Virus record (IMG/VR): IMGVR_UViG_3300024255_000043
Span: 1-48,831 of that record
Strand: one strand, 5' to 3'
DNA: 48,831 nt
DNA from: a virus
Shown here: piece by piece, positions 1-48,831 of the stretch
Layout of the letters: each line of letters starts with the position of its first letter
Numbering within the stretch: the first letter of the stretch is position 1
Translations under genes and position numbers: made by a program
The notes under the pieces: generated by a model
Database searches by the model: none
Told to the model about the DNA's origin: nothing
Seen by the model: only the letters and a program-made list of their open reading frames with translations

Positions 1-217
1 GCAGTTTCAGTCTCATTGTACCTTCTGTCTGGCCTGTCCAAATTACCTCATAGTCCCATTGATCGTCAGGCTCGGTACATGCTCCGAAAGTGAATTCTGT
101 TGTTAAATTAACAGGCTTAAGAGAATCTTTCTTTCCTAGGTCGAAAAGATATCTACGGGAGCTGGTCCATCTACCTGTTCTTCGATTGAACCAGTCTTGA
201 AGAATGCGTTGAGTCAT
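1..217 (-). CDS. CpeS/CpcS-like phycobilin lyase family protein, 3' end outside the window
   Basis: The first 72 residues of a minus-strand gene that runs off the left edge. Visible segments are DWFNRRTGRWTSSRRYLF near the start and EVIWTGQTEGTM near residue 60. An aromatic residue, then GxW, then S-x-R-R, followed later by W-x-G-x-x-x-G-x-M, resembles the start of CpeS/CpcS bilin lyases, small beta-barrels that attach phycobilins to phycobiliprotein cysteines in cyanobacteria. Bilin-related genes such as cpeT and pebS are known from cyanophages. If the match is right, the product would act on host antenna proteins during infection. The end of the barrel is missing, so the call rests on an N-terminal resemblance seen by eye. 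No clear Shine-Dalgarno precedes the ATG. Confidence 0.45.
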   Translation of the reverse strand, partial: MTQRILQDWFNRRTGRWTSSRRYLFDLGKKDSLKPVNLTTEFTFGACTEPDDQWDYEVIWTGQTEGTMRLKL

Positions 218-356
218 AATGATTTAGTTTAATGCGAAGGACTTGATACGCCCGCTCAAGGGCCTTTGACAGCCCTCGGGAGTGTAACATTTGCAAGTGA
301 CCAAGGCAGCTGTTGTAAGGGACATTAAAATTGTTTTCCTGTCAAAAAAACATCGT
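218..356 (-). promoter_or_regulatory. Leader region with hairpin ahead of the CpeS-like gene
   Basis: No gene is seen in these 139 bases. On the minus strand there is a TGTTACACT element that could be an extended -10 (around 281-289), then an AGGGC...GCCCT inverted repeat in what would be the 5' leader of the CpeS-like gene. Promoter activity is inferred only from the motif. Confidence 0.3.
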
Positions 357-614
357 TTAGCTTCCTGTCCATAGTCTGGGCTTGATTCGACCGTAGCCGG
401 ATTTGATACATGATACTAAGAGACCGGCGTCATGAAAAGCATCAAAGATGTCAACTGCTTTGTAACCTCGAACGCCGAAAGCCCCTTGGTCAGTTTCGAC
501 AAAGTGAGTATCCGAAGGAAGATCGGCCTCCAAATCTTTGAGTTCTTCGTGGCTGGTTTCTTCAACCACGAGTTCACAGCTGTTAGCTTTGAGGAGTTGC
601 ACAAGGTCAGTCAT
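357..614 (-). CDS. Hypothetical protein, 85 aa
   Basis: A small acidic protein of unknown function, starting MTDLVQLL and ending PRLWTGS. The ATG at 614 is preferred over a TTG 27 bases upstream because it lies inside one copy of a duplicated leader (610-639 and 651-680) where the same GTTxxACATGAC context also precedes a second ATG. No membrane segment or known motif is visible. It is the next gene upstream of the CpeS-like fragment on the same strand. Confidence 0.6.
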   Translation of the reverse strand: MTDLVQLLKANSCELVVEETSHEELKDLEADLPSDTHFVETDQGAFGVRGYKAVDIFDAFHDAGLLVSCIKSGYGRIKPRLWTGS

Positions 615-680
615 GTTGAAAAAGAGTGAAATAGGTAACAATCGAGGTTGGTCATGTTAAAAAAGCGCGACATAGGTAAC
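610..680 (-). repeat. Duplicated 30-base leader with a 14-residue micro-ORF
   Basis: Positions 610-639 and 651-680 match at 26 of 30 bases. Each copy places ATGAC in the same context. The upstream copy starts a 14-codon reading frame (611-655) whose stop overlaps the ATG of the downstream gene. It could be a coupled leader peptide or simply a small duplication that copied a translation start. Confidence 0.5.
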
Positions 681-706
681 GATAACCACAAAGGTAATGT
701 ATAGAA

Positions 707-1207
707 TCATGTAAGTGTCCCGTGTTTGATAAAGTGTGCGACTTCGTTATCGGTGATGTTGTAGAGCCCTGTGGTGAGCGGTTCAAGCATGGTGTCAAAA
801 CTGACTGGAATGAATTCGTTTGACTCTTTGTAGTGCGGCCCTCTTTTTGCGTGGTTGATCAGGATACTGCCTTCCTTGCAGCTGTAGCTGCGGTGGAGGC
901 AACCTGGAGGGATCTCCAGAGCGCCTGTGTCGGGCGTCAGATAGATGTACCAGTGCGGCACCTCCCATTCAAGGCAGACGAGTTCAAAGAGCCTGGATCC
1001 CAGGATGACGCGATTGGCGTCGGTTTGATGGATATGCGAGTAGAACGTTTTGGATCCATCTTTGTCCGGGGGCGAGACAGCGGGACCGTAATGGCGCACA
1101 AGATCAATGCCATTGCTACCAGGAACCCCAATATCTGCAAAAAGAACGTCTTGGGTTTCTCTGAATACTCGATGGTCATAAAATCCAAAAGGAAAAGAAG
1201 TAGTCAT
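707..1207 (-). CDS. Cupin-like hypothetical protein, 166 aa
   Basis: The protein has a Y-S-H-I-H-Q-x-D-x-N-R-V stretch near residues 56-67 followed by G-S-R-L-F-E-L, and later ALEIPPGCLHRSYSCKEG near residues 95-112. A histidine-containing strand, a glycine turn, then a P-P-G-x-x-H turn is the layout of a small cupin barrel, which can bind a metal or a small ligand. The fold assignment is inference; no enzyme family is recognised. Its ATG overlaps the stop of the gene at 1204-1356 as ATGA, so it is probably translationally coupled. It ends 93 bases before the hypothetical gene at 357-614. Confidence 0.6.
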   Translation of the reverse strand: MTTSFPFGFYDHRVFRETQDVLFADIGVPGSNGIDLVRHYGPAVSPPDKDGSKTFYSHIHQTDANRVILGSRLFELVCLEWEVPHWYIYLTPDTGALEIPPGCLHRSYSCKEGSILINHAKRGPHYKESNEFIPVSFDTMLEPLTTGLYNITDNEVAHFIKHGTLT

Positions 1208-1356
1208 AGTGCTCTGGGTTCGTTATTAGGTCGATAGACGACGCAGGGGTTGTCGGTCTTGTGTGCTTCGTTGAACCAGGTCAATGTTTGAGCATAGGTT
1301 CCCGTGCGTTGGGTGCCGTCACGGTACCTGCAAGTGAAATCTGGCTGCTGGTTCAT
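1204..1356 (-). CDS. Hypothetical protein, 50 aa
   Basis: A short gene with ATGA overlaps at both ends. Its start at 1356 follows AGGAGGCATC, an ideal Shine-Dalgarno site that is also the last codons (Q-E-A-S-stop) of the upstream gene. The product is polar with two cysteines (FTCRY and NPCVVY) and a YAQTLTWFNEA segment. Function unknown. The strong ribosome site and tight packing argue that it is real. Confidence 0.7.
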   Translation of the reverse strand: MNQQPDFTCRYRDGTQRTGTYAQTLTWFNEAHKTDNPCVVYRPNNEPRAL

Positions 1357-1631
1357 GATGCCTCCTGAGTGAAGGTGGTGGTCGTGCCGTTTGCGCGGAT
1401 ACTGACGACTCTCTCACTTCTGAACGATCTCCACTGGTTTAACTTAACATCCATGATCCTGAAGACTGCAGGATCTTTGCAGGGCTTGCCAGTCCCAAGA
1501 ACTTCACCAATCTGCTTCGGGTTAGTAGTGAGCTTGCGCTGAGAGCCATCAGCCTTGATGAACTCGATGGAAACAAAGCTACTCTTGGCAGCTTCGAGAA
1601 TGGTTCGAATGTTCTCTGGGGTGTTGATCAT
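1353..1631 (-). CDS. DUF2693-like SH3-barrel hypothetical protein, 92 aa
   Basis: Residues 22-30 (VSIEFIKAD), the following GSQRKLTTNP and the later DVKLNQWRSFRSERV segment match the pattern of DUF2693-type phage proteins, in which a beta-strand reading F-x-K-x-D-G-x-x-R-K is followed much later by W-R-S-F-R. Such proteins are predicted SH3-like barrels with unknown role. The ATG at 1631 is preceded by AAGGAG at good spacing and by a TGCTGTACAAT promoter element, so this is probably the first gene of a short operon of three (1631 to 707). Confidence 0.65.
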   Translation of the reverse strand: MINTPENIRTILEAAKSSFVSIEFIKADGSQRKLTTNPKQIGEVLGTGKPCKDPAVFRIMDVKLNQWRSFRSERVVSIRANGTTTTFTQEAS

Positions 1632-1657
1632 GGTTGTCTCCTTTTGTTGATGTGACT

Positions 1658-1668
1658 ATTGTACAGCA
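1658..1668 (-). promoter_or_regulatory. Extended -10 promoter TGCTGTACAAT
   Basis: TGCTGTACAAT lies about 27 bases before the ATG at 1631. Related TGCTACAAT or TGCTATAAT elements precede the genes starting at 3436, 4791, 28879 and 30182, which supports a real shared promoter type. No good -35 is visible. Confidence 0.5.
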
Positions 1669-1687
1669 AAAAGGAGAGAAACGCAAG

Positions 1688-1951
1688 TCAGCAGTTTTGC
1701 CAAAGACTATCAGGGGCATAGCGTGTCCAGGGATCCACAGTAGGGACTGGTTTTTCGGCTAGGGAGAAGTGATCCTGGACAACTGCAAAGTTGTCGACAC
1801 ATTCCTGATGGTAGAGGTTTAGCTCAAAACAAGCTTTGTTTAGATCCCGAAGGAAGGGCGTAGAGCCAGTATCAGACCCTTGTGAGCCTAAATACTCATC
1901 AATGGATTCCTTTAACCGCTCGTAACGTCCTTCCTCGTAGTTGTTGCTCAT
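1688..1951 (-). CDS. Hypothetical protein, 87 aa
   Basis: Soluble, acidic, mostly helical-looking protein (N-terminal YEEGRYERLKESIDEYLGS, C-terminal tryptophans near DPWTRY and SLWQNC). No family is recognised. It sits alone between intergenic gaps of about 56 bases on each side, upstream of the promoter for 1631. Confidence 0.6.
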   Translation of the reverse strand: MSNNYEEGRYERLKESIDEYLGSQGSDTGSTPFLRDLNKACFELNLYHQECVDNFAVVQDHFSLAEKPVPTVDPWTRYAPDSLWQNC

Positions 1952-2008
1952 AGTTTTGATTTTGATTTAGTACAGAGTCTCAAAGAGGGTTTGATCTGAT
2001 TCAGCGTA

Positions 2009-2164
2009 TCAAGAGAAGCCGTTGTGGTCATGACATGGTATAAGCTTGCCGCCATGAGGATCATCGTCGTCATCCTCGGTTTCGAGGAGAATAGAGGCGA
2101 CGCCAAGAACAAAGAAGGTTGCAAAAACCTGAAAACCCAGATAGAGGAATTGATAGAGCGTCAT
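2009..2164 (-). CDS. Small membrane protein, 51 aa
   Basis: Starts MTLYQFLYLGF, with one strongly hydrophobic segment (about residues 4-24) followed by an acidic tail containing EDDDDD and a His-rich end (PCHDHNG). This suggests a single-pass inner-membrane peptide with a cytoplasmic or periplasmic charged tail. The start at 2164 is chosen because the ATGAC lies at the end of a 19-base sequence also found at 3495-3513, where it marks another gene junction. Function unknown. Confidence 0.55.
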   Translation of the reverse strand: MTLYQFLYLGFQVFATFFVLGVASILLETEDDDDDPHGGKLIPCHDHNGFS

Positions 2165-2214
2165 TGGTTGTAGATGCGAATAGGGACAGGGTGTGGCCCC
2201 AAAGGGCCAGGTGA

Positions 2215-2424
2215 TCAAGCGGCCTTTGCTTTGCGGCGGTTCAACTCCATCCCGAAGGTGGAGGCCTGGTCGCTGTAATAGCCCTCCTTGACGGGATTAT
2301 GGCCACACATGGCAGACTCGGCCTCACGACAGTCCTTGATGGTGTAGAGCAGCCCAGCGGTTGTCATGGCCTTGGCTTGGGCTTCCCACTTGCAGAAGTC
2401 GGCGGCGGTTGCATACTCAGTCAT
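2215..2424 (-). CDS. Hypothetical protein, 69 aa
   Basis: A small soluble protein starting MTEYATAADFCKWE and ending in a basic, alanine-rich tail (NRRKAKAA). Its ATG overlaps the stop of the 20-residue reading frame just upstream as ATGA. The length, even composition and packing support a real gene; function unknown. Confidence 0.6.
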   Translation of the reverse strand: MTEYATAADFCKWEAQAKAMTTAGLLYTIKDCREAESAMCGHNPVKEGYYSDQASTFGMELNRRKAKAA

Positions 2425-2483
2425 GTTGCGGTTCCCTTGAGGACTTCTAAAGCGTAACCTAAAGGGGATGTGGTGTCAACCAT
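2421..2483 (-). CDS. Possible 20-residue peptide
   Basis: A 20-codon frame starting MVDTTSPLGY that begins 16 bases after the stop of the 2500-3015 gene, follows a GGGGGCT sequence that may act as a weak ribosome site, and ends in an ATGA overlap with the next gene. It may be a coupling peptide or a relic. Size alone makes it uncertain. Confidence 0.35.
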   Translation of the reverse strand: MVDTTSPLGYALEVLKGTAT

Positions 2484-2499
2484 AGCCCCCTGGCGGAGC

Positions 2500-3015
2500 T
2501 CAGACGAGCTGCTTGCGGCCTTCGATGCAGCACTGGATGATCTGGGCCTGGATGAACCAGGAGCTATCGAGGAAGGGGAAGGTTTGGCCGTTGGCGACCA
2601 CCAGCTGCTTGCGGCTGTCCAGGGCCTCGACGCCACCGTTGTCGATGACCCACTGGCGCTGCTCGTCGGTCAGGTCTTTGGTCTTAGCGAAGGACTTGGC
2701 CATCTTTTGGGCCTTCTTGGTGAGCTCCTTCTTGGGATCTGGGGCTGCAGCTGGGGCTGCTGCAGGGAACAGGCCTCCACGGTAGTAGCGGTATCGCTGG
2801 GGCAGGATCGCATCAAAGGCCTCGTGGATCTGGACGAAGGTCTTCTTAATCCAGGTGGCACGGAACTGCTCGTAGTCGTCAGGGATACCGGCGAAGCGGT
2901 AGCAGCGGGCGATGAGGCGGGCTTTGTTGCCGCCTCGGACACCTGTTTCCAGATCTGCTTCGAGTTGGTTGGAGGGTTGGGTGACGGTCATAGCGTGGGA
3001 TGCGTATGAGCTCAT
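2500..3015 (-). CDS. Hypothetical protein, 171 aa
   Basis: A conserved-looking soluble protein with three parts: a basic N-terminal region (GGNKARLIARCYRFAGIPDDY around residues 28-48), a flexible Ala-Pro linker near residues 84-92 (AAAPAAAPD), and a C-terminal helical part (LTDEQRQWVIDNGGVEAL, then QAQIIQCCIEG). A second in-frame ATG eight codons in is an alternative start; neither has a clear Shine-Dalgarno. No family recognised. Strand and packing match the neighbouring small-gene array. Confidence 0.6.
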   Translation of the reverse strand: MSSYASHAMTVTQPSNQLEADLETGVRGGNKARLIARCYRFAGIPDDYEQFRATWIKKTFVQIHEAFDAILPQRYRYYRGGLFPAAAPAAAPDPKKELTKKAQKMAKSFAKTKDLTDEQRQWVIDNGGVEALDSRKQLVVANGQTFPFLDSSWFIQAQIIQCCIEGRKQLV

Positions 3016-3057
3016 ATTAAATCAGAAAGGACGTGGTGTCAACACATCCGTCTCAGA

Positions 3058-3165
3058 TCAGAGGTTCCGCAGGTCGTCGACGTCGATGCAGGCGTTAAGG
3101 GAGCCTGTCGTGACTCCCTGTGCCAGTGGCTCGATTGGTTTAGTTGATATTCCTGCAGAACTCAT
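3058..3165 (-). CDS. Possible small protein, 35 aa
   Basis: A 35-residue frame (MSSAGISTKP to VDDLRNL) whose start overlaps the last 26 bases of the secreted-protein gene in another frame. Composition is protein-like and it fills an otherwise empty 125-base gap, but there is no strong ribosome site. Confidence 0.4.
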   Translation of the reverse strand: MSSAGISTKPIEPLAQGVTTGSLNACIDVDDLRNL

Positions 3166-3436
3166 TTACAACCATTTGGACTTGAGCTTGTGTGTTATGT
3201 CCGCGTGATGTCCAATTGTTGGTGCCGCCACTGTAGCAGGAAGCCTCGATGCGCTCCGCACCGTTAGGGCCACTCCACTGGATGATATCAGGGGAGTTGG
3301 AATCCTGCAGGCTTACGCATGCCTCAAAGCCTAGGATGTTTCCACACTCTCCGCCCACACTGTAAGCTTCAGCAGCGAGAGGAGCGAAGGTGATGGAAGC
3401 AAGTGCAATAGCAGTGGAAGCGATTTGCTTAATCAT
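3140..3436 (-). CDS. Secreted hypothetical protein, 98 aa
   Basis: The first 25 residues form a classic Sec signal peptide: basic MIKQ, a hydrophobic core, and a likely cleavage after PLAAEA. The mature part is short and has four cysteines (GECGN, EACVS, ASCYS, EFCRN) that could pair in the periplasm. The start at 3436 is chosen over one 60 bases upstream because it places the signal sequence at the N-terminus. A TGCTACAAT promoter element lies about 33 bases upstream. Secreted phage proteins of this kind can act in the host envelope, in lysis or in exclusion of other phages, but nothing here decides between them. Confidence 0.65.
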   Translation of the reverse strand: MIKQIASTAIALASITFAPLAAEAYSVGGECGNILGFEACVSLQDSNSPDIIQWSGPNGAERIEASCYSGGTNNWTSRGHNTQAQVQMVVNEFCRNIN

Positions 3437-3468
3437 TGGTTTGAAGTGTGTTTGTTTGGTATGAATCA

Positions 3469-3477
3469 ATTGTAGCA
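3469..3477 (-). promoter_or_regulatory. Extended -10 promoter TGCTACAAT
   Basis: TGCTACAAT ahead of the secreted-protein gene, identical to the element at 28902-28910 and close to those at 1658 and 30209. It lies inside the region downstream of the 3493-3645 gene. Confidence 0.5.
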
Positions 3478-3492
3478 GGCTGGGGGAGGCTG

Positions 3493-3645
3493 TCATTGGT
3501 TGTAGATGCGGTCGAGAGTTCGGTCTAGTCGGCTAAGGAGTCGGTTGACGTCTTTGGTCGACTCCATTAATGATAGAGCCTCGAGGAGTAGTTCAGTTTC
3601 CTCGACATTTAACTTCATGGTCGTAGTGGCTGAGCGTTTATTCAT
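3493..3645 (-). CDS. Hypothetical protein, 50 aa
   Basis: A helical, charged protein (KLNVEETELLLEALSLMES, then VNRLLSRLDRTLDRIYNQ) that could form a short coiled coil. It starts in an ATGA overlap with the upstream gene. Its last five codons and stop (RIYNQ) are part of a 19-base sequence repeated at 2161-2179, where the rest of the gene is absent. A second ATG at codon 10 is an alternative start. Confidence 0.6.
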   Translation of the reverse strand: MNKRSATTTMKLNVEETELLLEALSLMESTKDVNRLLSRLDRTLDRIYNQ

Positions 3646-3806
3646 AAGAGGTTCTGGCTGGTGAGTTGCCTGGCGAGGCTGTCGCGAAGGGTGTTGATGC
3701 GCTCGTCGTCGTATTGCTGGAAGTGTCCTCGCTTTTCGATCGCTTTGTAGTAGTGAAGAGAATTTAGGATGATTGTAAAGTCTTCGACGGAAAGAGTGAA
3801 ATTCAT
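3642..3806 (-). CDS. Hypothetical protein, 54 aa
   Basis: Starts MNFTLSVEDFTIIL and contains a YYKAIEKRGHFQQYDDERI stretch, with no membrane segment. It overlaps both neighbours by a few bases (upstream stop at 3803, downstream ATG at 3645), typical for a co-translated phage operon. Function unknown. Confidence 0.65.
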   Translation of the reverse strand: MNFTLSVEDFTIILNSLHYYKAIEKRGHFQQYDDERINTLRDSLARQLTSQNLL

Positions 3807-4075
3807 TTTTTTGGTTTGGATTTGCGTTCAGTGTACTCTACTTCCGTCCCATCGACAAGTACTTCGAATTTAACCCCGAAGGCTTCAGCGGTCTGGGCAA
3901 AAACCCTAGCGACTTGAACGAAGGCGTCATGGACGAGCGCCTGATCCCATTCGTAATTACTTTTGACGCTTTTCTGCTTGACAACCCGAAGGCGGTCAAG
4001 GAGCTTCTCGATGGCTGGTGGGAATAGTCTGGAGAAATTGGATCGACGGACTTGACTTTTTTCTTCTGTTTTCAT
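3803..4075 (-). CDS. Hypothetical protein, 90 aa
   Basis: A basic protein (several Arg/Lys clusters, C-terminal ERKSKPKK) with a central amphipathic helix (WDQALVHDAFVQVARVFAQTAEAFG). Start ATG at 4075 overlaps the stop of the upstream gene, and the upstream gene's final codons supply the Shine-Dalgarno (CCAGGAGATGACTCATGA). Nucleic-acid binding is possible from charge only. Confidence 0.6.
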   Translation of the reverse strand: MKTEEKSQVRRSNFSRLFPPAIEKLLDRLRVVKQKSVKSNYEWDQALVHDAFVQVARVFAQTAEAFGVKFEVLVDGTEVEYTERKSKPKK

Positions 4076-4791
4076 GAGTCATCTCCTGGTTGGGCTAACG
4101 GCGCTTCTTTGATTAACCTCAATAGTGTAGCACACTGTCTGCGACGAGAGGTGTAAAGGGACATGGAAGTCCAGTCAGCGGCAAGTGCAGCACTTTTAGC
4201 GGACCAGTAAGCGCCGTGTGCATTATTTTCAGTGGTATGCGAGGCGGCGAATGCAGCACAGCTAGTAGCGCGGACAGCGGTGTATTCAGCGGCACTTTCA
4301 GCATCCCAGCGGTTGCCGCGTGCTGTGTGACCAAAAGCCAAGCCAGCGGCATATAGCGCATCAGACTTTCCCTCATGAGCGGACCATTTCTTACCCTCCG
4401 CCAGTAAGTCCATCCCTGCAATCACAGGGGCGACAACAGCCTGAGTTTCAGCGGAAACGGGAAGCAGTTCCCGTAACTCTGCAGCGAGGAATTTCCACCC
4501 GACTCGAGTCAAATCTTTTCCGTTGCACCCAATGGCTTTGGGAAACGCAGCAAAGAAGCTGGGCGCGTCGCCCGGAGACAGATCCTCGAAGATTGACTCC
4601 GCGACCCTGGATATCATCACAGGGATCCCATATTCCTGCTCGATGTATTCGGGGTCATCTTCCTTCATTGCTAAGCAGCCGATGAAGCAGGTCTCGTAGC
4701 TACCTTTAGCTACAGCATCGGCCTCGATGTGGCGTTGGACTTCGTTCTGCAGATGACTGAAATTCTTGGTCAGCAGGCGTTGGATGGTCAT
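4072..4791 (-). CDS. Hypothetical protein with alanine-rich C-terminal half, 239 aa
   Basis: The first ~130 residues are an ordinary globular sequence. From about residue 140 the protein is built of short alanine/tyrosine-rich helical turns (for example SAAEYTAVRATSCAAFAAS and SAKSAALAADWTS), similar to the alanine-repeat tails of several phage proteins of unknown role. The start at 4791 follows AAGGGAG at good spacing and a TGCTATAAT promoter element; a longer frame to 4815 would remove the leader. It is the first gene of the operon 4791 to 3493. Confidence 0.65.
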   Translation of the reverse strand: MTIQRLLTKNFSHLQNEVQRHIEADAVAKGSYETCFIGCLAMKEDDPEYIEQEYGIPVMISRVAESIFEDLSPGDAPSFFAAFPKAIGCNGKDLTRVGWKFLAAELRELLPVSAETQAVVAPVIAGMDLLAEGKKWSAHEGKSDALYAAGLAFGHTARGNRWDAESAAEYTAVRATSCAAFAASHTTENNAHGAYWSAKSAALAADWTSMSLYTSRRRQCATLLRLIKEAPLAQPGDDS

Positions 4792-4819
4792 GAGTTGGCT
4801 CCCTTTGGTTGGCAAATTA

Positions 4820-4828
4820 ATTATAGCA
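4820..4828 (-). promoter_or_regulatory. Extended -10 promoter TGCTATAAT
   Basis: A consensus extended -10 (TGCTATAAT) about 30 bases before the ATG at 4791, in the only clear gap between two small-gene operons. Confidence 0.55.
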
Positions 4829-4878
4829 AATGATTAGGTGCCCATTTCGCTTGTCCGGCGTTTGTACGGTGTCGTCAG

Positions 4879-5139
4879 TCAGCCTCCTGTCATTTTGTTT
4901 TGATCGAGCTCGTCTACCATCTTTTGGAGTTCGTCCAAGAACTCCTTGGGATAGGTTTCATCCATATTTATAGATGCCCAAAACCACTCATAACACTCAG
5001 TGTAAGGATCATCGCCAGGTAATAGAGCATAACCCTCATAATTACCGGCCATTAAATCACTCCACATATGGAAGTTACATTTAAACGAATAAAACCAGGC
5101 CGGAATGAGGTGTTTGAAAATGTAGTTAGTCCAGGTCAT
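4879..5139 (-). CDS. Hypothetical protein, 86 aa, tryptophan-rich
   Basis: An aromatic-rich protein (MTWTNYIFKHLIPAWFYSF at the start, ECYEWFWASI in the middle) with an acidic helical C-terminus. The ATG at 5139 is preferred over one 12 bases upstream because it forms an ATGA overlap with the upstream stop, the standard junction of this array. Last gene before a 90-base gap containing the promoter for 4791. Confidence 0.6.
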   Translation of the reverse strand: MTWTNYIFKHLIPAWFYSFKCNFHMWSDLMAGNYEGYALLPGDDPYTECYEWFWASINMDETYPKEFLDELQKMVDELDQNKMTGG

Positions 5140-5318
5140 TCGATTATCCATTCGGCAAGAAGCAGATCGACCGGTAACTCCATTTTGGCAGCAGTATTCT
5201 CTAGAAATTCATCCAATACTTCAGGTGCATCCTCTTTAACTACTGCATACCATGAATACCATAACTCTGGATTGGTCTGTGGTGTGACTTTAGAAAGATT
5301 GGTCAACATAAGATTCAT
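5136..5318 (-). CDS. Hypothetical protein, 60 aa
   Basis: Small acidic protein with a central aromatic patch (PELWYSWYAVVKED) and a helical end (LLLAEWIIE). It starts inside the last codons of the 35-residue gene upstream; the ATG at 5309 is an alternative. No known family. Confidence 0.55.
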   Translation of the reverse strand: MNLMLTNLSKVTPQTNPELWYSWYAVVKEDAPEVLDEFLENTAAKMELPVDLLLAEWIIE

Positions 5319-5397
5319 AATTGAGTTCGATGTTTGTTGTGTCTAATGTGGCATAATAATCATACAACCGATCATGCAATGTGTCAATTTCATTCAT
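5290..5397 (-). CDS. Hypothetical protein, 35 aa
   Basis: A 35-residue acidic peptide (MNEIDTLHDRLYDYYATLD...) with a GAAGGA ribosome site 11 bases upstream. It overlaps the upstream stop and runs about 29 bases into the downstream gene in another frame, so both are probably coupled. Confidence 0.5.
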   Translation of the reverse strand: MNEIDTLHDRLYDYYATLDTTNIELNYESYVDQSF

Positions 5398-5482
5398 GAG
5401 TATTTGTCCTTCGAGAACGGACATCATCGGGAGATCCAAATTGGTTTAGGATTTTGTCAGTTAGTGAATGCTGTTTAGTCAT
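5390..5482 (-). CDS. Hypothetical protein, 30 aa
   Basis: Thirty residues from MTKQHSLTDKIL to RRTNTHE. The ATG at 5482 is preceded by GGAGACAACTC, one of the recurring junction sequences of this array, which decides the start over a longer frame to 5593. Confidence 0.5.
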   Translation of the reverse strand: MTKQHSLTDKILNQFGSPDDVRSRRTNTHE

Positions 5483-5495
5483 GAGTTGTCTCCAA

Positions 5496-5672
5496 TTAGT
5501 TTTCAGATGTAAAGCAAATAGATTGGGCAAGAATGTTGTCGTGAAGACGCCCACATGCTTGCCATTTTTGAGGGATCCACCAAACACCAACAACCACCGA
5601 AACGACCATAAAGGCGATCATCCCACGAACAAGAAGTTCGGGAAAATTGTCTTTAGTTTTGTGCTCAGTCAT
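5496..5672 (-). CDS. Small membrane protein, 58 aa
   Basis: Soluble N-terminus (MTEHKTKDNFPEL), one hydrophobic transmembrane segment at about residues 19-34 (MIAFMVVSVVVGVWWI), then a short tail with two cysteines. A single-pass inner-membrane peptide, possibly N-in. The start follows CAGGAGGACAACTC, which is also the 3' end of the upstream gene. Confidence 0.6.
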   Translation of the reverse strand: MTEHKTKDNFPELLVRGMIAFMVVSVVVGVWWIPQKWQACGRLHDNILAQSICFTSEN

Positions 5673-5917
5673 GAGTTGTCCTCCTGTGTTGGTTGCATGT
5701 AGCTTTTGAAGTTATTGACAAAAGATCTAAGTTCCAGAATCGCCTCAGCATTGTGGCCTCGGTATGAGAACTCTTGTAAGAAATCCTCAAGATTTTTTTG
5801 AACCTGATCCAACTGGTCATCACGACCCATGTTATAAGCGTCTCTCATTGCTTCTTCGCAGGTCTTGGATTCGGAAATTGCATCAATGAGTTTTGGATTA
5901 AGTGGGTGTTTAGTCAT
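5669..5917 (-). CDS. Hypothetical protein of the HPL/AYxxG paralogue family, copy 1, 82 aa
   Basis: Starts MTKHPLNPKLIDAI, with the family segment MRDAYNMGRDDQLDQVQKNL at about residues 24-43, and ends Q-E-D-N-S. The genes at 6307-6576 and 6800-7030 share the pattern H-P-L near the start, R-x-A-Y-x-M/L-G, and a W-L or Q-K-x-N-L helix, so the three are probably paralogues created by local duplication. The shared core looks like two helices. Function unknown; no family recognised. The start at 5917 follows CAGGAGAACAACTC. Confidence 0.6.
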   Translation of the reverse strand: MTKHPLNPKLIDAISESKTCEEAMRDAYNMGRDDQLDQVQKNLEDFLQEFSYRGHNAEAILELRSFVNNFKSYMQPTQEDNS

Positions 5918-5931
5918 GAGTTGTTCTCCTG

Positions 5932-6096
5932 TCATTTGTTTTCGAAAACTTTCATCGCTCCACACTTTGTGCAGCGCAATGTATACCTATCGCAGGTTCC
6001 GCTGCTAAACTCACCGCTATATTTAAGCTCTGTCACTGCAATGGGTTTCCAGTGGTGAAAACACCCAGACCAAAGGAATTGAAGCAGTTTGATCAT
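5932..6096 (-). CDS. Zinc-ribbon-like hypothetical protein, 54 aa
   Basis: Contains C-F-H-H-W near residue 12 and R-C-T-K-C-G near residue 41, plus a further Cys (GTCDRY). A C-x-x-C-G knuckle paired with an earlier Cys/His pair suggests one bound zinc ion. C-H-x-W plus C-x-x-C-G is a common build of small phage zinc proteins of unknown role. Start at 6096 follows CAGGAGGACAACTC supplied by the upstream gene's end. Confidence 0.6.
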   Translation of the reverse strand: MIKLLQFLWSGCFHHWKPIAVTELKYSGEFSSGTCDRYTLRCTKCGAMKVFENK

Positions 6097-6278
6097 GAGT
6101 TGTCCTCCTGTTTACCCTCAAATCTCTGTTCAAAGTATGCAAGAAGTTTGGAAAGATCACGAGCATCTACAGTCAATGATCCAGGTTTACCTTCATCATC
6201 TTGAATCTTTTCTAGGATTTTTTGGATTCTCTTGCAATCGTCATCGCTCAACCGTGAGTAATAATCAAAAACGTTCAC
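6093..6278 (-). CDS. Hypothetical protein, 61 aa
   Basis: Helical charged protein (YYSRLSDDDCKRIQKILEKIQDDEG) ending Q-E-D-N-S. It starts at a GTG preceded by TGGAGGG at good spacing. The same sequence forms the end of an 11-codon upstream frame. Function unknown. Confidence 0.55.
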   Translation of the reverse strand: MNVFDYYSRLSDDDCKRIQKILEKIQDDEGKPGSLTVDARDLSKLLAYFEQRFEGKQEDNS

Positions 6279-6310
6279 GAATTTCCCTCCAGTGTGATTT
6301 GTCTGGTCAT
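6275..6310 (-). CDS. Micro-ORF, 11 aa, between two cassette junctions
   Basis: MTRQITLEGNS begins after CAGGAGAACAACTC and ends L-E-G-N-S-stop, overlapping the GTG of the next gene. It has the same start and end signals as its full-size neighbours but almost no body, so it looks like a gene reduced to its two junctions, or a coupling peptide. Confidence 0.4.
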   Translation of the reverse strand: MTRQITLEGNS

Positions 6311-6576
6311 GAGTTGTTCTCCTGTGGGCACATTGCTAGTACCAAGTCTTTGATCAAATAGTCAATATGACGGCCCCCGCCCCAATGATCAGGAGCGTCG
6401 GTATAGTTTTTAAGATTTTTGCTTAACCATACCAGCAGCTCATCACGACCTTTTTTACGACCCATGTCATAAGCAGCGCGCATGCCATCTGGTGTGTAAA
6501 GAACTTCCGTTGTTACATCAACAGTATGATCCCAAAACTTTTTGAATAACTTCTTGTTAGTTAGTGGGTGAGTCAT
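6307..6576 (-). CDS. Hypothetical protein of the HPL/AYxxG paralogue family, copy 2, 89 aa
   Basis: Starts MTHPLTNKKLFKKF, has MRAAYDMGRKKGRDELLVWL around residues 32-51 and ends Q-E-N-N-S. It is the longest of the three paralogues and adds a G-G-G-R-H-I-D-Y segment before the last helix. Function unknown. Confidence 0.6.
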   Translation of the reverse strand: MTHPLTNKKLFKKFWDHTVDVTTEVLYTPDGMRAAYDMGRKKGRDELLVWLSKNLKNYTDAPDHWGGGRHIDYLIKDLVLAMCPQENNS

Positions 6577-6800
6577 GAGTTGCTCGTGATAGAAAGCGGG
6601 TAGAGTTGATTGATTGCATCACGAATTAGCAACGCATCCTCTTTGGTAACAGATAGTTCTATTTTGCCTTTTGAAACGTTCTCGTCAAAATAGGTAATTG
6701 TTAGGCCTGTTTGAGGATCGGGATAATCTGTCTGAGTGTCTTCAACTGTGAACCACCAGTCCGGCTCAGACTGGCAGCGCTTGATTGTTGTAATGGGCAT
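6573..6800 (-). CDS. Hypothetical protein, 75 aa
   Basis: Small beta-rich looking protein (PDWWFTVEDTQTD, GLTITYFDENV, KIELSVTKEDALLIRDAINQL). The C-terminal part, a strand followed by a helix with A-L-x-I-R-D-A-I, is common in small phage proteins. Its start shares one base with the upstream stop (TGATG). Confidence 0.6.
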   Translation of the reverse strand: MPITTIKRCQSEPDWWFTVEDTQTDYPDPQTGLTITYFDENVSKGKIELSVTKEDALLIRDAINQLYPLSITSNS

Positions 6801-7030
6801 CAGTTTTTCTCTTGTTGTTGTGGGTACATTGCTTCTTTTAGGTCGTAAACGACCCCATCGACATCAATCTCATAACCTTCGTATCCCGAAGGCGTCAGAT
6901 ATCCGCGCTGAAGGTTGTCTTGCAACCAGGCAATCACCTGATCCAGTCGCTCTTTATCACCTAAGTGATAAGCGGCTCGCAGGTAATCGTGCCTAGCAAT
7001 GATGTCTTTACTTAGCGGGTGTTCAATCAT
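6800..7030 (-). CDS. Hypothetical protein of the HPL/AYxxG paralogue family, copy 3, 76 aa
   Basis: Starts MIEHPLSKDIIARHDYL, followed by RAAYHLGDKERLDQVIAWL at about residues 18-36. It shares the paralogue core with 5669-5917 and 6307-6576. The start at 7030 follows CAGGAGATGGTTC, encoded by the end (Q-E-M-V-H-D) of the upstream gene; a longer frame to 7099 would ignore this site. Confidence 0.6.
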   Translation of the reverse strand: MIEHPLSKDIIARHDYLRAAYHLGDKERLDQVIAWLQDNLQRGYLTPSGYEGYEIDVDGVVYDLKEAMYPQQQEKN

Positions 7031-7208
7031 GAACCATCTCCTGCGAGGATGGGGAGTTGTAGGCGTTCCTGACGGATTTGACGGCGTTGTAAGCGTCACG
7101 GAAGCGGTTCTGAGAGTCTAAGACTGCTGGGTGGTCATAACCAAGCTCTTTGATTAGTCTCAGTTCCTCCTTCCCTAACCAAACAAGCCAAGGGGTGTGC
7201 TCAGTCAT
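7023..7208 (-). CDS. Hypothetical protein, 61 aa
   Basis: Helical protein (EELRLIKELGYDHPAVLDSQNRFRDAYNAVKSV). The R-F-R-D-A-Y segment faintly recalls the paralogue family around it, but the rest does not align. ATGAC start overlaps the upstream stop. Confidence 0.55.
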   Translation of the reverse strand: MTEHTPWLVWLGKEELRLIKELGYDHPAVLDSQNRFRDAYNAVKSVRNAYNSPSSQEMVHD

Positions 7209-7375
7209 AAGTTGTAATCAGCTGCGTTGGTAGGGAAGATGCTGGTAACCTTGGCCAGGTTGCGGAAGGTCTCGACTTCTGCGATGGCCTCTGCGTAGCT
7301 TGCCGCAATAATGTGAACGCTTTGACGGCTGCCATCATTTAAGCGGTAGCTGACTTCGTAAGTAAAGTTGCTCAT
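7205..7375 (-). CDS. Hypothetical protein, 56 aa
   Basis: Starts MSNFTYEVSYRLNDGSRQSVHIIAAS, then AEAIAEVETFRNLAKV. A strand-turn-strand followed by a helix is typical of small phage proteins of unknown role. The start at 7375 is chosen because a longer frame overlaps the gene at 7380-7625. Confidence 0.55.
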   Translation of the reverse strand: MSNFTYEVSYRLNDGSRQSVHIIAASYAEAIAEVETFRNLAKVTSIFPTNAADYNL

Positions 7376-7379
7376 TGGA

Positions 7380-7625
7380 TCAGTCCTCGAGGTAGGTGGT
7401 ATGGATGTCACCTGGTAGGCAGTTGAGAAGTTCGCAGATGTAAGCCTCTCCCTGGGAATCATACTTCCCAAGGTCAACTTCTAGCGTGGTTTGGATGTAA
7501 TCCTTAGCACCGCAAGGATAGACTGCATAGCCTTCCTCCAAAGTCCAGAGGTGCTCTACGGCATAGAGACCTGCTTGGACGCGGTTGTTGTGTTCGGCTT
7601 CAATGGTGACGAGTGCGGTGTTCAT
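7380..7625 (-). CDS. Hypothetical protein, 81 aa
   Basis: Soluble protein starting MNTALVTIEAEHNN, with CGAKDYIQTTLEVDL and a C-terminal LLNCLPGDIHTTYLED. The ATG follows AAAGGAG and a GCTACAAT element in a leader that is closely repeated before the next two genes upstream. Function unknown. Confidence 0.6.
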   Translation of the reverse strand: MNTALVTIEAEHNNRVQAGLYAVEHLWTLEEGYAVYPCGAKDYIQTTLEVDLGKYDSQGEAYICELLNCLPGDIHTTYLED

Positions 7626-7838
7626 GGTTTTCTCCTTTGGTATGTGTGAATTGTAGCCTTAGAGGACGTCGCCAGCGTAATCGCTTAACATTTCTTGAAG
7701 TTCTTCGATGTCGAGGTAGTACTCATCAGCGTCGTCGACGATCTCCAGGCTCAATGCCATCTCGAACAGCTCTTCGTAGGTGAAGCCAAGCTCAGTGGTT
7801 TGCATGGTTGTCTCCTTTGGTATGAGTGAATTGTATCA
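7626..7838 (-). repeat. Repeated promoter plus ribosome-site leader
   Basis: The leaders at 7626-7658 and 7806-7838 are near copies: a TACAATTCAC- or TACAATTCAA-like -10, then TACCAAAGGAG and ACC before the ATG. The leader of the gene at 8009 keeps the CCAAAGGAGG part. Gene 7659-7805 lies between the first two. Each small gene thus seems to carry its own promoter cassette. Confidence 0.5.
7659..7805 (-). CDS. Hypothetical acidic protein, 48 aa
   Basis: A very acidic peptide (YEELFEMALSLEIVDDADEYYLDIEELQEML), nearly all helix. Strong negative charge recalls small phage inhibitors that mimic DNA, but this is only a compositional hint. The ATG follows AAAGGAGACAACC. Confidence 0.6.
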   Translation of the reverse strand: MQTTELGFTYEELFEMALSLEIVDDADEYYLDIEELQEMLSDYAGDVL

Positions 7839-7850
7839 GAAATGCTCGGT

Positions 7851-8009
7851 CTAGTCAAAGTCTTCGGCTAAAGCAAGCCAACGGTGCTCCTCCTAGAGAC
7901 AGGACTGGGCGATCCAGGGCTCATTGATAGAGGAAAACATGAGTCGATTCTCTCGGCAGACGTGGATACGGTTCCCTGGTTGAGACAGGTAGCGTTGGAT
8001 TTTGGTCAT
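7851..8009 (-). CDS. Hypothetical protein with in-frame amber stop, 38 aa (52 if read through)
   Basis: A strong ribosome site (AAAGGAGGAAACC) precedes MTKIQRYLSQPGN. The frame reaches TAG at 7893-7895 after 38 codons, and then stays open and protein-like (EEHRWLALAEDFD) to a second TAG at 7851-7853. The tail looks like a normal end of a small protein, so the first stop may be a recent nonsense mutation, a sequencing error or a suppressed codon. Function unknown. Confidence 0.5.
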
Positions 8010-8061
8010 GGTTTCCTCCTTTGGTTACACCATACTCGGTGCATGCTCGGCATCTATTACA

Positions 8062-8124
8062 TTATTCAATAACTCCATAGATGAAGGCAATGATCAAAAT
8101 AGTCATTGGGATGGCGACGTACAT
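8062..8124 (-). CDS. Possible 20-residue membrane peptide
   Basis: A short hydrophobic frame (MYVAIPMTILIIAFIYGVIE). In-frame codons continue upstream without a start. It could be a small membrane peptide or the end of a decayed gene. No ribosome site is visible. Confidence 0.3.
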   Translation of the reverse strand: MYVAIPMTILIIAFIYGVIE

Positions 8125-8234
8125 CTGGTAGCAAGCGAGACGTAATAATTTTACCTCGGAGAGCGCTCGAAATCGTGCATTCCGCTCTTATGTGTTGAGA
8201 AGCAGATTGAAAGTCTTATGAGAATCTGCGGGCA
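8125..8234. other. Gap with inverted repeat, no gene seen
   Basis: About 110 bases without a convincing frame. GCAGATT at 8202-8208 and AATCTGC at 8223-8229 form a 7-bp inverted repeat with a 14-base loop, just beyond the terminator at 8235. Confidence 0.3.
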
Positions 8235-8256
8235 TAAAAAAAGCCCCGAAGGGCTG
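8235..8256 (-). terminator. Rho-independent terminator
   Basis: Read on the minus strand: AGCCC, TTCG loop, GGGCT, then seven T. It ends the operon whose last gene is the DUF4278-like protein. Confidence 0.85.
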
Positions 8257-8261
8257 GGAGA

Positions 8262-8435
8262 TCACTTGATGTAGCCGTGCCCTCGATAGCAAAGACTTGG
8301 ATGGCTGTCTAGTACCGGCGCTTGGTGAGCAGAAGTATAGTCAGTTCCACGGTAAGTCTTGCTCATCAGGAACTGGGCTTGATTAAGTTTGGAGTGGCGC
8401 ATTTGCTTCTCCTTGATCATTTGAAGCACGTTCAT
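8262..8435 (-). CDS. DUF4278-like protein, 57 aa
   Basis: The second half reads KTYRGTDY ... LCYRGHGYIK. Two Y-R-G turns about 20 residues apart, each followed by an aromatic residue, are the signature of DUF4278, a short domain found almost only in cyanobacteria and their phages. Its role is unknown. The ATG at 8435 follows AGGAGAAATCC. The stop lies 6 bases from a strong terminator. This is one of the markers for a cyanobacterial host. Confidence 0.65.
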   Translation of the reverse strand: MNVLQMIKEKQMRHSKLNQAQFLMSKTYRGTDYTSAHQAPVLDSHPSLCYRGHGYIK

Positions 8436-8585
8436 TGGATTTCTCCTGGATTGTCCAGAGCCCGTTGCATCCCTGGATGATCTGCGGCCTGAAGGCTCAA
8501 CGTCTTGATCTCAGTTTACCGTATTCGTTGCTATAAAAATGTATCGCATAGATACAGAATTTAACTGAACTCTTAGACTTAAGCA
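8436..8585. promoter_or_regulatory. Intergenic leader of the DUF4278 gene
   Basis: 150 bases without a gene. On the minus strand it holds TTTTTATAGCAACG, a possible weak -10, and the palindromes GTATCTATGCGATAC (8541-8555) and AAGCACTAATGCTT (8581-8594). An operator role is possible but not shown. Confidence 0.3.
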
Positions 8586-8714
8586 CTAATGCTTAGGGTC
8601 TAGACATCCTGGGTCTTCATCATGAGCCATCTTAAAGACGGCGAAGACGCACCATCCGACGAATGCCATAAAAGATCCAAAGCCGATAACAAGAACAAGT
8701 AGGTAATGGTTCAA
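8586..8714 (-). CDS. Small membrane protein starting at TTG, 42 aa
   Basis: One hydrophobic segment at about residues 4-28 ([23 protein letters not shown]) and an acidic tail ([12 protein letters not shown]). The start is a TTG at 8714 placed 7 bases after GGAGGAAA and overlapping the upstream TGA (TTTGA), so it is very probably coupled to the NrdR-like gene. Probably a single-pass inner-membrane peptide. Confidence 0.6.
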
Positions 8715-8914
8715 ATGCTTTCCTCCAGTAATGAGCGTAGCTTAGCGTTCTGTTGTTCGAGCCGCTCAAACTTGCGGATTTCCTCTAGCGAGATCTCACG
8801 AGTAGTCCAGCGGATAGAGCAGTCGGCGCACTCTCGACGTCGCCGGGTAAAGGAACCGCTCGATCGACTTTCTATCACGAAGTGCTGCTCAGATTGGCAA
8901 TTAGGGCATTTCAT
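8711..8914 (-). CDS. NrdR-like zinc-ribbon protein, 67 aa, no ATP-cone
   Basis: The first 42 residues follow the N-terminal zinc ribbon of the ribonucleotide reductase repressor NrdR: M-K-C-P-x-C, then VIESR, then [10 protein letters not shown], then R-W-T-T-R-E. In NrdR this ribbon binds DNA (NrdR boxes), while a following ATP-cone of about 90 residues senses nucleotides. Here the ATP-cone is missing and is replaced by a ~25-residue helix ([20 protein letters not shown]) that could dimerise as a coiled coil. The phage also carries its own RNR. The ribbon homology is clear; the role as a nucleotide-blind regulator or a decoy for host NrdR boxes is inference. Confidence 0.7.
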
Positions 8915-9402
8915 TGAGAAATCTCCAGTCGGTTTTTGTCAGGGGAAAGGCCTGCTCTTTTATGGGTGGCATCGAAAGCTCGATATTTGCTGCCTTTGCC
9001 TACTCGGCTCTGGCCTGTCTCTGAGTCGATGAATGCACGAACACCCTTGGGGATTACTTCCGCCTCTCCTAGAGCATCTAAGATGCCGTTCAGGCGCTCT
9101 CTAGTAGTGCGAGAAGGGCGACCCTTGCTATCGTAGAAGTCGCCAGCGTAGAGGAAGATAGACTCAACGCTTAGACGACCTGCAGAGAACCAGATTTTAA
9201 CAATTTCCTTGCCGTGAAGACTGACAGTAAAGAAGCGTCTGGATACCAAAGTATGGCCACAGATGACGTCGGTGTCATTTGCTCCAAGCTCGACTCGAGT
9301 ATTGCCTGCCTGCGACAGACTCTTGAGAGGAGAGGGGTTATTCAGCGCATTTTTTAATTGATCGACGGCAAATTGAGTGAGTGAACGGTTGGAGCGGGTC
9401 AT
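8911..9402 (-). CDS. Hypothetical protein, 163 aa
   Basis: A mixed alpha/beta soluble protein. Visible segments are [53 protein letters not shown] (about residues 58-110) and a basic C-terminal part with [21 protein letters not shown]. The arrangement strand, catalytic-looking polar turn, then a T-T-R-E-R-L helix is common in phage proteins, but no enzyme motif is recognised. Its stop overlaps the ATG of the NrdR-like gene. Start ATG follows a GAGG sequence. Confidence 0.6.
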
Positions 9403-9458
9403 AGGTTTTCCTCGTAGGTTTTAGTGAGATCAGTTAGACAGTGGAGTCCGCAGCTCAG

Positions 9459-9650
9459 TCATTGCGTTCCGTCTTCTGGGTCCGGTGACTCTAGCATCGC
9501 CCAGTAGTCAGAAGTTAGCTTGTTAATGTTTTCTTGGTTTTTGAGCGTCTCAATTATTTCACCAAGAAGCCATAGCATGCGGCTAGATCTTGGTCGCATT
9601 CTTAGGATGTGCTCAGCGAGCTCGTGACATTCGGGTTTTAGGCTTTTCAT
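9459..9650 (-). CDS. Hypothetical protein, 63 aa
   Basis: Starts MKSLKPECHELAEHIL, helical throughout (RSSRMLWLLGEIIETLKNQ). The start at 9650 lies within the end of the overlapping 37-residue gene. After its stop a 10-codon frame overlaps as ATGA. Function unknown. Confidence 0.55.
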   Translation of the reverse strand: MKSLKPECHELAEHILRMRPRSSRMLWLLGEIIETLKNQENINKLTSDYWAMLESPDPEDGTQ

Positions 9651-9726
9651 TGTTTTCTTTTGGATAGAGTTGATCGATGGTCTCGTTGAATCCAGGTAGC
9701 CGGAGGTCGGACCTCCGCTCAAGCAT
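9613..9726 (-). CDS. Hypothetical protein, 37 aa
   Basis: Starts MLERRSDLRLPGFNETIDQL and runs 38 bases into the next gene in a different frame. The L-P-G-F-N-E-T-I-D-Q-L-Y segment is protein-like. Its first codons contain a near-perfect 17-base inverted repeat (CGGAGGTC-G-GACCTCCG, about 9701-9717). Confidence 0.45.
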   Translation of the reverse strand: MLERRSDLRLPGFNETIDQLYPKENNEKPKTRMSRAR

Positions 9727-9767
9727 AAGGCCTCAATGGATGCCTCTGATCTTTTTGTTAGGTTTCT

Positions 9768-9833
9768 TCATTGCAGTTCCTGCACAAGAACCTCGATCGG
9801 TGGTGTGAATGTTTGCTGTTGCTGTTTAGTCAT
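9768..9833 (-). CDS. Possible 21-residue peptide
   Basis: MTKQQQQTF to VLVQELQ, a glutamine-rich start followed by a hydrophobic helix. Its stop overlaps the ATG of a further 12-codon frame (9733-9771, MKKPNKKIRGIH). Both could be coupling peptides in this compact chain. Size makes them uncertain. Confidence 0.35.
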   Translation of the reverse strand: MTKQQQQTFTPPIEVLVQELQ

Positions 9834-9841
9834 GGGTTTGT

Positions 9842-10177
9842 CTAGTCAGGGTAGTACTGGCGCTCGTTCCTTGGATGATACCACCATTTCTCCTCTTGTT
9901 TGGAAAGTTTCGGCAAGAAGAAAAAAGTTTGTACATCCGTCCATTCTGTGCCCCAGGCGTCAAGACCTGAAACGGCATAGGACTCAAAGCGCTTGGAGCC
10001 CAGGTCCGCTACAAAGCGACACCCGATGCGGTTCCATGAGGGCTGCTTGCCTCTCCACTGTAGAGAGCAGCTGGGCCACGGCAGCTCTTCGCGGTCAAAG
10101 AGACGACACACTGGCCCTTGAATCGTGTAAACAAAGCCACCACCTGGCGAGGTAATTCTACTTCCGTGGTCCAGCAT
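9842..10177 (-). CDS. Hypothetical protein, 111 aa
   Basis: Soluble protein with several tryptophans and prolines (EELPWPSCSLQWRGKQPSWNRIGC) and an aromatic-acidic C-terminal part (EEKWWYHPRNERQYYPD). No known family. It overlaps the upstream membrane-protein gene by 20 bases. Confidence 0.6.
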   Translation of the reverse strand: MLDHGSRITSPGGGFVYTIQGPVCRLFDREELPWPSCSLQWRGKQPSWNRIGCRFVADLGSKRFESYAVSGLDAWGTEWTDVQTFFFLPKLSKQEEKWWYHPRNERQYYPD

Positions 10178-10295
10178 GGGGGAATAAGATGCAGATAACG
10201 TAAGAGACAGCTAAGAGGAAAACAACCGCGCCCACGAGCGAAGCCGTTACAACCAGGCTGTAAAGAAGGTGAGAGTAGTGATCAAGCTGCGTCAT
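10158..10295 (-). CDS. Small membrane protein, 45 aa
   Basis: Starts MTQLDHYSHLLYSL, with a long hydrophobic segment (about residues 10-37, LVVTASLVGAVVFLLAVSYVICILF) and the tail PHAGPRK. It starts in a TGATG overlap with the upstream gene, whose 3' codons (M-E-G-S) supply GGAGGG as the ribosome site. A holin-like role is possible from size but unsupported by context. Confidence 0.6.
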   Translation of the reverse strand: MTQLDHYSHLLYSLVVTASLVGAVVFLLAVSYVICILFPHAGPRK

Positions 10296-10504
10296 CAGCT
10301 GCCCTCCATAGCAAAGTCCTGCAGGTCGGTAACGTTGCCAGTCAGCGTACAGAGGACTATTACGCCGTCGAGAGCGTCTTCGAACTCTTGGACACAAGTG
10401 ACGATTTCGCTCGGATCGTCAAAGGACAATTCAGTGACAAATTGGTCGCCGTCAAGGAACTCAGGGGCTCGGTCGGGCTTGAAGGTGAAGCGTGCAAAAT
10501 ACAT
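10295..10504 (-). CDS. Hypothetical protein, 69 aa
   Basis: Acidic protein (FTFKPDRAPEFLDGDQFVTEL, DDPSEIVTCVQEFEDALDG). The ATG at 10504 is preferred over a GTG at 10525 because the TATACT -10 element at 10528-10533 would place the transcript start near 10521. It is the first gene of an operon that begins directly after the portal terminator. Confidence 0.6.
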   Translation of the reverse strand: MYFARFTFKPDRAPEFLDGDQFVTELSFDDPSEIVTCVQEFEDALDGVIVLCTLTGNVTDLQDFAMEGS

Positions 10505-10526
10505 TAGATGAATATCGAACTGCACA

Positions 10527-10537
10527 CAGTATAAGCA
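10527..10537 (-). promoter_or_regulatory. TATACTG-type promoter (TGCTTATACTG)
   Basis: Extended -10 TGCTTATACTG, placed directly after the portal terminator. It belongs to the motif family also seen before the primase, Hli, exonuclease, SSB and Bet genes. Confidence 0.55.
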
Positions 10538-10565
10538 TAAAAAAAGGGGGCTGTCAATAGCCCCT
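10538..10565 (-). terminator. Rho-independent terminator after the portal gene
   Basis: Minus strand: GGGGCT, six-base loop, AGCCCCC, then seven T. It lies 8 bases after the portal stop and abuts the next promoter. Confidence 0.85.
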
Positions 10566-10572
10566 TAGAGAT

Positions 10573-12165
10573 TTATTGAGCGACCTTAGCGGCCTGCGTT
10601 GTTTTTTCTTGCTCGGTCTTAGGAGCTCGTTCTTTCGGTTTTTCGCCTACATCCTGCCCAGGCTGGGCTGGGACCTGCTTCTGGAACTCGCTGGCGCGTT
10701 TCAGGTCTTCCTGCAGCTTCTGCTCGTTATCCTTATGCTGCTGGGCTTGTTGTTCCTTGTGCTCTTCCTCGATACGCCTGATCTCGTCAGCTACTACCAG
10801 ATCAGGATCCAACACTCCGCCACGCTGGAGCTCGTCTAGTGTGGTCCTCTTACTCATAAGCTCGTTGTTATAGAGGTTAACCATTTGAGCCATTTCGCTA
10901 GCCCCCAGAGGCTTGTTGATCAAGGCGTCGTTAATTGCAATACCGCTCTCAGCTGTAAGACTGTCTTCCTGTCCTGCGTAAACAGCCCACAGCTTTAACA
11001 AACGACCAAATGCGGCAGTCTTATTACGAATCAAGGCGGACACGCTAGAGGCGACCTGAGAGGCTCTCAGAGAGGCCTCTGTAGCGGTCTTGACGTTGGC
11101 GCCATACAGAAAGTTCAAAGAGCTGCGATCCATCAATTCTTCGTTGTGCTTGATCTCAGCCTGGTGCCTCTCGAGCGACTTGCCGCTCGGTTCTGCAAAC
11201 TCAAAGCTCCCGTCTGTAGGCACATCAACTGCAGAGTTTGGCCCAAGCACGAGCGGGATGGGTTTGCCATCAGTTCCAAGCGTCGCACCCTTTCTAACCG
11301 GCACAGGCATCGCGCACTTGTGGAGTAATTCCTTGAGATCGGAACGCATCTGAAAATGCTCGACACTCAAGTCTGCTAGGCCGTCCATAGGTAGGTCACC
11401 CTGGCCGAATCGTGTAGTAGTAGCTCCGTACCAAACAAGCGGTACGATACGGCTACTCACTTCCCAGGCGCTAATAAGCTTGTTTCTGTATTTCTGTTCA
11501 CCCTTGTTTTGAATAACTTGATACTCTTCAACCTTCCCTGGGGTTAGTACATAATATACAGGCTCAACCTTGGAGCCATAACCTTTTTCGTCAGGAATTG
11601 CTTTAAGTTGGCGGATAACGGCCTGGTCAACCGATTCCACTCCACGGTTGTAGCTAACCTGCCAGCTAATAACATCGCAGCGCTTGACATTAATGAAATA
11701 AGGGTGTCTGCCGTCGCTCAATTGATCGTAGAAATTATCAGCTCCATTGTCGGGCATAATGTCGACCCAGACAAAGGTTCCACCGTCCCGAAGAGCAAGC
11801 TCGTCAACCTTCGTCATAAAGCTTTGGACACTAGACCCCTGCAGGTCTACATCATTCTTGCTCTCTTCAAAGCTTGGTGGCGCATCGATTAAATTGAAAC
11901 GGCTCAGCAGACCAGCGTAAGACCTGATGCTGTCACGATAGATAGGAGTGTAGGTTGAACGCTTCAGTCTTGCTCCATAGGCGCCACTAGGCTCACCTTC
12001 TTCTTTCGGTAAATACTTCTTCTTAGCTTCTCCTAAGCCTTCTCCATTCAACAGCGTCCAGCAGTCCTCTGCCTGCTCAAGCTGTGGGATAAGTCTGATG
12101 AGTTCTGGACGATGGTAACTCACCAAAGCAGAGTCATTGATCGGGTGCGTGATACTGTGGGCCAT
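10573..12165 (-). CDS. Phage portal protein, DUF4055 type, 530 aa
   Basis: Forms the ring at one capsid vertex through which DNA is packaged. The N-terminal region has the features of DUF4055 portals: KKKYLPKEEGE near residue 50, the arginine-containing Y-G-A-R-L-K-R-S-T-Y-T-P segment, then the RDSIRSYAGLLSRF helix. The middle is the beta-rich wing, and residues 380-420 (ASLRASQVASSVSALIRNK) look like the stem helix. The last 80 residues are a charged coiled-coil/disordered tail rich in Q, E and K. Length fits the family. It is preceded by a 23-residue frame and followed by a terminator. It is separated from TerL by 9 kb of metabolic genes, an unusual layout. Confidence 0.8.
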   Translation of the reverse strand: MAHSITHPINDSALVSYHRPELIRLIPQLEQAEDCWTLLNGEGLGEAKKKYLPKEEGEPSGAYGARLKRSTYTPIYRDSIRSYAGLLSRFNLIDAPPSFEESKNDVDLQGSSVQSFMTKVDELALRDGGTFVWVDIMPDNGADNFYDQLSDGRHPYFINVKRCDVISWQVSYNRGVESVDQAVIRQLKAIPDEKGYGSKVEPVYYVLTPGKVEEYQVIQNKGEQKYRNKLISAWEVSSRIVPLVWYGATTTRFGQGDLPMDGLADLSVEHFQMRSDLKELLHKCAMPVPVRKGATLGTDGKPIPLVLGPNSAVDVPTDGSFEFAEPSGKSLERHQAEIKHNEELMDRSSLNFLYGANVKTATEASLRASQVASSVSALIRNKTAAFGRLLKLWAVYAGQEDSLTAESGIAINDALINKPLGASEMAQMVNLYNNELMSKRTTLDELQRGGVLDPDLVVADEIRRIEEEHKEQQAQQHKDNEQKLQEDLKRASEFQKQVPAQPGQDVGEKPKERAPKTEQEKTTQAAKVAQ

Positions 12166-12236
12166 TAGAAGAATCCGTCTCGGAAGATTGCGTCAGAAGG
12201 CATCTCGCCAGCTGTCCTTCTAGTTTTCCTTAGCAC
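12165..12236 (-). CDS. Possible small protein before the portal, 23 aa
   Basis: A GTG-started frame ending GEMPSDAIFRDGFF whose stop overlaps the portal ATG (TAATG). The end is protein-like and the overlap suggests coupling. The GTG lies at the tail of the dCTP deaminase terminator. Confidence 0.45.
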   Translation of the reverse strand: MLRKTRRTAGEMPSDAIFRDGFF

Positions 12237-12260
12237 TAAAAAAGCCCCTGAGAAGGGGCA
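12237..12260 (-). terminator. Rho-independent terminator after dcd
   Basis: Minus strand: GCCCC, TTCTCA loop, GGGGC, then six T. It separates the nucleotide genes from the portal. Confidence 0.85.
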
Positions 12261-12276
12261 AGGCTCTATCGGTTGG

Positions 12277-12777
12277 TTAGCTTTTCGCTTCTTGAACCCC
12301 TTTGTCCTGGTGATATCTTCCCGTCAAAGAATAGGGCCTCATCGGAGAACTGTCTAGTTTCATAAAGCGTAGCTGCCCGATCCTCATGCCAGCAGATAAC
12401 GGTAATTCCTTAAAACGTCGTAGGTTGCTGAGTTCCAACGTGATGTTGCCGTGAAATCCAGCGTCGATGTAGCCTGCCAAGGCATGGTCATAGCCAAGTC
12501 GCCCACAGGATGACTTAAGCTGAAAGACAGATTCCATTGTGACTGGTACCCGTACCCATTCAGCGGTACTTGCCAACACAAAGGCCCCCGGTGGCATGTA
12601 GAAAGTCTGCTCCTTGATATTGAACGGTGTGAAACCGCCATCGTCATTCTCCACTAGGATCTCGTCACCGAGAGTTACGTCGATTGAAGCTGGGTTGATC
12701 ATGTCGGGATTAAACGGCTCGACTAAACCATTTAGCCGACACATCATTCGGATCTGGTAGTCAACAATGGTTGCCAA
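12277..12777 (-). CDS. dcd: dCTP deaminase, 166 aa
   Basis: Converts dCTP to dUTP, the substrate path to dTMP through dUTPase and ThyX. The dCTP deaminase/dUTPase trimer fold is shown by NPASIDVTLGDEI near residue 28, KSSCGRLGYDH near residue 88 (the substrate-binding S-S-x-x-R-x-G loop), and IDAGFHGNITLELSN near residue 104, with the catalytic glutamate in T-L-E-L-S-N. The end AGMRIGQLRF ... YSLTGRYHQDKG matches the closing arm. The length is slightly short for the family (about 170-190). It sits with RNR on one transcript. Confidence 0.85.
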   Translation of the reverse strand: MATIVDYQIRMMCRLNGLVEPFNPDMINPASIDVTLGDEILVENDDGGFTPFNIKEQTFYMPPGAFVLASTAEWVRVPVTMESVFQLKSSCGRLGYDHALAGYIDAGFHGNITLELSNLRRFKELPLSAGMRIGQLRFMKLDSSPMRPYSLTGRYHQDKGVQEAKS

Positions 12778-12786
12778 AGTGTTTTC

Positions 12787-12990
12787 CTAAAAGTTTGGGT
12801 AATAGAGATTGCGAAGATTGAGGAAAGAGTTCCAGGCAGCCTCCACAGGGCTGCTGTCGACTCCTTTCTTTCTATGCTTGAGCTGCTGATTATACCAGCT
12901 GTACTGTTGCCTGAAGTTGCCGAGGGCTTGTTCCAGATCAGGGTGGTCTGGATACTTTACCTCGTTAACATGCTCTTCGTTCCAGGTCAT
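12787..12990 (-). CDS. Hypothetical protein, 67 aa
   Basis: Helical charged protein (NFRQQYSWYNQQLKHRKKG, then VEAAWNSFLNLRNLYYPNF). It lies between RNR and dcd on the same strand and may be co-transcribed. Function unknown. Confidence 0.6.
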   Translation of the reverse strand: MTWNEEHVNEVKYPDHPDLEQALGNFRQQYSWYNQQLKHRKKGVDSSPVEAAWNSFLNLRNLYYPNF

Positions 12991-13075
12991 AGACTGCCTC
13001 TAGATATGCTTGATGAGCTTGTTCGGGTGTGTCGAAGAGACCCCGAAGGGCCTCTTGCGAGGGTAGTGGCTTTAC
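12965..13075 (-). other. Protein-like frame without a start codon
   Basis: A 36-codon frame overlapping the RNR stop (KPLPSQEALRGLFDTPEQ near the start, then AYLEAVYDLERR) has no ATG, GTG or TTG in frame. It could be reached by a -1 shift at the RNR end, but no slippery heptamer is visible. A decayed or non-standard-start gene is equally possible. Confidence 0.3.
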
Positions 13076-15399
13076 AAGCTCTTCTCTCGTTCGTCGGCAT
13101 CTGCCTTAGCAAGACACGCGGTACTGGTACACGCTGTGACTGATTCCAAAGAATACTCCTCATTGTCGTACTTGTTTAGTATATCATTGAAGGATTCGTC
13201 GGAAGCTGCAATTTCCTGGATTGCAATAAGGTTGTCATATTCGTCTTTGGTAATAGGCTGAATGGGCAGTCTCGGGTACGTCCCGCCGCTGACGTCAAAC
13301 CGCTGCAGAAGGGCTGCAGAGATGTAGCCGTCATTGTTCTGGATGTTGTCGTAGATGAGCCTGGATAGTGGCTCGATCTCGTACTCCTGGAGTTCAAGGG
13401 TTGCGGACGTATTGTGTTCACAATAGAACTGCTGCACATTTATGTAGAGGCCAAACTGTGACTCGATCGGCAGCTTGGAAAGGTCGAACTGATCGCATCC
13501 AGGCTTATTGGCCCAGGAGACTTCGGTAGGAATCTCCACCAAGACTTCCTGTACCCGTGGGTCGGAGATGTCATCGAGCAGATTGCCGTCGTCATCCCGT
13601 GCAGACTGTGCAGGAACCACACTATAACCTTTCTCCAGAAGAGTAGGCACTAGCGGATCGGCGACACCCAATGTAATGCGACGGATGAAACGCTGACTGA
13701 TAGGAGCGTGCCAGCCAGACGAAGCTCCAGTAAGTAGAGACTTTGTGCCGGCTGGTTGCACCGTCGTGACACGGTTTGGAACTCGTAATCCATGCTTTTC
13801 GCAGTAGTCCTTAACACCCTCGTTAGCAGCCCGACGCCAACGGCGGAAGTAGTCACGTTCAACGGCTTCATACATGCGCTGTGCGCGGCCCTTCTTGCGT
13901 CCGTCCATCATCCACTTCAACCAGTCGTAGCCGCCAGTATGTACCATGAAGTCCCAAAGGCCAGTGAAAGAAACACCGACGATCGGATCGATTTCCCGAC
14001 TGTACTGAAGTCTTTCGTGGGTAAACCTGTGCTGTAGTAGCGCAGCGACCTGGAGTCCAGCGGCGTAGAATGCGGCCTCTTGGGCTTTGTAGTCATTGGG
14101 ATCAATGGTGTTGAGGTGGACTTCTGCGAGATTGCACATGAAATCACGGGAGATTATTTCCGCGCATGGGTTAAATCCGTACCGATCCATGCGATGTGAA
14201 AACTCCTTGTCGGTCAACTCAAGCCCGTCGTTTACAGCGTAGGCCCGAAGCACATTTTCCGCATAACTGCGACGACCACCATTCTCCGCATAAGCCCGCA
14301 AAAACGTGGTCTTGCGAGCTGCTGTGTTCAGGATGTCGGCATTTGCCCGTGCAACCGCTTCAGGAACGTACTGGATAGCCCCCTCACCACTTTGGAACTG
14401 TAGGCGCACAGCATCCTCTACCTCTTGATAAGAGGGTTTGTGGTGGTATGTACGGGTGTGATTTGCCATCCTCAAGGCTTCTTTTTTTGGATTGACCCGC
14501 CAGTTTCCTTCTTCATCTTGGCTGTAGAGTCCAAGTTTTGCGGTAGCAGCCTCTTTGTCGGTCTCTGAGAACTGGCGCATACCAGCAGAGCGACGAATGT
14601 TGCCAGCAACGATGCAAGTAGCAGCCTCATCGATTAACAAGCAGACTTCGACAGGTGTGAGTTGACGGCCAACGGCGCCGTTGAGAACACCAATGACCTT
14701 ACCAAACATTGAAGGCAGTTTGACTGGATTAGCAGTGCCGCCAAAACCTTTAAGCCTCTCGCCACTGGGGCGTACCTGAGACAGGTCAACATAGACATGA
14801 CAGTCAGTCGTCCTTAGAGAACTGGTTGCCTGGTAGAGAAGCGCCATATAGGCGTCTCTCCAGCCTTTCCTGGAATCCCCCACCCTGATATGGATCGTAT
14901 TGTCGTCCCAGATACATTTTGTCTTGGAAAGACCTGCTGTCTTCCCTACAGGTCCAACACTCTTGAGATGTAATGTGCGAGTAACAGGAGGCAGCTTGGC
15001 TACGACATGTTCTTCTAGAGTCGCTCCAGTACCAGTTCCCTGCATAGCGAGATCCACGAGAATCCCCAGCGCCTGCAGATCTTCAATATGCAGGTTAGAA
15101 CAATTGTAGTAGCCATAGAAATTCTCAGGCTTCTTACTCCAATCGGTACCAGCCACCCAGAAGGCACGACCAGAAGGGAAAGCATGTTGAGCCAGAGCCT
15201 GTTCACGAACTAGGGCATACTCCTCCTGAGTGTATTTGCCGATTTCTGCAATATCGTTGACAGTCCTGAGCATCGCCTCCTCGAAATTTTCTCGAGTGCC
15301 ATCTTCCTTACGCCTGCTATACGTCCGACTAAACACCGTCTCAGCGGACGGTGCTGTAGGGCGGAATGGCTGGTCTTGGGTTGGGCGAAATTCTGTCAT
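13072..15399 (-). CDS. nrdJ: Ribonucleotide reductase, class II, adenosylcobalamin-dependent, 775 aa
   Basis: Reduces ribonucleotides to deoxyribonucleotides with a B12-derived radical. Length and motifs match the monomeric type of Lactobacillus and cyanobacteria: Cys100 in GYYNCSNLH, the active-site N-P-C-A-E at 410-414, Cys422, the P-A-G-T-K-S phosphate loop at 549-554, and a C-terminal C-x4-C pair (ACTSTAC) that passes electrons from thioredoxin or glutaredoxin. Residues 368-391 contain an internal near-repeat (RAYAENGGRRSYAEN, then RAYAVNDG). A terminator lies just upstream. No cobalamin riboswitch is visible. The enzyme would recycle host RNA nucleotides for phage DNA. Confidence 0.93.
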   Translation of the reverse strand: MTEFRPTQDQPFRPTAPSAETVFSRTYSRRKEDGTRENFEEAMLRTVNDIAEIGKYTQEEYALVREQALAQHAFPSGRAFWVAGTDWSKKPENFYGYYNCSNLHIEDLQALGILVDLAMQGTGTGATLEEHVVAKLPPVTRTLHLKSVGPVGKTAGLSKTKCIWDDNTIHIRVGDSRKGWRDAYMALLYQATSSLRTTDCHVYVDLSQVRPSGERLKGFGGTANPVKLPSMFGKVIGVLNGAVGRQLTPVEVCLLIDEAATCIVAGNIRRSAGMRQFSETDKEAATAKLGLYSQDEEGNWRVNPKKEALRMANHTRTYHHKPSYQEVEDAVRLQFQSGEGAIQYVPEAVARANADILNTAARKTTFLRAYAENGGRRSYAENVLRAYAVNDGLELTDKEFSHRMDRYGFNPCAEIISRDFMCNLAEVHLNTIDPNDYKAQEAAFYAAGLQVAALLQHRFTHERLQYSREIDPIVGVSFTGLWDFMVHTGGYDWLKWMMDGRKKGRAQRMYEAVERDYFRRWRRAANEGVKDYCEKHGLRVPNRVTTVQPAGTKSLLTGASSGWHAPISQRFIRRITLGVADPLVPTLLEKGYSVVPAQSARDDDGNLLDDISDPRVQEVLVEIPTEVSWANKPGCDQFDLSKLPIESQFGLYINVQQFYCEHNTSATLELQEYEIEPLSRLIYDNIQNNDGYISAALLQRFDVSGGTYPRLPIQPITKDEYDNLIAIQEIAASDESFNDILNKYDNEEYSLESVTACTSTACLAKADADEREKSL

Positions 15400-15442
15400 A
15401 GATCGATTGCACGTGAGAATAGTTTACCTGGACATCCTATCA

Positions 15443-15489
15443 TAAAAAAGGCTCCTCGTGGAGCCCGTGTGATAGTTTTTTTAAAAAAA
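15443..15489 (-). terminator. Rho-independent terminator and T/A palindrome
   Basis: Minus strand: GGCTC, CACGAG, GAGCC, then six T (15443-15465). Beside it is a perfect palindrome GTTTTTTTAAAAAAAC (15474-15489). It ends the operon upstream of RNR. Confidence 0.8.
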
Positions 15490-15494
15490 CGAGC

Positions 15495-15677
15495 TTATGT
15501 GTCTAAAACACAGCTGACGCGGGTACATGCTTTGAAATCTGGGTCAGTGTCGAATTTACGACATGCTTCATAATTGCTAGCAGCTGTGACGACTGTTCGA
15601 ATAAACCATGAACCGCTGCCATAGCGATAGAGGATAGAAAAGTTTTGCTGGGGCTGGCGACGGAAGAAATTGAACAT
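15495..15677 (-). CDS. Hypothetical protein, 60 aa
   Basis: Small basic protein (MFNFFRRQPQQNFSILYRYGSG...). The central SWFIRTVVTAASNYEACRKF resembles the strand plus helix of small phage proteins that respond to substrate or bind nucleic acid, but no family is assigned. It has two cysteines near the C-terminus. Confidence 0.55.
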   Translation of the reverse strand: MFNFFRRQPQQNFSILYRYGSGSWFIRTVVTAASNYEACRKFDTDPDFKACTRVSCVLDT

Positions 15678-15709
15678 CAGTTTTTAGGATTAGGGGTGAA
15701 AAAACAGGT

Positions 15710-15883
15710 TTAAGCACGCTCAGTGGCGAGCATATCTTTGAGGATAATGTCGGCCGTCGCTTCAAGGCGTTCGAAGTAGCTAGCTTGCTGAGTTGCCATT
15801 GGAGAAGAGTCAAACTCTTGGTAGCTGGAATCGTAAACGGTCTCTTCGCAGTTGCAGTTGGAACAGGGATTGTTGCAAGTCAT
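15710..15883 (-). CDS. Cysteine-rich hypothetical protein, 57 aa
   Basis: Starts MTCNNPCSNCNCEE, with four cysteines in 12 residues, which could bind a metal, followed by a helical acidic C-terminus (YFERLEATADIILKDML). The start at 15883 puts the cysteine cluster at the N-terminus; a longer frame to 15931 would overlap the next gene's stop. Confidence 0.55.
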   Translation of the reverse strand: MTCNNPCSNCNCEETVYDSSYQEFDSSPMATQQASYFERLEATADIILKDMLATERA

Positions 15884-15930
15884 GCTATTAATGCGATAGT
15901 TCAGTCGAGTTAGGCAAAAGGCTGGAAACA

Positions 15931-16065
15931 TTAGCGTTTGCCTTGCCCGACGTACCTCTTAGAGGATTTAGTCTTGAAGCTGCCGCGCTTCCGTAGGCCA
16001 TTGCCCTGAGAAGTACGCTTCTTGGGTCCGCCTTGGAATGTATTGGTCTTGGAGAAGAATGCCAT
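15931..16065 (-). CDS. Small basic protein, 44 aa
   Basis: MAFFSKTNTFQGGPKKRTSQ, then GNGLRKRGSFKTKSSKRYVGQGKR at the end: about one third Lys/Arg and no acidic residue. Likely binds nucleic acid or is packaged in the virion, by composition only. Confidence 0.65.
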   Translation of the reverse strand: MAFFSKTNTFQGGPKKRTSQGNGLRKRGSFKTKSSKRYVGQGKR

Positions 16066-16105
16066 GTTTGCTCTCGGTGGATTACTTGATCAGTGTAACA
16101 TGAAA

Positions 16106-16432
16106 TCAGCCCTTGCGGTCCCACAGGTTCGTAAAACGAAACTCGGGAGGGCTCATCAGAGGAGGGGCATAGGAATACATCTCATGCCAGCCTCGGTTCA
16201 GCTTTTCCCACCATCCCTTGCCGCCATGCTCGAAGTCGTAGTTGAAGTACAAAGGCGTAGTCATGGACTCGACTAAGGCGGAGTGTACCTTGCGGGCCAT
16301 TCGCTTAAGTCGCCAATTCATCCAGTACAGCTGAATCTTGAGGCCGGTGCTGACTAGGATAACTTCAGTTTCCCTTGGCCACAGTACGAATGCAGCGGCT
16401 GCAAGAATGATTGTGAGGTAGGTTCCAGTCAT
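16106..16432 (-). CDS. Membrane-anchored hypothetical protein, 108 aa
   Basis: N-terminal hydrophobic segment (TYLTIILAAAAFVLW), a basic middle (NWRLKRMARKVHS) and an aromatic C-terminal half (GKGWWEKLNRGWHEMYSY). Probably an N-terminal membrane anchor with a cytoplasmic or periplasmic domain. It lies downstream of the muramidase-like gene, so a lysis-accessory role is possible but not shown. Confidence 0.55.
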   Translation of the reverse strand: MTGTYLTIILAAAAFVLWPRETEVILVSTGLKIQLYWMNWRLKRMARKVHSALVESMTTPLYFNYDFEHGGKGWWEKLNRGWHEMYSYAPPLMSPPEFRFTNLWDRKG

Positions 16433-16594
16433 TTAGTTCCAAGAGGTGTCGTGATAAGTGCGGAGAATGTTGATGCATGAAGGCAAAAGTTCTCTGGCTG
16501 TAATCGTGGCGAGTGCAATTGACCTGGACTTGAGATAGAACTCACGGCGATGCCCGGCACAGTCTTGATAGATGACTGTGTAATCAGAAATCAT
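16433..16594 (-). CDS. Hypothetical protein, 53 aa
   Basis: Starts MISDYTVIYQDCAGHRREFYLKS, then ALATITARELL. The start at 16594 follows CTGGAGC at good spacing; an ATG at 16621 is the alternative. The strand-turn-strand plus helix build is common in small phage proteins. Function unknown. Confidence 0.55.
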   Translation of the reverse strand: MISDYTVIYQDCAGHRREFYLKSRSIALATITARELLPSCINILRTYHDTSWN

Positions 16595-16626
16595 GAAAAC
16601 GCTCCAGTACTTCTTGATCATAATGC

Positions 16627-17247
16627 CTAAAGCCCGATATACCACTCCTCCTTAATTTCTTTTAACACTCGCTCCAGCTCAAGACGAGAGATATGAGCGC
16701 GGTTGCCGCCGACATGATCGTAATAGCCTCTGCCGTTGCGGTATTCCACTGAAGCCCATTCTCGGGCTGTCTCGTTCATAGCCCACCCAACAAGATCGTG
16801 GTCGTCGCGCAAATAAGCGCCAATAGCAGGGCGCTTGTGGAGGATCAAAGCGGCCATCAGCTTGTCTTGGGTTGCTGGGGTGAACATGTCCAAGTTGTCC
16901 ACGTCAGAATGTGCTACGGCAAAGCGAAGTGTTGAAGGCACCATTTGATAACGCCCCACAGCATATAACCAGCGACTCTGATAGGCCATAACTTGCCCGA
17001 CCGTATAGTTCTCATAGGTTGAACCAGTAAGCCCCTGTATGCCTCCTGGAGTGTCTCCAGCGTACCCACGGTTGACGGCGTTGTAGTCGCCCTCTCCTTT
17101 TGAGATCAAGTCCGCCAGCGGCTGGAGGCGTTCGTGGATGGCACGGTATTCGGGGTTTGGGCAGAAGTTGTCAGTAGCCTGTGCAGGGAAAGACCCCAGA
17201 CTTCCTAGTAGCAGGAAAGCTGAGGTCAAGGTAGATCGAAGAGTCAT
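16627..17247 (-). CDS. Secreted muramidase-like (lysozyme-fold) protein, 206 aa
   Basis: Residues 1-25 form a Sec signal peptide (hydrophobic SAFLLLGSLGSF, cleavage likely after PAQA). The mature part begins with a lysozyme-like fold: LISKGEGDYNAVNRG places a glutamate before a loop, and YAVGRYQMVPSTL near residue 93 is the G-R-Y-Q-x-x-P motif of phage and prophage muramidases. It would cut peptidoglycan once exported, without a holin. This is the second lytic enzyme in the window; the other, at 36087-37256, has no signal peptide. Substrate is inferred. Confidence 0.7.
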   Translation of the reverse strand: MTLRSTLTSAFLLLGSLGSFPAQATDNFCPNPEYRAIHERLQPLADLISKGEGDYNAVNRGYAGDTPGGIQGLTGSTYENYTVGQVMAYQSRWLYAVGRYQMVPSTLRFAVAHSDVDNLDMFTPATQDKLMAALILHKRPAIGAYLRDDHDLVGWAMNETAREWASVEYRNGRGYYDHVGGNRAHISRLELERVLKEIKEEWYIGL

Positions 17248-17250
17248 AAA

Positions 17251-17445
17251 TCAGTTGCTGTAAAGTTTTTGTCTAAGTTCTTGAAAACCACCAATAGGTT
17301 CCCCGTCGACAACAATGTATGGCACTGACGGCCAATCAGGGTGAAAACCACTTTTTTCTTCATATTTGATTTCCTTGAGCTTCATCAGCTTTTTCGCCTT
17401 AACGCAAAAGGGGCAGTTTTCGATGGTCCAGATTTGTGCTTGCAT
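17251..17445 (-). CDS. Glutaredoxin, 64 aa
   Basis: Thioredoxin-fold reductant with the active site E-N-C-P-F-C near residues 10-14, the cis-proline segment S-V-P-Y-I-V-V and the G-G-F-Q-E-L helix start, all in glutaredoxin order. It could reduce the C-terminal cysteines of the phage RNR. The ATG at 17445 gives the normal N-terminus (QAQIWTI); an ATG at 17469 adds eight residues. It is shorter than bacterial glutaredoxins (about 80-90). Confidence 0.85.
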   Translation of the reverse strand: MQAQIWTIENCPFCVKAKKLMKLKEIKYEEKSGFHPDWPSVPYIVVDGEPIGGFQELRQKLYSN

Positions 17446-17472
17446 GTTAGTTTTCTTTGGAATTGGCATGGC

Positions 17473-18747
17473 TTAAATCACAATTCGAATAACAGTTTCA
17501 GGAGTGCGAAGGCTTTCTCCCGCTTTATCGGCTGATCGAGCGTTGTACGCAGCCAGCTGATCAATGATCTCATAGCCTTCAACGCCGTCAACGTTTTGGA
17601 GATCGGCCTTAAAGCCGTCGAGACCTTGTTTGGTAACAGCGTGAATATTTTGACTTGCCTTCGAGATGAAGCCCAGTGCTTCCTCAGAATACGAGTTAGA
17701 ACCCACGAGACTGGCGTTTCGAGAAATGTAATCCGAAATGACTGTTGAATGGATGTGTCCGCAGAGGATGTGGGTAATGTTAATGCCCTTGGCAGCGTAC
17801 TTACCGATCATCGCTTGGACCTTCTTTTGGTCGGTGGCCGAGATCTGATGTCCGTGGATGCCCAGGAATGTTTGGTTATGTATCTTGAACACTACTTCGT
17901 TTGCCTCAAAGTCGTGGAAGCGCATGCCCTTGTCTTCAGTAGCCTCGAAGACTGCCTGGAGCATGGCGTAGATGGTGAAGTCATAGCTGTCTGTAGCTAC
18001 TACATCAACCCATCCCAGGTTGTCCTTGACGCGAGACTCGTTTCCAGTAACGCCAAAGCAGTCAATAAAGAAGTCCGACCGCAAGTCCGTGAGGAATTGC
18101 TTAAAGAGATGGACGGCAAGCAAGGTGGCACGAGCACGGTTTGTACTCATGGCCAGCAGCTCATCTAGGCGACGATCGGAATTGAGCAAGTCACCACCGA
18201 AGAACACCACGACACGCTCAGCGCCATAGGCTTTGCCGAGCAGCTTGGTCTTCTGAGCTAGAAGTTGCAGACGCTTAGCAGCTACCTCGAAGTCAAACCT
18301 GTTCGTTGGCAGGTTGACCAACTCATTGAAATGATTGTCAGAAAGATGCACCACAAGTGTTGCAGCGGCAGGATCAAGGCTGCCAGTACGCCTAGGACAA
18401 TCAGCAAGCCTGCTGCCATGCTTTTCAAGCTCGACAAGAATGGCTTCGCTGTAGGCTGAGACAGCGTTTTCGATTCGTGCGTGTTCTCTAAAAGATTTAT
18501 TCTCGATCCTGTTGCGATCTTGTAATGCTTGAGTTTTCTTGGCAAGTCGAACTGTTTCCGTCAGCAATTCGAGGTCGGGTTCAACAGTTCGTACCTCAGT
18601 CTTGATATATGACCTTAGTTGATTTGGCTTCGCCAGGTAAGGATGAGCGTCAAAAAGCGCTGTGGCTGCACCTAGGTAAGAGCCGTGCTCTTCGAACAAG
18701 GCTAAAACCTCTTCTCTTAGATGACTGATGGGGGTTAGATTTGTCAA
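17473..18747 (-). CDS. Metallophosphoesterase, 424 aa
   Basis: The C-terminal two thirds carry the calcineurin-like phosphoesterase motifs in order: D-N-H at 137-139, G-G-D at 184-186, G-N-E at 235-237 (usually G-N-H), H298 and H300 in GIHGH, and G-H-I-H at 330-333. These bind two metal ions. The N-terminal ~100 residues are helical and resemble a DNA-binding or adaptor region (HSYLGAATALFDAHPY...). In other phages such enzymes act as nucleases or RNA/DNA end processors. It lies directly downstream of the primase with an ATGA overlap, so a replication or recombination role is likely. Confidence 0.8.
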   Translation of the reverse strand: MTNLTPISHLREEVLALFEEHGSYLGAATALFDAHPYLAKPNQLRSYIKTEVRTVEPDLELLTETVRLAKKTQALQDRNRIENKSFREHARIENAVSAYSEAILVELEKHGSRLADCPRRTGSLDPAAATLVVHLSDNHFNELVNLPTNRFDFEVAAKRLQLLAQKTKLLGKAYGAERVVVFFGGDLLNSDRRLDELLAMSTNRARATLLAVHLFKQFLTDLRSDFFIDCFGVTGNESRVKDNLGWVDVVATDSYDFTIYAMLQAVFEATEDKGMRFHDFEANEVVFKIHNQTFLGIHGHQISATDQKKVQAMIGKYAAKGINITHILCGHIHSTVISDYISRNASLVGSNSYSEEALGFISKASQNIHAVTKQGLDGFKADLQNVDGVEGYEIIDQLAAYNARSADKAGESLRTPETVIRIVI

Positions 18748-20396
18748 TGGGGCTCTGGTAGAGTTTCCTTTTCTAGTATATCACATAGAGGTGGTTCGGT
18801 TGCCATTATTTGAGAAATATGTTCAATGACGCCATCACTGGTGTCGACAATAACATTAGGGCGCACCAAGGTCCTGAGCTGATTCAGGTAATGGGGTTCA
18901 GCCACTACTACGAGTGCCATCACAGAGTGAGGGGTCAGGTCGATAGTAGATACCTCTTCTAGTTCCATGAGACGTTTCACTAGCCATCGAGTGGCTGGGC
19001 CTTCGACCTTGTCAAGCAATGGTCTCAACTGATCTCGGAGCCCTGGGCAATGGACGTAAAGACGCAGCATTCTACGTTCCACTGCCGTACGAATCTCGTG
19101 AGGCTCTCTGGGCGTCCACGAAGAGGTGGGAACTTCTATTCGTCCTCGTTCCCATTGTTTTGCGATCTGTCCTGCTTCCTTAGCGTTTTTTGATAAAGCA
19201 CGAGAAGCTTTATCGATGTAGTGAGTTCGCAGGGCTTTGCTTTGCAGGCTATTGATCAGAGATTTGAGTTGTTCCTCAACCGCTATTACCATTGAATTAT
19301 TCTCAGGGTCAAGCTCTGCTACCCAATGATCAATGATCCAATCAAGCCAGGATGGAGCTGATGCGATGTAGGAGTAAAGATCATCACCTGAACGAATGAT
19401 CTCGTCAGGATCTTTACCTTCTGGTAGTTTTGCGATATTGATATTAATCTTACCTTTTGAAGCCATCATGCCTGCAGCGCTTATGAATTGCAGCGCGGCT
19501 TTTTTGCCTCCATGGTCCCCGTCATAGCAAAGAACAAAGTTCTTAACGCTGCGAGCTAATCTCTCAAGAACAAAGAGCTCAGGGGCTGCAGTACCCTGCA
19601 TTGCGACCACATTCCTGATACCTGCTTGCCACATGCTTACGACGTCAAGATGGCCTTCAACAAAGATTATGGATCCAGCTTCTCTCGCGGCTTCCATGCC
19701 TCTATACTCGTTAAATACAAGGCTTTTTTTAACAAAAAGATTACTTTCCGGGCTATTTTTGTATTTTGGTTGCTGATCTTTCTTTGAGGATCGGCCTGTC
19801 CATCCTACCAATTCATTGCGATGGTTATAGATCGGAATTGTTATCCGACCACTAAAGACTCCTCCACTCTTACTTGACAGTTGATCATATTCTTCTTTCG
19901 TGGTATTAAACCTGTTATCAAACCCAAGGCCGAATTCGCGAGCAGCCTCTGGACTTATGTCGCGAGCCTGTAGAAGGCCTCGTATCCTACCAGCTTTTGG
20001 GTTTCTGATATTTAGCTTAAATTCTCCTTGAACGTGTTCCAAGCGCTGAATATCCTTGGCTCTCTCTGCCCGCCGTTTTTTCTCAGCTTCTGGGTCGACG
20101 TTGTCCTTTTCGACTTGGATACCCAGTACAGCAGCCGCAAAATCTACTGCGTCAGGAAAGCTCATCCCCTTTTTCTTTTGGATGTAGCCTATGGCGTCTT
20201 CATGCGCTCGACAGCAATGGCAGAAGCAAAACCCTTTCCGGTCACTTATAGTCAAGGATGGGTTAGTGTCCTCATGCCAGAGGCAGAGCGTAGTAAATTC
20301 GTGCCCTATCCTTTTCAGGGGGGCACCTGTTGCTTCGATCACAGCAGAGATTGGCGCCGCCTTGATCTTTTCGAGAGTTGATGTTTTTATTCCCAT
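18744..20396 (-). CDS. dnaG: DNA primase, DnaG type, 550 aa
   Basis: Makes RNA primers for phage DNA synthesis. The zinc-binding domain is seen at residues 38-62 (C-L-W-H, then F-C-F-C-H-C-C). The Toprim domain follows: IIFVEGHLDVVSMWQAGI near residue 240 (the acidic E), and VLCYDGDHGGKKA with the D-x-D pair. The C-terminal ~150 residues are helical, as in DnaG helicase-binding domains, and would contact the DnaB helicase (32953-34677). A TATACTG element ends 6 bases before the ATG, so the transcript may be nearly leaderless. Confidence 0.9.
   Translation of the reverse strand: MGIKTSTLEKIKAAPISAVIEATGAPLKRIGHEFTTLCLWHEDTNPSLTISDRKGFCFCHCCRAHEDAIGYIQKKKGMSFPDAVDFAAAVLGIQVEKDNVDPEAEKKRRAERAKDIQRLEHVQGEFKLNIRNPKAGRIRGLLQARDISPEAAREFGLGFDNRFNTTKEEYDQLSSKSGGVFSGRITIPIYNHRNELVGWTGRSSKKDQQPKYKNSPESNLFVKKSLVFNEYRGMEAAREAGSIIFVEGHLDVVSMWQAGIRNVVAMQGTAAPELFVLERLARSVKNFVLCYDGDHGGKKAALQFISAAGMMASKGKININIAKLPEGKDPDEIIRSGDDLYSYIASAPSWLDWIIDHWVAELDPENNSMVIAVEEQLKSLINSLQSKALRTHYIDKASRALSKNAKEAGQIAKQWERGRIEVPTSSWTPREPHEIRTAVERRMLRLYVHCPGLRDQLRPLLDKVEGPATRWLVKRLMELEEVSTIDLTPHSVMALVVVAEPHYLNQLRTLVRPNVIVDTSDGVIEHISQIMATEPPLCDILEKETLPEPH
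18773..18785 (-). promoter_or_regulatory. TATACT-type promoter inside the primase 3' end
   Basis: TGTGATATACTAG, about 25 bases before the metallophosphoesterase ATG. It allows expression apart from the primase. Confidence 0.45.
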
Positions 20397-20401
20397 GCCG
20401 T

Positions 20402-20412
20402 CAGTATAGCAC
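20402..20412 (-). promoter_or_regulatory. TATACTG-type promoter of the primase gene
   Basis: GTGCTATACTG ends at 20402, 6 bases before the ATG at 20396. With normal spacing, transcription would start at or next to the A of the ATG. Confidence 0.5.
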
Positions 20413-20413
20413 C

Positions 20414-21148
20414 TCAGAACAGAGACGCCTGGACTCTCCCGCCGCCAAAGTCTTTAATTCCATCTTCGAGTTGGATTTCGACCTCGCTCCAGTCAGTTGC
20501 GTGGCATCCTGAGGCGTCTAGAAGGGCGTCTACTGATCGAATAGGTATTCGACTGCCAGTGCCTGACAGATAGACTTCCATATTATCAAGGATGCTTTGG
20601 TGCTCTTCTGCGACTGTTTCGATGGCTTTGGATGCAATGTCTAGGTACATCTGAGCGAAGTCCATCTCAGACGCTTCTAGAGGTTCTGTAGGCTTTGCCT
20701 GTTCCTTTAGTTCAAGGGGCGGGCCAGAACACACTTTTCTGGTTTCCAGCCAGTCTTCCTTGCTGATGCCTAGTTCCTCAGCTACTTCCAGGTCACTGGA
20801 ACCTCTGTATAACAGCTTGCGTCCTCGAACCCATTGCTCACGCATTCTATGAGGCAGGCGCATCGAATAGGTTCTATCCCTGATGTAGTGCAGTAGTTCG
20901 CCACGAATTGTAGGCACCGCCAGGCTAGAAAATCTCATAGTTCTACCTGTTGTAGGGTTAATCCTTTCGGGGTCATACCTGTAGGCGGCTTTGCACAGTC
21001 CTTCAAAGGCAACCGATTCCAACGTATGGTAGTCAAGTTGTGTTGTGCGTTGCATTCGCCAAGCCTCGCGCCGAGCCAGATTCAGGTTCTCTTCTGCAAG
21101 TTTTTGGTGCTTACGTTCCATCCTAAAAACTTGAGGTTTTCTAGCCAT
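20414..21148 (-). CDS. Sigma-70 family protein, SigB/SigF/SigG-like, 244 aa
   Basis: Binds RNA polymerase and selects promoters. Region 2 spans about residues 20-90: LARREAWRMQR, then FEGLCKAAYRYDPE (core-binding and -10 helices) and AVPTIRGELLHYIRD, the hallmark of alternative sigma factors related to SigB/SigF. Region 3 follows (RLPHRMREQWVRGRKL, then DLEVAEELGISKEDW). The last 90 residues do not show a normal region 4 helix-turn-helix, so -35 contact may be lost or altered. That fits the extended -10 promoters without -35 found here. It lies between TerL and the primase, with its own TGGTAAAAT element upstream. Confidence 0.8.
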   Translation of the reverse strand: MARKPQVFRMERKHQKLAEENLNLARREAWRMQRTTQLDYHTLESVAFEGLCKAAYRYDPERINPTTGRTMRFSSLAVPTIRGELLHYIRDRTYSMRLPHRMREQWVRGRKLLYRGSSDLEVAEELGISKEDWLETRKVCSGPPLELKEQAKPTEPLEASEMDFAQMYLDIASKAIETVAEEHQSILDNMEVYLSGTGSRIPIRSVDALLDASGCHATDWSEVEIQLEDGIKDFGGGRVQASLF

Positions 21149-21162
21149 TGGATGTCATCTTT

Positions 21163-21171
21163 GTTAGATAC
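21163..21171 (-). promoter_or_regulatory. Extended -10 promoter TGGTAAAAT
   Basis: TGGTAAAAT on the minus strand about 15 bases before the sigma gene ATG, in the end of the TerL-sigma gap. The same TGGTAAAATG sequence occurs on the plus strand before the replication operon (31978-31986). Confidence 0.45.
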
Positions 21172-21174
21172 ATT

Positions 21175-23721
21175 TTACCATAACCGCTGATGAGGGACAT
21201 CTAGCAGGGGAGTAGAGCCTCGTCCCCAAACCACCGAGGTGATCGTAGGTGGAGTTCTTTGTACCATGTAATTTAATCCCATAGACAGACTATCAACCAT
21301 GTCATCGTTTTTTGATGCAGGGAATAAGTTAAATTCGTTAATAAACGCATCCAACCATGGGGCGGTATTTGGTAGATAAACATTACCCGCCTCCACCATC
21401 GGCACAATTCCCGAAGCTCTTGATACCTTGCTACCATTTCCTTGCGGTTTCCAACCAACAAGACCTGGAACTTTTTTGTACATCATTTGGTGTACAGCAA
21501 AGCCGTTAGCAGCAAGCTCGATGATAGTTCCATTTAGTTGGTGCTGTTTATACATTCGAGCAATCATGGCCATCGTGCCGATAACATCTAGGCGTTGGCG
21601 CACCATGTCAAGGATGTAAAATTGCGAAGCTGCCTGACCAATAACTGTACCTACCACATAGTCACTCGTGTTGTTGTTAGTAAAGTTACAGTCGACCGAT
21701 AGTATTACTTGTTGGAATAATGGCAAATCATCGTCGCCCTTATAGTACTGCCACCACGTTGGGTCAAACATGTTACCTCCCTCGGGGGCAGGCCTCTGTT
21801 GATATAGAGACGCGAAGTCCCTGCTAGACATTTCTCTCGTCTTAAACAGTTCATGCTTGGTCCAGCCTAACTGAGGGCAGAGCGGTTCATCAATTTCAGT
21901 TCGCCAATCAGGCATAACATCACAACCTTCTGGCAAAGCAGGGCGAGAATCGGGGTCTTCGTAAAGAGCTGGAAGATCTACGATAGTCCATCCTTCACGA
22001 GACTCAGGGCTGACTTCTTTCTCTTTGTCAAGCAGGTAACCGATTAGGTCATTCTCGCTCCATCGCGTCTGAATAATCACAATAGCAGGAGGTTTACCGT
22101 CAGGAGTGACGGTGCGACGAGAGTAAAAGTCAGAGGTATACCAGTTTTGAAGCTTCTGCATAACTCTCGTACTTTCAGCTTCCGATCGGCCTTTTACGGG
22201 ATCGTCCATAATCAAAAGGTGACCTGTTCGACCAGTGCATGCACCCTCAACGCCAGCAGCCCATAGGCCACCACCAGCATTGGTCTTCCAGTAATTCACC
22301 GCTTTGGAGCTTTCATTCAGAAGACCTCCGCCTTCTTTAAAAAAGCTTCTAGCTTCGCCAGAGAATCCTTCTGCCATCTCTCCAGAATATGACGACAGAC
22401 CAATCGTGCGATCTGGGTGAGCTAGCAGGTATGCTGCAGGAAGAAGTCGGGAGGCTAGTTGGGAATTGTGAGTAGGATTTAGTTTCTTCCCTACAAGATA
22501 AAGGCCATCGGGCGAAGATACTTGGATGCACCGTCCCATCTCCCCGTCGAGCGTAACTTCCGCAGAGACAATTCCAATTCGACGGCGGACAGCGTGGCGC
22601 TTGACGCGCTTGCGTTCAAGAGTGCAAGGAATTTCAAGATTGGGTTGGAAGCCAACAGTATAGACCGTGGATTTACCTTGAATGCCACTGCTCGACAGAC
22701 AGGGCTCCTGTGATGTCAGGCAAGGGCGGAACCCCAAGGTAGTGCAAAGGTCCATAATCTCTCCTGCAAGTCTCTCAGAGGCCGTCACAATGCGTGCTCG
22801 GCCCGTCTTAGGACACATGCTCCCATCCGTGTCCATCAGGCCAGCCAGGAGGCGCAGGCGCTGGGGGATAGAAGAGCGAAGGTACTCTGCAGGGATGTGC
22901 TTATTTTTACGCAATCCAAGGTGCTTAAGCTCGCCGCTAAATCGCCCATTTCCACCCGTTCGCAGACCGTCCAAGCGGTAATACCAGACACCTGTCGTTT
23001 TATGTTGAGACTTACTGGTGATCTGGTACCCGCAAGCCTCGACAGCATCTGCGATCGCGCTGTCGGACTCGGGGCCGCAAAACAGGTTTGTACTCGCTGT
23101 GCCATCACCCAGCCATACGCCTAGGACATACGGGTCCATGGTTAGGTCCTTGCTGTCAAACTGCACTGCCTCAGTGTCAGGTAACTGGTATCGGGCACGC
23201 TCCTTACCAAGCTTACTCCATTCGACTAGCTCACTGGTTTCGACTGTCCGCCACTTGGCCCGTCCTCGATCGTAAACGGTCCATTCGTGATTCAAATGGC
23301 ACTCAATCGTCTCGCCATTGCCGACGTGAACGAGGGCATTCGATTGCACCTCTGGAGAGAGGGCTTCAACCTCAATCTGGCGACCAGAAGGGTGGAAAAC
23401 CCTGTCACCGACTCGAAGCTGGCCGTGAGTCGTCCAACCGTTTGTGGTCAGAATTGGAGTGGAATGAGCTGCGAGCTTGCCATGGCGAGGCGGGCACTGG
23501 ATGATTAAACGGGTGCAGGTGCCGTCAATAACACGCTGAAGCTGTTTAATCAGCTCTGCATGTACTTTGTAAAATCGATAATTTGGATTGACTTTTTTTA
23601 TGAATTTCCATAAGATAACCCTTTCGGCTTTCTTTACAGATTTCTTCGCTTTTACGTCTTTGACTAGATCACTGCCTGAGGCGGCGTAATCAAGAAAGTC
23701 CTTTCCTGCTTTGCTTGCCAT
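21175..23721 (-). CDS. terL: Terminase large subunit interrupted by an intein, 848 aa (511 aa after splicing)
   Basis: The packaging motor ATPase and nuclease. The Walker A loop (C-P-P-R-H-G-K-S) is split after its lysine by a 337-residue intein; the serine needed for ATP binding is the +1 residue. After the intein come the adenine-side segment, Walker B (L-L-I-M-D-D-P), the coupling region, and the nuclease domain with D-C-N-F near I-L-S-V-D-C-N-F and later aspartates (DDMVDSL). Spliced length (about 511) fits TerL. The ATG at 23721 follows GAGGAT; a TTG two codons upstream is less likely. It overlaps TerS at its start region. Without splicing the ATPase cannot work. Confidence 0.92.
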   Translation of the reverse strand: MASKAGKDFLDYAASGSDLVKDVKAKKSVKKAERVILWKFIKKVNPNYRFYKVHAELIKQLQRVIDGTCTRLIIQCPPRHGKLAAHSTPILTTNGWTTHGQLRVGDRVFHPSGRQIEVEALSPEVQSNALVHVGNGETIECHLNHEWTVYDRGRAKWRTVETSELVEWSKLGKERARYQLPDTEAVQFDSKDLTMDPYVLGVWLGDGTASTNLFCGPESDSAIADAVEACGYQITSKSQHKTTGVWYYRLDGLRTGGNGRFSGELKHLGLRKNKHIPAEYLRSSIPQRLRLLAGLMDTDGSMCPKTGRARIVTASERLAGEIMDLCTTLGFRPCLTSQEPCLSSSGIQGKSTVYTVGFQPNLEIPCTLERKRVKRHAVRRRIGIVSAEVTLDGEMGRCIQVSSPDGLYLVGKKLNPTHNSQLASRLLPAAYLLAHPDRTIGLSSYSGEMAEGFSGEARSFFKEGGGLLNESSKAVNYWKTNAGGGLWAAGVEGACTGRTGHLLIMDDPVKGRSEAESTRVMQKLQNWYTSDFYSRRTVTPDGKPPAIVIIQTRWSENDLIGYLLDKEKEVSPESREGWTIVDLPALYEDPDSRPALPEGCDVMPDWRTEIDEPLCPQLGWTKHELFKTREMSSRDFASLYQQRPAPEGGNMFDPTWWQYYKGDDDLPLFQQVILSVDCNFTNNNTSDYVVGTVIGQAASQFYILDMVRQRLDVIGTMAMIARMYKQHQLNGTIIELAANGFAVHQMMYKKVPGLVGWKPQGNGSKVSRASGIVPMVEAGNVYLPNTAPWLDAFINEFNLFPASKNDDMVDSLSMGLNYMVQRTPPTITSVVWGRGSTPLLDVPHQRLW
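22465..23475 (-). mobile_element. Class 3-like intein with LAGLIDADG endonuclease, inserted in the TerL Walker A loop
   Basis: 337 residues from Leu83 to Asn419 of TerL. The first residue is leucine, so the usual Cys/Ser/Thr nucleophile is absent. The three marks of class 3 inteins are present: Trp in block B (L-N-H-E-W-T-V), Cys in block F (M-G-R-C-I-Q-V) and Thr next to the terminal His-Asn in block G (N-P-T-H-N, then +1 Ser). Between the blocks lies a LAGLIDADG endonuclease with two dodecapeptides (VLGVWLGDG near residue 200 and LLAGLMDTDG near residue 293 of TerL). Class 3 inteins are known mainly from phage terminases and DnaB helicases. The splicing prediction is strong; activity is inferred. 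Confidence 0.85.
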
Positions 23722-23723
23722 GA

Positions 23724-24365
23724 TCAATCCTCGTCTAGTGGAATTTCGTAAGCTTCGTCAACCTCTTCTCCGTCAATAATCTCAACAGCAACCTCTTCGA
23801 GTTCGTTGTCAACGACTTCCATTAGTTGGCCTACACCAAGTGATGTCGCCCAGGCCTGACGGCCACTGTCGGAGATGTTAGAAGCCGCCCTGAGTAGTCC
23901 CGAAACTAAGCCCATGGGAATTGCCTCGTCTTCATCTTCCGCCTTCTCTAGGCGCTTCTGGATGATTCTTACGATGTCACTCGACACGTCCATCATGTTA
24001 CGGGCCTGGTCTTCGTTCGCCTGGCGAAAATCATCGATAGCCTGGCGCTGACGAGCTCGTTCGATCTTCTGCGACTGTTTGAAAACAAGCTCCATCTCCC
24101 TGCGATCATAAGAGGCCACTCGCCGTTCCCAGCCGAAGCGTTTTGCCCACTGATTAACCGTTCCCGCTGACACCTCGATATAGACCGCAGTTGAGGGGAT
24201 ATCCCTGTGCTTGCCGCAGTTCAAATAATACAAAAAGGCCTTGTATTCCTTCTCGTTTTCATGTCTACCAGCGTCTCTTACCCGATAGCCTCGAGTGAAT
24301 GCCCAGATAGGCCCTGGCGCTACCTCTGATTGAACCTCTTTCCAGGAGCCAGGGTCATTGTTCAC
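23724..24365 (-). CDS. terS: Terminase small subunit, 213 aa
   Basis: Recognises phage DNA for packaging. Near residues 60-80 (YIEVSAGTVNQWAKRFGWERRVASYDRRE) there is a helix-turn-helix typical of small terminase subunits, where a W-x-x-R-F-x-W segment follows a recognition helix. A long charged coiled coil (residues 85-150) and an acidic C-terminus that could contact TerL follow. It starts at GTG 24365 after GGAGAGG and sits immediately upstream of TerL. A TTTGGCATACTAG promoter and a terminator hairpin precede it. Confidence 0.75.
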   Translation of the reverse strand: MNNDPGSWKEVQSEVAPGPIWAFTRGYRVRDAGRHENEKEYKAFLYYLNCGKHRDIPSTAVYIEVSAGTVNQWAKRFGWERRVASYDRREMELVFKQSQKIERARQRQAIDDFRQANEDQARNMMDVSSDIVRIIQKRLEKAEDEDEAIPMGLVSGLLRAASNISDSGRQAWATSLGVGQLMEVVDNELEEVAVEIIDGEEVDEAYEIPLDED

Positions 24366-24388
24366 GACTAGAACCTCTCCATGTCGGG

Positions 24389-24402
24389 CTAGTATGCCAA
24401 AG
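24389..24402 (-). promoter_or_regulatory. Late-type promoter CTTTGGCATACTAG
   Basis: Extended -10 of the TTGG(C/T)A(T/C)ACTA type, 24 bases before the TerS start and directly after a terminator. Closely related sequences precede 35448, 37793, 46325 and 47690. Confidence 0.55.
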
Positions 24403-24405
24403 CAT

Positions 24406-24426
24406 TAAAAAAGCCCCCGAAGGGGC
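24406..24426 (-). terminator. Rho-independent terminator after hli
   Basis: Minus strand: GCCCC, TTCG loop, GGGGC, then six T. Confidence 0.85.
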
Positions 24427-24476
24427 GTAGCCAGTAACTTCTTTTTCCCCAATGGGTTTTTCGAGTTATTGGCTAC
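24427..24476. repeat. 50-base inverted repeat between hli and TerS
   Basis: GTAGCCAGTAACTT at 24427-24440 pairs with GAGTTATTGGCTAC at 24463-24476, enclosing two T/A runs and a CCCC-AAT-GGG inner hairpin. It lies between the hli stop and the terminator and could stabilise the hli mRNA or block polymerase from either side. Confidence 0.6.
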
Positions 24477-24481
24477 CGATA

Positions 24482-24586
24482 TCAGAACAGACCTGGAATG
24501 ATCTGACCAGTCAGGGCGTAAGCTCCAATTGCTGCGACGATACCCAGCATAGCGAGGCGACCATTTAAGAGTTCAGCGTTGTTCAT
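24482..24586 (-). CDS. hli: High-light-inducible protein (Hli), 34 aa
   Basis: A single-helix thylakoid protein of the chlorophyll a/b-binding superfamily. The whole signature is seen: A-E-L-L-N-G-R-L-A-M-L-G near residues 4-15 (the chlorophyll-binding E-x-x-N-x-R motif), a hydrophobic helix (IVAAIGAY), and L-T-G-Q-I-I-P-G. Phage Hli proteins protect photosystems or bind chlorophyll during infection and are among the best markers of cyanophages. This is a very short form. It has its own TGTGGTAAACTG promoter and lies next to TerS, among packaging rather than photosynthesis genes. There is no Shine-Dalgarno. Confidence 0.92.
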   Translation of the reverse strand: MNNAELLNGRLAMLGIVAAIGAYALTGQIIPGLF

Positions 24587-24609
24587 TTCTGTTCAGCGAT
24601 AGACTCTTC

Positions 24610-24621
24610 AGTTTACCACAT
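24610..24621 (-). promoter_or_regulatory. Promoter of hli (TGTGGTAAACTG)
   Basis: Extended -10 of the phage family, 24 bases before the hli ATG, in a gap of about 45 bases. Confidence 0.5.
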
Positions 24622-24630
24622 CACGGAACT

Positions 24631-24906
24631 TCATTTAGGCCAGAACTCACTAAAACTGATTCTCACCTTTTCGAGGCCTTCGAAACGAAGCCGTCCCACT
24701 ACCTCTGCAGCTTTTTGAATGTTATCAATTGTAAGGGGTTCTGTAGTTCCTATAGCCCAGACTTGAGAGACGAAATTTACATTGATAACCAGCAGTTTTT
24801 GTTTTTCGAAATAGTGGAAAGGAGTTTCACCTTCCTGCAAGTAATCGATCAAGACTGCCCTAAAATCCTCGGGATCGAGTTCAAGGTTAGGAAATTGATG
24901 AATCAT
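24631..24906 (-). CDS. Hypothetical protein, 91 aa
   Basis: Acidic N-terminal half (LELDPEDFRAVLIDYLQEGETPFHYF) and a hydrophobic middle (LLVINVNFVSQVW). Its ATG overlaps the ThyX stop, so it is likely translated with ThyX. No known family. Confidence 0.6.
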   Translation of the reverse strand: MIHQFPNLELDPEDFRAVLIDYLQEGETPFHYFEKQKLLVINVNFVSQVWAIGTTEPLTIDNIQKAAEVVGRLRFEGLEKVRISFSEFWPK

Positions 24907-25625
24907 GAGAATGCTGCCTCCGAAATCGTGGGGAACTGTTTATCAAAGATGGACTTAATAGCACATGCTACCAGACGATGTTCATCCTGCGTCTCGATAC
25001 TGCAACGAGCCTGCAGATAGTGGAGCCATGAGCGGAGCGTGCCATTCATATAGAGGCGGGTCGGAGTGCCTAGCGGTAGGATGCTGCGAGCGCATTCTTT
25101 AGCAACACCTTTACTGAGCATATACTCGTAGTAATCAAAAGTGTTGTTATAAAGCTGCTGAATTTGCTTTTCAGCGAGGCTTACGAATTCAGGGTCAAGA
25201 TCATCGTGGCTGGCTTGTTTGTTCTTGAGGTCCTGAGACCGCAAATGAGGCAGGCCGATGGTACCGAGCTGGTCAACAGAGCTATACCGCTGACTAAACT
25301 CTTGAAACGAGAATGATCGGTGGCGCAGGATTTGGGCGGCAATAGCCCGAGTTGTCTCGACCTCGACCACCATATTGGACATCTCTAGAGGGCTCCAGTG
25401 CTTGTGCTTCATTAGATAGCGGAGCAGGCGAGGAGCAGTCTCAATATTCTGCTGATTATTTGGGTTCGAGACTCGAGCGCAGTAGGTTACGATAAACTCG
25501 GACTCTGCCAGCTCGGTTAGGTCGGCAACATTGTGCTCGCGTTCATTTTCAAAAAGCTGGATAAGATTTTCATCAGACAGCCTGGAAGTACTGATTAGAC
25601 GTGCGTCGTGGACTTCGTGTTTCAT
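24903..25625 (-). CDS. thyX: Flavin-dependent thymidylate synthase ThyX, 240 aa
   Basis: Makes dTMP from dUMP using FAD, NADPH and methylene-tetrahydrofolate. The ThyX signature R-H-R-x(7)-S is seen in QILRHRSFSFQEFSQRYSS, with HKHWSPLEM before it and SILPLGTPTRLYMNGTLRSW later. It completes the route from dcd. The ATG at 25625 is preferred over upstream codons that would translate a leader with three CACTCTGCCC repeats. No Shine-Dalgarno is visible, so translation may depend on the leader. Confidence 0.93.
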   Translation of the reverse strand: MKHEVHDARLISTSRLSDENLIQLFENEREHNVADLTELAESEFIVTYCARVSNPNNQQNIETAPRLLRYLMKHKHWSPLEMSNMVVEVETTRAIAAQILRHRSFSFQEFSQRYSSVDQLGTIGLPHLRSQDLKNKQASHDDLDPEFVSLAEKQIQQLYNNTFDYYEYMLSKGVAKECARSILPLGTPTRLYMNGTLRSWLHYLQARCSIETQDEHRLVACAIKSIFDKQFPTISEAAFS

Positions 25626-25633
25626 AGTTGTTT

Positions 25634-25671
25634 GGGCAGAGTGAGGGGGCAGAGTGAGGGGCAGAGTGACT
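25634..25671 (-). repeat. Triplicated leader of thyX
   Basis: Three direct copies of TCACTCTGCCC with one or two extra C between them, immediately before the ATG. They occupy the place of the ribosome site. They may bind a protein or RNA, or be a recent slippage product. Confidence 0.6.
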
Positions 25672-25680
25672 GAAAGGCGA

Positions 25681-25863
25681 TCAGCGATTACAGAGAAGCC
25701 ATACAGCATTCAGCAGAAGAACGAGAGTAAAGACAACATTCAGCAGAAGAACGAGAGTAAAGACAATCAGAATTGGAGAAAATACCCAAATCCAAGGCCA
25801 AGCAATTAGACCCGTTAGCTTAAGCACGACAAAGACAGCGGTCAAAACTTCAGGTAATCCCAT
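25681..25863 (-). CDS. Membrane protein with duplicated helix segment, 60 aa
   Basis: Almost entirely hydrophobic (MGLPEVLTAVFVVLKLTGL..., then WPWIWVF). Near the C-terminus a 10-residue unit V-F-T-L-V-L-L-L-N is duplicated, corresponding to an exact 30-base tandem repeat. Probably two membrane helices. Function unknown. Confidence 0.5.
   Translation of the reverse strand: MGLPEVLTAVFVVLKLTGLIAWPWIWVFSPILIVFTLVLLLNVVFTLVLLLNAVWLLCNR
25707..25766 (-). repeat. Exact 30-base tandem duplication inside the membrane-protein gene
   Basis: Positions 25707-25736 and 25737-25766 are identical. The unit is ten codons, so the frame is kept and one hydrophobic segment is lengthened. It is likely a recent duplication. 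Confidence 0.85.
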
Positions 25864-25906
25864 TTAAAATGTGAAGGTAATGTTTTTTTTCGTATGCCAT
25901 AGGAGA

Positions 25907-26809
25907 TCAGAAAGCGTCTTCTGTGGGCTCATCCAATATAACATGTCGATACCCAGAAGGCAACCCTAACTTCTTGATGGTAACTTCAGGGGCAGGCCAC
26001 TCCTGTCTTGTCAAGGAGTCTTTGTATCGCCGAATAGCGCTAACGGACTGGTTTTTGCCTTCCTGTAAGAAGTCTTCATCTGCTACAAGGATGTCCGCAA
26101 CATACGGGGGCTTCTTCTCGACAACAGCAAATTCAAATCCCCATTCGCCGCCAAAGGCGATCTCAGCGGCCTTGACGTAGAATCCAGATTGAAAGATGTA
26201 GCCAAGATCAACCGACTTCCAACCGAACTTTTCTACTTGAACTGCATCAGTAGTTTTCAAGTCAAGGATCATTCGCCTATCGAAATCGACGCGATCGAGG
26301 CGAGCTTTGCATGGAACACCTTCCCACTCAAAGTAAACCGAGACCTCGTTGTGCCTAATGTAATCGGGCTGTGAAGGGTCGAAATATGCCACCCGTTGCA
26401 GACTAGCAGTCATGCCTTCTACTGCGGCATAGTCGTCCTCTGAGAGACCTGTACGGCGGTCCAAAGGCTTGCCGTCTGGATATAACAATGCTTCGAGGTC
26501 TGACTTCTTTGCGGACTTCTTATAGGCAATCCCTTTACTGTCCAGGGCTTCTCTTATTTCAGGCACTGTTAAGTCCAGCTTTTCCTTAGATCTGTCGAAG
26601 TACGATGCGTCAAAAGCCTTTCTGCCATCCAGAAGCAAGGTATGAGCAGCTGTGCCCAGGGCCATCGCGGGAGTATTTATTCGTTTTTCTTTCAATTTCG
26701 CCTGATAATGGGCTGAGCTCTTCAGGATATGCTTGAGAGAGCTTTGGTTCAGTCCAGGAGCTCTGCGGTATTCAAAATCTGACTCGTTGTAGCGAACCTC
26801 AAACGTCAT
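25907..26809 (-). CDS. RecE/Cas4-like PD-(D/E)xK exonuclease, 300 aa
   Basis: A 5'-3' double-strand exonuclease that makes single strands for Bet. Visible are ALGTAAHTLLLDG near residue 50 (the G-x-x-x-H motif), then PCKARLDRVDF with the catalytic D and ILDLKTTDAVQ with the D/E-x-K centre (about residues 170-190), and LGYIFQSGFYVKA, the Q-x-x-x-Y segment of YqaJ/RecE nucleases. With Bet (30310-31182) it forms a complete phage recombination pair. A TATACTG promoter precedes it inside the end of the RusA gene. Confidence 0.82.
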   Translation of the reverse strand: MTFEVRYNESDFEYRRAPGLNQSSLKHILKSSAHYQAKLKEKRINTPAMALGTAAHTLLLDGRKAFDASYFDRSKEKLDLTVPEIREALDSKGIAYKKSAKKSDLEALLYPDGKPLDRRTGLSEDDYAAVEGMTASLQRVAYFDPSQPDYIRHNEVSVYFEWEGVPCKARLDRVDFDRRMILDLKTTDAVQVEKFGWKSVDLGYIFQSGFYVKAAEIAFGGEWGFEFAVVEKKPPYVADILVADEDFLQEGKNQSVSAIRRYKDSLTRQEWPAPEVTIKKLGLPSGYRHVILDEPTEDAF

Positions 26810-26830
26810 AGGGGAACTGAGCTCTTTGCA

Positions 26831-27193
26831 TCAGTATATCATCTCGTAAATCTTGATATGCCAAACAGAGTCTGCTTTTTTAGCCTTTTTCCACTTGATT
26901 TCAAGCTGTGAGATAATGCTCACTCGGTCGTCTGTCCACAGGACGCCGTTAGCGCAGTCCATAAGAGCTCCTGCCACGTTGTCCAGGTCTCCGCGACCTT
27001 CGCCCTCGACTTCCACTTCAACGCGAAGAGGACCCTCTAAGGGGTCCCCTGTGTACTGCTCTTTAATAGATGCCAGCATCTCTTTACGTTTATCCAGATA
27101 AGCCTTCGGCATGTAAGCATGCCCCCTTGCTACCCTCGGCCTTGCCTTACTAAAAAGAGGCTGATCGATTCGTAGCTCAGTTATCAGTTTCAA
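26831..27193 (-). CDS. RusA-type Holliday junction resolvase, 120 aa
   Basis: A small endonuclease that cuts four-way DNA junctions. The signature G-R-G-D-L-D-N-V-A-G-A-L-M-D-C-A-N-G-V near residue 70, followed by T-D-D-R-V, supplies the three catalytic aspartates of RusA. It resolves recombination intermediates before packaging. It is next to the exonuclease, and a GGCATACTG promoter element lies 20 bases upstream. Confidence 0.88.
   Translation of the reverse strand: MKLITELRIDQPLFSKARPRVARGHAYMPKAYLDKRKEMLASIKEQYTGDPLEGPLRVEVEVEGEGRGDLDNVAGALMDCANGVLWTDDRVSIISQLEIKWKKAKKADSVWHIKIYEMIY
26832..26842 (-). promoter_or_regulatory. TATACTG promoter of the exonuclease gene
   Basis: ATGATATACTG, 23 bases before the ATG at 26809 and inside the last codons of the RusA gene. 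Confidence 0.55.
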
Positions 27194-27343
27194 GGCCAGC
27201 AGTCAACTAGCCCAGTATGCCTATACAGCACAAAACCTCACCACACTTGGGCGAGGTCTTGGCGGCTGCGGCCCCTGCAGGGAGTGCAAAAACAGATGCT
27301 ATTCCTAGCGTCCTAGGGCAGAGCTGCGACGTAAATATTGTAC
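27194..27343 (-). promoter_or_regulatory. Intergenic region upstream of rusA
   Basis: 150 bases with no convincing minus-strand gene. It holds the GGCATACTG element (27213-27221) before RusA, a TACAAT element near 27340 and a GC-rich middle with CCTGCAGG. Short plus-strand frames here are judged chance. Confidence 0.4.
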
Positions 27344-27955
27344 CTATTCACATTTACTAGACTCCTGGTCATCGCAGGAACCCTCTGGACCCAGGACGCA
27401 AGTATTGCCGTTAGCTTTAACTCCTAACAAGAAGCCGCGCTTCTCGATCACTTTAATAATTTCATCAGGATCGGAGTCAGAAATGCCCCTGTTTCTTAGG
27501 ATCATATCAACTTCTTCTGAAGAAAGCTCGACAGGACCTAGATTCGGGTCCCACTCCCAATCACCGCCGTCATCCCAACCGTCGAGTGGTTGATCGTCGA
27601 CGTCACTCAAGCCGTATTCATTCAAGAGCTCTTGGCCAGCAGCCGCCATGTGGGCAGCATCTTCCAGGACGTCTTCGTAGGTGGCGGCAAAAGGAACTTT
27701 TTCGGTAGCAATCTTGAGGAGTACTAAGTACCCGATAAGGTCTTGCAGGGTGTCTTCGTCGACGCCAGAAGTGCCAGATGTTGAAATCCGACTCAGTTTG
27801 TCATCGATCCTGACCTTGATCTGCTCAACAGCATTAGACTTGGAGAAAATACGGCTGGGGTTAAGAGCCGAATCTCCGTACTTGCGGTTTTTCTCGAGCA
27901 AGAGGTCGCGAACAGAGTCGCAAACTTCGTTGATCTTTTGTTGGGTGTTAGTCAT
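27344..27955 (-). CDS. DUF1599/Nmad1-like, MazG-related protein, 203 aa
   Basis: The first 85 residues (LLLEKNRKYGDSALNPSRIF, IKVRIDDKLSRISTSG, DTLQDLIGYLVLLKI) follow the pattern E-K-N-x-x-Y-G-D-S, R-x-x-D-K-x-S-R, D-x-L-x-D-L-x-G-Y of the DUF1599/Nmad1 domain, an all-alpha nucleotide-related domain in the MazG superfamily. The rest is acidic, with a WDDGGDWEWDPN loop. It may hydrolyse or bind a nucleoside triphosphate. Substrate unknown. Confidence 0.7.
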   Translation of the reverse strand: MTNTQQKINEVCDSVRDLLLEKNRKYGDSALNPSRIFSKSNAVEQIKVRIDDKLSRISTSGTSGVDEDTLQDLIGYLVLLKIATEKVPFAATYEDVLEDAAHMAAAGQELLNEYGLSDVDDQPLDGWDDGGDWEWDPNLGPVELSSEEVDMILRNRGISDSDPDEIIKVIEKRGFLLGVKANGNTCVLGPEGSCDDQESSKCE

Positions 27956-28215
27956 TTAGAGGATTCTTCGCGAATGGATCGATTGTCCCGCACGGTGACG
28001 GTCTGATGGCCTTTGGCGTTCTTGGGCACGTAACAGGTAATCCCTGTTGGGCTCCATTGTATCACTACAGCCTTGACCCATCCGCCCCCAGAGTAAATCT
28101 TAACAGGTGTTTGCTTTCGCATAGACCTTAAAGGCTGAGGTTCCTGGGCCATCCATTCAGCCGCTTTCAGGGCAGAAGCCTTATATTTGATTGTTCCGTC
28201 TTGAAGCTGCCTCAT
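27952..28215 (-). CDS. Basic hypothetical protein, 87 aa
   Basis: Lys/Arg-rich; contains KTPVKIYSGGGWVKAVVIQWSPTGITCYV-like strands that could form a small SH3-like barrel (described here in part only), then VPKNAKGHQTVTVRDNRSI. It may bind nucleic acid. It overlaps both neighbours. Confidence 0.6.
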   Translation of the reverse strand: MRQLQDGTIKYKASALKAAEWMAQEPQPLRSMRKQTPVKIYSGGGWVKAVVIQWSPTGITCYVPKNAKGHQTVTVRDNRSIREESSK

Positions 28216-28469
28216 CAGTTAGGACTCCTTGTTTTGCAGGTAAAATCTGAAGCCAGAAAAATCATGGCACGATCGGTGTGATTGCGCCAAATCTTTTCCG
28301 CTTCGATCCAGTTTACAGGATTGGTTTTCTCCATGTTTGGCCACAGCAAGACCACAAACTCTCCAGCTCTTTTGTCAGGCCTTTCCTGAGCTTCTAGCTG
28401 TTCGTTTAGCCAAGAAGTATGAGCTCTTTCCTTGCGCTTCCTTTTATCTCTACGATTCTTATTTGTCAT
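28215..28469 (-). CDS. Basic hypothetical protein, 84 aa
   Basis: Starts MTNKNRRDKRKRKERAH, a strongly basic N-terminus, followed by a globular part with WLNEQLEAQERPDKRAG and WPNMEKTNPVNWIEAEKIW. The start overlaps the upstream Q-E-G-R-stop, which provides CAGGAGG. Confidence 0.6.
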   Translation of the reverse strand: MTNKNRRDKRKRKERAHTSWLNEQLEAQERPDKRAGEFVVLLWPNMEKTNPVNWIEAEKIWRNHTDRAMIFLASDFTCKTRSPN

Positions 28470-28879
28470 CGGCCCTCCTGAGCCATTTCCAGTTGAAAAT
28501 GAGAAGGCATTCGTCCATTGACGCCTGCAACCGCTTTAATAACAGTAGGAACATTGGCTCGGCTGTACCGAAGAACCCAAAAGTCTTTTTCCGAGTTATA
28601 TCTGAGAAGACCTTCGCTTGTCATCTCACCCAGAACCTCATCAACACAAATTTCAGCCCAGGTGCGGCCTTCTTCGTCATCTTCGTCAATCTTGAGGTCC
28701 TCTGTTGAACAGACTGCTGACAGCGCATGCACGACCTCGTGACTCTTGATGGCTGTTCTAAACATCAGCACCGCCCATACAAAGGGACGTACTACAGCTG
28801 TCGTAAGCTTTGGGGTATCGTCGAATACCGCTCCAACCGTTCCTGGGGCTAATTCAGCTTGCTCGAGTGTAAAAAACAT
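28466..28879 (-). CDS. Hypothetical protein, 137 aa
   Basis: Starts MFFTLEQAELAPG after CAGGAGGCAA, which decides the start over one 24 bases upstream. It has an aromatic central helix region (VVRPFVWAVLMFRTAI), an acidic stretch (KIDEDDEEGRTWAEICVDE) and an end with DFWVLRYSRANVPTVIKA. The layout could be a winged helix, but this is not certain. Function unknown. Confidence 0.6.
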   Translation of the reverse strand: MFFTLEQAELAPGTVGAVFDDTPKLTTAVVRPFVWAVLMFRTAIKSHEVVHALSAVCSTEDLKIDEDDEEGRTWAEICVDEVLGEMTSEGLLRYNSEKDFWVLRYSRANVPTVIKAVAGVNGRMPSHFQLEMAQEGR

Positions 28880-28901
28880 TTGCCTCCTGTTTGCTGGTTT
28901 C

Positions 28902-28910
28902 ATTGTAGCA
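28902..28910 (-). promoter_or_regulatory. Extended -10 promoter TGCTACAAT
   Basis: TGCTACAAT directly after the SSB terminator, 23 bases before the ATG at 28879. It is the same element as at 3469-3477. Confidence 0.55.
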
Positions 28911-28911
28911 T

Positions 28912-28940
28912 AAAAAAACCCACTGGGTTTTGCCAGTGGG
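28912..28940 (-). terminator. Strong Rho-independent terminator after ssb
   Basis: Minus strand: CCCACTGG, CAAAA loop, CCAGTGGG, then seven T. A perfect 8-bp stem. Confidence 0.9.
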
Positions 28941-28996
28941 ACTTAAGGGAACGTTACGACAACGATATAAAAGGGGTAGCCTTTTTAGATTGCCGA
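28941..28996 (-). other. ssb 3' untranslated region, no gene
   Basis: Fifty-six bases between the ssb stop and its terminator hold a short imperfect AAAAGGCTACCCCTTTT inverted repeat and no coding frame. Confidence 0.4.
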
Positions 28997-29371
28997 TCAG
29001 AAGGGAGCTTCGTCAAAGTTACTCGCTCCAAAAGCAGCAGAACTCTCTTCGCGGCGAGCTTCCATAAAGGTCACACTAGCATTTTTTACGTCCAGATAGG
29101 TGCGGTCATTGTAATCGCGTTGAACGAGTTGACCACGCACACACACACGGTCACCACGCTGCAGGCGCTCAGCAACGATCTCAGCTTGCTTGCCGTTGAC
29201 CTCGACGCTATAGAACTGCCCTTTGCGCTCTTCACCTTGTTTTACATAAAAGTATTCTTGGTCGACCACGCTGAATTTAGCAAGTTGTCCACCGTTGTCA
29301 AAGGTGCGAAGCTGAACAGCGGAGCTGCCCTCCTTACATGTGACCTTGCCGCCTAAGCTAATTGCTGCCAT
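28997..29371 (-). CDS. ssb: Single-stranded DNA-binding protein, 124 aa
   Basis: An OB-fold protein that coats single-stranded phage DNA. Strands SLGGKVTCKE, LAKFSVVDQEYFY, GQFYSVEVNGKQAEIVAERLQRGDRVCVRGQL and TYLDVKNASV follow the SSB order, and R-G-D-R-V-x-V-x-G is the typical SSB segment. The acidic tip N-F-D-E-A-P-F matches the C-terminal D-D-x-x-P-F that contacts partner enzymes. The ATG follows AAGGAG. Confidence 0.85.
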   Translation of the reverse strand: MAAISLGGKVTCKEGSSAVQLRTFDNGGQLAKFSVVDQEYFYVKQGEERKGQFYSVEVNGKQAEIVAERLQRGDRVCVRGQLVQRDYNDRTYLDVKNASVTFMEARREESSAAFGASNFDEAPF

Positions 29372-29401
29372 GTTTAAGTCTCCTTCAGGGGGTTACCAGT
29401 A

Positions 29402-29411
29402 CAGTATATCA
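29402..29411 (-). promoter_or_regulatory. TATACTG promoter of ssb
   Basis: TGATATACTG, 31 bases before the ATG, at the end of the sigma-factor gene. Confidence 0.55.
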
Positions 29412-30182
29412 TATGACCTCCTGACATCTAGCAATAGCAGTCTTGATTACTCTGGAAGCCTTGTTGCTTCCCATGTTGACGCGCCTGGCGGAGGTGTCGA
29501 TACGACCGCATTCAGCGTAAACCAGCATCAGGTCTTGAGTATGGGGTTCTATACCAGCTTTAGCCATCACATCACGTAGCATTTTGATACTTTCAAACTG
29601 ACTACGAGGCTTCTCTTCCTCGCTAGGAGAGGAGATTATTTCACCAAGAGTTGCTCCCTCTTGGTTTTTACTGATGCGGGCGTCGAGCGAAGTCATGTTA
29701 AGAACTTGCATTGCTCTAAGCGTGATTGCCGGATCTTTAGGAGCGATTTTGCCTGGCTTTTCACCACGATAGGCAGCGTAAGCAGCTCTGAGAGTATTCT
29801 CGGGCACATAGATAGCTGAGAGGTGACCGCTTAACCAACGAGATACCCGCTGACGAATCCAGGGCACAGCGCAAGTAGACAACTTAGTGCCACGTGTCAC
29901 ATCAAAACGTTGAACCGTTAATGACAGCCCGAGACAACCCACCTGCAGCAGGTCAACAGTAAGCGGACCGCCCCAATGCAATGAGTGACTACGTCGCATC
30001 AGTTTCTCTACGGTACTAGCCACCAGCAAGAGATTGCCTTCAACGATGCGGTCAAAGGTGCGGCGATATTTCGCTGTTCCTTCTTTAAGGCCAGACAGGC
30101 GCTGAAGAAGGGCTTTGGTCTGTTCCGGTTCTAGTCGGCGCCTACCTGCTTCATTCAACCAAGCTGTTACATCGTTTGGCAT
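29409..30182 (-). CDS. Second sigma-70 family protein, 257 aa
   Basis: Region 2 is seen at about residues 44-115: RIVEGNLLLVASTVEKLMRR (start of helix 2.1), then DLLQVGCLGLSLTVQRFD (2.2, core binding) and LSTCAVPWIRQRVSRWL (2.4, -10 recognition). The region after it, HLSAIYVPENT, matches region 3 of group 2-like cyanobacterial sigma factors. The C-terminal part (QDLMLVYAECGRIDTSARRVNMGSNKASRVIKTAI) could be region 4 with a helix-turn-helix. The ATG at 30182 is chosen because a promoter element occupies the sequence just before. It lies between SSB and Bet. Confidence 0.78.
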   Translation of the reverse strand: MPNDVTAWLNEAGRRRLEPEQTKALLQRLSGLKEGTAKYRRTFDRIVEGNLLLVASTVEKLMRRSHSLHWGGPLTVDLLQVGCLGLSLTVQRFDVTRGTKLSTCAVPWIRQRVSRWLSGHLSAIYVPENTLRAAYAAYRGEKPGKIAPKDPAITLRAMQVLNMTSLDARISKNQEGATLGEIISSPSEEEKPRSQFESIKMLRDVMAKAGIEPHTQDLMLVYAECGRIDTSARRVNMGSNKASRVIKTAIARCQEVI

Positions 30183-30208
30183 AAAAGTTTTTTTTCGGGG
30201 ATAGAACA

Positions 30209-30219
30209 ATTGTACAGCA
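30209..30219 (-). promoter_or_regulatory. Extended -10 promoter TGCTGTACAAT
   Basis: The same element as at 1658-1668, here before the second sigma factor and directly after the Bet terminator. Confidence 0.5.
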
Positions 30220-30221
30220 TA

Positions 30222-30249
30222 GAAAAAGCCCCGTCAAGTGACGAGGCCT
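30222..30249 (-). terminator. Rho-independent terminator after the Bet gene
   Basis: Minus strand: GGCCTCGTCA, C, TTGACGGGGC, then five T. The stem has one mismatch. Confidence 0.8.
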
Positions 30250-30309
30250 AGGGTTTAGATTACTTTACCCTTGAAGAACCGAGCTAAAGAATCAGCGGCC
30301 CTTATGACG

Positions 30310-31182
30310 TCACCATTGTGATCCTTCCTCCGATTGGATTGCGGGGCCGTATTGGGCGTTGAGCTCAACTGCGGTTTTCTTTGCGAGGGTTGCGAGTCCC
30401 TTGCTCCAGTCGCCTCCGAGCTTGGAATTGACGATATTAACGAGGGCGTCGATAGCGACTGTGTGGATATCTTTCGCCAGAGCTGCTTCGCGAAAGGATT
30501 CTTCCGTTACCTCAGAAGGGCCATCAGAAGCCGCTGCAGGGGCTGGCTTGGGAGCAACCTGGGCGACTGCAGGTGTTGGAGCAACCTGGGCGACTGCAGG
30601 CGTTGGAGCAACCTCGGGCGAAGCTTTAGGAGCTAGAGCGGGAGTCCCTTGAGCCAGCGCCCCTGGATCGGCTAAGCCTGCCTGGTCCATCTCATCAGCC
30701 GATGCGATACCAGCGATCACATCAGCGAACCCACGACGCAAGGCCAGAGTAGTGGTTGCCTTTGCCAGCATCGTCTCGGGGAACTTCTTCCACATCGGAT
30801 TGTTCTGACTGTAGGCATCAAAGCGACAACTCGCAGTGAAAGGATAATCGGCGCCCTTGCGGTAAACGCGGACCAGACATGCGAGTGGTGGAGTCTTTTT
30901 CAGCCAGAACTCAGACGGATTGCCATCTTCGTCATAGAAAAGAACCTCCATGCCGTTCAGCTCTTTGGTCTGATTGGCGAGCTTCAGATAACTATCGATA
31001 CCTGTCTGGATGGCCATCTTGCCGCCACGGACAACCGCATAGATCTCTTTTCGTAGAGGATCCAGGCCAGACGAAAGGCAGACAGCTTCAAAGAGCGCCT
31101 GATCTGCAGCGGAAAGGCCTTTGGCTACGGTGTTGAAGACCAGCGTCTTAGTCTGATCTGACCACTTGTTCTGTTCTGCCAT
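30310..31182 (-). CDS. bet: Bet-type single-strand annealing protein (RecT superfamily), 290 aa
   Basis: Anneals complementary single strands during phage recombination. The N-terminal 170 residues follow lambda Bet: F-E-A-V-C-L-S-S-G-L-D-P-L-R-K-E-I-Y-A-V near residue 40, RGGKMAIQTGIDSYLKLA, then CLVRVYRKG, MWKKFPETMLAKATTTLALRRGF and SADEMDQAG near residue 165. A Pro-Ala linker with a 27-base repeat (APTPAVAQV) joins this to a helical C-terminal region that may bind SSB or helicase. It pairs with the exonuclease at 25907-26809. Confidence 0.88.
   Translation of the reverse strand: MAEQNKWSDQTKTLVFNTVAKGLSAADQALFEAVCLSSGLDPLRKEIYAVVRGGKMAIQTGIDSYLKLANQTKELNGMEVLFYDEDGNPSEFWLKKTPPLACLVRVYRKGADYPFTASCRFDAYSQNNPMWKKFPETMLAKATTTLALRRGFADVIAGIASADEMDQAGLADPGALAQGTPALAPKASPEVAPTPAVAQVAPTPAVAQVAPKPAPAAASDGPSEVTEESFREAALAKDIHTVAIDALVNIVNSKLGGDWSKGLATLAKKTAVELNAQYGPAIQSEEGSQW
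30551..30614 (-). repeat. 27-base tandem repeat in the Bet linker
   Basis: Two full copies (30551-30577, 30578-30604) and a partial third (30605-30614), encoding A-P-T-P-A-V-A-Q-V. It makes a flexible linker. Confidence 0.8.
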
Positions 31183-31208
31183 ACTGATTCAGGGGGGAAT
31201 TACCTTGT

Positions 31209-31218
31209 CAGTATAACA
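31209..31218 (-). promoter_or_regulatory. TATACTG promoter of the Bet gene
   Basis: TGTTATACTG, 27 bases before the ATG at 31182. Confidence 0.55.
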
Positions 31219-31226
31219 TGCGAAAG

Positions 31227-31488
31227 CCCTACCTGAGTGCGGTCAGATAGGGATTCGTAATATTTCCAGGACAACCTCGTGCGGAAGGCTGCTGGCGGCT
31301 TGTTTGATGTTACCTTCGGCTTTCGCCGTAGGTGTGTTTCCAGTCTGGTGGCTGGCTACTTGAGCATATTGCCTAGGGCGATTAAAGCCTTCGGGATAGA
31401 GTTACTAGCAGCTCCCGCACGAGCTCCAGTTGTGAATCAAGTTAGCTTCAGGCTCATAACGCCCGTTGCATGCTGACAGTATACCACA
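31227..31488 (-). ncRNA. Candidate structured RNA, or a broken gene, with its own promoter
   Basis: No intact gene fits these 260 bases. On the minus strand a TGTGGTATACTG promoter (31477-31488) is followed by a 17-bp long-range helix: CTCGTGCGG...AGCTGCT (31407-31423) pairs with AGCAGCC...CCGCACGAG (31276-31293) with one bulge. Inside it is ACCTACGGC-GAAA-GCCGAAGGT, a hairpin with a GAAA tetraloop. A 10-bp hairpin, CCCTATCTGA to TCAGGTAGGG (31227-31252), ends the unit, but without a T run. Protein-like segments in different frames (for example RAGAASNSIPKALIALGN, then NTPTAKAEGNIKQAASSL) mean a frameshifted gene cannot be excluded. Confidence 0.45.
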
Positions 31489-31499
31489 CGCCGTCGTGG

Positions 31500-31814
31500 T
31501 CAGTCGCCATTGAGTCGGTCGTCAATAACCTGTTGGCGCTCAATAGCCTCCTGAGCCCTTCTGCCAGCACGTTTTCGGGCGTTCTGCCTGTTCTTTTTGA
31601 ACCGCTCGTACTCACGTGGATTCTCGTCCTTGTACAGCGTAGCAAAGCCGAACAGGTAAAAGCGTGGCCATACTTTCGTCGGCCCCAACATAGCCCAGAG
31701 ATCGGGCTCCTTGCTGCGGTTGTGCATCAGATATTTTCCGATAGCACGACCCTCTTCCTCGTAGACAGGGCGGACCTCGTCTCGCCAGTTCAATGGCCTC
31801 TTGAATCTTCCCAT
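31500..31814 (-). CDS. Hypothetical protein, 104 aa
   Basis: Starts MGRFKRPLNWRDEVRPVYEEEGRAIG; contains AMLGPTKVWPRFYLFGFATLY and a very basic C-terminal helix (RFKKNRQNARKRAGRRAQEAIERQ). It may bind nucleic acid. It is the outermost minus-strand gene, transcribed away from the divergent control region. Confidence 0.65.
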   Translation of the reverse strand: MGRFKRPLNWRDEVRPVYEEEGRAIGKYLMHNRSKEPDLWAMLGPTKVWPRFYLFGFATLYKDENPREYERFKKNRQNARKRAGRRAQEAIERQQVIDDRLNGD

Positions 31815-32010
31815 GCCGCAGTCTTCCTAACCCCTCTTCCCCTCGTGCGCGTGTATTGGTTTTATATTAATATATTAATATATAGAGGGCCTGGCCAGCT
31901 GTCCACAAAATCTGGCGAGCTGTCCAATTTGAGTGGACAACCTGCCAGGGTCGACAGTGGACTGGATTTCCACTTTTGTGGTAAAATGACAGCAGCTGCA
32001 CCCCCTTCTC
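31815..32010. promoter_or_regulatory. Divergent control region and possible replication origin
   Basis: This 196-base gap separates the minus-strand and plus-strand transcripts. It holds an A/T palindrome (31861-31884), two direct copies of AGCTGTCCA exactly 21 bases apart (31897-31905 and 31918-31926), an inverted TGGACA (31934-31939) and AGTGGACT (31956-31963). On the plus strand TGTGGTAAAATG (31977-31988) is the promoter for the replication operon. The repeated TGTCCA sites look like an operator or initiator array next to the winged-helix replication protein. Origin function is inference. Confidence 0.55.
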
Positions 32011-32952
32011 ATGCGAGTCAAAATTCCCAAATTTGCCGATGGTTTTACCCAGGTTCCAAACGCTCTTATCGAGTCTCATCTTTCGGCAGGCCTCAAGCTC
32101 AGCTGGATCAAAATCGCATCAGTGGCCTACAAAGCTGAATCAGGCCTTGTAGATGGAGGGCTGTCTGGAATAGCAAAAGAGCTCAATATCGCTCCCTCAA
32201 CGTTTTACAAGTCTGTACAACGCCTACAGGAAGCAGGTGTGCTTGTAATGGACAACCAGGAGCTAAATCTAATAGTTCCCGATCAGCCACTGAATAACGA
32301 AAAGGAAGAGCCCGAAAAGAAACTGGCACTCAAGAAAGAGCCAGAGACGATCGCGGAAGAGATTGACCAACAAGCAAAGCGCAAACCAAGCGGTGTTACG
32401 CAAAAAGAAAGCATGGCTGCCATAGCAGAAGCTTGGAACGAAGCCAAGCCTGAGCAATACATGCTGATGGATAAACGCATGCACCCCTCAATGTTTATTG
32501 CGATTGAGACCCATGCCAAGCGCTTGAAGATTGAGCGACCTGATTACCCTGAAATGATTCGTTACATTCTTTCAGCGTGCAAAGAAGACTCTTTCTGGAA
32601 AAGCAAGTCATTCAAAGGTAATAACCTATTCGGCTGGGGTAATGATATCGAAGACAAGAAATTTACCAATGTCGAAAAGCTATATCGCGAAGGCAAAGCC
32701 TCTGACCGCTTCAGTTTTAAGGATCACCGAAAAGTTCTGGCCTGGTACAATGAAAAGTGGCCTGAGATTACCTGGACTGAAGTCAAAACGATGCCCGTCA
32801 ATCAAGTATCTGACGCTTGGCATCATGACGTCAACACAGAGCCAGACGGTACCGTAATCCTTTACACCCTCGAAGGCGCCGATAAATCTTGTGAGACTTA
32901 CCACTGGACAGGAAAGGAGTTTAATCGTAGAATGCGCTACACTCCCAACTAA
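32011..32952 (+). CDS. Winged-helix replication protein / helicase loader, 313 aa
   Basis: Residues 15-90 form a winged helix: VPNALIESHLSAGL, then GGLSGIAKELNIAPSTFYKSVQRLQEAGVLVM, the layout of DnaD- or RepA-like initiators, where A-x-x-L-x-I-x-x-S-T-x-Y is the recognition helix. A charged linker follows (KKEPETIAEEIDQQAKRK), then a C-terminal domain with WNEAKPEQYMLMDKRMHPSMF, FWKSKSFKGNNLFGWGNDI and an aromatic end. It precedes the DnaB helicase and probably binds the operator array in the gap and loads the helicase. The ATG has no Shine-Dalgarno. Confidence 0.7.
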   Translation: MRVKIPKFADGFTQVPNALIESHLSAGLKLSWIKIASVAYKAESGLVDGGLSGIAKELNIAPSTFYKSVQRLQEAGVLVMDNQELNLIVPDQPLNNEKEEPEKKLALKKEPETIAEEIDQQAKRKPSGVTQKESMAAIAEAWNEAKPEQYMLMDKRMHPSMFIAIETHAKRLKIERPDYPEMIRYILSACKEDSFWKSKSFKGNNLFGWGNDIEDKKFTNVEKLYREGKASDRFSFKDHRKVLAWYNEKWPEITWTEVKTMPVNQVSDAWHHDVNTEPDGTVILYTLEGADKSCETYHWTGKEFNRRMRYTPN

Positions 32953-34677
32953 TTGGCTACACTGAAAACCTACCCCCTTACCCCTTCTATGCCATTTCCT
33001 TATTACATTCAAAAAGCCGTGGAGCTTGGCCTCCTTAAAGCCGAGGAAGACAAGATTACCGGCTGTCGTAAAGACGAAGTAGAGACGATCCTCGGCATGG
33101 CTCGAATCATCGAAAAGATCCAGCCAACAACCGTAGCCAAAGAAGAAGATACTACCGACCAGGAAGCAATCGTACTGATCAGGGTCCTTTCCTCTCCTAG
33201 TGGCGTTGCTAGGGAGTTGTGGGGAGACTTACGAATCGCGTTCGGCGTGGGGCACGGGCAGGCTATTCCTAGCGCCCTTTGGTCAACCGATTTGTTCCGC
33301 ACCATCGGTCGTGAAATCGACTTGACCTTTATTGGCGAACGGGACGGTTCTACCATTAGCAGAGAAGTGTTGATCCGCAAGTACTCAGAGCTCAATGAAG
33401 GTAACCGCCCTGTCGGAATAGCCGAATTCAACCAAACGATTAGCCAGCTTTCTGACAAAGAAAGTATGAAAGCTTACGGCAACGATGCTTCTGAATGGAA
33501 TGTGGCCTTGGACTTGCTTCGGCAGGCTCGTGTCCGAGCTGTTTACGAGGAGACGCAAAACGCCGTTGCTCAAACAGACCGAACCAAAGGAAAGATTGAG
33601 CATCAAATCGAGTTTCAACAGCAAAAATTGATGGAATGCCTTGGCATGCTCAACGGTTCCATCGGGAATCAAGGCAACGCTGTAGATGCTATTGAAGATC
33701 TTTTTGCTAACGACGAGTCAAGCGTTATCAACAAAATCATGGGCAAACGTCAGGGTATTGAGCCTATCTCTACGGGAATGCCCGCTTTTGATATTGACAT
33801 GCAGGGAGGAGTTAGAAAAACTGGGCAAAATGCTGGTGGCCGCATCTTCGTATTAGGAGCTCGTCCAGCTGCAGGTAAAAGTATGTTGCTGGTCAATGCC
33901 TTCGTCAACCTTGCTGCAGGAGGGCTGACTGTTGGCTTCTTCTCTGCTGAGCTCGATAAAGATGAGATTTATTCTCGCATCTGGTCCTCCGCTACTCACA
34001 CCTGTAACAGCAACACCGAATGGGTTGAGTCTGATAATTTAGAAGATCCAGGGACTGCTCCTGAACGCGATGCAGAATGCGTTGCATTGGCAGCTCAGAA
34101 GATCCAAACGAATGGAGGCAAAATGCTGATTGAAGCACCGTGGGCGATCAAGACGGATGAACTGGTCAATTCCATGCGATCGATGAAGGCAAAAAACCCT
34201 GAACTTAGGGCTGTCTTTATTGACCACTTTCATTGTCTTGGTCGACACAAGGGCGCATCAACACAAGAATCCGTAATGCTTGAAGAAAGAGCTTATATGC
34301 TCGTATCGGCTGCAAAGGAACTTCAAGTTGATTTGATAGTCGCTGCTCAGCTCAACAGGACAGGACAGAACGACATCTCCAACCCTATTCCTGATCAGTC
34401 ATGGCTTAGGGGCACCGACGCACTGGCTCACGTCGCCCATGCTGTTTGGATTTTAAGAAAAGAGCCAAGGCCCAAGGGTGATGAAGAAGGGTTGAACCAA
34501 GACAAAAGCAGACCAGTCGAGATCTGGCACGTTAAAACGAGAAAAGGTCAAGTCTATTGGAAGGATGGACTTAAGCGTAAAGTCAAGGGCTTCGTTGACT
34601 GTTCTAAGATAACTATGGACTGGGGATACTCCTCCGTGAAAAGAGAAGGAGACAGCACCGTAGCCTATTTACGGTAA
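32953..34677 (+). CDS. dnaB: Replicative DNA helicase, DnaB type, 574 aa
   Basis: Unwinds the replication fork. The C-terminal RecA-fold domain has Walker A G-A-R-P-A-A-G-K-S at 302-310, Walker B (R-A-V-F-I-D-H-F) near residue 420, and VAAQLNR with NPIPDQSWLRGTDALAHVAHAVWIL, all in DnaB order. The N-terminal 250 residues are divergent from the usual DnaB domain. The TTG start directly follows the upstream TAA; an ATG at 32989 is an alternative and also lacks a ribosome site, so coupling is likely. Confidence 0.87.
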   Translation: MATLKTYPLTPSMPFPYYIQKAVELGLLKAEEDKITGCRKDEVETILGMARIIEKIQPTTVAKEEDTTDQEAIVLIRVLSSPSGVARELWGDLRIAFGVGHGQAIPSALWSTDLFRTIGREIDLTFIGERDGSTISREVLIRKYSELNEGNRPVGIAEFNQTISQLSDKESMKAYGNDASEWNVALDLLRQARVRAVYEETQNAVAQTDRTKGKIEHQIEFQQQKLMECLGMLNGSIGNQGNAVDAIEDLFANDESSVINKIMGKRQGIEPISTGMPAFDIDMQGGVRKTGQNAGGRIFVLGARPAAGKSMLLVNAFVNLAAGGLTVGFFSAELDKDEIYSRIWSSATHTCNSNTEWVESDNLEDPGTAPERDAECVALAAQKIQTNGGKMLIEAPWAIKTDELVNSMRSMKAKNPELRAVFIDHFHCLGRHKGASTQESVMLEERAYMLVSAAKELQVDLIVAAQLNRTGQNDISNPIPDQSWLRGTDALAHVAHAVWILRKEPRPKGDEEGLNQDKSRPVEIWHVKTRKGQVYWKDGLKRKVKGFVDCSKITMDWGYSSVKREGDSTVAYLR

Positions 34678-34701
34678 ACTGTTCCCAGACGAACATTGGT
34701 A

Positions 34702-35133
34702 ATGAGACAGACTCTTTTTGAAACTTACGCAGCACTATCGGGTTTGTATATTCGCGGTTGTGATCTGGTAACCACATCACTCTGCCAGCTCCTGGTTTTT
34801 ATTAACAACTTCCATAAAGAGCTTTTTTCAAATCTTAGTATCAGGACGCTTCGCCTTATCCATCTCGAATCGTTCAAGAAGGCCGAGGAAGAGATTCTCC
34901 AGATGCAGCAAGCTGAAAAAGATAAGATAACCTCAATAGAACTTCAGCTTTTAGCATCGGCTCAAAAGGTCCGAGATCATGCAAAGGACTATGACGACTG
35001 GACCGAGCAGCATAGCGAGGCCCTTGAATCAGTTGGCCAAGCTTTGGTCGAGGCTTGCGGATGGGACCCAGAGTCAGTTGATCGGTATATGCAAGAAGTC
35101 GTGGAGCCAATCGACGGCATCGAATGGGGTTAA
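34702..35133 (+). CDS. Hypothetical protein, 143 aa, coiled-coil
   Basis: A partly hydrophobic N-terminal half (TYAALSGLYIRGCDLVTTSLCQLLVFINNF) and a charged coiled coil (SFKKAEEEILQMQQAEKDKITSIELQLLASAQKVRD) with an acidic end. It follows the helicase in the same direction. The ATG at 34702 is chosen over a TTG two codons upstream. Function unknown. Confidence 0.55.
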   Translation: MRQTLFETYAALSGLYIRGCDLVTTSLCQLLVFINNFHKELFSNLSIRTLRLIHLESFKKAEEEILQMQQAEKDKITSIELQLLASAQKVRDHAKDYDDWTEQHSEALESVGQALVEACGWDPESVDRYMQEVVEPIDGIEWG

Positions 35134-35140
35134 AATCAAA

Positions 35141-35217
35141 TGTGATATACTGTAAAGGAGTCCAAAGGGGGGGCTCAGTAGCGAAGGTCGGGGTTAATAC
35201 CTCGGCCTTTCGTTTTG
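35141..35217 (+). ncRNA. Candidate ~60-nt small RNA between the replication operon and fibre genes
   Basis: A good TGTGATATACTG promoter (35141-35152) is followed, with no start codon, by a terminator: an 11-bp stem AAGGTCGGGGT / ACCTCGGCCTT at 35184-35209 and a T-rich tail. The transcript would be about 60 bases. The hairpin also works on the minus strand for the gene at 35218. Either the promoter makes a small RNA, or it is only a relic in a convergent gap. Confidence 0.5.
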
Positions 35218-35448
35218 TTAAAGCTGACCGCGCTCTACCGCTGCTTTGATACCAGACATTTTCAGAAACAAACCGACGGTTGCCCCGTTAGTAAAGATTG
35301 GTTTCGCATAGCAGATGACTTCACCATTTTCACGAAGGTGCATCGTAGGAGGTATCGCACTACCAGTAGAGCGGATCGTGCCTCGATCCCAGATATAACC
35401 GGGCAGCCAAGATAAGACTACTTGGACAGAGCTTGCATCTATGGGCAT
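35218..35448 (-). CDS. Fibre-associated hypothetical protein, 76 aa
   Basis: Starts MPIDASSVQVVLSWLPGYIWDRG, beta-rich throughout, with IPPTMHLRENGEV and ATVGLFLKMSGI. Probably a small virion or fibre protein by composition and place. The ATG at 35448 fits a late-type promoter (CTTGGTACACTA at 35468-35479); a longer frame to 35478 would run through it. Confidence 0.6.
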   Translation of the reverse strand: MPIDASSVQVVLSWLPGYIWDRGTIRSTGSAIPPTMHLRENGEVICYAKPIFTNGATVGLFLKMSGIKAAVERGQL

Positions 35449-35467
35449 GACGATGGTGTAATCAAGG

Positions 35468-35479
35468 TAGTGTACCAAG
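35468..35479 (-). promoter_or_regulatory. Late-type promoter CTTGGTACACTA
   Basis: Closely matches the TerS (24389) and 46355 elements. The expected transcript start lies about 14 bases before the ATG at 35448. Confidence 0.55.
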
Positions 35480-35562
35480 AAAAATAGATTTATAGAACAA
35501 GTCTGTTAATTAAGATTAAAAGACGGGTGCGTCAAGAAAACTTCATCCACCATCCATCCTTG

Positions 35563-35580
35563 CCTGATTTATCAATCAGG
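35563..35580 (+). repeat. Hairpin before the HNH gene
   Basis: CCTGATT (35563-35569) and AATCAGG (35574-35580), a 7-bp stem with a four-base loop that ends 4 bases before the HNH ATG. It may terminate transcripts or mark the border of a mobile endonuclease insertion. Confidence 0.6.
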
Positions 35581-35584
35581 TATA

Positions 35585-36094
35585 ATGCGACTAACAATCG
35601 CGAAACGCTTCATGCCCCGGAAAGTCAACCCAAGAGGCAAGGTCGAGGGCCACCCCCTTAGGCATACATACAACGGCATGCACGCAAGATGCTACAACCC
35701 GAACGATCGCTGCTATCCCCGCTACGGAGGCAGGGGGATCGAGGTGTGCGAGAGATGGTCAAGAGGGCAGTCTCCAGTCGCTCAGGGCTTCTGGAACTTC
35801 GTGGACGACATGGGCGAGAAGCCTGCAGGTATGACGTTGGATAGGATCGATAATAATAAAGGTTATTCTCCTGAGAATTGCCGCTGGGCACCTCCTGACG
35901 TCCAAAGGGAGAACAGTGACATCGCTCGCGGTACCAGAACCAATCGCACCAAGTTGTCAGAGGACGACGTTAGGCTCATCAGGAAAGAGTACATCAACTA
36001 TGGTTCGACATCCAGCCTGGCGAGTCGCTTCGGGGTTTCTGAATTAACGATCTACAGAATCGCCAAGAGGAAGAGTCAGGGGCATGTCATCTGA
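35585..36094 (+). CDS. HNH homing endonuclease, 169 aa
   Basis: A free-standing endonuclease. The zinc/HNH part is recognised from H-x-Y-N-G-M-x-x-R-C, YPRYGGRGIEVCERW, then M-T-L-D-R-I-D-N-N-K-G-Y-S-P-E-N-C-R-W-A around residues 80-100. A C-terminal helix-turn-helix (EDDVRLIRKEYINYGSTSSLASRFGVSELTIYRIAKR) would bind DNA. The gene lies on the plus strand among minus-strand genes and overlaps the endolysin end by 8 bases, as expected for a mobile gene inserted between others. A TATAAT overlaps the ATG; an ATG at 35612 is the alternative start. Confidence 0.82.
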   Translation: MRLTIAKRFMPRKVNPRGKVEGHPLRHTYNGMHARCYNPNDRCYPRYGGRGIEVCERWSRGQSPVAQGFWNFVDDMGEKPAGMTLDRIDNNKGYSPENCRWAPPDVQRENSDIARGTRTNRTKLSEDDVRLIRKEYINYGSTSSLASRFGVSELTIYRIAKRKSQGHVI

Positions 36095-37256
36095 GGTCGC
36101 AAAGCCACCCATCTTTGCCAGATCCGTTGATTAACCACCTCTCCATCAGATTCTTGCGGGAGTACTTCTGGAACTTTCCGTCCGTAGGCCCTGCCTTAGG
36201 ATAACCGCCGCCAACCAGGTTCAACTCGCCAAACGGGTCATGAACGTGGAAATACTTGTCATCATAGCCGATCAAGCATACCCAATGGCCACCACCGCTG
36301 GGTTGGTCAACCGTTCCGTGATGAAGGATCCCGATCGGCACAGGAGTGTCGCTGTCGAGGATCTCAAGAAGAAGCTTTTCGGAGCCATCCATACGGAACT
36401 CGGCGGCAAAGCCCAGGGAGTGTGCGGCAGCCACCTGCGCCTCAGAAGAGACTGAATCTCCGAACCTGAACACCTCGTTCAAATACCAGTCGTCATCGCC
36501 CTTGATGGCGTCAGGATTAATGTAGGCCAGAGCCATGGCCATAGCAGAAGAGAAACAAGAGCGCTCGCCATGCCCAGTCTTGCTGTCACGCTGATAGAAG
36601 TAAGGCACTTGCAGTGGGAACTGTCCCCGAACTGGCGGGGATTCTGTCACTTCTTCGACCACAGCAGGAGCATTCCTGTAAGCAGCTTTAAACTTCTTTA
36701 GTACCCCAAGACCAAGAGAAGCCTCTAACTCCCTCCAGGCTGCAATCTGATGCTTCTCTTCTGCATAGTACAGAGCAGCGTCTTCCAAGAATGACTTGAG
36801 ACCAGAGCTAACAGAGGCGCAAGCAAGCTCAGCCTCTGCATCGCGCCGCCTAACAAGTCCAGGCATAGGGCCGTTGCCACCGTTAACCCATTTAGGCAAC
36901 TCTTCCTTAAAGACGGGGCACTTTGCTTCGCCTGCGTTCAGTCGTCGCCTAAGCGTTGAATCCTCAAGAGCAAACCAGCCACAGTTGTAGGTAAAACTGA
37001 CCAAAGCGTCGAACTCGTACTGATTCAGCTCGACGGTAATCAACATACTGACAGCCTCTTCAAACTTTGCGAGGTCTTCCTTTAAATACGCTCCGGCTTG
37101 TTCAATGTTGATCACAAAGCCTGGCTTGACCTCTGGCCCAGTATGGCCATAGCCAATTGTCCACGGATCCCCACCAGTCCCAGGATCTGGGTAAGCCTCC
37201 AAAACCAGGCCCTCATAATCCTTGATAAGCTCAATGCCAGCAGGGGATGTGTTCAT
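36087..37256 (-). CDS. Endolysin with GH24 lysozyme and C39-type peptidase domains, 389 aa
   Basis: Degrades host peptidoglycan at lysis. Residues 5-140 are a T4-type lysozyme: Glu15, Asp24 and Thr33 form the catalytic E-D-T set in LIKDYEGLVLEAYPDPG and WTIGYGHTG. After a helical linker, residues 212-350 match C39-like cysteine peptidases: Cys234 (RSCFSSAM), His324 (GGGHWVCLIGYD) and Asp340 (HVHDPFG). Papain-like endolysins cut peptide cross-links, so the fusion may cut both glycan and peptide. There is no signal peptide, so export would need a holin. It overlaps the HNH gene tail-to-tail. Confidence 0.85.
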   Translation of the reverse strand: MNTSPAGIELIKDYEGLVLEAYPDPGTGGDPWTIGYGHTGPEVKPGFVINIEQAGAYLKEDLAKFEEAVSMLITVELNQYEFDALVSFTYNCGWFALEDSTLRRRLNAGEAKCPVFKEELPKWVNGGNGPMPGLVRRRDAEAELACASVSSGLKSFLEDAALYYAEEKHQIAAWRELEASLGLGVLKKFKAAYRNAPAVVEEVTESPPVRGQFPLQVPYFYQRDSKTGHGERSCFSSAMAMALAYINPDAIKGDDDWYLNEVFRFGDSVSSEAQVAAAHSLGFAAEFRMDGSEKLLLEILDSDTPVPIGILHHGTVDQPSGGGHWVCLIGYDDKYFHVHDPFGELNLVGGGYPKAGPTDGKFQKYSRKNLMERWLINGSGKDGWLCDLR

Positions 37257-37286
37257 GGGATTCTCGCACCGCGGCTAGGCTACCGA

Positions 37287-37793
37287 TCAAACTTCGGGGC
37301 GTTTGTAGAGCAAGATCGTCTCGACACGATCAGCTGCAAGCAACCCAAGGGCCACAAGAAGCTGCATACCCGCAACCAACTCTTCGTCATCTAGCCTTAC
37401 GACGGGAGATTCTCCGATACGCTTCAGAAGACCTTTGACGCTTTGGTAAGCCATGAGTTGACCTTCGGCGGCCTGGATTTTGGCCTCTAGCTCCGGGTTC
37501 GCTAGCGCAGCTTCTTCGCTCCAGTCATCGGGTACTTCGGGCCAGGCGATATCTCCTTCTGATTCAGCAAAGAGACGAATGCCGCTAAGCTCCTGGTCGG
37601 AGAAACGCAGAAGCAATTCGGACGCCGCAATGGCTCCAATTTTGTACATATCGGCACGACGCTCGCCCTCTTGACGCAGAATCCTGAGGCAATACTGTTC
37701 TGGGTCCTGATAAGTGCGCCGACAGTATTCGACGATCCCATCGATAGCCCTGATAGATTTTAACGTAACGTACAGTGAGTTTTGAACGGCCAT
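37287..37793 (-). CDS. Hypothetical protein, 168 aa
   Basis: An acidic all-alpha protein (VEYCRRTYQDPEQYCLRILRQEGERRADMYKIGAIAASELLL) ending in a long helix (LVALGLLAADRVETILLYK). It sits between the endolysin and the fibre, so it could be a fibre chaperone or lysis accessory, but no family is seen. The ATG at 37793 follows a late-type promoter element. Confidence 0.55.
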   Translation of the reverse strand: MAVQNSLYVTLKSIRAIDGIVEYCRRTYQDPEQYCLRILRQEGERRADMYKIGAIAASELLLRFSDQELSGIRLFAESEGDIAWPEVPDDWSEEAALANPELEAKIQAAEGQLMAYQSVKGLLKRIGESPVVRLDDEELVAGMQLLVALGLLAADRVETILLYKRPEV

Positions 37794-37817
37794 TTCAGGC
37801 GTGGCATACAAGTTGCG

Positions 37818-37830
37818 CTAGTGTACCATT
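37818..37830 (-). promoter_or_regulatory. Late-type promoter AATGGTACACTAG
   Basis: Same family as the TerS element (GGCATACTAG); 25 bases before the ATG at 37793 and overlapping the fibre stop. Confidence 0.45.
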
Positions 37831-39701
37831 CAGGCACGAATCCAGACTTCGCTTCCACCTGCCTGCAAAGTTTGGCGATAGTAAAGGGCATCCTGAGCCA
37901 ATCTTACGTTGAGGCGAATCTCTTCGGGTGTTGTTCCAACCATCAAAGTCTCATCACCCTTGGCGCGAACACCGAGCACCAGCTGTCCAGAGCTGCCAAG
38001 GTACTGGGTCTGAGCCGTGCCTGGTACATTCTGCGTATTGTTAACAATAACAGTAACGGGAACGTTAGAAATCAAGATTCCTCCTTCAAAGTCGGCAGAG
38101 CCAACCTCGAAACCATAAAGCCCGGATCCGGCCACACCTACGCTAGCCTGAACTGTCGCAGAAGCGGGACCGCGTTGGTCAAGCTCGCTGGTGTACGTTA
38201 CTCCGGTCCTCCTCTCAAGGGTGATATCGTCCACAAGTTGGCCAGTAGTAGGGTCAAGGAGCTGGCGAAGCACAAGGGTGCGGGTTGTTCGGTCAAACTC
38301 GTACAAGCGGCAGGTGCCTTCAAATGAACTGGCAATCGCAATACAGTTCTGTCGGCCCGACCCGGCATTAACGACCGTACCAACAATAGGGATCTTCTGT
38401 GCCATAGCGGAGCATGGCATCAAAGGCGTAGCTTCCAGGCCCTGACCATCAGCGCCGGAATACGCAGAGACCAAGCCTTCGGCTAAGAATCGAGTGGCAC
38501 CTCTTGGGTCATAGTCAGACAGGTTGTTACCAGTTGCATCTTGGCTGTCTAGGACAATAGGAAAACCTGGCCCTTGGATCGTAAACTGTCCAGGTATCGT
38601 GTTATTGCTGCCCTGAATGTTGCTGTTGTTGTAGTACCTAACCAAGCAGTTCTGATAAAGGCTCGACATATTGGCACTCCTGGGCCAAGTAATGCCGTCA
38701 TTCGTCAAAGGCATGATCAAGCGACTATCGTAAAAGCGCTGAGCGCCTGTACCCATATTGGCATGAACGCAAGCCATTATAGGCTCTGTTGCCCTGATGC
38801 GATATTCCTCGTTACCATCAAGAACCAATGTAGTCTTAGCGAAAGGGGCCACCTCGATATTCTCTTGCCCATTGACCGCTGCACCTGTCAGGCCATCTTC
38901 CAGTTTAATTATCGAAGGGACAGGGCCGCATACAACGTGGACCAATCCGCGGTTAGAGCCGTTTGGATCTTGGCTATTTCGGAACGCAAAGAAGAACGTG
39001 TCGCGGAAAGCGAGTCCCAGCGAGAGCAGGGGCATCGGTGATTCGTAGGTTGTAGAGCCATTAGTCCTCCGTTGCTCAGAATAGCCGTAGCCTCCTTCGG
39101 ACATTGTGATGATATTGCCAGGCTCGCAGACCTCGATGACGAAGGTTTCTCCGTCAGCCAGAAAGAACGGCCCTTGAGACGGAATAGCGGCGAGGTAGTC
39201 GTTGCCGTTGTCATAGACCAGTACAGCATTGCCATCGCCCAGGCTGGTAACTTGTACAGCACCACGCTCCTCGAAGGGCTTGGGGTTGCCGGGATCGCTT
39301 TGGACGTAGTCAGAGGCAACGTAGCCAACCGCAAGTACCGTACGACCGATGTTACCTTCTTCGACTCGAATATTGTTCAGGGCCAGCAGAGTGTATCCGG
39401 GAACCGCGGAATCCGTCGCGACTAGGTAGCCGGCATCATTGACCAGCTCAGACACATTGTCACCCGGCTGTAAGTTATCTCCGGGCGTCCACTGGCCTAA
39501 CGATTGATCCCAGGTCAATGCCTGCGTGTCCGTTGGCGTACCGGTCACATTGGCCAGATCTTCAACAGCAAAGTCGTCAATAAAATCCGCCATGCGGATC
39601 TTTCTCGTCTTATAGGTTTGGCCACCGTCGTCGGTGTAGCTGACCATAAGCAGCGAGTCATCTGACGAGTCGTCAATGCTGGAGAAACTGGAGATTTTCA
39701 T
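37830..39701 (-). CDS. Tail fibre/receptor-binding protein, 623 aa
   Basis: Probably binds the host surface. Residues 1-42 (D-D-S-L-L-M-V-S-Y-T-D-D-G-G-Q-T-Y-K-T-R-K-I-R) match the start of the fibre at 39983-41800 almost residue for residue, so they are likely the virion-attachment module. The middle and end are beta-rich and glycine-rich with no catalytic motif (for example GYGYSEQRRTNG, PGQFTIQGPGFPI). The stop lies next to the promoter of the next gene, and the start overlaps the stop of 39698-39931. Confidence 0.7.
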   Translation of the reverse strand: MKISSFSSIDDSSDDSLLMVSYTDDGGQTYKTRKIRMADFIDDFAVEDLANVTGTPTDTQALTWDQSLGQWTPGDNLQPGDNVSELVNDAGYLVATDSAVPGYTLLALNNIRVEEGNIGRTVLAVGYVASDYVQSDPGNPKPFEERGAVQVTSLGDGNAVLVYDNGNDYLAAIPSQGPFFLADGETFVIEVCEPGNIITMSEGGYGYSEQRRTNGSTTYESPMPLLSLGLAFRDTFFFAFRNSQDPNGSNRGLVHVVCGPVPSIIKLEDGLTGAAVNGQENIEVAPFAKTTLVLDGNEEYRIRATEPIMACVHANMGTGAQRFYDSRLIMPLTNDGITWPRSANMSSLYQNCLVRYYNNSNIQGSNNTIPGQFTIQGPGFPIVLDSQDATGNNLSDYDPRGATRFLAEGLVSAYSGADGQGLEATPLMPCSAMAQKIPIVGTVVNAGSGRQNCIAIASSFEGTCRLYEFDRTTRTLVLRQLLDPTTGQLVDDITLERRTGVTYTSELDQRGPASATVQASVGVAGSGLYGFEVGSADFEGGILISNVPVTVIVNNTQNVPGTAQTQYLGSSGQLVLGVRAKGDETLMVGTTPEEIRLNVRLAQDALYYRQTLQAGGSEVWIRA

Positions 39702-39931
39702 TTCTTTGTGGTCTTAGGCCGCGTGGGGGTTTTGCGAGAAGTCTTAGGCAGTTGAGCCACGACTTGCTTCTTTAAGTCTTCCGGTACAGGGATTTCCTTG
39801 ACTACGTCGATTTGCTGAAGAAAGTTTCCTAGTGCTGCACTGGCTAATCGCATCAACATTGGGTTGTCTGCTTTCTTTGCCGCCGCATAGGCTTCAACGA
39901 ATTCGACAAGCTCCTCCTTAGGGGTAGCCAT
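39698..39931 (-). CDS. Small hypothetical protein, 77 aa
   Basis: Starts MATPKEELVEFVEAYAAAKK, all helical with a basic, threonine-rich tail (KTSRKTPTRPKTTKK). It could be a fibre assembly chaperone because it lies between two fibre genes. The ATG lies only 1-2 bases after a terminator hairpin, with no usable ribosome site visible, which is odd. Confidence 0.55.
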   Translation of the reverse strand: MATPKEELVEFVEAYAAAKKADNPMLMRLASAALGNFLQQIDVVKEIPVPEDLKKQVVAQLPKTSRKTPTRPKTTKK

Positions 39932-39932
39932 G

Positions 39933-39956
39933 AAAAAAGGGAGCAATTTGCTCCCC
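39933..39956 (-). terminator. Rho-independent terminator after the fibre at 39983
   Basis: Minus strand: GGGAGC, AAATT, GCTCCC, then six T, ending against the ATG of the next gene. Confidence 0.75.
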
Positions 39957-39982
39957 AAGTGTTCCGATCAGTAGATTTCGGA

Positions 39983-41800
39983 TCAATCCGATTCTTCTGT
40001 CTCGATGAAGGTCTTAGACATGACCTTGATGGCGCCGTTTGCTTGGTCAACCACCAGGAACAGGTAGTTGGCGGGCTCGGTCTGAGCGACGGTTGAACCG
40101 ATCAACTCGTTAACATTGTCTCCTTCTGAAACAAAGTTGCCATTAGTGATGCTCGTCTCAAGGGAGTCGACGGCGGTCTCAAGTTCACCAAGGGCGGTCT
40201 TAACACTGACGTTGTCACTAATAGTGCTACCGGAGAAGGTTCCCAGGTTGACGTCACCGTTAGAGGTGCCTTGTGCCGTACGCAGAGCAGTGATCTCAGC
40301 TGCGTTAGCCAGAACAGCGGACTCGGAGCCGCTACCAGCTTCGACTGCTTCCAAGGCCGTCTCCAGCTCTTGCAATGCCGTCTTGACAGAGCTGTTGTCG
40401 GTGATTGTTGCACCGGTAAAGCTGCCCAGGTCCGTGTCGCCATCAGCAGTGCCAATGGTTGTCAGGATGTCAGCGATATCTGCAGCGGAACCAGAAGCGC
40501 CAGTCTGCAGGTTAGAGATTGCAGTCTCGTTGGCTGCGATCCGTGTCTCGTGATCAGCTAGCTCGGTGTCGTTCGTCGCGATGTTCGCGGCGTTCTGCTC
40601 GGCCTTGGTCTCCAGAGACTGAAGAGCAACCTTGATGTTAGAGTTGTCGGCGATCGTAGAACCGGAGAACAAGCCTAGGTCAGTGCTGTTCTCACTAACG
40701 CCTGACAGGGTTGCCAGGTCAGCAATGTCCTGCAATACAGCAGTATCAACACTGATGACGTTACCAGTGATGTCAATGCCAGTACCTGCGACTGCGGATC
40801 CAGCACCAGAGAACTGAGAGAATTCCAGACCAGTTGTATCGAGTACGATTGGGTCTGGAGTGATCAGAACGTAACCTTGACCCGCGTTGGCAGTACCCTG
40901 CTCAACGAAGACGTACATGCCGCTAGTGACTTCCCCGTTGGGGTTGCCATCAGCGTCTGCTGCACGGGACCATGCGCCGGCTGCAGCTTCATAGATGCCG
41001 TTCTCGGAAGCGTCGGTCTGTTCCTTGACCAAGACGCGATCACCAGATTCGACGGCCACGCCATCGATGGTCTGAGTTCCGCTCAGTGTGATGTTGCTGT
41101 TAGTGGCAACTTGGACGGACTGCTTGGTGTCGAGTCCTTGAATTGCGCTGTCGACGTAAAGCTTGGTAGCTGCGTCGCTGTCCTGAGTCGGGGTTGCCAG
41201 GTTGGTCAGCTTGAAGCCGCCCATTGACTGGTCACCGGTGAAGGCAACGGATCCATCCTTGTGGATAAACTTGCCGTCAGCGACCCCGCCGAGGGTTGTA
41301 ATCGAGCTGTCGACGTAAGCCTTGACGCTTTGCTGAGTCGGGAGATGTGCGTCGCTATTGGTAGCGAGGTCATCTTCGTCAAGAACCTTGACTGCTAACT
41401 CGTCGCTATTGGTACCAGCGAATTCGAGGAAACCGCCAGTAAGGACTTTAACAGAAATGTTGCCAGAGCCATCAATGGTGATACCATTGCCAGCCGTGAG
41501 AGCGCCTTGCTTAAGCTCAAGAGCTGTCTCAAGCTGCTGAAGAGCACCTTTAACTGTAGAAGAGTCGGCGATTGTATCGCCTGTGAACGCACCAAGGTCA
41601 GTCGAACCTGCAGGTACTCCAGAAAGAGTTACGAGAGCAGATACGTCTGAATCCTGAGCGATGTCGTTGAGAAGGTCAGCGACACGGATTTTTCGTGTTG
41701 AGAATGTAGAACCAGCGTCACTGGTGTAGCTCAACATCAACAGAGAATCGTCCGTTGTGTCAGTTACGCCTGTAAACTGGCTGACCTTAAAGCTTGCCAT
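39983..41800 (-). CDS. Repeat-containing tail fibre protein, 605 aa
   Basis: An elongated fibre. Residues 1-45 share the DDSLLMLSYT ... TRKIRVADL module with 37830-39701. Four repeats of about 45 residues follow the plan D-L-G-x-F-x-G-x-T-I-x-D-N-x-x-V-K-x-A-L-x-x-L-E, each ending in a short coiled coil. A central domain (residues about 190-330: LTNLATPTQDSDAATKLYVD, DRVLVKEQTDASENGIYE, LEFSQFSGAG) is nearly the same as in the fibre at the right edge. A terminator follows. Virion place is inferred from these repeats. Confidence 0.75.
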   Translation of the reverse strand: MASFKVSQFTGVTDTTDDSLLMLSYTSDAGSTFSTRKIRVADLLNDIAQDSDVSALVTLSGVPAGSTDLGAFTGDTIADSSTVKGALQQLETALELKQGALTAGNGITIDGSGNISVKVLTGGFLEFAGTNSDELAVKVLDEDDLATNSDAHLPTQQSVKAYVDSSITTLGGVADGKFIHKDGSVAFTGDQSMGGFKLTNLATPTQDSDAATKLYVDSAIQGLDTKQSVQVATNSNITLSGTQTIDGVAVESGDRVLVKEQTDASENGIYEAAAGAWSRAADADGNPNGEVTSGMYVFVEQGTANAGQGYVLITPDPIVLDTTGLEFSQFSGAGSAVAGTGIDITGNVISVDTAVLQDIADLATLSGVSENSTDLGLFSGSTIADNSNIKVALQSLETKAEQNAANIATNDTELADHETRIAANETAISNLQTGASGSAADIADILTTIGTADGDTDLGSFTGATITDNSSVKTALQELETALEAVEAGSGSESAVLANAAEITALRTAQGTSNGDVNLGTFSGSTISDNVSVKTALGELETAVDSLETSITNGNFVSEGDNVNELIGSTVAQTEPANYLFLVVDQANGAIKVMSKTFIETEESD

Positions 41801-41842
41801 GGGATTAAAGAGTAAAGGTAATTACCGCCATTAGGCTTCCTC

Positions 41843-42820
41843 TTATTCTGGCTCAATGTACTCGATCTCGTTAGGACCTGAGATGAATGCAACATCAAGA
41901 TCCTGAAGGGCGGTCAGCATGTTGATCCATTGCCCGTCTTTCCGAACGTAATAGTTGCCATCTATCGGTGCTTCGGGGACGCCTCCATCATCTCCTCCGG
42001 TGGCGGCAATTGTCAGTTTCTTGGGCTCAGTGCTCACATCAGTAACGATACTGATACCATCTCCAGCCACGAATTGAACAGGCTCCTCTCCCTTCGCGGT
42101 TAGATCCTCTTGGCCATCTACCTGCCATGGGTTAAATGCAGAGATTCCATCGGAACCACCACCGCCACCGCTAAAGACGCTCCTGGGCACAAACAGGTTG
42201 GTCCACTTTGTGCCGTCCCAGGTAAGGACCTGACCCTTCTCATAAGGGATCCCAGAGTCAACGTTCCGAAGATCCTCGACGTCTGTCTTGGTGGCATTAA
42301 TGTCCCTGCCATCGCGGCCATCTGCCCCATCGCGCCCAGCAGGTCCTCTCTCCCCCTGTAAGCCGTCTACGCCGTCCCTGCCGTCTCTTCCGTCACGAAC
42401 GTCCTTGATCGCCCCTTCTACGCCCTCTGAGAGCCTCTTGAAGTTTTTCTTGATTTGATCACGCTCAGCCGAGAGGCGTTCAATTTTGATCTCGGTCTCA
42501 GTCTTGACAACCGTATCCTCAGAAAGGAAGTCGGTCGTTGTGTAGTATCCGCTACCTCGCTCCCACTGAGGAAGAATACTCGCAATGGCCTCCAGTGCCA
42601 TCTCGGAGTATTCATGGCCACCATCTAAGACCCAGATCTTCCAAGTCGCTTGGAAATCGGAAACCTCTGGGTACTTATCAATATAGATATAAAGATATTC
42701 GCCAGTATCAAAGCCTGGTCGACCGCTAACTATCGCCATCCGGGCGCAGCTACGGACGATTACGTCACTTCCCAGCTTATTCAGAATGTCCTTGCTGGAA
42801 AGGATCACGGAGCTAGCCAC
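41843..42820 (-). CDS. Fibre-associated protein with collagen-like repeat, 325 aa
   Basis: Starts at GTG. The N-terminal 95 residues are globular with several hydrophobic strands (GEYLYIYIDKYPEV). A coiled coil follows (ETEIKIERLSAERDQIKKNFKRL), then a collagen-type G-x-y run at about residues 142-172 (RDGRDGRDGVDGLQGERG, then PAGRDGADGRDGRD) that would form a trimeric rod. The C-terminus is beta-rich (GISIVTDVSTEPKKLTI; NYYVRKDGQWINML). Probably a fibre or whisker. It is divergent from the plus-strand cluster at 42875. Confidence 0.72.
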   Translation of the reverse strand: MASSVILSSKDILNKLGSDVIVRSCARMAIVSGRPGFDTGEYLYIYIDKYPEVSDFQATWKIWVLDGGHEYSEMALEAIASILPQWERGSGYYTTTDFLSEDTVVKTETEIKIERLSAERDQIKKNFKRLSEGVEGAIKDVRDGRDGRDGVDGLQGERGPAGRDGADGRDGRDINATKTDVEDLRNVDSGIPYEKGQVLTWDGTKWTNLFVPRSVFSGGGGGSDGISAFNPWQVDGQEDLTAKGEEPVQFVAGDGISIVTDVSTEPKKLTIAATGGDDGGVPEAPIDGNYYVRKDGQWINMLTALQDLDVAFISGPNEIEYIEPE

Positions 42821-42874
42821 TTATTCTCAGTAGGATTCCGATGGGTAGAATATGGAGATGTCGCAAGCTCTGCT

Positions 42875-43045
42875 ATGAAAGCCGTCACTGAAGCTATTAA
42901 ACCTGTCCTGATTCGCTTCCTGAGGTCCGAAGCTGTCCGTCAGCTGGTCGTTGACCTGCTCAAGGCTTATTCGAAAACCACCGACAACTCGATCGACGAT
43001 GGTATCGTTGACCTGGTATCTAATTCCTTAGGCCTCAATAAGTGA
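42875..43045 (+). CDS. Hypothetical protein, 56 aa
   Basis: Starts MKAVTEAIKPVLIRFLRSE; helical, hydrophobic enough to touch a membrane, with an acidic middle (TTDNSIDDGIVDLV). It is the first gene of a four-gene plus-strand cluster. A TGGGTAGAAT -10 lies about 25 bases upstream. Confidence 0.6.
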   Translation: MKAVTEAIKPVLIRFLRSEAVRQLVVDLLKAYSKTTDNSIDDGIVDLVSNSLGLNK

Positions 43046-43344
43046 AGGTTTTGACGACCCTGGAGGTCGCAATGGCCTTGGCTGTAGAGGTTATCAAAAC
43101 CCTTTGGAGCCAAGGTCTTTATCGTAACAACAAAATCCTAAAAAGGATTGTAGCTCAATGGTTTGACGTCTGGGTGGAATGGAAAACCATCAAGACCATG
43201 GAAGACGTCGATGAGCAGATCAAAGATCTGAACCCAGAACCCGTTCAATTTCACGAAGCGGTAAGATGGGAAGAAGAACATGGTGAAACGCCTCTAGGAG
43301 GCCCAATGGGAATTACACATGAATTCACGGATCACACCACTTGA
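43042..43344 (+). CDS. Hypothetical protein, 100 aa
   Basis: Starts at a GTG overlapping the upstream stop. N-terminal hydrophobic helix (VLTTLEVAMALAVEVIKTLW), then basic and aromatic helices (KRIVAQWFDVWVEWKTIKTM), then an acidic tail. Probably membrane-associated; it may be a virion-assembly or lysis protein. Unknown family. Confidence 0.6.
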   Translation: MKVLTTLEVAMALAVEVIKTLWSQGLYRNNKILKRIVAQWFDVWVEWKTIKTMEDVDEQIKDLNPEPVQFHEAVRWEEEHGETPLGGPMGITHEFTDHTT

Positions 43345-43519
43345 AGCTTGCCAGATGCTGTTCAGAGGGCAAAGCAACGTCAAGGTCATGGCTAACAAGC
43401 TGAACATGCCCCTTGAAGAACTGCAAGAAGTGTTCAGGGTATATTGCAAAAGCAACCCTGTAGACGAAAACGTCTGGAAGGGTGACATTGAACTATCCTG
43501 GCCTTACGGGGGTGCCTGA
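43319..43519 (+). CDS. Helix-turn-helix-like protein, 66 aa
   Basis: EACQMLFRGQSNVKVMANKLNMPLEELQEVF at residues 9-39 reads as a helix-turn-helix. It might bind DNA or be a small regulator. It overlaps the upstream gene by 26 bases. Function unknown. Confidence 0.55.
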   Translation: MNSRITPLEACQMLFRGQSNVKVMANKLNMPLEELQEVFRVYCKSNPVDENVWKGDIELSWPYGGA

Positions 43520-43521
43520 AA

Positions 43522-43860
43522 ATGCAAGCCACGCAAATTGATCAGACTATCTTTGACCCCACTGAATGTGCTTACTGGATTCGTAGGCAAACCATACCTC
43601 AAAGAGCTGACCTTTTGGCGTACGGTAAATTCCAGTCAACTCATTATCAAGATGTCGACTTGGATCGACTGGTGATTCACCGTTTAGAGATACTTCGGAA
43701 GGGCGTAGGAAATGGTCGTAGCTTTGTCAAATCTCTTCAGCTTCAATACGAAGAAATCCACATCTTCCCTGTAGAAGTTGAAGGCTTCTGGGAAAAGTGT
43801 GGATTCCTTAGGGACCCCGAACTTCCTTGGCTTATGACTTGGAGTCGTACAGCCAATTAG
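43522..43860 (+). CDS. Hypothetical protein, 112 aa
   Basis: Starts MQATQIDQTIFDPTECAYWIRR. Contains two tryptophan/aromatic patches and a C-terminal GFWEKCGFLRDPELPWLMTWS. No family is seen. It overlaps the minus-strand small gene tail-to-tail by 29 bases. Confidence 0.6.
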   Translation: MQATQIDQTIFDPTECAYWIRRQTIPQRADLLAYGKFQSTHYQDVDLDRLVIHRLEILRKGVGNGRSFVKSLQLQYEEIHIFPVEVEGFWEKCGFLRDPELPWLMTWSRTAN

Positions 43861-43990
43861 GGATCACATAAACATGTGCATCCACCCATTCTAAAGCCTT
43901 TTTCGTTGCTCGTACAGTGATTGGTTTGACGATAGCTTCCATTAAAGCTAAAGCAAGTAATGTGTCAATAACGAGCTGAAAATTAGTCAT
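43832..43990 (-). CDS. Membrane-associated hypothetical protein, 52 aa
   Basis: MTNFQLVIDTLLALALMEAIV gives one hydrophobic helix, followed by a basic part and an aromatic end (WVDAHVYVIPNWLYDSKS). ATGA overlap with the upstream holin-like gene. Possibly a lysis accessory. Confidence 0.6.
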   Translation of the reverse strand: MTNFQLVIDTLLALALMEAIVKPITVRATKKALEWVDAHVYVIPNWLYDSKS

Positions 43991-44169
43991 CTTCTTGTTT
44001 TTAAAGGGGCGAGTAGTGCTAGCAAAACACCGACATAACCATTGGCAGCGTTCTGAAAATCTTTGACGCCATCTTTCCCCTGGGCATGAAATCCAATAAA
44101 GGAAAGATGGGCAGTCATTAAAAGTCCTAGCAATACAAGAACACTGGATTCGTTGCAAAGCTTAGGCAT
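43987..44169 (-). CDS. Holin-like two-helix membrane protein, 60 aa
   Basis: Two hydrophobic segments, about residues 9-27 (SVLVLLGLLMTAHLSFIGF) and 43-55 (GYVGVLLALLAPL), with a basic end (KTRR), as in small class II holins. It would release an endolysin that lacks a signal peptide, such as 36087-37256. The call is based on topology only. Confidence 0.5.
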   Translation of the reverse strand: MPKLCNESSVLVLLGLLMTAHLSFIGFHAQGKDGVKDFQNAANGYVGVLLALLAPLKTRR

Positions 44170-44177
44170 GATTCAGA

Positions 44178-44399
44178 TCACTTCTTCTTTTTCTTGGCCT
44201 TCATCATTTCCATGCGTTTCAGCATGGCAGGGGGCATTTTACTCTTACCTTTTTTGGTAGGAGCTTTTTTAGCGCCAGCAGTCTTCTTAGCGAAGGGGTT
44301 GGCTTTCTTTTTAGCAGGGCGACCACGCTTGCTGCCGTATGTTCCGGAACCTTGAGGCATCTTTTTTCCGGCTTTCGCCGTAATGATGTTTACAGGCAT
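44178..44399 (-). CDS. Lysine-rich basic protein, 73 aa
   Basis: Starts MPVNIITAKAGKKMPQGSG and ends in K-A-K-K-K-K-K; about 40% basic. Probably binds DNA or a virion part. The start at 44399 is chosen over an upstream frame that overlaps the 44410 gene. Confidence 0.65.
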   Translation of the reverse strand: MPVNIITAKAGKKMPQGSGTYGSKRGRPAKKKANPFAKKTAGAKKAPTKKGKSKMPPAMLKRMEMMKAKKKKK

Positions 44400-44409
44400 A
44401 GTTTTCCCT

Positions 44410-44682
44410 TTATCTACACTTCCATCTACGACGAGCAGCCTTACCGCGAGGACTGCTCCAGGAACGACTGCGACTGCAAAAACCTTTCCTTCTCTTAGCA
44501 GCCTTTGACCCACGCTTGACTTTTCCGGTCACCGGGGCGCGTAGCTTGCTACCAGTAGCAGCATTGTACTTCTTACGCCCCTTGGCAGTCAGGCCACCGC
44601 CTTCCTTGACCGACAGCTTTTCGCCGCGACCAACAGAAAGGCTAGGCCCCTTCTTACTCTTGCGTGGCTTCTTGGCTGGCAT
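44410..44682 (-). CDS. DUF6321-like basic protein, 90 aa
   Basis: Starts MPAKKPRKSKKGPSLSVGRG. The segments G-G-L-T-A-K-G-R-K-K-Y-N-A-A-T-G-S-K-L and A-P-V-T-G match a small basic domain found in cyanophage and other virus proteins (DUF6321 by memory). It ends in Arg/Ser/Trp repeats (CSRSRSWSSPRGKAARR). Role unknown; likely structural or DNA-binding. Confidence 0.6.
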   Translation of the reverse strand: MPAKKPRKSKKGPSLSVGRGEKLSVKEGGGLTAKGRKKYNAATGSKLRAPVTGKVKRGSKAAKRRKGFCSRSRSWSSPRGKAARRRWKCR

Positions 44683-44726
44683 TAGCCTTGGGTCGCTGAT
44701 ATAGTGTTCCGTGATATAACGAGGAC

Positions 44727-44793
44727 ATGGCAAAACCTCTTCCTCCTATTGACGAGCTGTTCGAGCGGTTCTACGTGGACAGCACGAGCCGAT
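44727..44793 (+). pseudogene. Possible remnant of an HNH endonuclease start
   Basis: On the plus strand ATG at 44727 begins MAKPLPPIDELFERFYVDSTS, which looks like the start of HNH_3-type endonucleases (L-P-P-x-x-x-L-x-x-x-F-x-x-D). The frame then continues to 44894 with sequence antisense to the 25-residue gene, unlike any HNH domain. This suggests an insertion that was mostly deleted. Confidence 0.4.
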
Positions 44794-44870
44794 CAGCCAC
44801 CAAACTTGGCTTTAGCGGCTGCAACCTTGCGACTCCACAATTCGGGCTTGGTCTTTTTAGCAGTACTCAT
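44793..44870 (-). CDS. Truncated basic protein, 25 aa
   Basis: MSTAKKTKPELWSRKVAAAK to KFGG. The motif K-P-E-L-W-x-x-x, then K-x-K-x-G-G is how small DUF5872-like phage proteins begin; these normally continue S-A-R-x-x-Q for about 30 more residues. Here the frame stops with TGA before SARAV, next to the HNH remnant. Its ATG overlaps the upstream stop. Confidence 0.5.
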   Translation of the reverse strand: MSTAKKTKPELWSRKVAAAKAKFGG

Positions 44871-45193
44871 TTCTTTTTACTCCTAGGATTGTAGCCGGGC
44901 TTCGATTTACGCTTGGTGCCACCATTAGCTAGGCGTCCGTTCTTGCCGTGGCCATTACGTGCGCGATTCTTCTTGGGATCCTCCAGCTTAAACTTGCCGT
45001 TTTTAGCATGGGACACATCACTTCCGCCCTTCCCCATGATGCCACGAGCCCTACGCTCTTTAGCGAGTTCAGCGCGATACTTTTTTCTCGAAGGTTTATC
45101 GTTACGTTTTTTATCGTACGCTAATTTTTTCCTGTAAGATTCAGGATTGCTGGCATAGAAAGCAGCTGTTGACCTTTTCTTTTTCTGTGCCAT
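44867..45193 (-). CDS. Basic hypothetical protein, 108 aa
   Basis: Starts MAQKKKRSTAAFYASNPESY; segments KKLAYDKKRNDKPSRKKYRAELAK, GGSDVSHAKNGK and NRARNGHG recall a family of basic proteins in cyanophages and giant viruses, where Y-A-S-N-P-E-S-x-x-K-K precedes a K/Y-rich repeat. Binding to DNA or to capsid RNA is possible. Function unknown. Confidence 0.65.
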   Translation of the reverse strand: MAQKKKRSTAAFYASNPESYRKKLAYDKKRNDKPSRKKYRAELAKERRARGIMGKGGSDVSHAKNGKFKLEDPKKNRARNGHGKNGRLANGGTKRKSKPGYNPRSKKK

Positions 45194-45211
45194 GGCCTCA
45201 ACTGTTCTGAT

Positions 45212-45556
45212 CTAGTCTTCCAGGTTTTCTTTAAGTTGATCGTTGATTTCAATCTGCTTATCTAATTTTGACCTTAACCGCTTGGATTCTCCTGCCTGCT
45301 CGAGCACATGGTAATCAATCCGCTTGACCAGATACTGTTGACCAGTTTTCATTTCGCCCAATGTATCAAATAGGCGATCTGTGTAATTCTGAAACTCAAC
45401 TTTAGTCAGATAGTTTTCAGCCATCTTAACCTCAAGGCGATCAACACGATCTCCAGCTGCAATAGCCCGAGTGAGCGCGTCTTCGGCTCGACGCCAAGTG
45501 AAACTGCCCCACCCCAGAAGAGCTGTAAGCATTATACCAAAAGCGTATTCGGGCAC
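45212..45556 (-). CDS. Membrane-anchored coiled-coil protein, 114 aa
   Basis: N-terminal hydrophobic segment (YAFGIMLTALLGWGSF), then a long helix (DALTRAIAAGDRVDRLEVKMAENY) and a charged coiled coil (ESKRLRSKLDKQIEINDQLKENL). The layout is that of an inner-membrane spanin or of an N-terminal anchor protein. It is close to the holin-like gene, so a lysis role is possible. Confidence 0.6.
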   Translation of the reverse strand: MPEYAFGIMLTALLGWGSFTWRRAEDALTRAIAAGDRVDRLEVKMAENYLTKVEFQNYTDRLFDTLGEMKTGQQYLVKRIDYHVLEQAGESKRLRSKLDKQIEINDQLKENLED

Positions 45557-45771
45557 GATTGCATCATCTCATAGCTTAGTCTACCATGATCCTGATTACT
45601 GTTCACTTCATTCGGCTGAGAAGTGGACGCAAAAGTGTGAGGTAAGATACAAACGGTAAACATTGTGGCGGCGCCTGCGAAGAATGACAAGAGAGCATTG
45701 TTCGCAAGAGCAAGCCGAGCTTGGCCTCGATAGTAACTTTCCGAGGATTGATTAGAGTGGGGTCCCATCAT
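45532..45771 (-). CDS. Membrane protein, 79 aa
   Basis: Starts MMGPHSNQSSESYYRG; one membrane segment near residues 21-42 (LANNALLSFFAGAATMFTVCILP), then a soluble tail (SNQDHGRLSYEMMQSCPN). It might be the outer half of a spanin pair, but no lipobox is visible. It overlaps both neighbours. Confidence 0.55.
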   Translation of the reverse strand: MMGPHSNQSSESYYRGQARLALANNALLSFFAGAATMFTVCILPHTFASTSQPNEVNSNQDHGRLSYEMMQSCPNTLLV

Positions 45772-45937
45772 GGTTTTTTTGTCCTGGCTGGTATCCACGA
45801 CCTTTAAAACCTGTAACGGGATCAGTGATCTGACGTTCAGCAGTTTTAATGTCAGTGGTTGCGTCTGAATCAGCATCGATATTAATACCCTCGATGAAAC
45901 GAGGGCCTACCGAGTATTCAACATAAAAGTCAGACAT
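45752..45937 (-). CDS. Small hypothetical protein, 61 aa
   Basis: MSDFYVEYSVGPRFIEGINIDADSDATTDI at the start, acidic, and a glycine-rich end (GFKGRGYQPGQKNHDG). Probably a small virion or fibre-related protein. Function unknown. Confidence 0.6.
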   Translation of the reverse strand: MSDFYVEYSVGPRFIEGINIDADSDATTDIKTAERQITDPVTGFKGRGYQPGQKNHDGTPL

Positions 45938-45971
45938 GAATCGTCCTCCCTATCTTAGAGTTCCATGAGAA

Positions 45972-46325
45972 TTAGAGATTTGCCTCAATTTCCTTACATT
46001 GGGCAAAGATCTCCATCTTGGGTAGTGCATTTTTTAGATCGTGTCCTTGATCCATGGCCCAATCAAGAAGCTCAGCCTTTGTCATGTCCTCTAGGGCCTC
46101 CTCTTCTGCCAGAGGCTCAGTCAAAGACTCGGTGCTGTCATAGGGGTCGGAACCGGCCTCTACGACGATCTCAGGCAGCTGATTCAAAGGCTTATGAACC
46201 TTTGCTTTCAGGCCTTCCTCAACCCAGCCGTCGGCCTTCAGCTCTCGGGCTTGAATACTGTAATACGCACCGCGACGGTCGTCACCCTTGACGAACCAGG
46301 TTGGAAGCTTATCTAGATGTGGCAT
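45972..46325 (-). CDS. Hypothetical protein with HeH/SAP-like domain, 117 aa
   Basis: N-terminal part LPTWFVKGDDRRGAYYSIQARELKADGW could form a small strand domain. The end (residues about 80-115), MTKAELLDWAMDQGHDLKN and PKMEIFAQCKEI, is a helix-extension-helix (SAP/LEM-like) unit seen in phage virion proteins. It may connect tail or head parts. Confidence 0.65.
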   Translation of the reverse strand: MPHLDKLPTWFVKGDDRRGAYYSIQARELKADGWVEEGLKAKVHKPLNQLPEIVVEAGSDPYDSTESLTEPLAEEEALEDMTKAELLDWAMDQGHDLKNALPKMEIFAQCKEIEANL

Positions 46326-46331
46326 GACACT

Positions 46332-46356
46332 AAAAAGGGGCCTATACAGACCCCCT
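46332..46356 (-). terminator. Rho-independent terminator after the 46383 gene
   Basis: Minus strand: GGGG, GTCTGTATAGG, CCCC, then five T. It overlaps the next promoter. Confidence 0.7.
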
Positions 46357-46367
46357 AGTATGCCAAG
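46355..46367 (-). promoter_or_regulatory. Late-type promoter CTTGGCATACTAG
   Basis: One base from the TerS element (CTTTGGCATACTAG). 30 bases before the ATG at 46325. Confidence 0.55.
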
Positions 46368-46382
46368 GATTACCCTTGCCGG

Positions 46383-47690
46383 TTAGGTATATACAATCTG
46401 AAGACGACCGTTCGACTCATGGTAAACGTCTCCGTCAACCAGCCCACCAGCTTTCGCTGCAGAGTTGTTGGAATACATCGGAATCGTGTTGCCTGCGAAC
46501 GAGAGCTGGCCGGTAGCGCGGACACTAGGCCCAATAGCTAAGCCAAAGGTCAACGCATCGTCGGCGGTTGGAATAGCTCCAGAAACCTCGATGTTCGTCA
46601 AGCTCAGAGTGTAGTAGTTGGTGTCGTAGGATGCGTCACTTGCCAGATCAGCCTTAAACACGTCGGCGGAATCGTTTCCGTTAGTAACGTAGACCGTCAC
46701 ACCTTTCTTCAGCATGAAATCAAAGAACACCTTCATGTCCCGACCGTCACGGTCCTCTTCGTGCAAATAGATCGTAGCGACACTGCTGAGAGTGGTGTCA
46801 TCGTAGCGAAGCTTCCCGGTTCCAGGACCAGTACCCGTTGCCGTGGAGAACTTGTAGCGGGTTGCGTTTACGCTGACTGCGCCGCGCTCGATGCCTTTCT
46901 CAAGATCGCGCAATGCACCCTTGACTGTCTGGTTGTCTTCAATTGTATTACCAGCGAAAGTGCCGAGATCAGTATCCCCAACACTGACTCCAAGCCCCTC
47001 CCTCAGAAGCTTAGCCTTTGAGCCAAGAGTCTCCAAGGTGGCTTTAAGTGTCGCGTTATCAGTCAGCTCATCGGTAGTAAATGCACCAACACCCGTCGCG
47101 TCATCAACGTCGAACCCAAGAGCCTGCTCGATGCTGTAGGCATTGGTTGTGGTGATGACACCAAGACTAACATTGTCAAGAGAGCTGGGAGTTGATCCGG
47201 CTACTGATACAGAGGTAATTCCGATCGTTATCGTCGTGCTGCTAAACGACGCAGAAGTCACCCTGGCCTTCAGATGCGAAGCGCCGGTTCCCGCCATGTT
47301 CTGCAGAAGAATGATAGCACCTGGCTGCAGGTACTCCTCGGCCTGTGCGTCAACGCGCTTACCCTTAGAATTCAGCACAGAAGCATAGATAACCGTGGCG
47401 GTTGCCCAGGTAGAGCTGTCTAGATGTACGGTGCTAGCAGAGGCTACGTTGCCAGCCGTAGAGGTGTTGTACAGATAGCTTGTCGATACGACAGATGGCT
47501 GGGAATCGATGTCGATTTCAATGTCAGTAGTGTCGCCAATCTGCACGATTGATTCGGTACTGCCATCATCTTTCTTGATGTAAAGCTTGCCGTCATAAGT
47601 GTTGATACCAATCTCTCCTAGGTCAAGCTGGGAGGTGGTAGGGACTCGGCCTGCTACGGCTGATCGGCGGAGTTGAATTTTTTCAGACAT
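46383..47690 (-). CDS. Tail fibre/virion protein with repeat units, 435 aa
   Basis: The N-terminus KIQLRRSAVAGRVPTTSQL followed by DLGEIGINTYDGKLYIKKDDG is the classic start of phage fibre proteins (L-G-E-I-G-I-N-x-x-D-G-K-L-Y-I-K), used to attach to the virion. Two copies of the D-L-G-x-F-x-G-x-T-I-x-D-N repeat (residues about 205-270) connect it to the 39983 fibre. The C-terminal domain is beta-rich, and DVYHESNGRLQIVYT closes it. A late-type promoter precedes it. Confidence 0.75.
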   Translation of the reverse strand: MSEKIQLRRSAVAGRVPTTSQLDLGEIGINTYDGKLYIKKDDGSTESIVQIGDTTDIEIDIDSQPSVVSTSYLYNTSTAGNVASASTVHLDSSTWATATVIYASVLNSKGKRVDAQAEEYLQPGAIILLQNMAGTGASHLKARVTSASFSSTTITIGITSVSVAGSTPSSLDNVSLGVITTTNAYSIEQALGFDVDDATGVGAFTTDELTDNATLKATLETLGSKAKLLREGLGVSVGDTDLGTFAGNTIEDNQTVKGALRDLEKGIERGAVSVNATRYKFSTATGTGPGTGKLRYDDTTLSSVATIYLHEEDRDGRDMKVFFDFMLKKGVTVYVTNGNDSADVFKADLASDASYDTNYYTLSLTNIEVSGAIPTADDALTFGLAIGPSVRATGQLSFAGNTIPMYSNNSAAKAGGLVDGDVYHESNGRLQIVYT

Positions 47691-47729
47691 TGCTATTTAG
47701 CGGGTAAAGACCCTTATGTAAGGACCTAT

Positions 47730-47741
47730 TAGTTTGCCAAG
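47730..47741 (-). promoter_or_regulatory. Late-type promoter variant CTTGGCAAACTA
   Basis: Same family, with AAACTA in place of ATACTA. Just after the terminator at 47746. Confidence 0.45.
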
Positions 47742-47745
47742 GCAT

Positions 47746-47769
47746 TAAAAAAGGGGCCCGAAGGCCCCA
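47746..47769 (-). terminator. Rho-independent terminator after the right-edge fibre
   Basis: Minus strand: GGGGCC, TTCG, GGCCCC, then six T. Confidence 0.9.
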
Positions 47770-47792
47770 GATCCATTGATATGACAGGGATC

Positions 47793-48831
47793 TTAAAAAG
47801 TTCCCCCATCGATAGAGCAACCGTCAATTGTCCCGCCAGTGATGTCAACAGCGTTCTTGTTCTGAACGGCCATGTTGCCAAGACCCAGAGTTGTACGAGC
47901 GGCAGAAGCGCTGCTGTCGTCCAGCAGGCTACGTGCATAGCTAGTAAGTGAGGTGGTTCCAAGCTCGGTGGAGCTAACGGAGTAGACCATCTCGTTGGCG
48001 TTGAACGCAAGACCTGAAATCAGGGTCAAGGTTCCGCTCAAAGGCTGAGCATCGGTGATGCTATAACCAGCAAGCGTCGTAGGAGTAACGAAGCTAGTGG
48101 CGCGGCCATAAGCGTCAACGGTCAAGCCGTTGTAGGTTCCGGCAGTACCGTGAGTAGCCAGATCAATGTTATTAGCATTGACGACCACGCGGTCAGAGGA
48201 AGCGGTGTTGACGTCGATAGTGTTGCCACTCTTCGTCAAACCAGCACCAGCCGTGATTTGTCCTGCGCCAGAGAACTGGCTGAAGGCAAGGGCTGTAGAA
48301 CCAAGAGTGATTGCGCCTTCCGTAGAAAGAACGAAACCGCTGTTGGAATTAAGGGTTCCTTCTTCAACGAAGGAGAACATGCCAGGAGTTACCTCGCCAG
48401 CAGGAGTGTTATCAGCATCGGTAGAACGGGTCCAGGAGCTGCCCGAGACAACGGTGTAGATACCGTTCTCAGAAGCTGTGGACTGGTTCTTGACCAAGAC
48501 ACGATCGCCAGCAACGAGGTTGACACCGTCAACGGTTTGGACGCCAGAGAGGGTGATGTCTTCGGTCGTAGCGACACGCACAGAGCCTTTTACATCAAGG
48601 CCAGTAGCAGTAGCGTCAACATACGCCTTGGTGGCAGCGTCTTGATCGCCAGTAGGATCGGCAAGGCCAGTTAGGCGCTGACCGTTCATTGCCACAGCAG
48701 CTGAAGGCTGTGTCAACTGGTCTAAACGGTTGGTTTGTACACCAGCGTCGAAGTCAGAGACTTGTGTGTGTACAATATTGATGCTCTGAGCAGAGGCGGC
48801 AGTGGCACGGCCTTGTGCATCAAAGGTAACA
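47793..48831 (-). CDS. Tail fibre protein, 5' end outside the window
   Basis: At least 346 codons, open to the right edge; the first ones seen read TFDAQGRATAASAQ and SDFDAGVQTNRLDQL. The domain at about residues 45-190 from the edge (GLADPTGDQDAATKAYVDAT, DRVLVKNQSTASENGIY, LAFSQFSGAG) is a near copy of the centre of the 39983 fibre. The C-terminal part has a repeat-poor beta/helix mix with LLDDSSASAARTTLGLGNMAV, typical of tail-fibre ends, and IDGCSIDGGTF last. A shorter frame starting at 48716 (TTG) is only an internal codon. Confidence 0.75.
   Translation of the reverse strand, partial: VTFDAQGRATAASAQSINIVHTQVSDFDAGVQTNRLDQLTQPSAAVAMNGQRLTGLADPTGDQDAATKAYVDATATGLDVKGSVRVATTEDITLSGVQTVDGVNLVAGDRVLVKNQSTASENGIYTVVSGSSWTRSTDADNTPAGEVTPGMFSFVEEGTLNSNSGFVLSTEGAITLGSTALAFSQFSGAGQITAGAGLTKSGNTIDVNTASSDRVVVNANNIDLATHGTAGTYNGLTVDAYGRATSFVTPTTLAGYSITDAQPLSGTLTLISGLAFNANEMVYSVSSTELGTTSLTSYARSLLDDSSASAARTTLGLGNMAVQNKNAVDITGGTIDGCSIDGGTF

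Follow-up and report, generated by a model that had tools for sequence, protein, structure and literature searches.

The terL locus and its insertion

The stretch of DNA analysed here (the window) is a 48,831-base IMG/VR virus record in which the gene for the terminase large subunit, TerL, is encoded on the minus strand and carries an intein in frame (Table 1). Translation of window positions 21175-23727 (minus strand) showed that the Walker A loop of TerL, PPRHGK/S, is interrupted between Lys and Ser by 337 residues, the junctions reading ...IIQCPPRHGK / LAAHSTPIL...GRCIQVSSPDGLYLVGKKLNPTHN / SQLASRLLPA..., and that the reading frame is open across the whole of TerL, including the intein. The insert and all of the residues listed for it in a first-pass annotation of this DNA proved exact to the base. 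We place the start of terL at the ATG at 23721, which gives the MASKAGKD start common to S-CRES1 TerL; the TTG at 23727 chosen by the ORF tool was dropped, as the ATG start is the one that matches S-CRES1.

Table 1. Features of the terL locus in the window, and of the Ser(F:4) inteins in related loci (positions preceded by the locus).
Feature	Position	Strand	Evidence or remarks
terL (terminase large subunit), intein in frame	21175..23721	-	phrog_38 E 1.1e-90; Terminase_6C E 1.7e-17; TIGR01630
N-extein	23476..23721	-	Its last residues, PPRHGK (23476-23493), open the Walker A loop; alignment with intein-less TerL holds as far as Lys
Intein of 337 aa; a LAGLIDADG homing endonuclease lies within the HINT splicing domain	22465..23475	-	Exact absence in relatives; AlphaFold
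C-extein	21175..22464	-	Starts at the Ser of Walker A, which is +1 Ser (22462-22464); includes Walker B, the C-motif and an RNase H-like nuclease
Leu1 (CTC), first intein residue, not a nucleophile	23473..23475	-	Translation; Leu is commonest residue 1 of the clade
Block B His63-Glu-Trp65 (B:10 His, B:12 Trp)	23281..23289	-	Both invariant, 152/152 relatives
LAGLIDADG motif 1, PYVLGVWLGDG, catalytic Asp124	23101..23133	-	68 close relatives: Asp 64/68, Asn 4/68
LAGLIDADG motif 2, LRLLAGLMDTDG, catalytic Asp217	22822..22857	-	Asp in 68/68 close relatives; Pfam LAGLIDADG_3 above cut-off
Cys316 (TGC), block F:4, in GRCIQV, predicted initiating nucleophile	22528..22530	-	Cys in 147/152 relatives
Thr335-His336-Asn337 (G:5 to G:7), PTHN end	22465..22473	-	Thr 152/152, His 148/152, Asn 151/152
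terS (small terminase)	23724..24365	-	phrog_6299 terminase small subunit, E 2.7e-29; upstream of terL, as in S-CRES1 and S-CBS2
Ser(F:4) intein, terminase P-loop	L035:224-1231
Ser(F:4) intein, terminase P-loop	L037:1157-2164
Ser(F:4) intein, terminase P-loop	L041:2495-3499
Ser(F:4) intein, terminase P-loop	L031:2495-3529

The order and content of the genes for ThyX, TerS, TerL, a SigF-like factor, primase and class II RNR are shared with the Synechococcus phages S-CRES1, S-CRES3 and S-CBS2, and the TerL exteins are 66-69% identical to TerL of these phages. The source is a virus of cyanobacteria, from ocean or estuary, related to S-CRES1 and S-CBS2. Since the genomes of the three phages measure 71-74 kb, the record is probably a fragment. 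An ORF of 34 amino acids missing from the ORF list, MNNAELLNGRLAMLGIVAAIGAYALTGQIIPGLF, lies between the genes for TerS and ThyX (window 24482-24586, minus strand); judging by eye, we take it to resemble a high-light-inducible (Hli) protein, which fits a cyanophage origin. At 25907-26809 (minus strand) the window encodes a PD-(D/E)XK (DUF3799) nuclease, residues 72-107 of which also match HeH/LEM and the T4 endonuclease VII dimerisation domain. A record from another metagenome (IMG/VR 3300024261_001544) is 99.9% identical to the window over 3,436 bases (window 18178-21613) and ends before the intein.

The insert is a class 3 intein

The insert bears the class 3 signature throughout: position 1 is not Ser, Thr or Cys but Leu (CTC), Trp stands at B:12 (Trp65, two residues after block B His63) and Cys at F:4 (Cys316), Thr at G:5 is followed by His-Asn (Thr335-His336-Asn337), and the +1 residue, for which Ser or Thr is expected, is the Walker A Ser. 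Two LAGLIDADG motifs with their catalytic acids, Asp124 and Asp217, are present as in homing endonucleases of this family. The same signature rules out class 1, which calls for Cys, Ser or Thr at position 1 where the window intein has Leu, and class 2, which comprises KlbA orthologues with Ser(G:6) and Asp(F:4), the host here being a terminase and the corresponding residues His(G:6) and Cys(F:4).

A search of the PDB with the single sequence gave class 3 DnaB inteins at the top, with an E-value of 6.6e-8 for 6BS8 (the M. smegmatis DnaB intein), and Cys316 aligns with Cys(F:4) of that structure; alignment with class 3 inteins was a check proposed in the first-pass annotation. With a profile of 40 relatives, 6BS8 was matched at E 5.3e-20 and PI-SceI, via its endonuclease, at 8e-20, as against just 1.8e-6 for the class 1 intein gp41-1; the first matches to the splicing domain are the class 3 DnaB inteins 6BS8 and 6RIX. 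AlphaFold, run with a 40-row alignment, confidently predicts a HINT plus endonuclease fold (mean pLDDT 91.3, pTM 0.90), and Foldseek aligned this model with PI-SceI over both domains and with 6BS8_B and 6RIY over the splicing domain (TM-score by target 0.77-0.83). I-DmoI and PI-SceI are the fold matches for the endonuclease, which Pfam recognises as LAGLIDADG_3. As the insert matches 6BS8, a Gordonia phage intein and the intein of contig L001 alike, its likeness to inteins is not due to chance.

The nearest relatives of the window intein all carry the Trp-Cys-Thr (WCT) set or its W-S-T variant. An 89-row tree, in which residue 1 and F:4 were masked and which has no class 1 outgroup, places the window within a supported set of 59 inteins, most of them in terminase P-loops, separate from a mostly Ala1 group in helicases and at other sites. 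Signature, empty sites (see below), PDB matches and predicted fold thus bear out the earlier reading of a class 3 intein with a LAGLIDADG endonuclease that splits Walker A, and we have little doubt that such an intein, its endonuclease intact, sits at the Walker A K/S of TerL in a cyanophage related to S-CRES1 and S-CBS2. It is a genuine class 3 intein of a known family; what is new is the host lineage, a cyanophage terminase.

Empty sites, selection and mobility

The first-pass annotation had proposed a search for homologues with empty sites, and these were readily found. PPRHGKS is uninterrupted in TerL of S-CRES1, S-CRES3, S-CBS2 and the more distant PSS2, with no junction residue lost or gained, and the P-loop is likewise uninterrupted, as PPRSGKS or PPRIGKS, in nine more contigs (L203-L211) whose C-exteins are 61-63% identical. 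Within this TerL family, a close relative of the window intein was found in L001 and L002 alone, which are identical to each other over the gene. The window and L001 inteins share 87% protein and 77% DNA identity, as compared with 60% (N) and 68% (C) identity for the exteins, where synonymous sites are saturated; pS is 0.66 in the intein and 0.77-0.85 in the exteins, i.e. synonymous divergence is near saturation. The dN/dS ratio for this pair is ~0.06 for the whole intein and ~0.05 for each of the splicing and endonuclease parts, and both domains are under purifying selection.

An intein that is more alike than its carrier gene and sporadically present is as expected of a homing element, and the data are consistent with one that is mobile and functional. 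The exteins of L001 are 79-80% identical to the intein-less TerL of the S-CRES phages and S-CBS2. It should be noted that the extein tree is poorly resolved and that an AU test on the exteins did not reject window and L001 as sisters (p 0.28). For this reason we dropped the claim that horizontal transfer is proven, and vertical inheritance with several losses, instead of transfer, is possible.

Leucine is a usual first residue

The identity of residue 1 was surveyed by alignment-guided scans of viral contigs (80 loci) and bacterial and archaeal genomes (80 loci), plus phage records, which yielded 169 inteins with both ends mapped, or 152 once 90%-identical ones had been removed; as the relatives were found mostly by endonuclease-motif patterns and similarity, the counts cover inteins that carry an endonuclease. 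His(B:10), Trp(B:12) and Thr(G:5) are invariant among the 152, and Cys(F:4) is present in 147 (97%). Residue 1 is Ala in 80, Leu in 29, Gln in 18, Pro in 9 and Glu in 4, with others fewer, and a nucleophile occupies this position in two inteins alone (Ser in L037, Cys in L095). Among the 68 inteins at least 36% identical to that of the window, Leu is found in 29 (28 by alignment column), Gln in 17 and Ala in 8.

Leu1 had been described in the first-pass annotation as rarely listed. Judged against genomes, this does not hold: Leu is the commonest first residue in the clade (29/68) and second to Ala overall (29/152), and the census refutes any novelty of Leu1. All six Leu codons are used for Leu1 in the terminase P-loop clade, and the residue also occurs in cultured Gordonia phages. 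The accompanying worry, that a base-calling error at codon 1 lay behind Leu1, can be dismissed, because Leu1 recurs with six different codons in independently sequenced phages and contigs; Leu1 stands. An exact 26-mer across the intein junction had no match in any other viral contig. On the set of 59, Leu1 versus the other main states requires 16 changes, 8 of which are forced by well-supported branches, and these repeated changes indicate that residue 1 moves freely among non-nucleophiles, with Leu the usual choice. Since Leu1 is normal in this clade, a catalogue expecting Ala1 would miss or misplace many members.

Relatives with serine at F:4 and other unusual inteins

In four dereplicated relatives (L031, L035, L037 and L041) Ser replaces Cys at F:4, encoded by TCC, TCA, TCT and TCA, respectively; near-copies of these inteins occur in L042 and L182-L184. 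They retain Trp, His and Thr and lie in otherwise full-length TerL frames. The +1 residue is Thr in all four, as against 8 of 64 others (Fisher p 6e-4, relatedness ignored). On the tree the replacement appears as two changes (in L031, and in L035/L037/L041), and the well-supported branches alone allow one origin. The L037 intein combines Ser(F:4) with Ser1 and is 81% identical to that of L035, which has Leu1; judging from its residues, a return to class 1 initiation is possible. If the Ser(F:4) inteins splice, they would do so either as class 3 via an oxygen ester in a Ser-His-Thr triad or by slipping back to class 1, and both a Ser-initiated class 3 and a reversion to class 1 are excluded by the present definition of class 3. 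These relatives are more novel than the window intein, which keeps Cys and so has the ordinary form. We tentatively suggest, although we would not put it at even odds, that the terminase P-loop clade is a testing ground for a change of class 3 initiator, in which residue 1 drifts, with Leu and Gln preferred, and Cys(F:4) gives way to Ser.

Other unusual arrangements were observed among the relatives. TerL of L037, L102 and L052 is interrupted twice, by a class 3-like intein in Walker A and by another of class 1 type, with Cys1, close to Walker B or the C-motif, as exemplified by IVM/CLTGDTP...VVHN/TRW for a second intein. The L095 intein unites Cys1 with the full Trp-Cys-Thr set, i.e. the signatures of classes 1 and 3 together. 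The class 3 intein of L156 (Sphaerochaeta halotolerans) is degenerate, with Ala at F:4, a Thr-Cys-Ser end and no +1 nucleophile, and is probably dead or no longer an intein.

Proposed mechanism and alternatives

The mechanism that we propose, in which splicing chemistry, endonuclease activity and packaging dependence are all inferred, follows the class 3 splicing scheme (PMC5222942, PMC7664689). Cys316, grouped with His63 and Thr335 and packed by Trp65, would attack the Lys-Leu1 peptide bond to form the block F thioester branch; the N-extein would then be transferred from Cys316 to the +1 Ser, Asn337 would cyclise with the aid of His336 and release the intein, and an O-to-N shift would join the exteins, sealing PPRHGKS and restoring the P-loop. 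Leu1 would have no nucleophilic part in these events and would provide just the leaving amine. Spread of the element would be brought about by the endonuclease, which would cleave terL alleles without the intein at the codons for the P-loop. In mycobacteriophages, class 3 TerL inteins were found to splice rapidly in reporter tests, and Bethlehem TerL1-c to cleave the partner allele that has no intein (PMC5050341), which supports, by analogy only, splicing and homing of the window intein. As the insert sits between Lys and Ser, an unspliced P-loop would lack its Ser in sequence, and it is a reasonable inference that the packaging ATPase, and with it the motor, would be inactive until splicing.

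Position 1 lacks a nucleophile in class 2 as well, and the +1 Ser might accordingly attack the Lys-Leu1 bond directly, leaving Cys316 as a bystander. We regard this as highly improbable, given that class 2 consists of orthologues of KlbA in which residue 1 is Ala, G:6 is Ser and F:4 is Asp (PMC4031507), whereas the window intein has Cys at F:4, a residue kept in 147 of 152 relatives, together with His at G:6 and Trp(B:12). It is equally hard to credit that the insert is a pseudo-intein, or yields mainly cleaved products, with TerL made by another route: a single pseudogene has been described in class 3, Arth_1007 (PMC3196547), though it is without Cys(F:4) and His(B:10), whereas here the catalytic residues are all intact, dN/dS is ~0.06, the frame is open through TerL and the window, itself probably a fragment of a genome, holds no second intein-like ORF.

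Somewhat less remote, albeit still improbable, is the idea that the intein, which would splice by class 3 chemistry here too, is maintained because it sets the timing of DNA packaging as a post-translational switch, a role put forward for other inteins, in response to redox or another signal, rather than being a tolerated mobile element. The site is the ATP-binding loop of the packaging motor, and oxidation affects class 3 DnaB inteins that are initiated by Cys (PMC7664689, PMC6195587). Against this, the intein is dispensable, being absent from S-CRES1, S-CRES3, S-CBS2, PSS2 and nine contigs with the same TerL, and its intact endonuclease accounts for its persistence; moreover, published TerL inteins splice fast (PMC5050341), and such fast reporter splicing offers no evidence of a regulated switch. 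Nothing in this analysis supports a regulatory role for the window intein, and we retain the reading of a class 3 intein that would splice by the scheme above.

Significance and relation to known systems

The window intein is well founded but unremarkable, a further example of a type already known, and the gain from it is in itself modest. It consists in a corrected view of residue 1, at which Leu is normal in this clade, and in a complete class 3 intein from a cyanophage terminase whose close relatives include some without the insert, so that splicing and homing can readily be tested.

The best overall fold match is PI-SceI, the yeast VMA1 intein, which shares the two-domain HINT and LAGLIDADG architecture but is a class 1 intein with Cys1 and 16% identity. 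The mycobacterial class 3 DnaB inteins (6BS8, M. smegmatis DnaBi1; 6RIX/6RIY, M. chimaera DnaB1) have the WCT set, block order and HINT fold in common with the window intein; in contrast, they begin with Ala1, are mini-inteins without endonuclease and reside in a replicative helicase. Mycobacteriophage inteins share the TerL host, and TerL1-a occupies the same Lys/Ser-or-Thr P-loop position; the class 3 examples named in PMC5050341, TerL1-c and TerL1-e, proved able to splice, TerL1-c also cleaving its target, but both lie outside the P-loop. More similar are the terminase inteins of Gordonia phages (Zipp, Ali17 and others; gp2), which have the K/S P-loop site, Leu1, WCT, +1 Ser and LAGLIDADG motifs and are 39% identical to the window intein over all 337 residues, although extein family and host are different and the block B context is HPRHEW instead of HLNHEW. 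Closest of all are the inteins of L001 and L002 (IMG/VR 3300035145_002367 and 3300035135_002966), which occupy this site in a related TerL, with Leu1 and 87% identity, and whose exteins are nevertheless nearer to the intein-less S-CRES/S-CBS2 TerL (79-80%) than to that of the window (60-68%).
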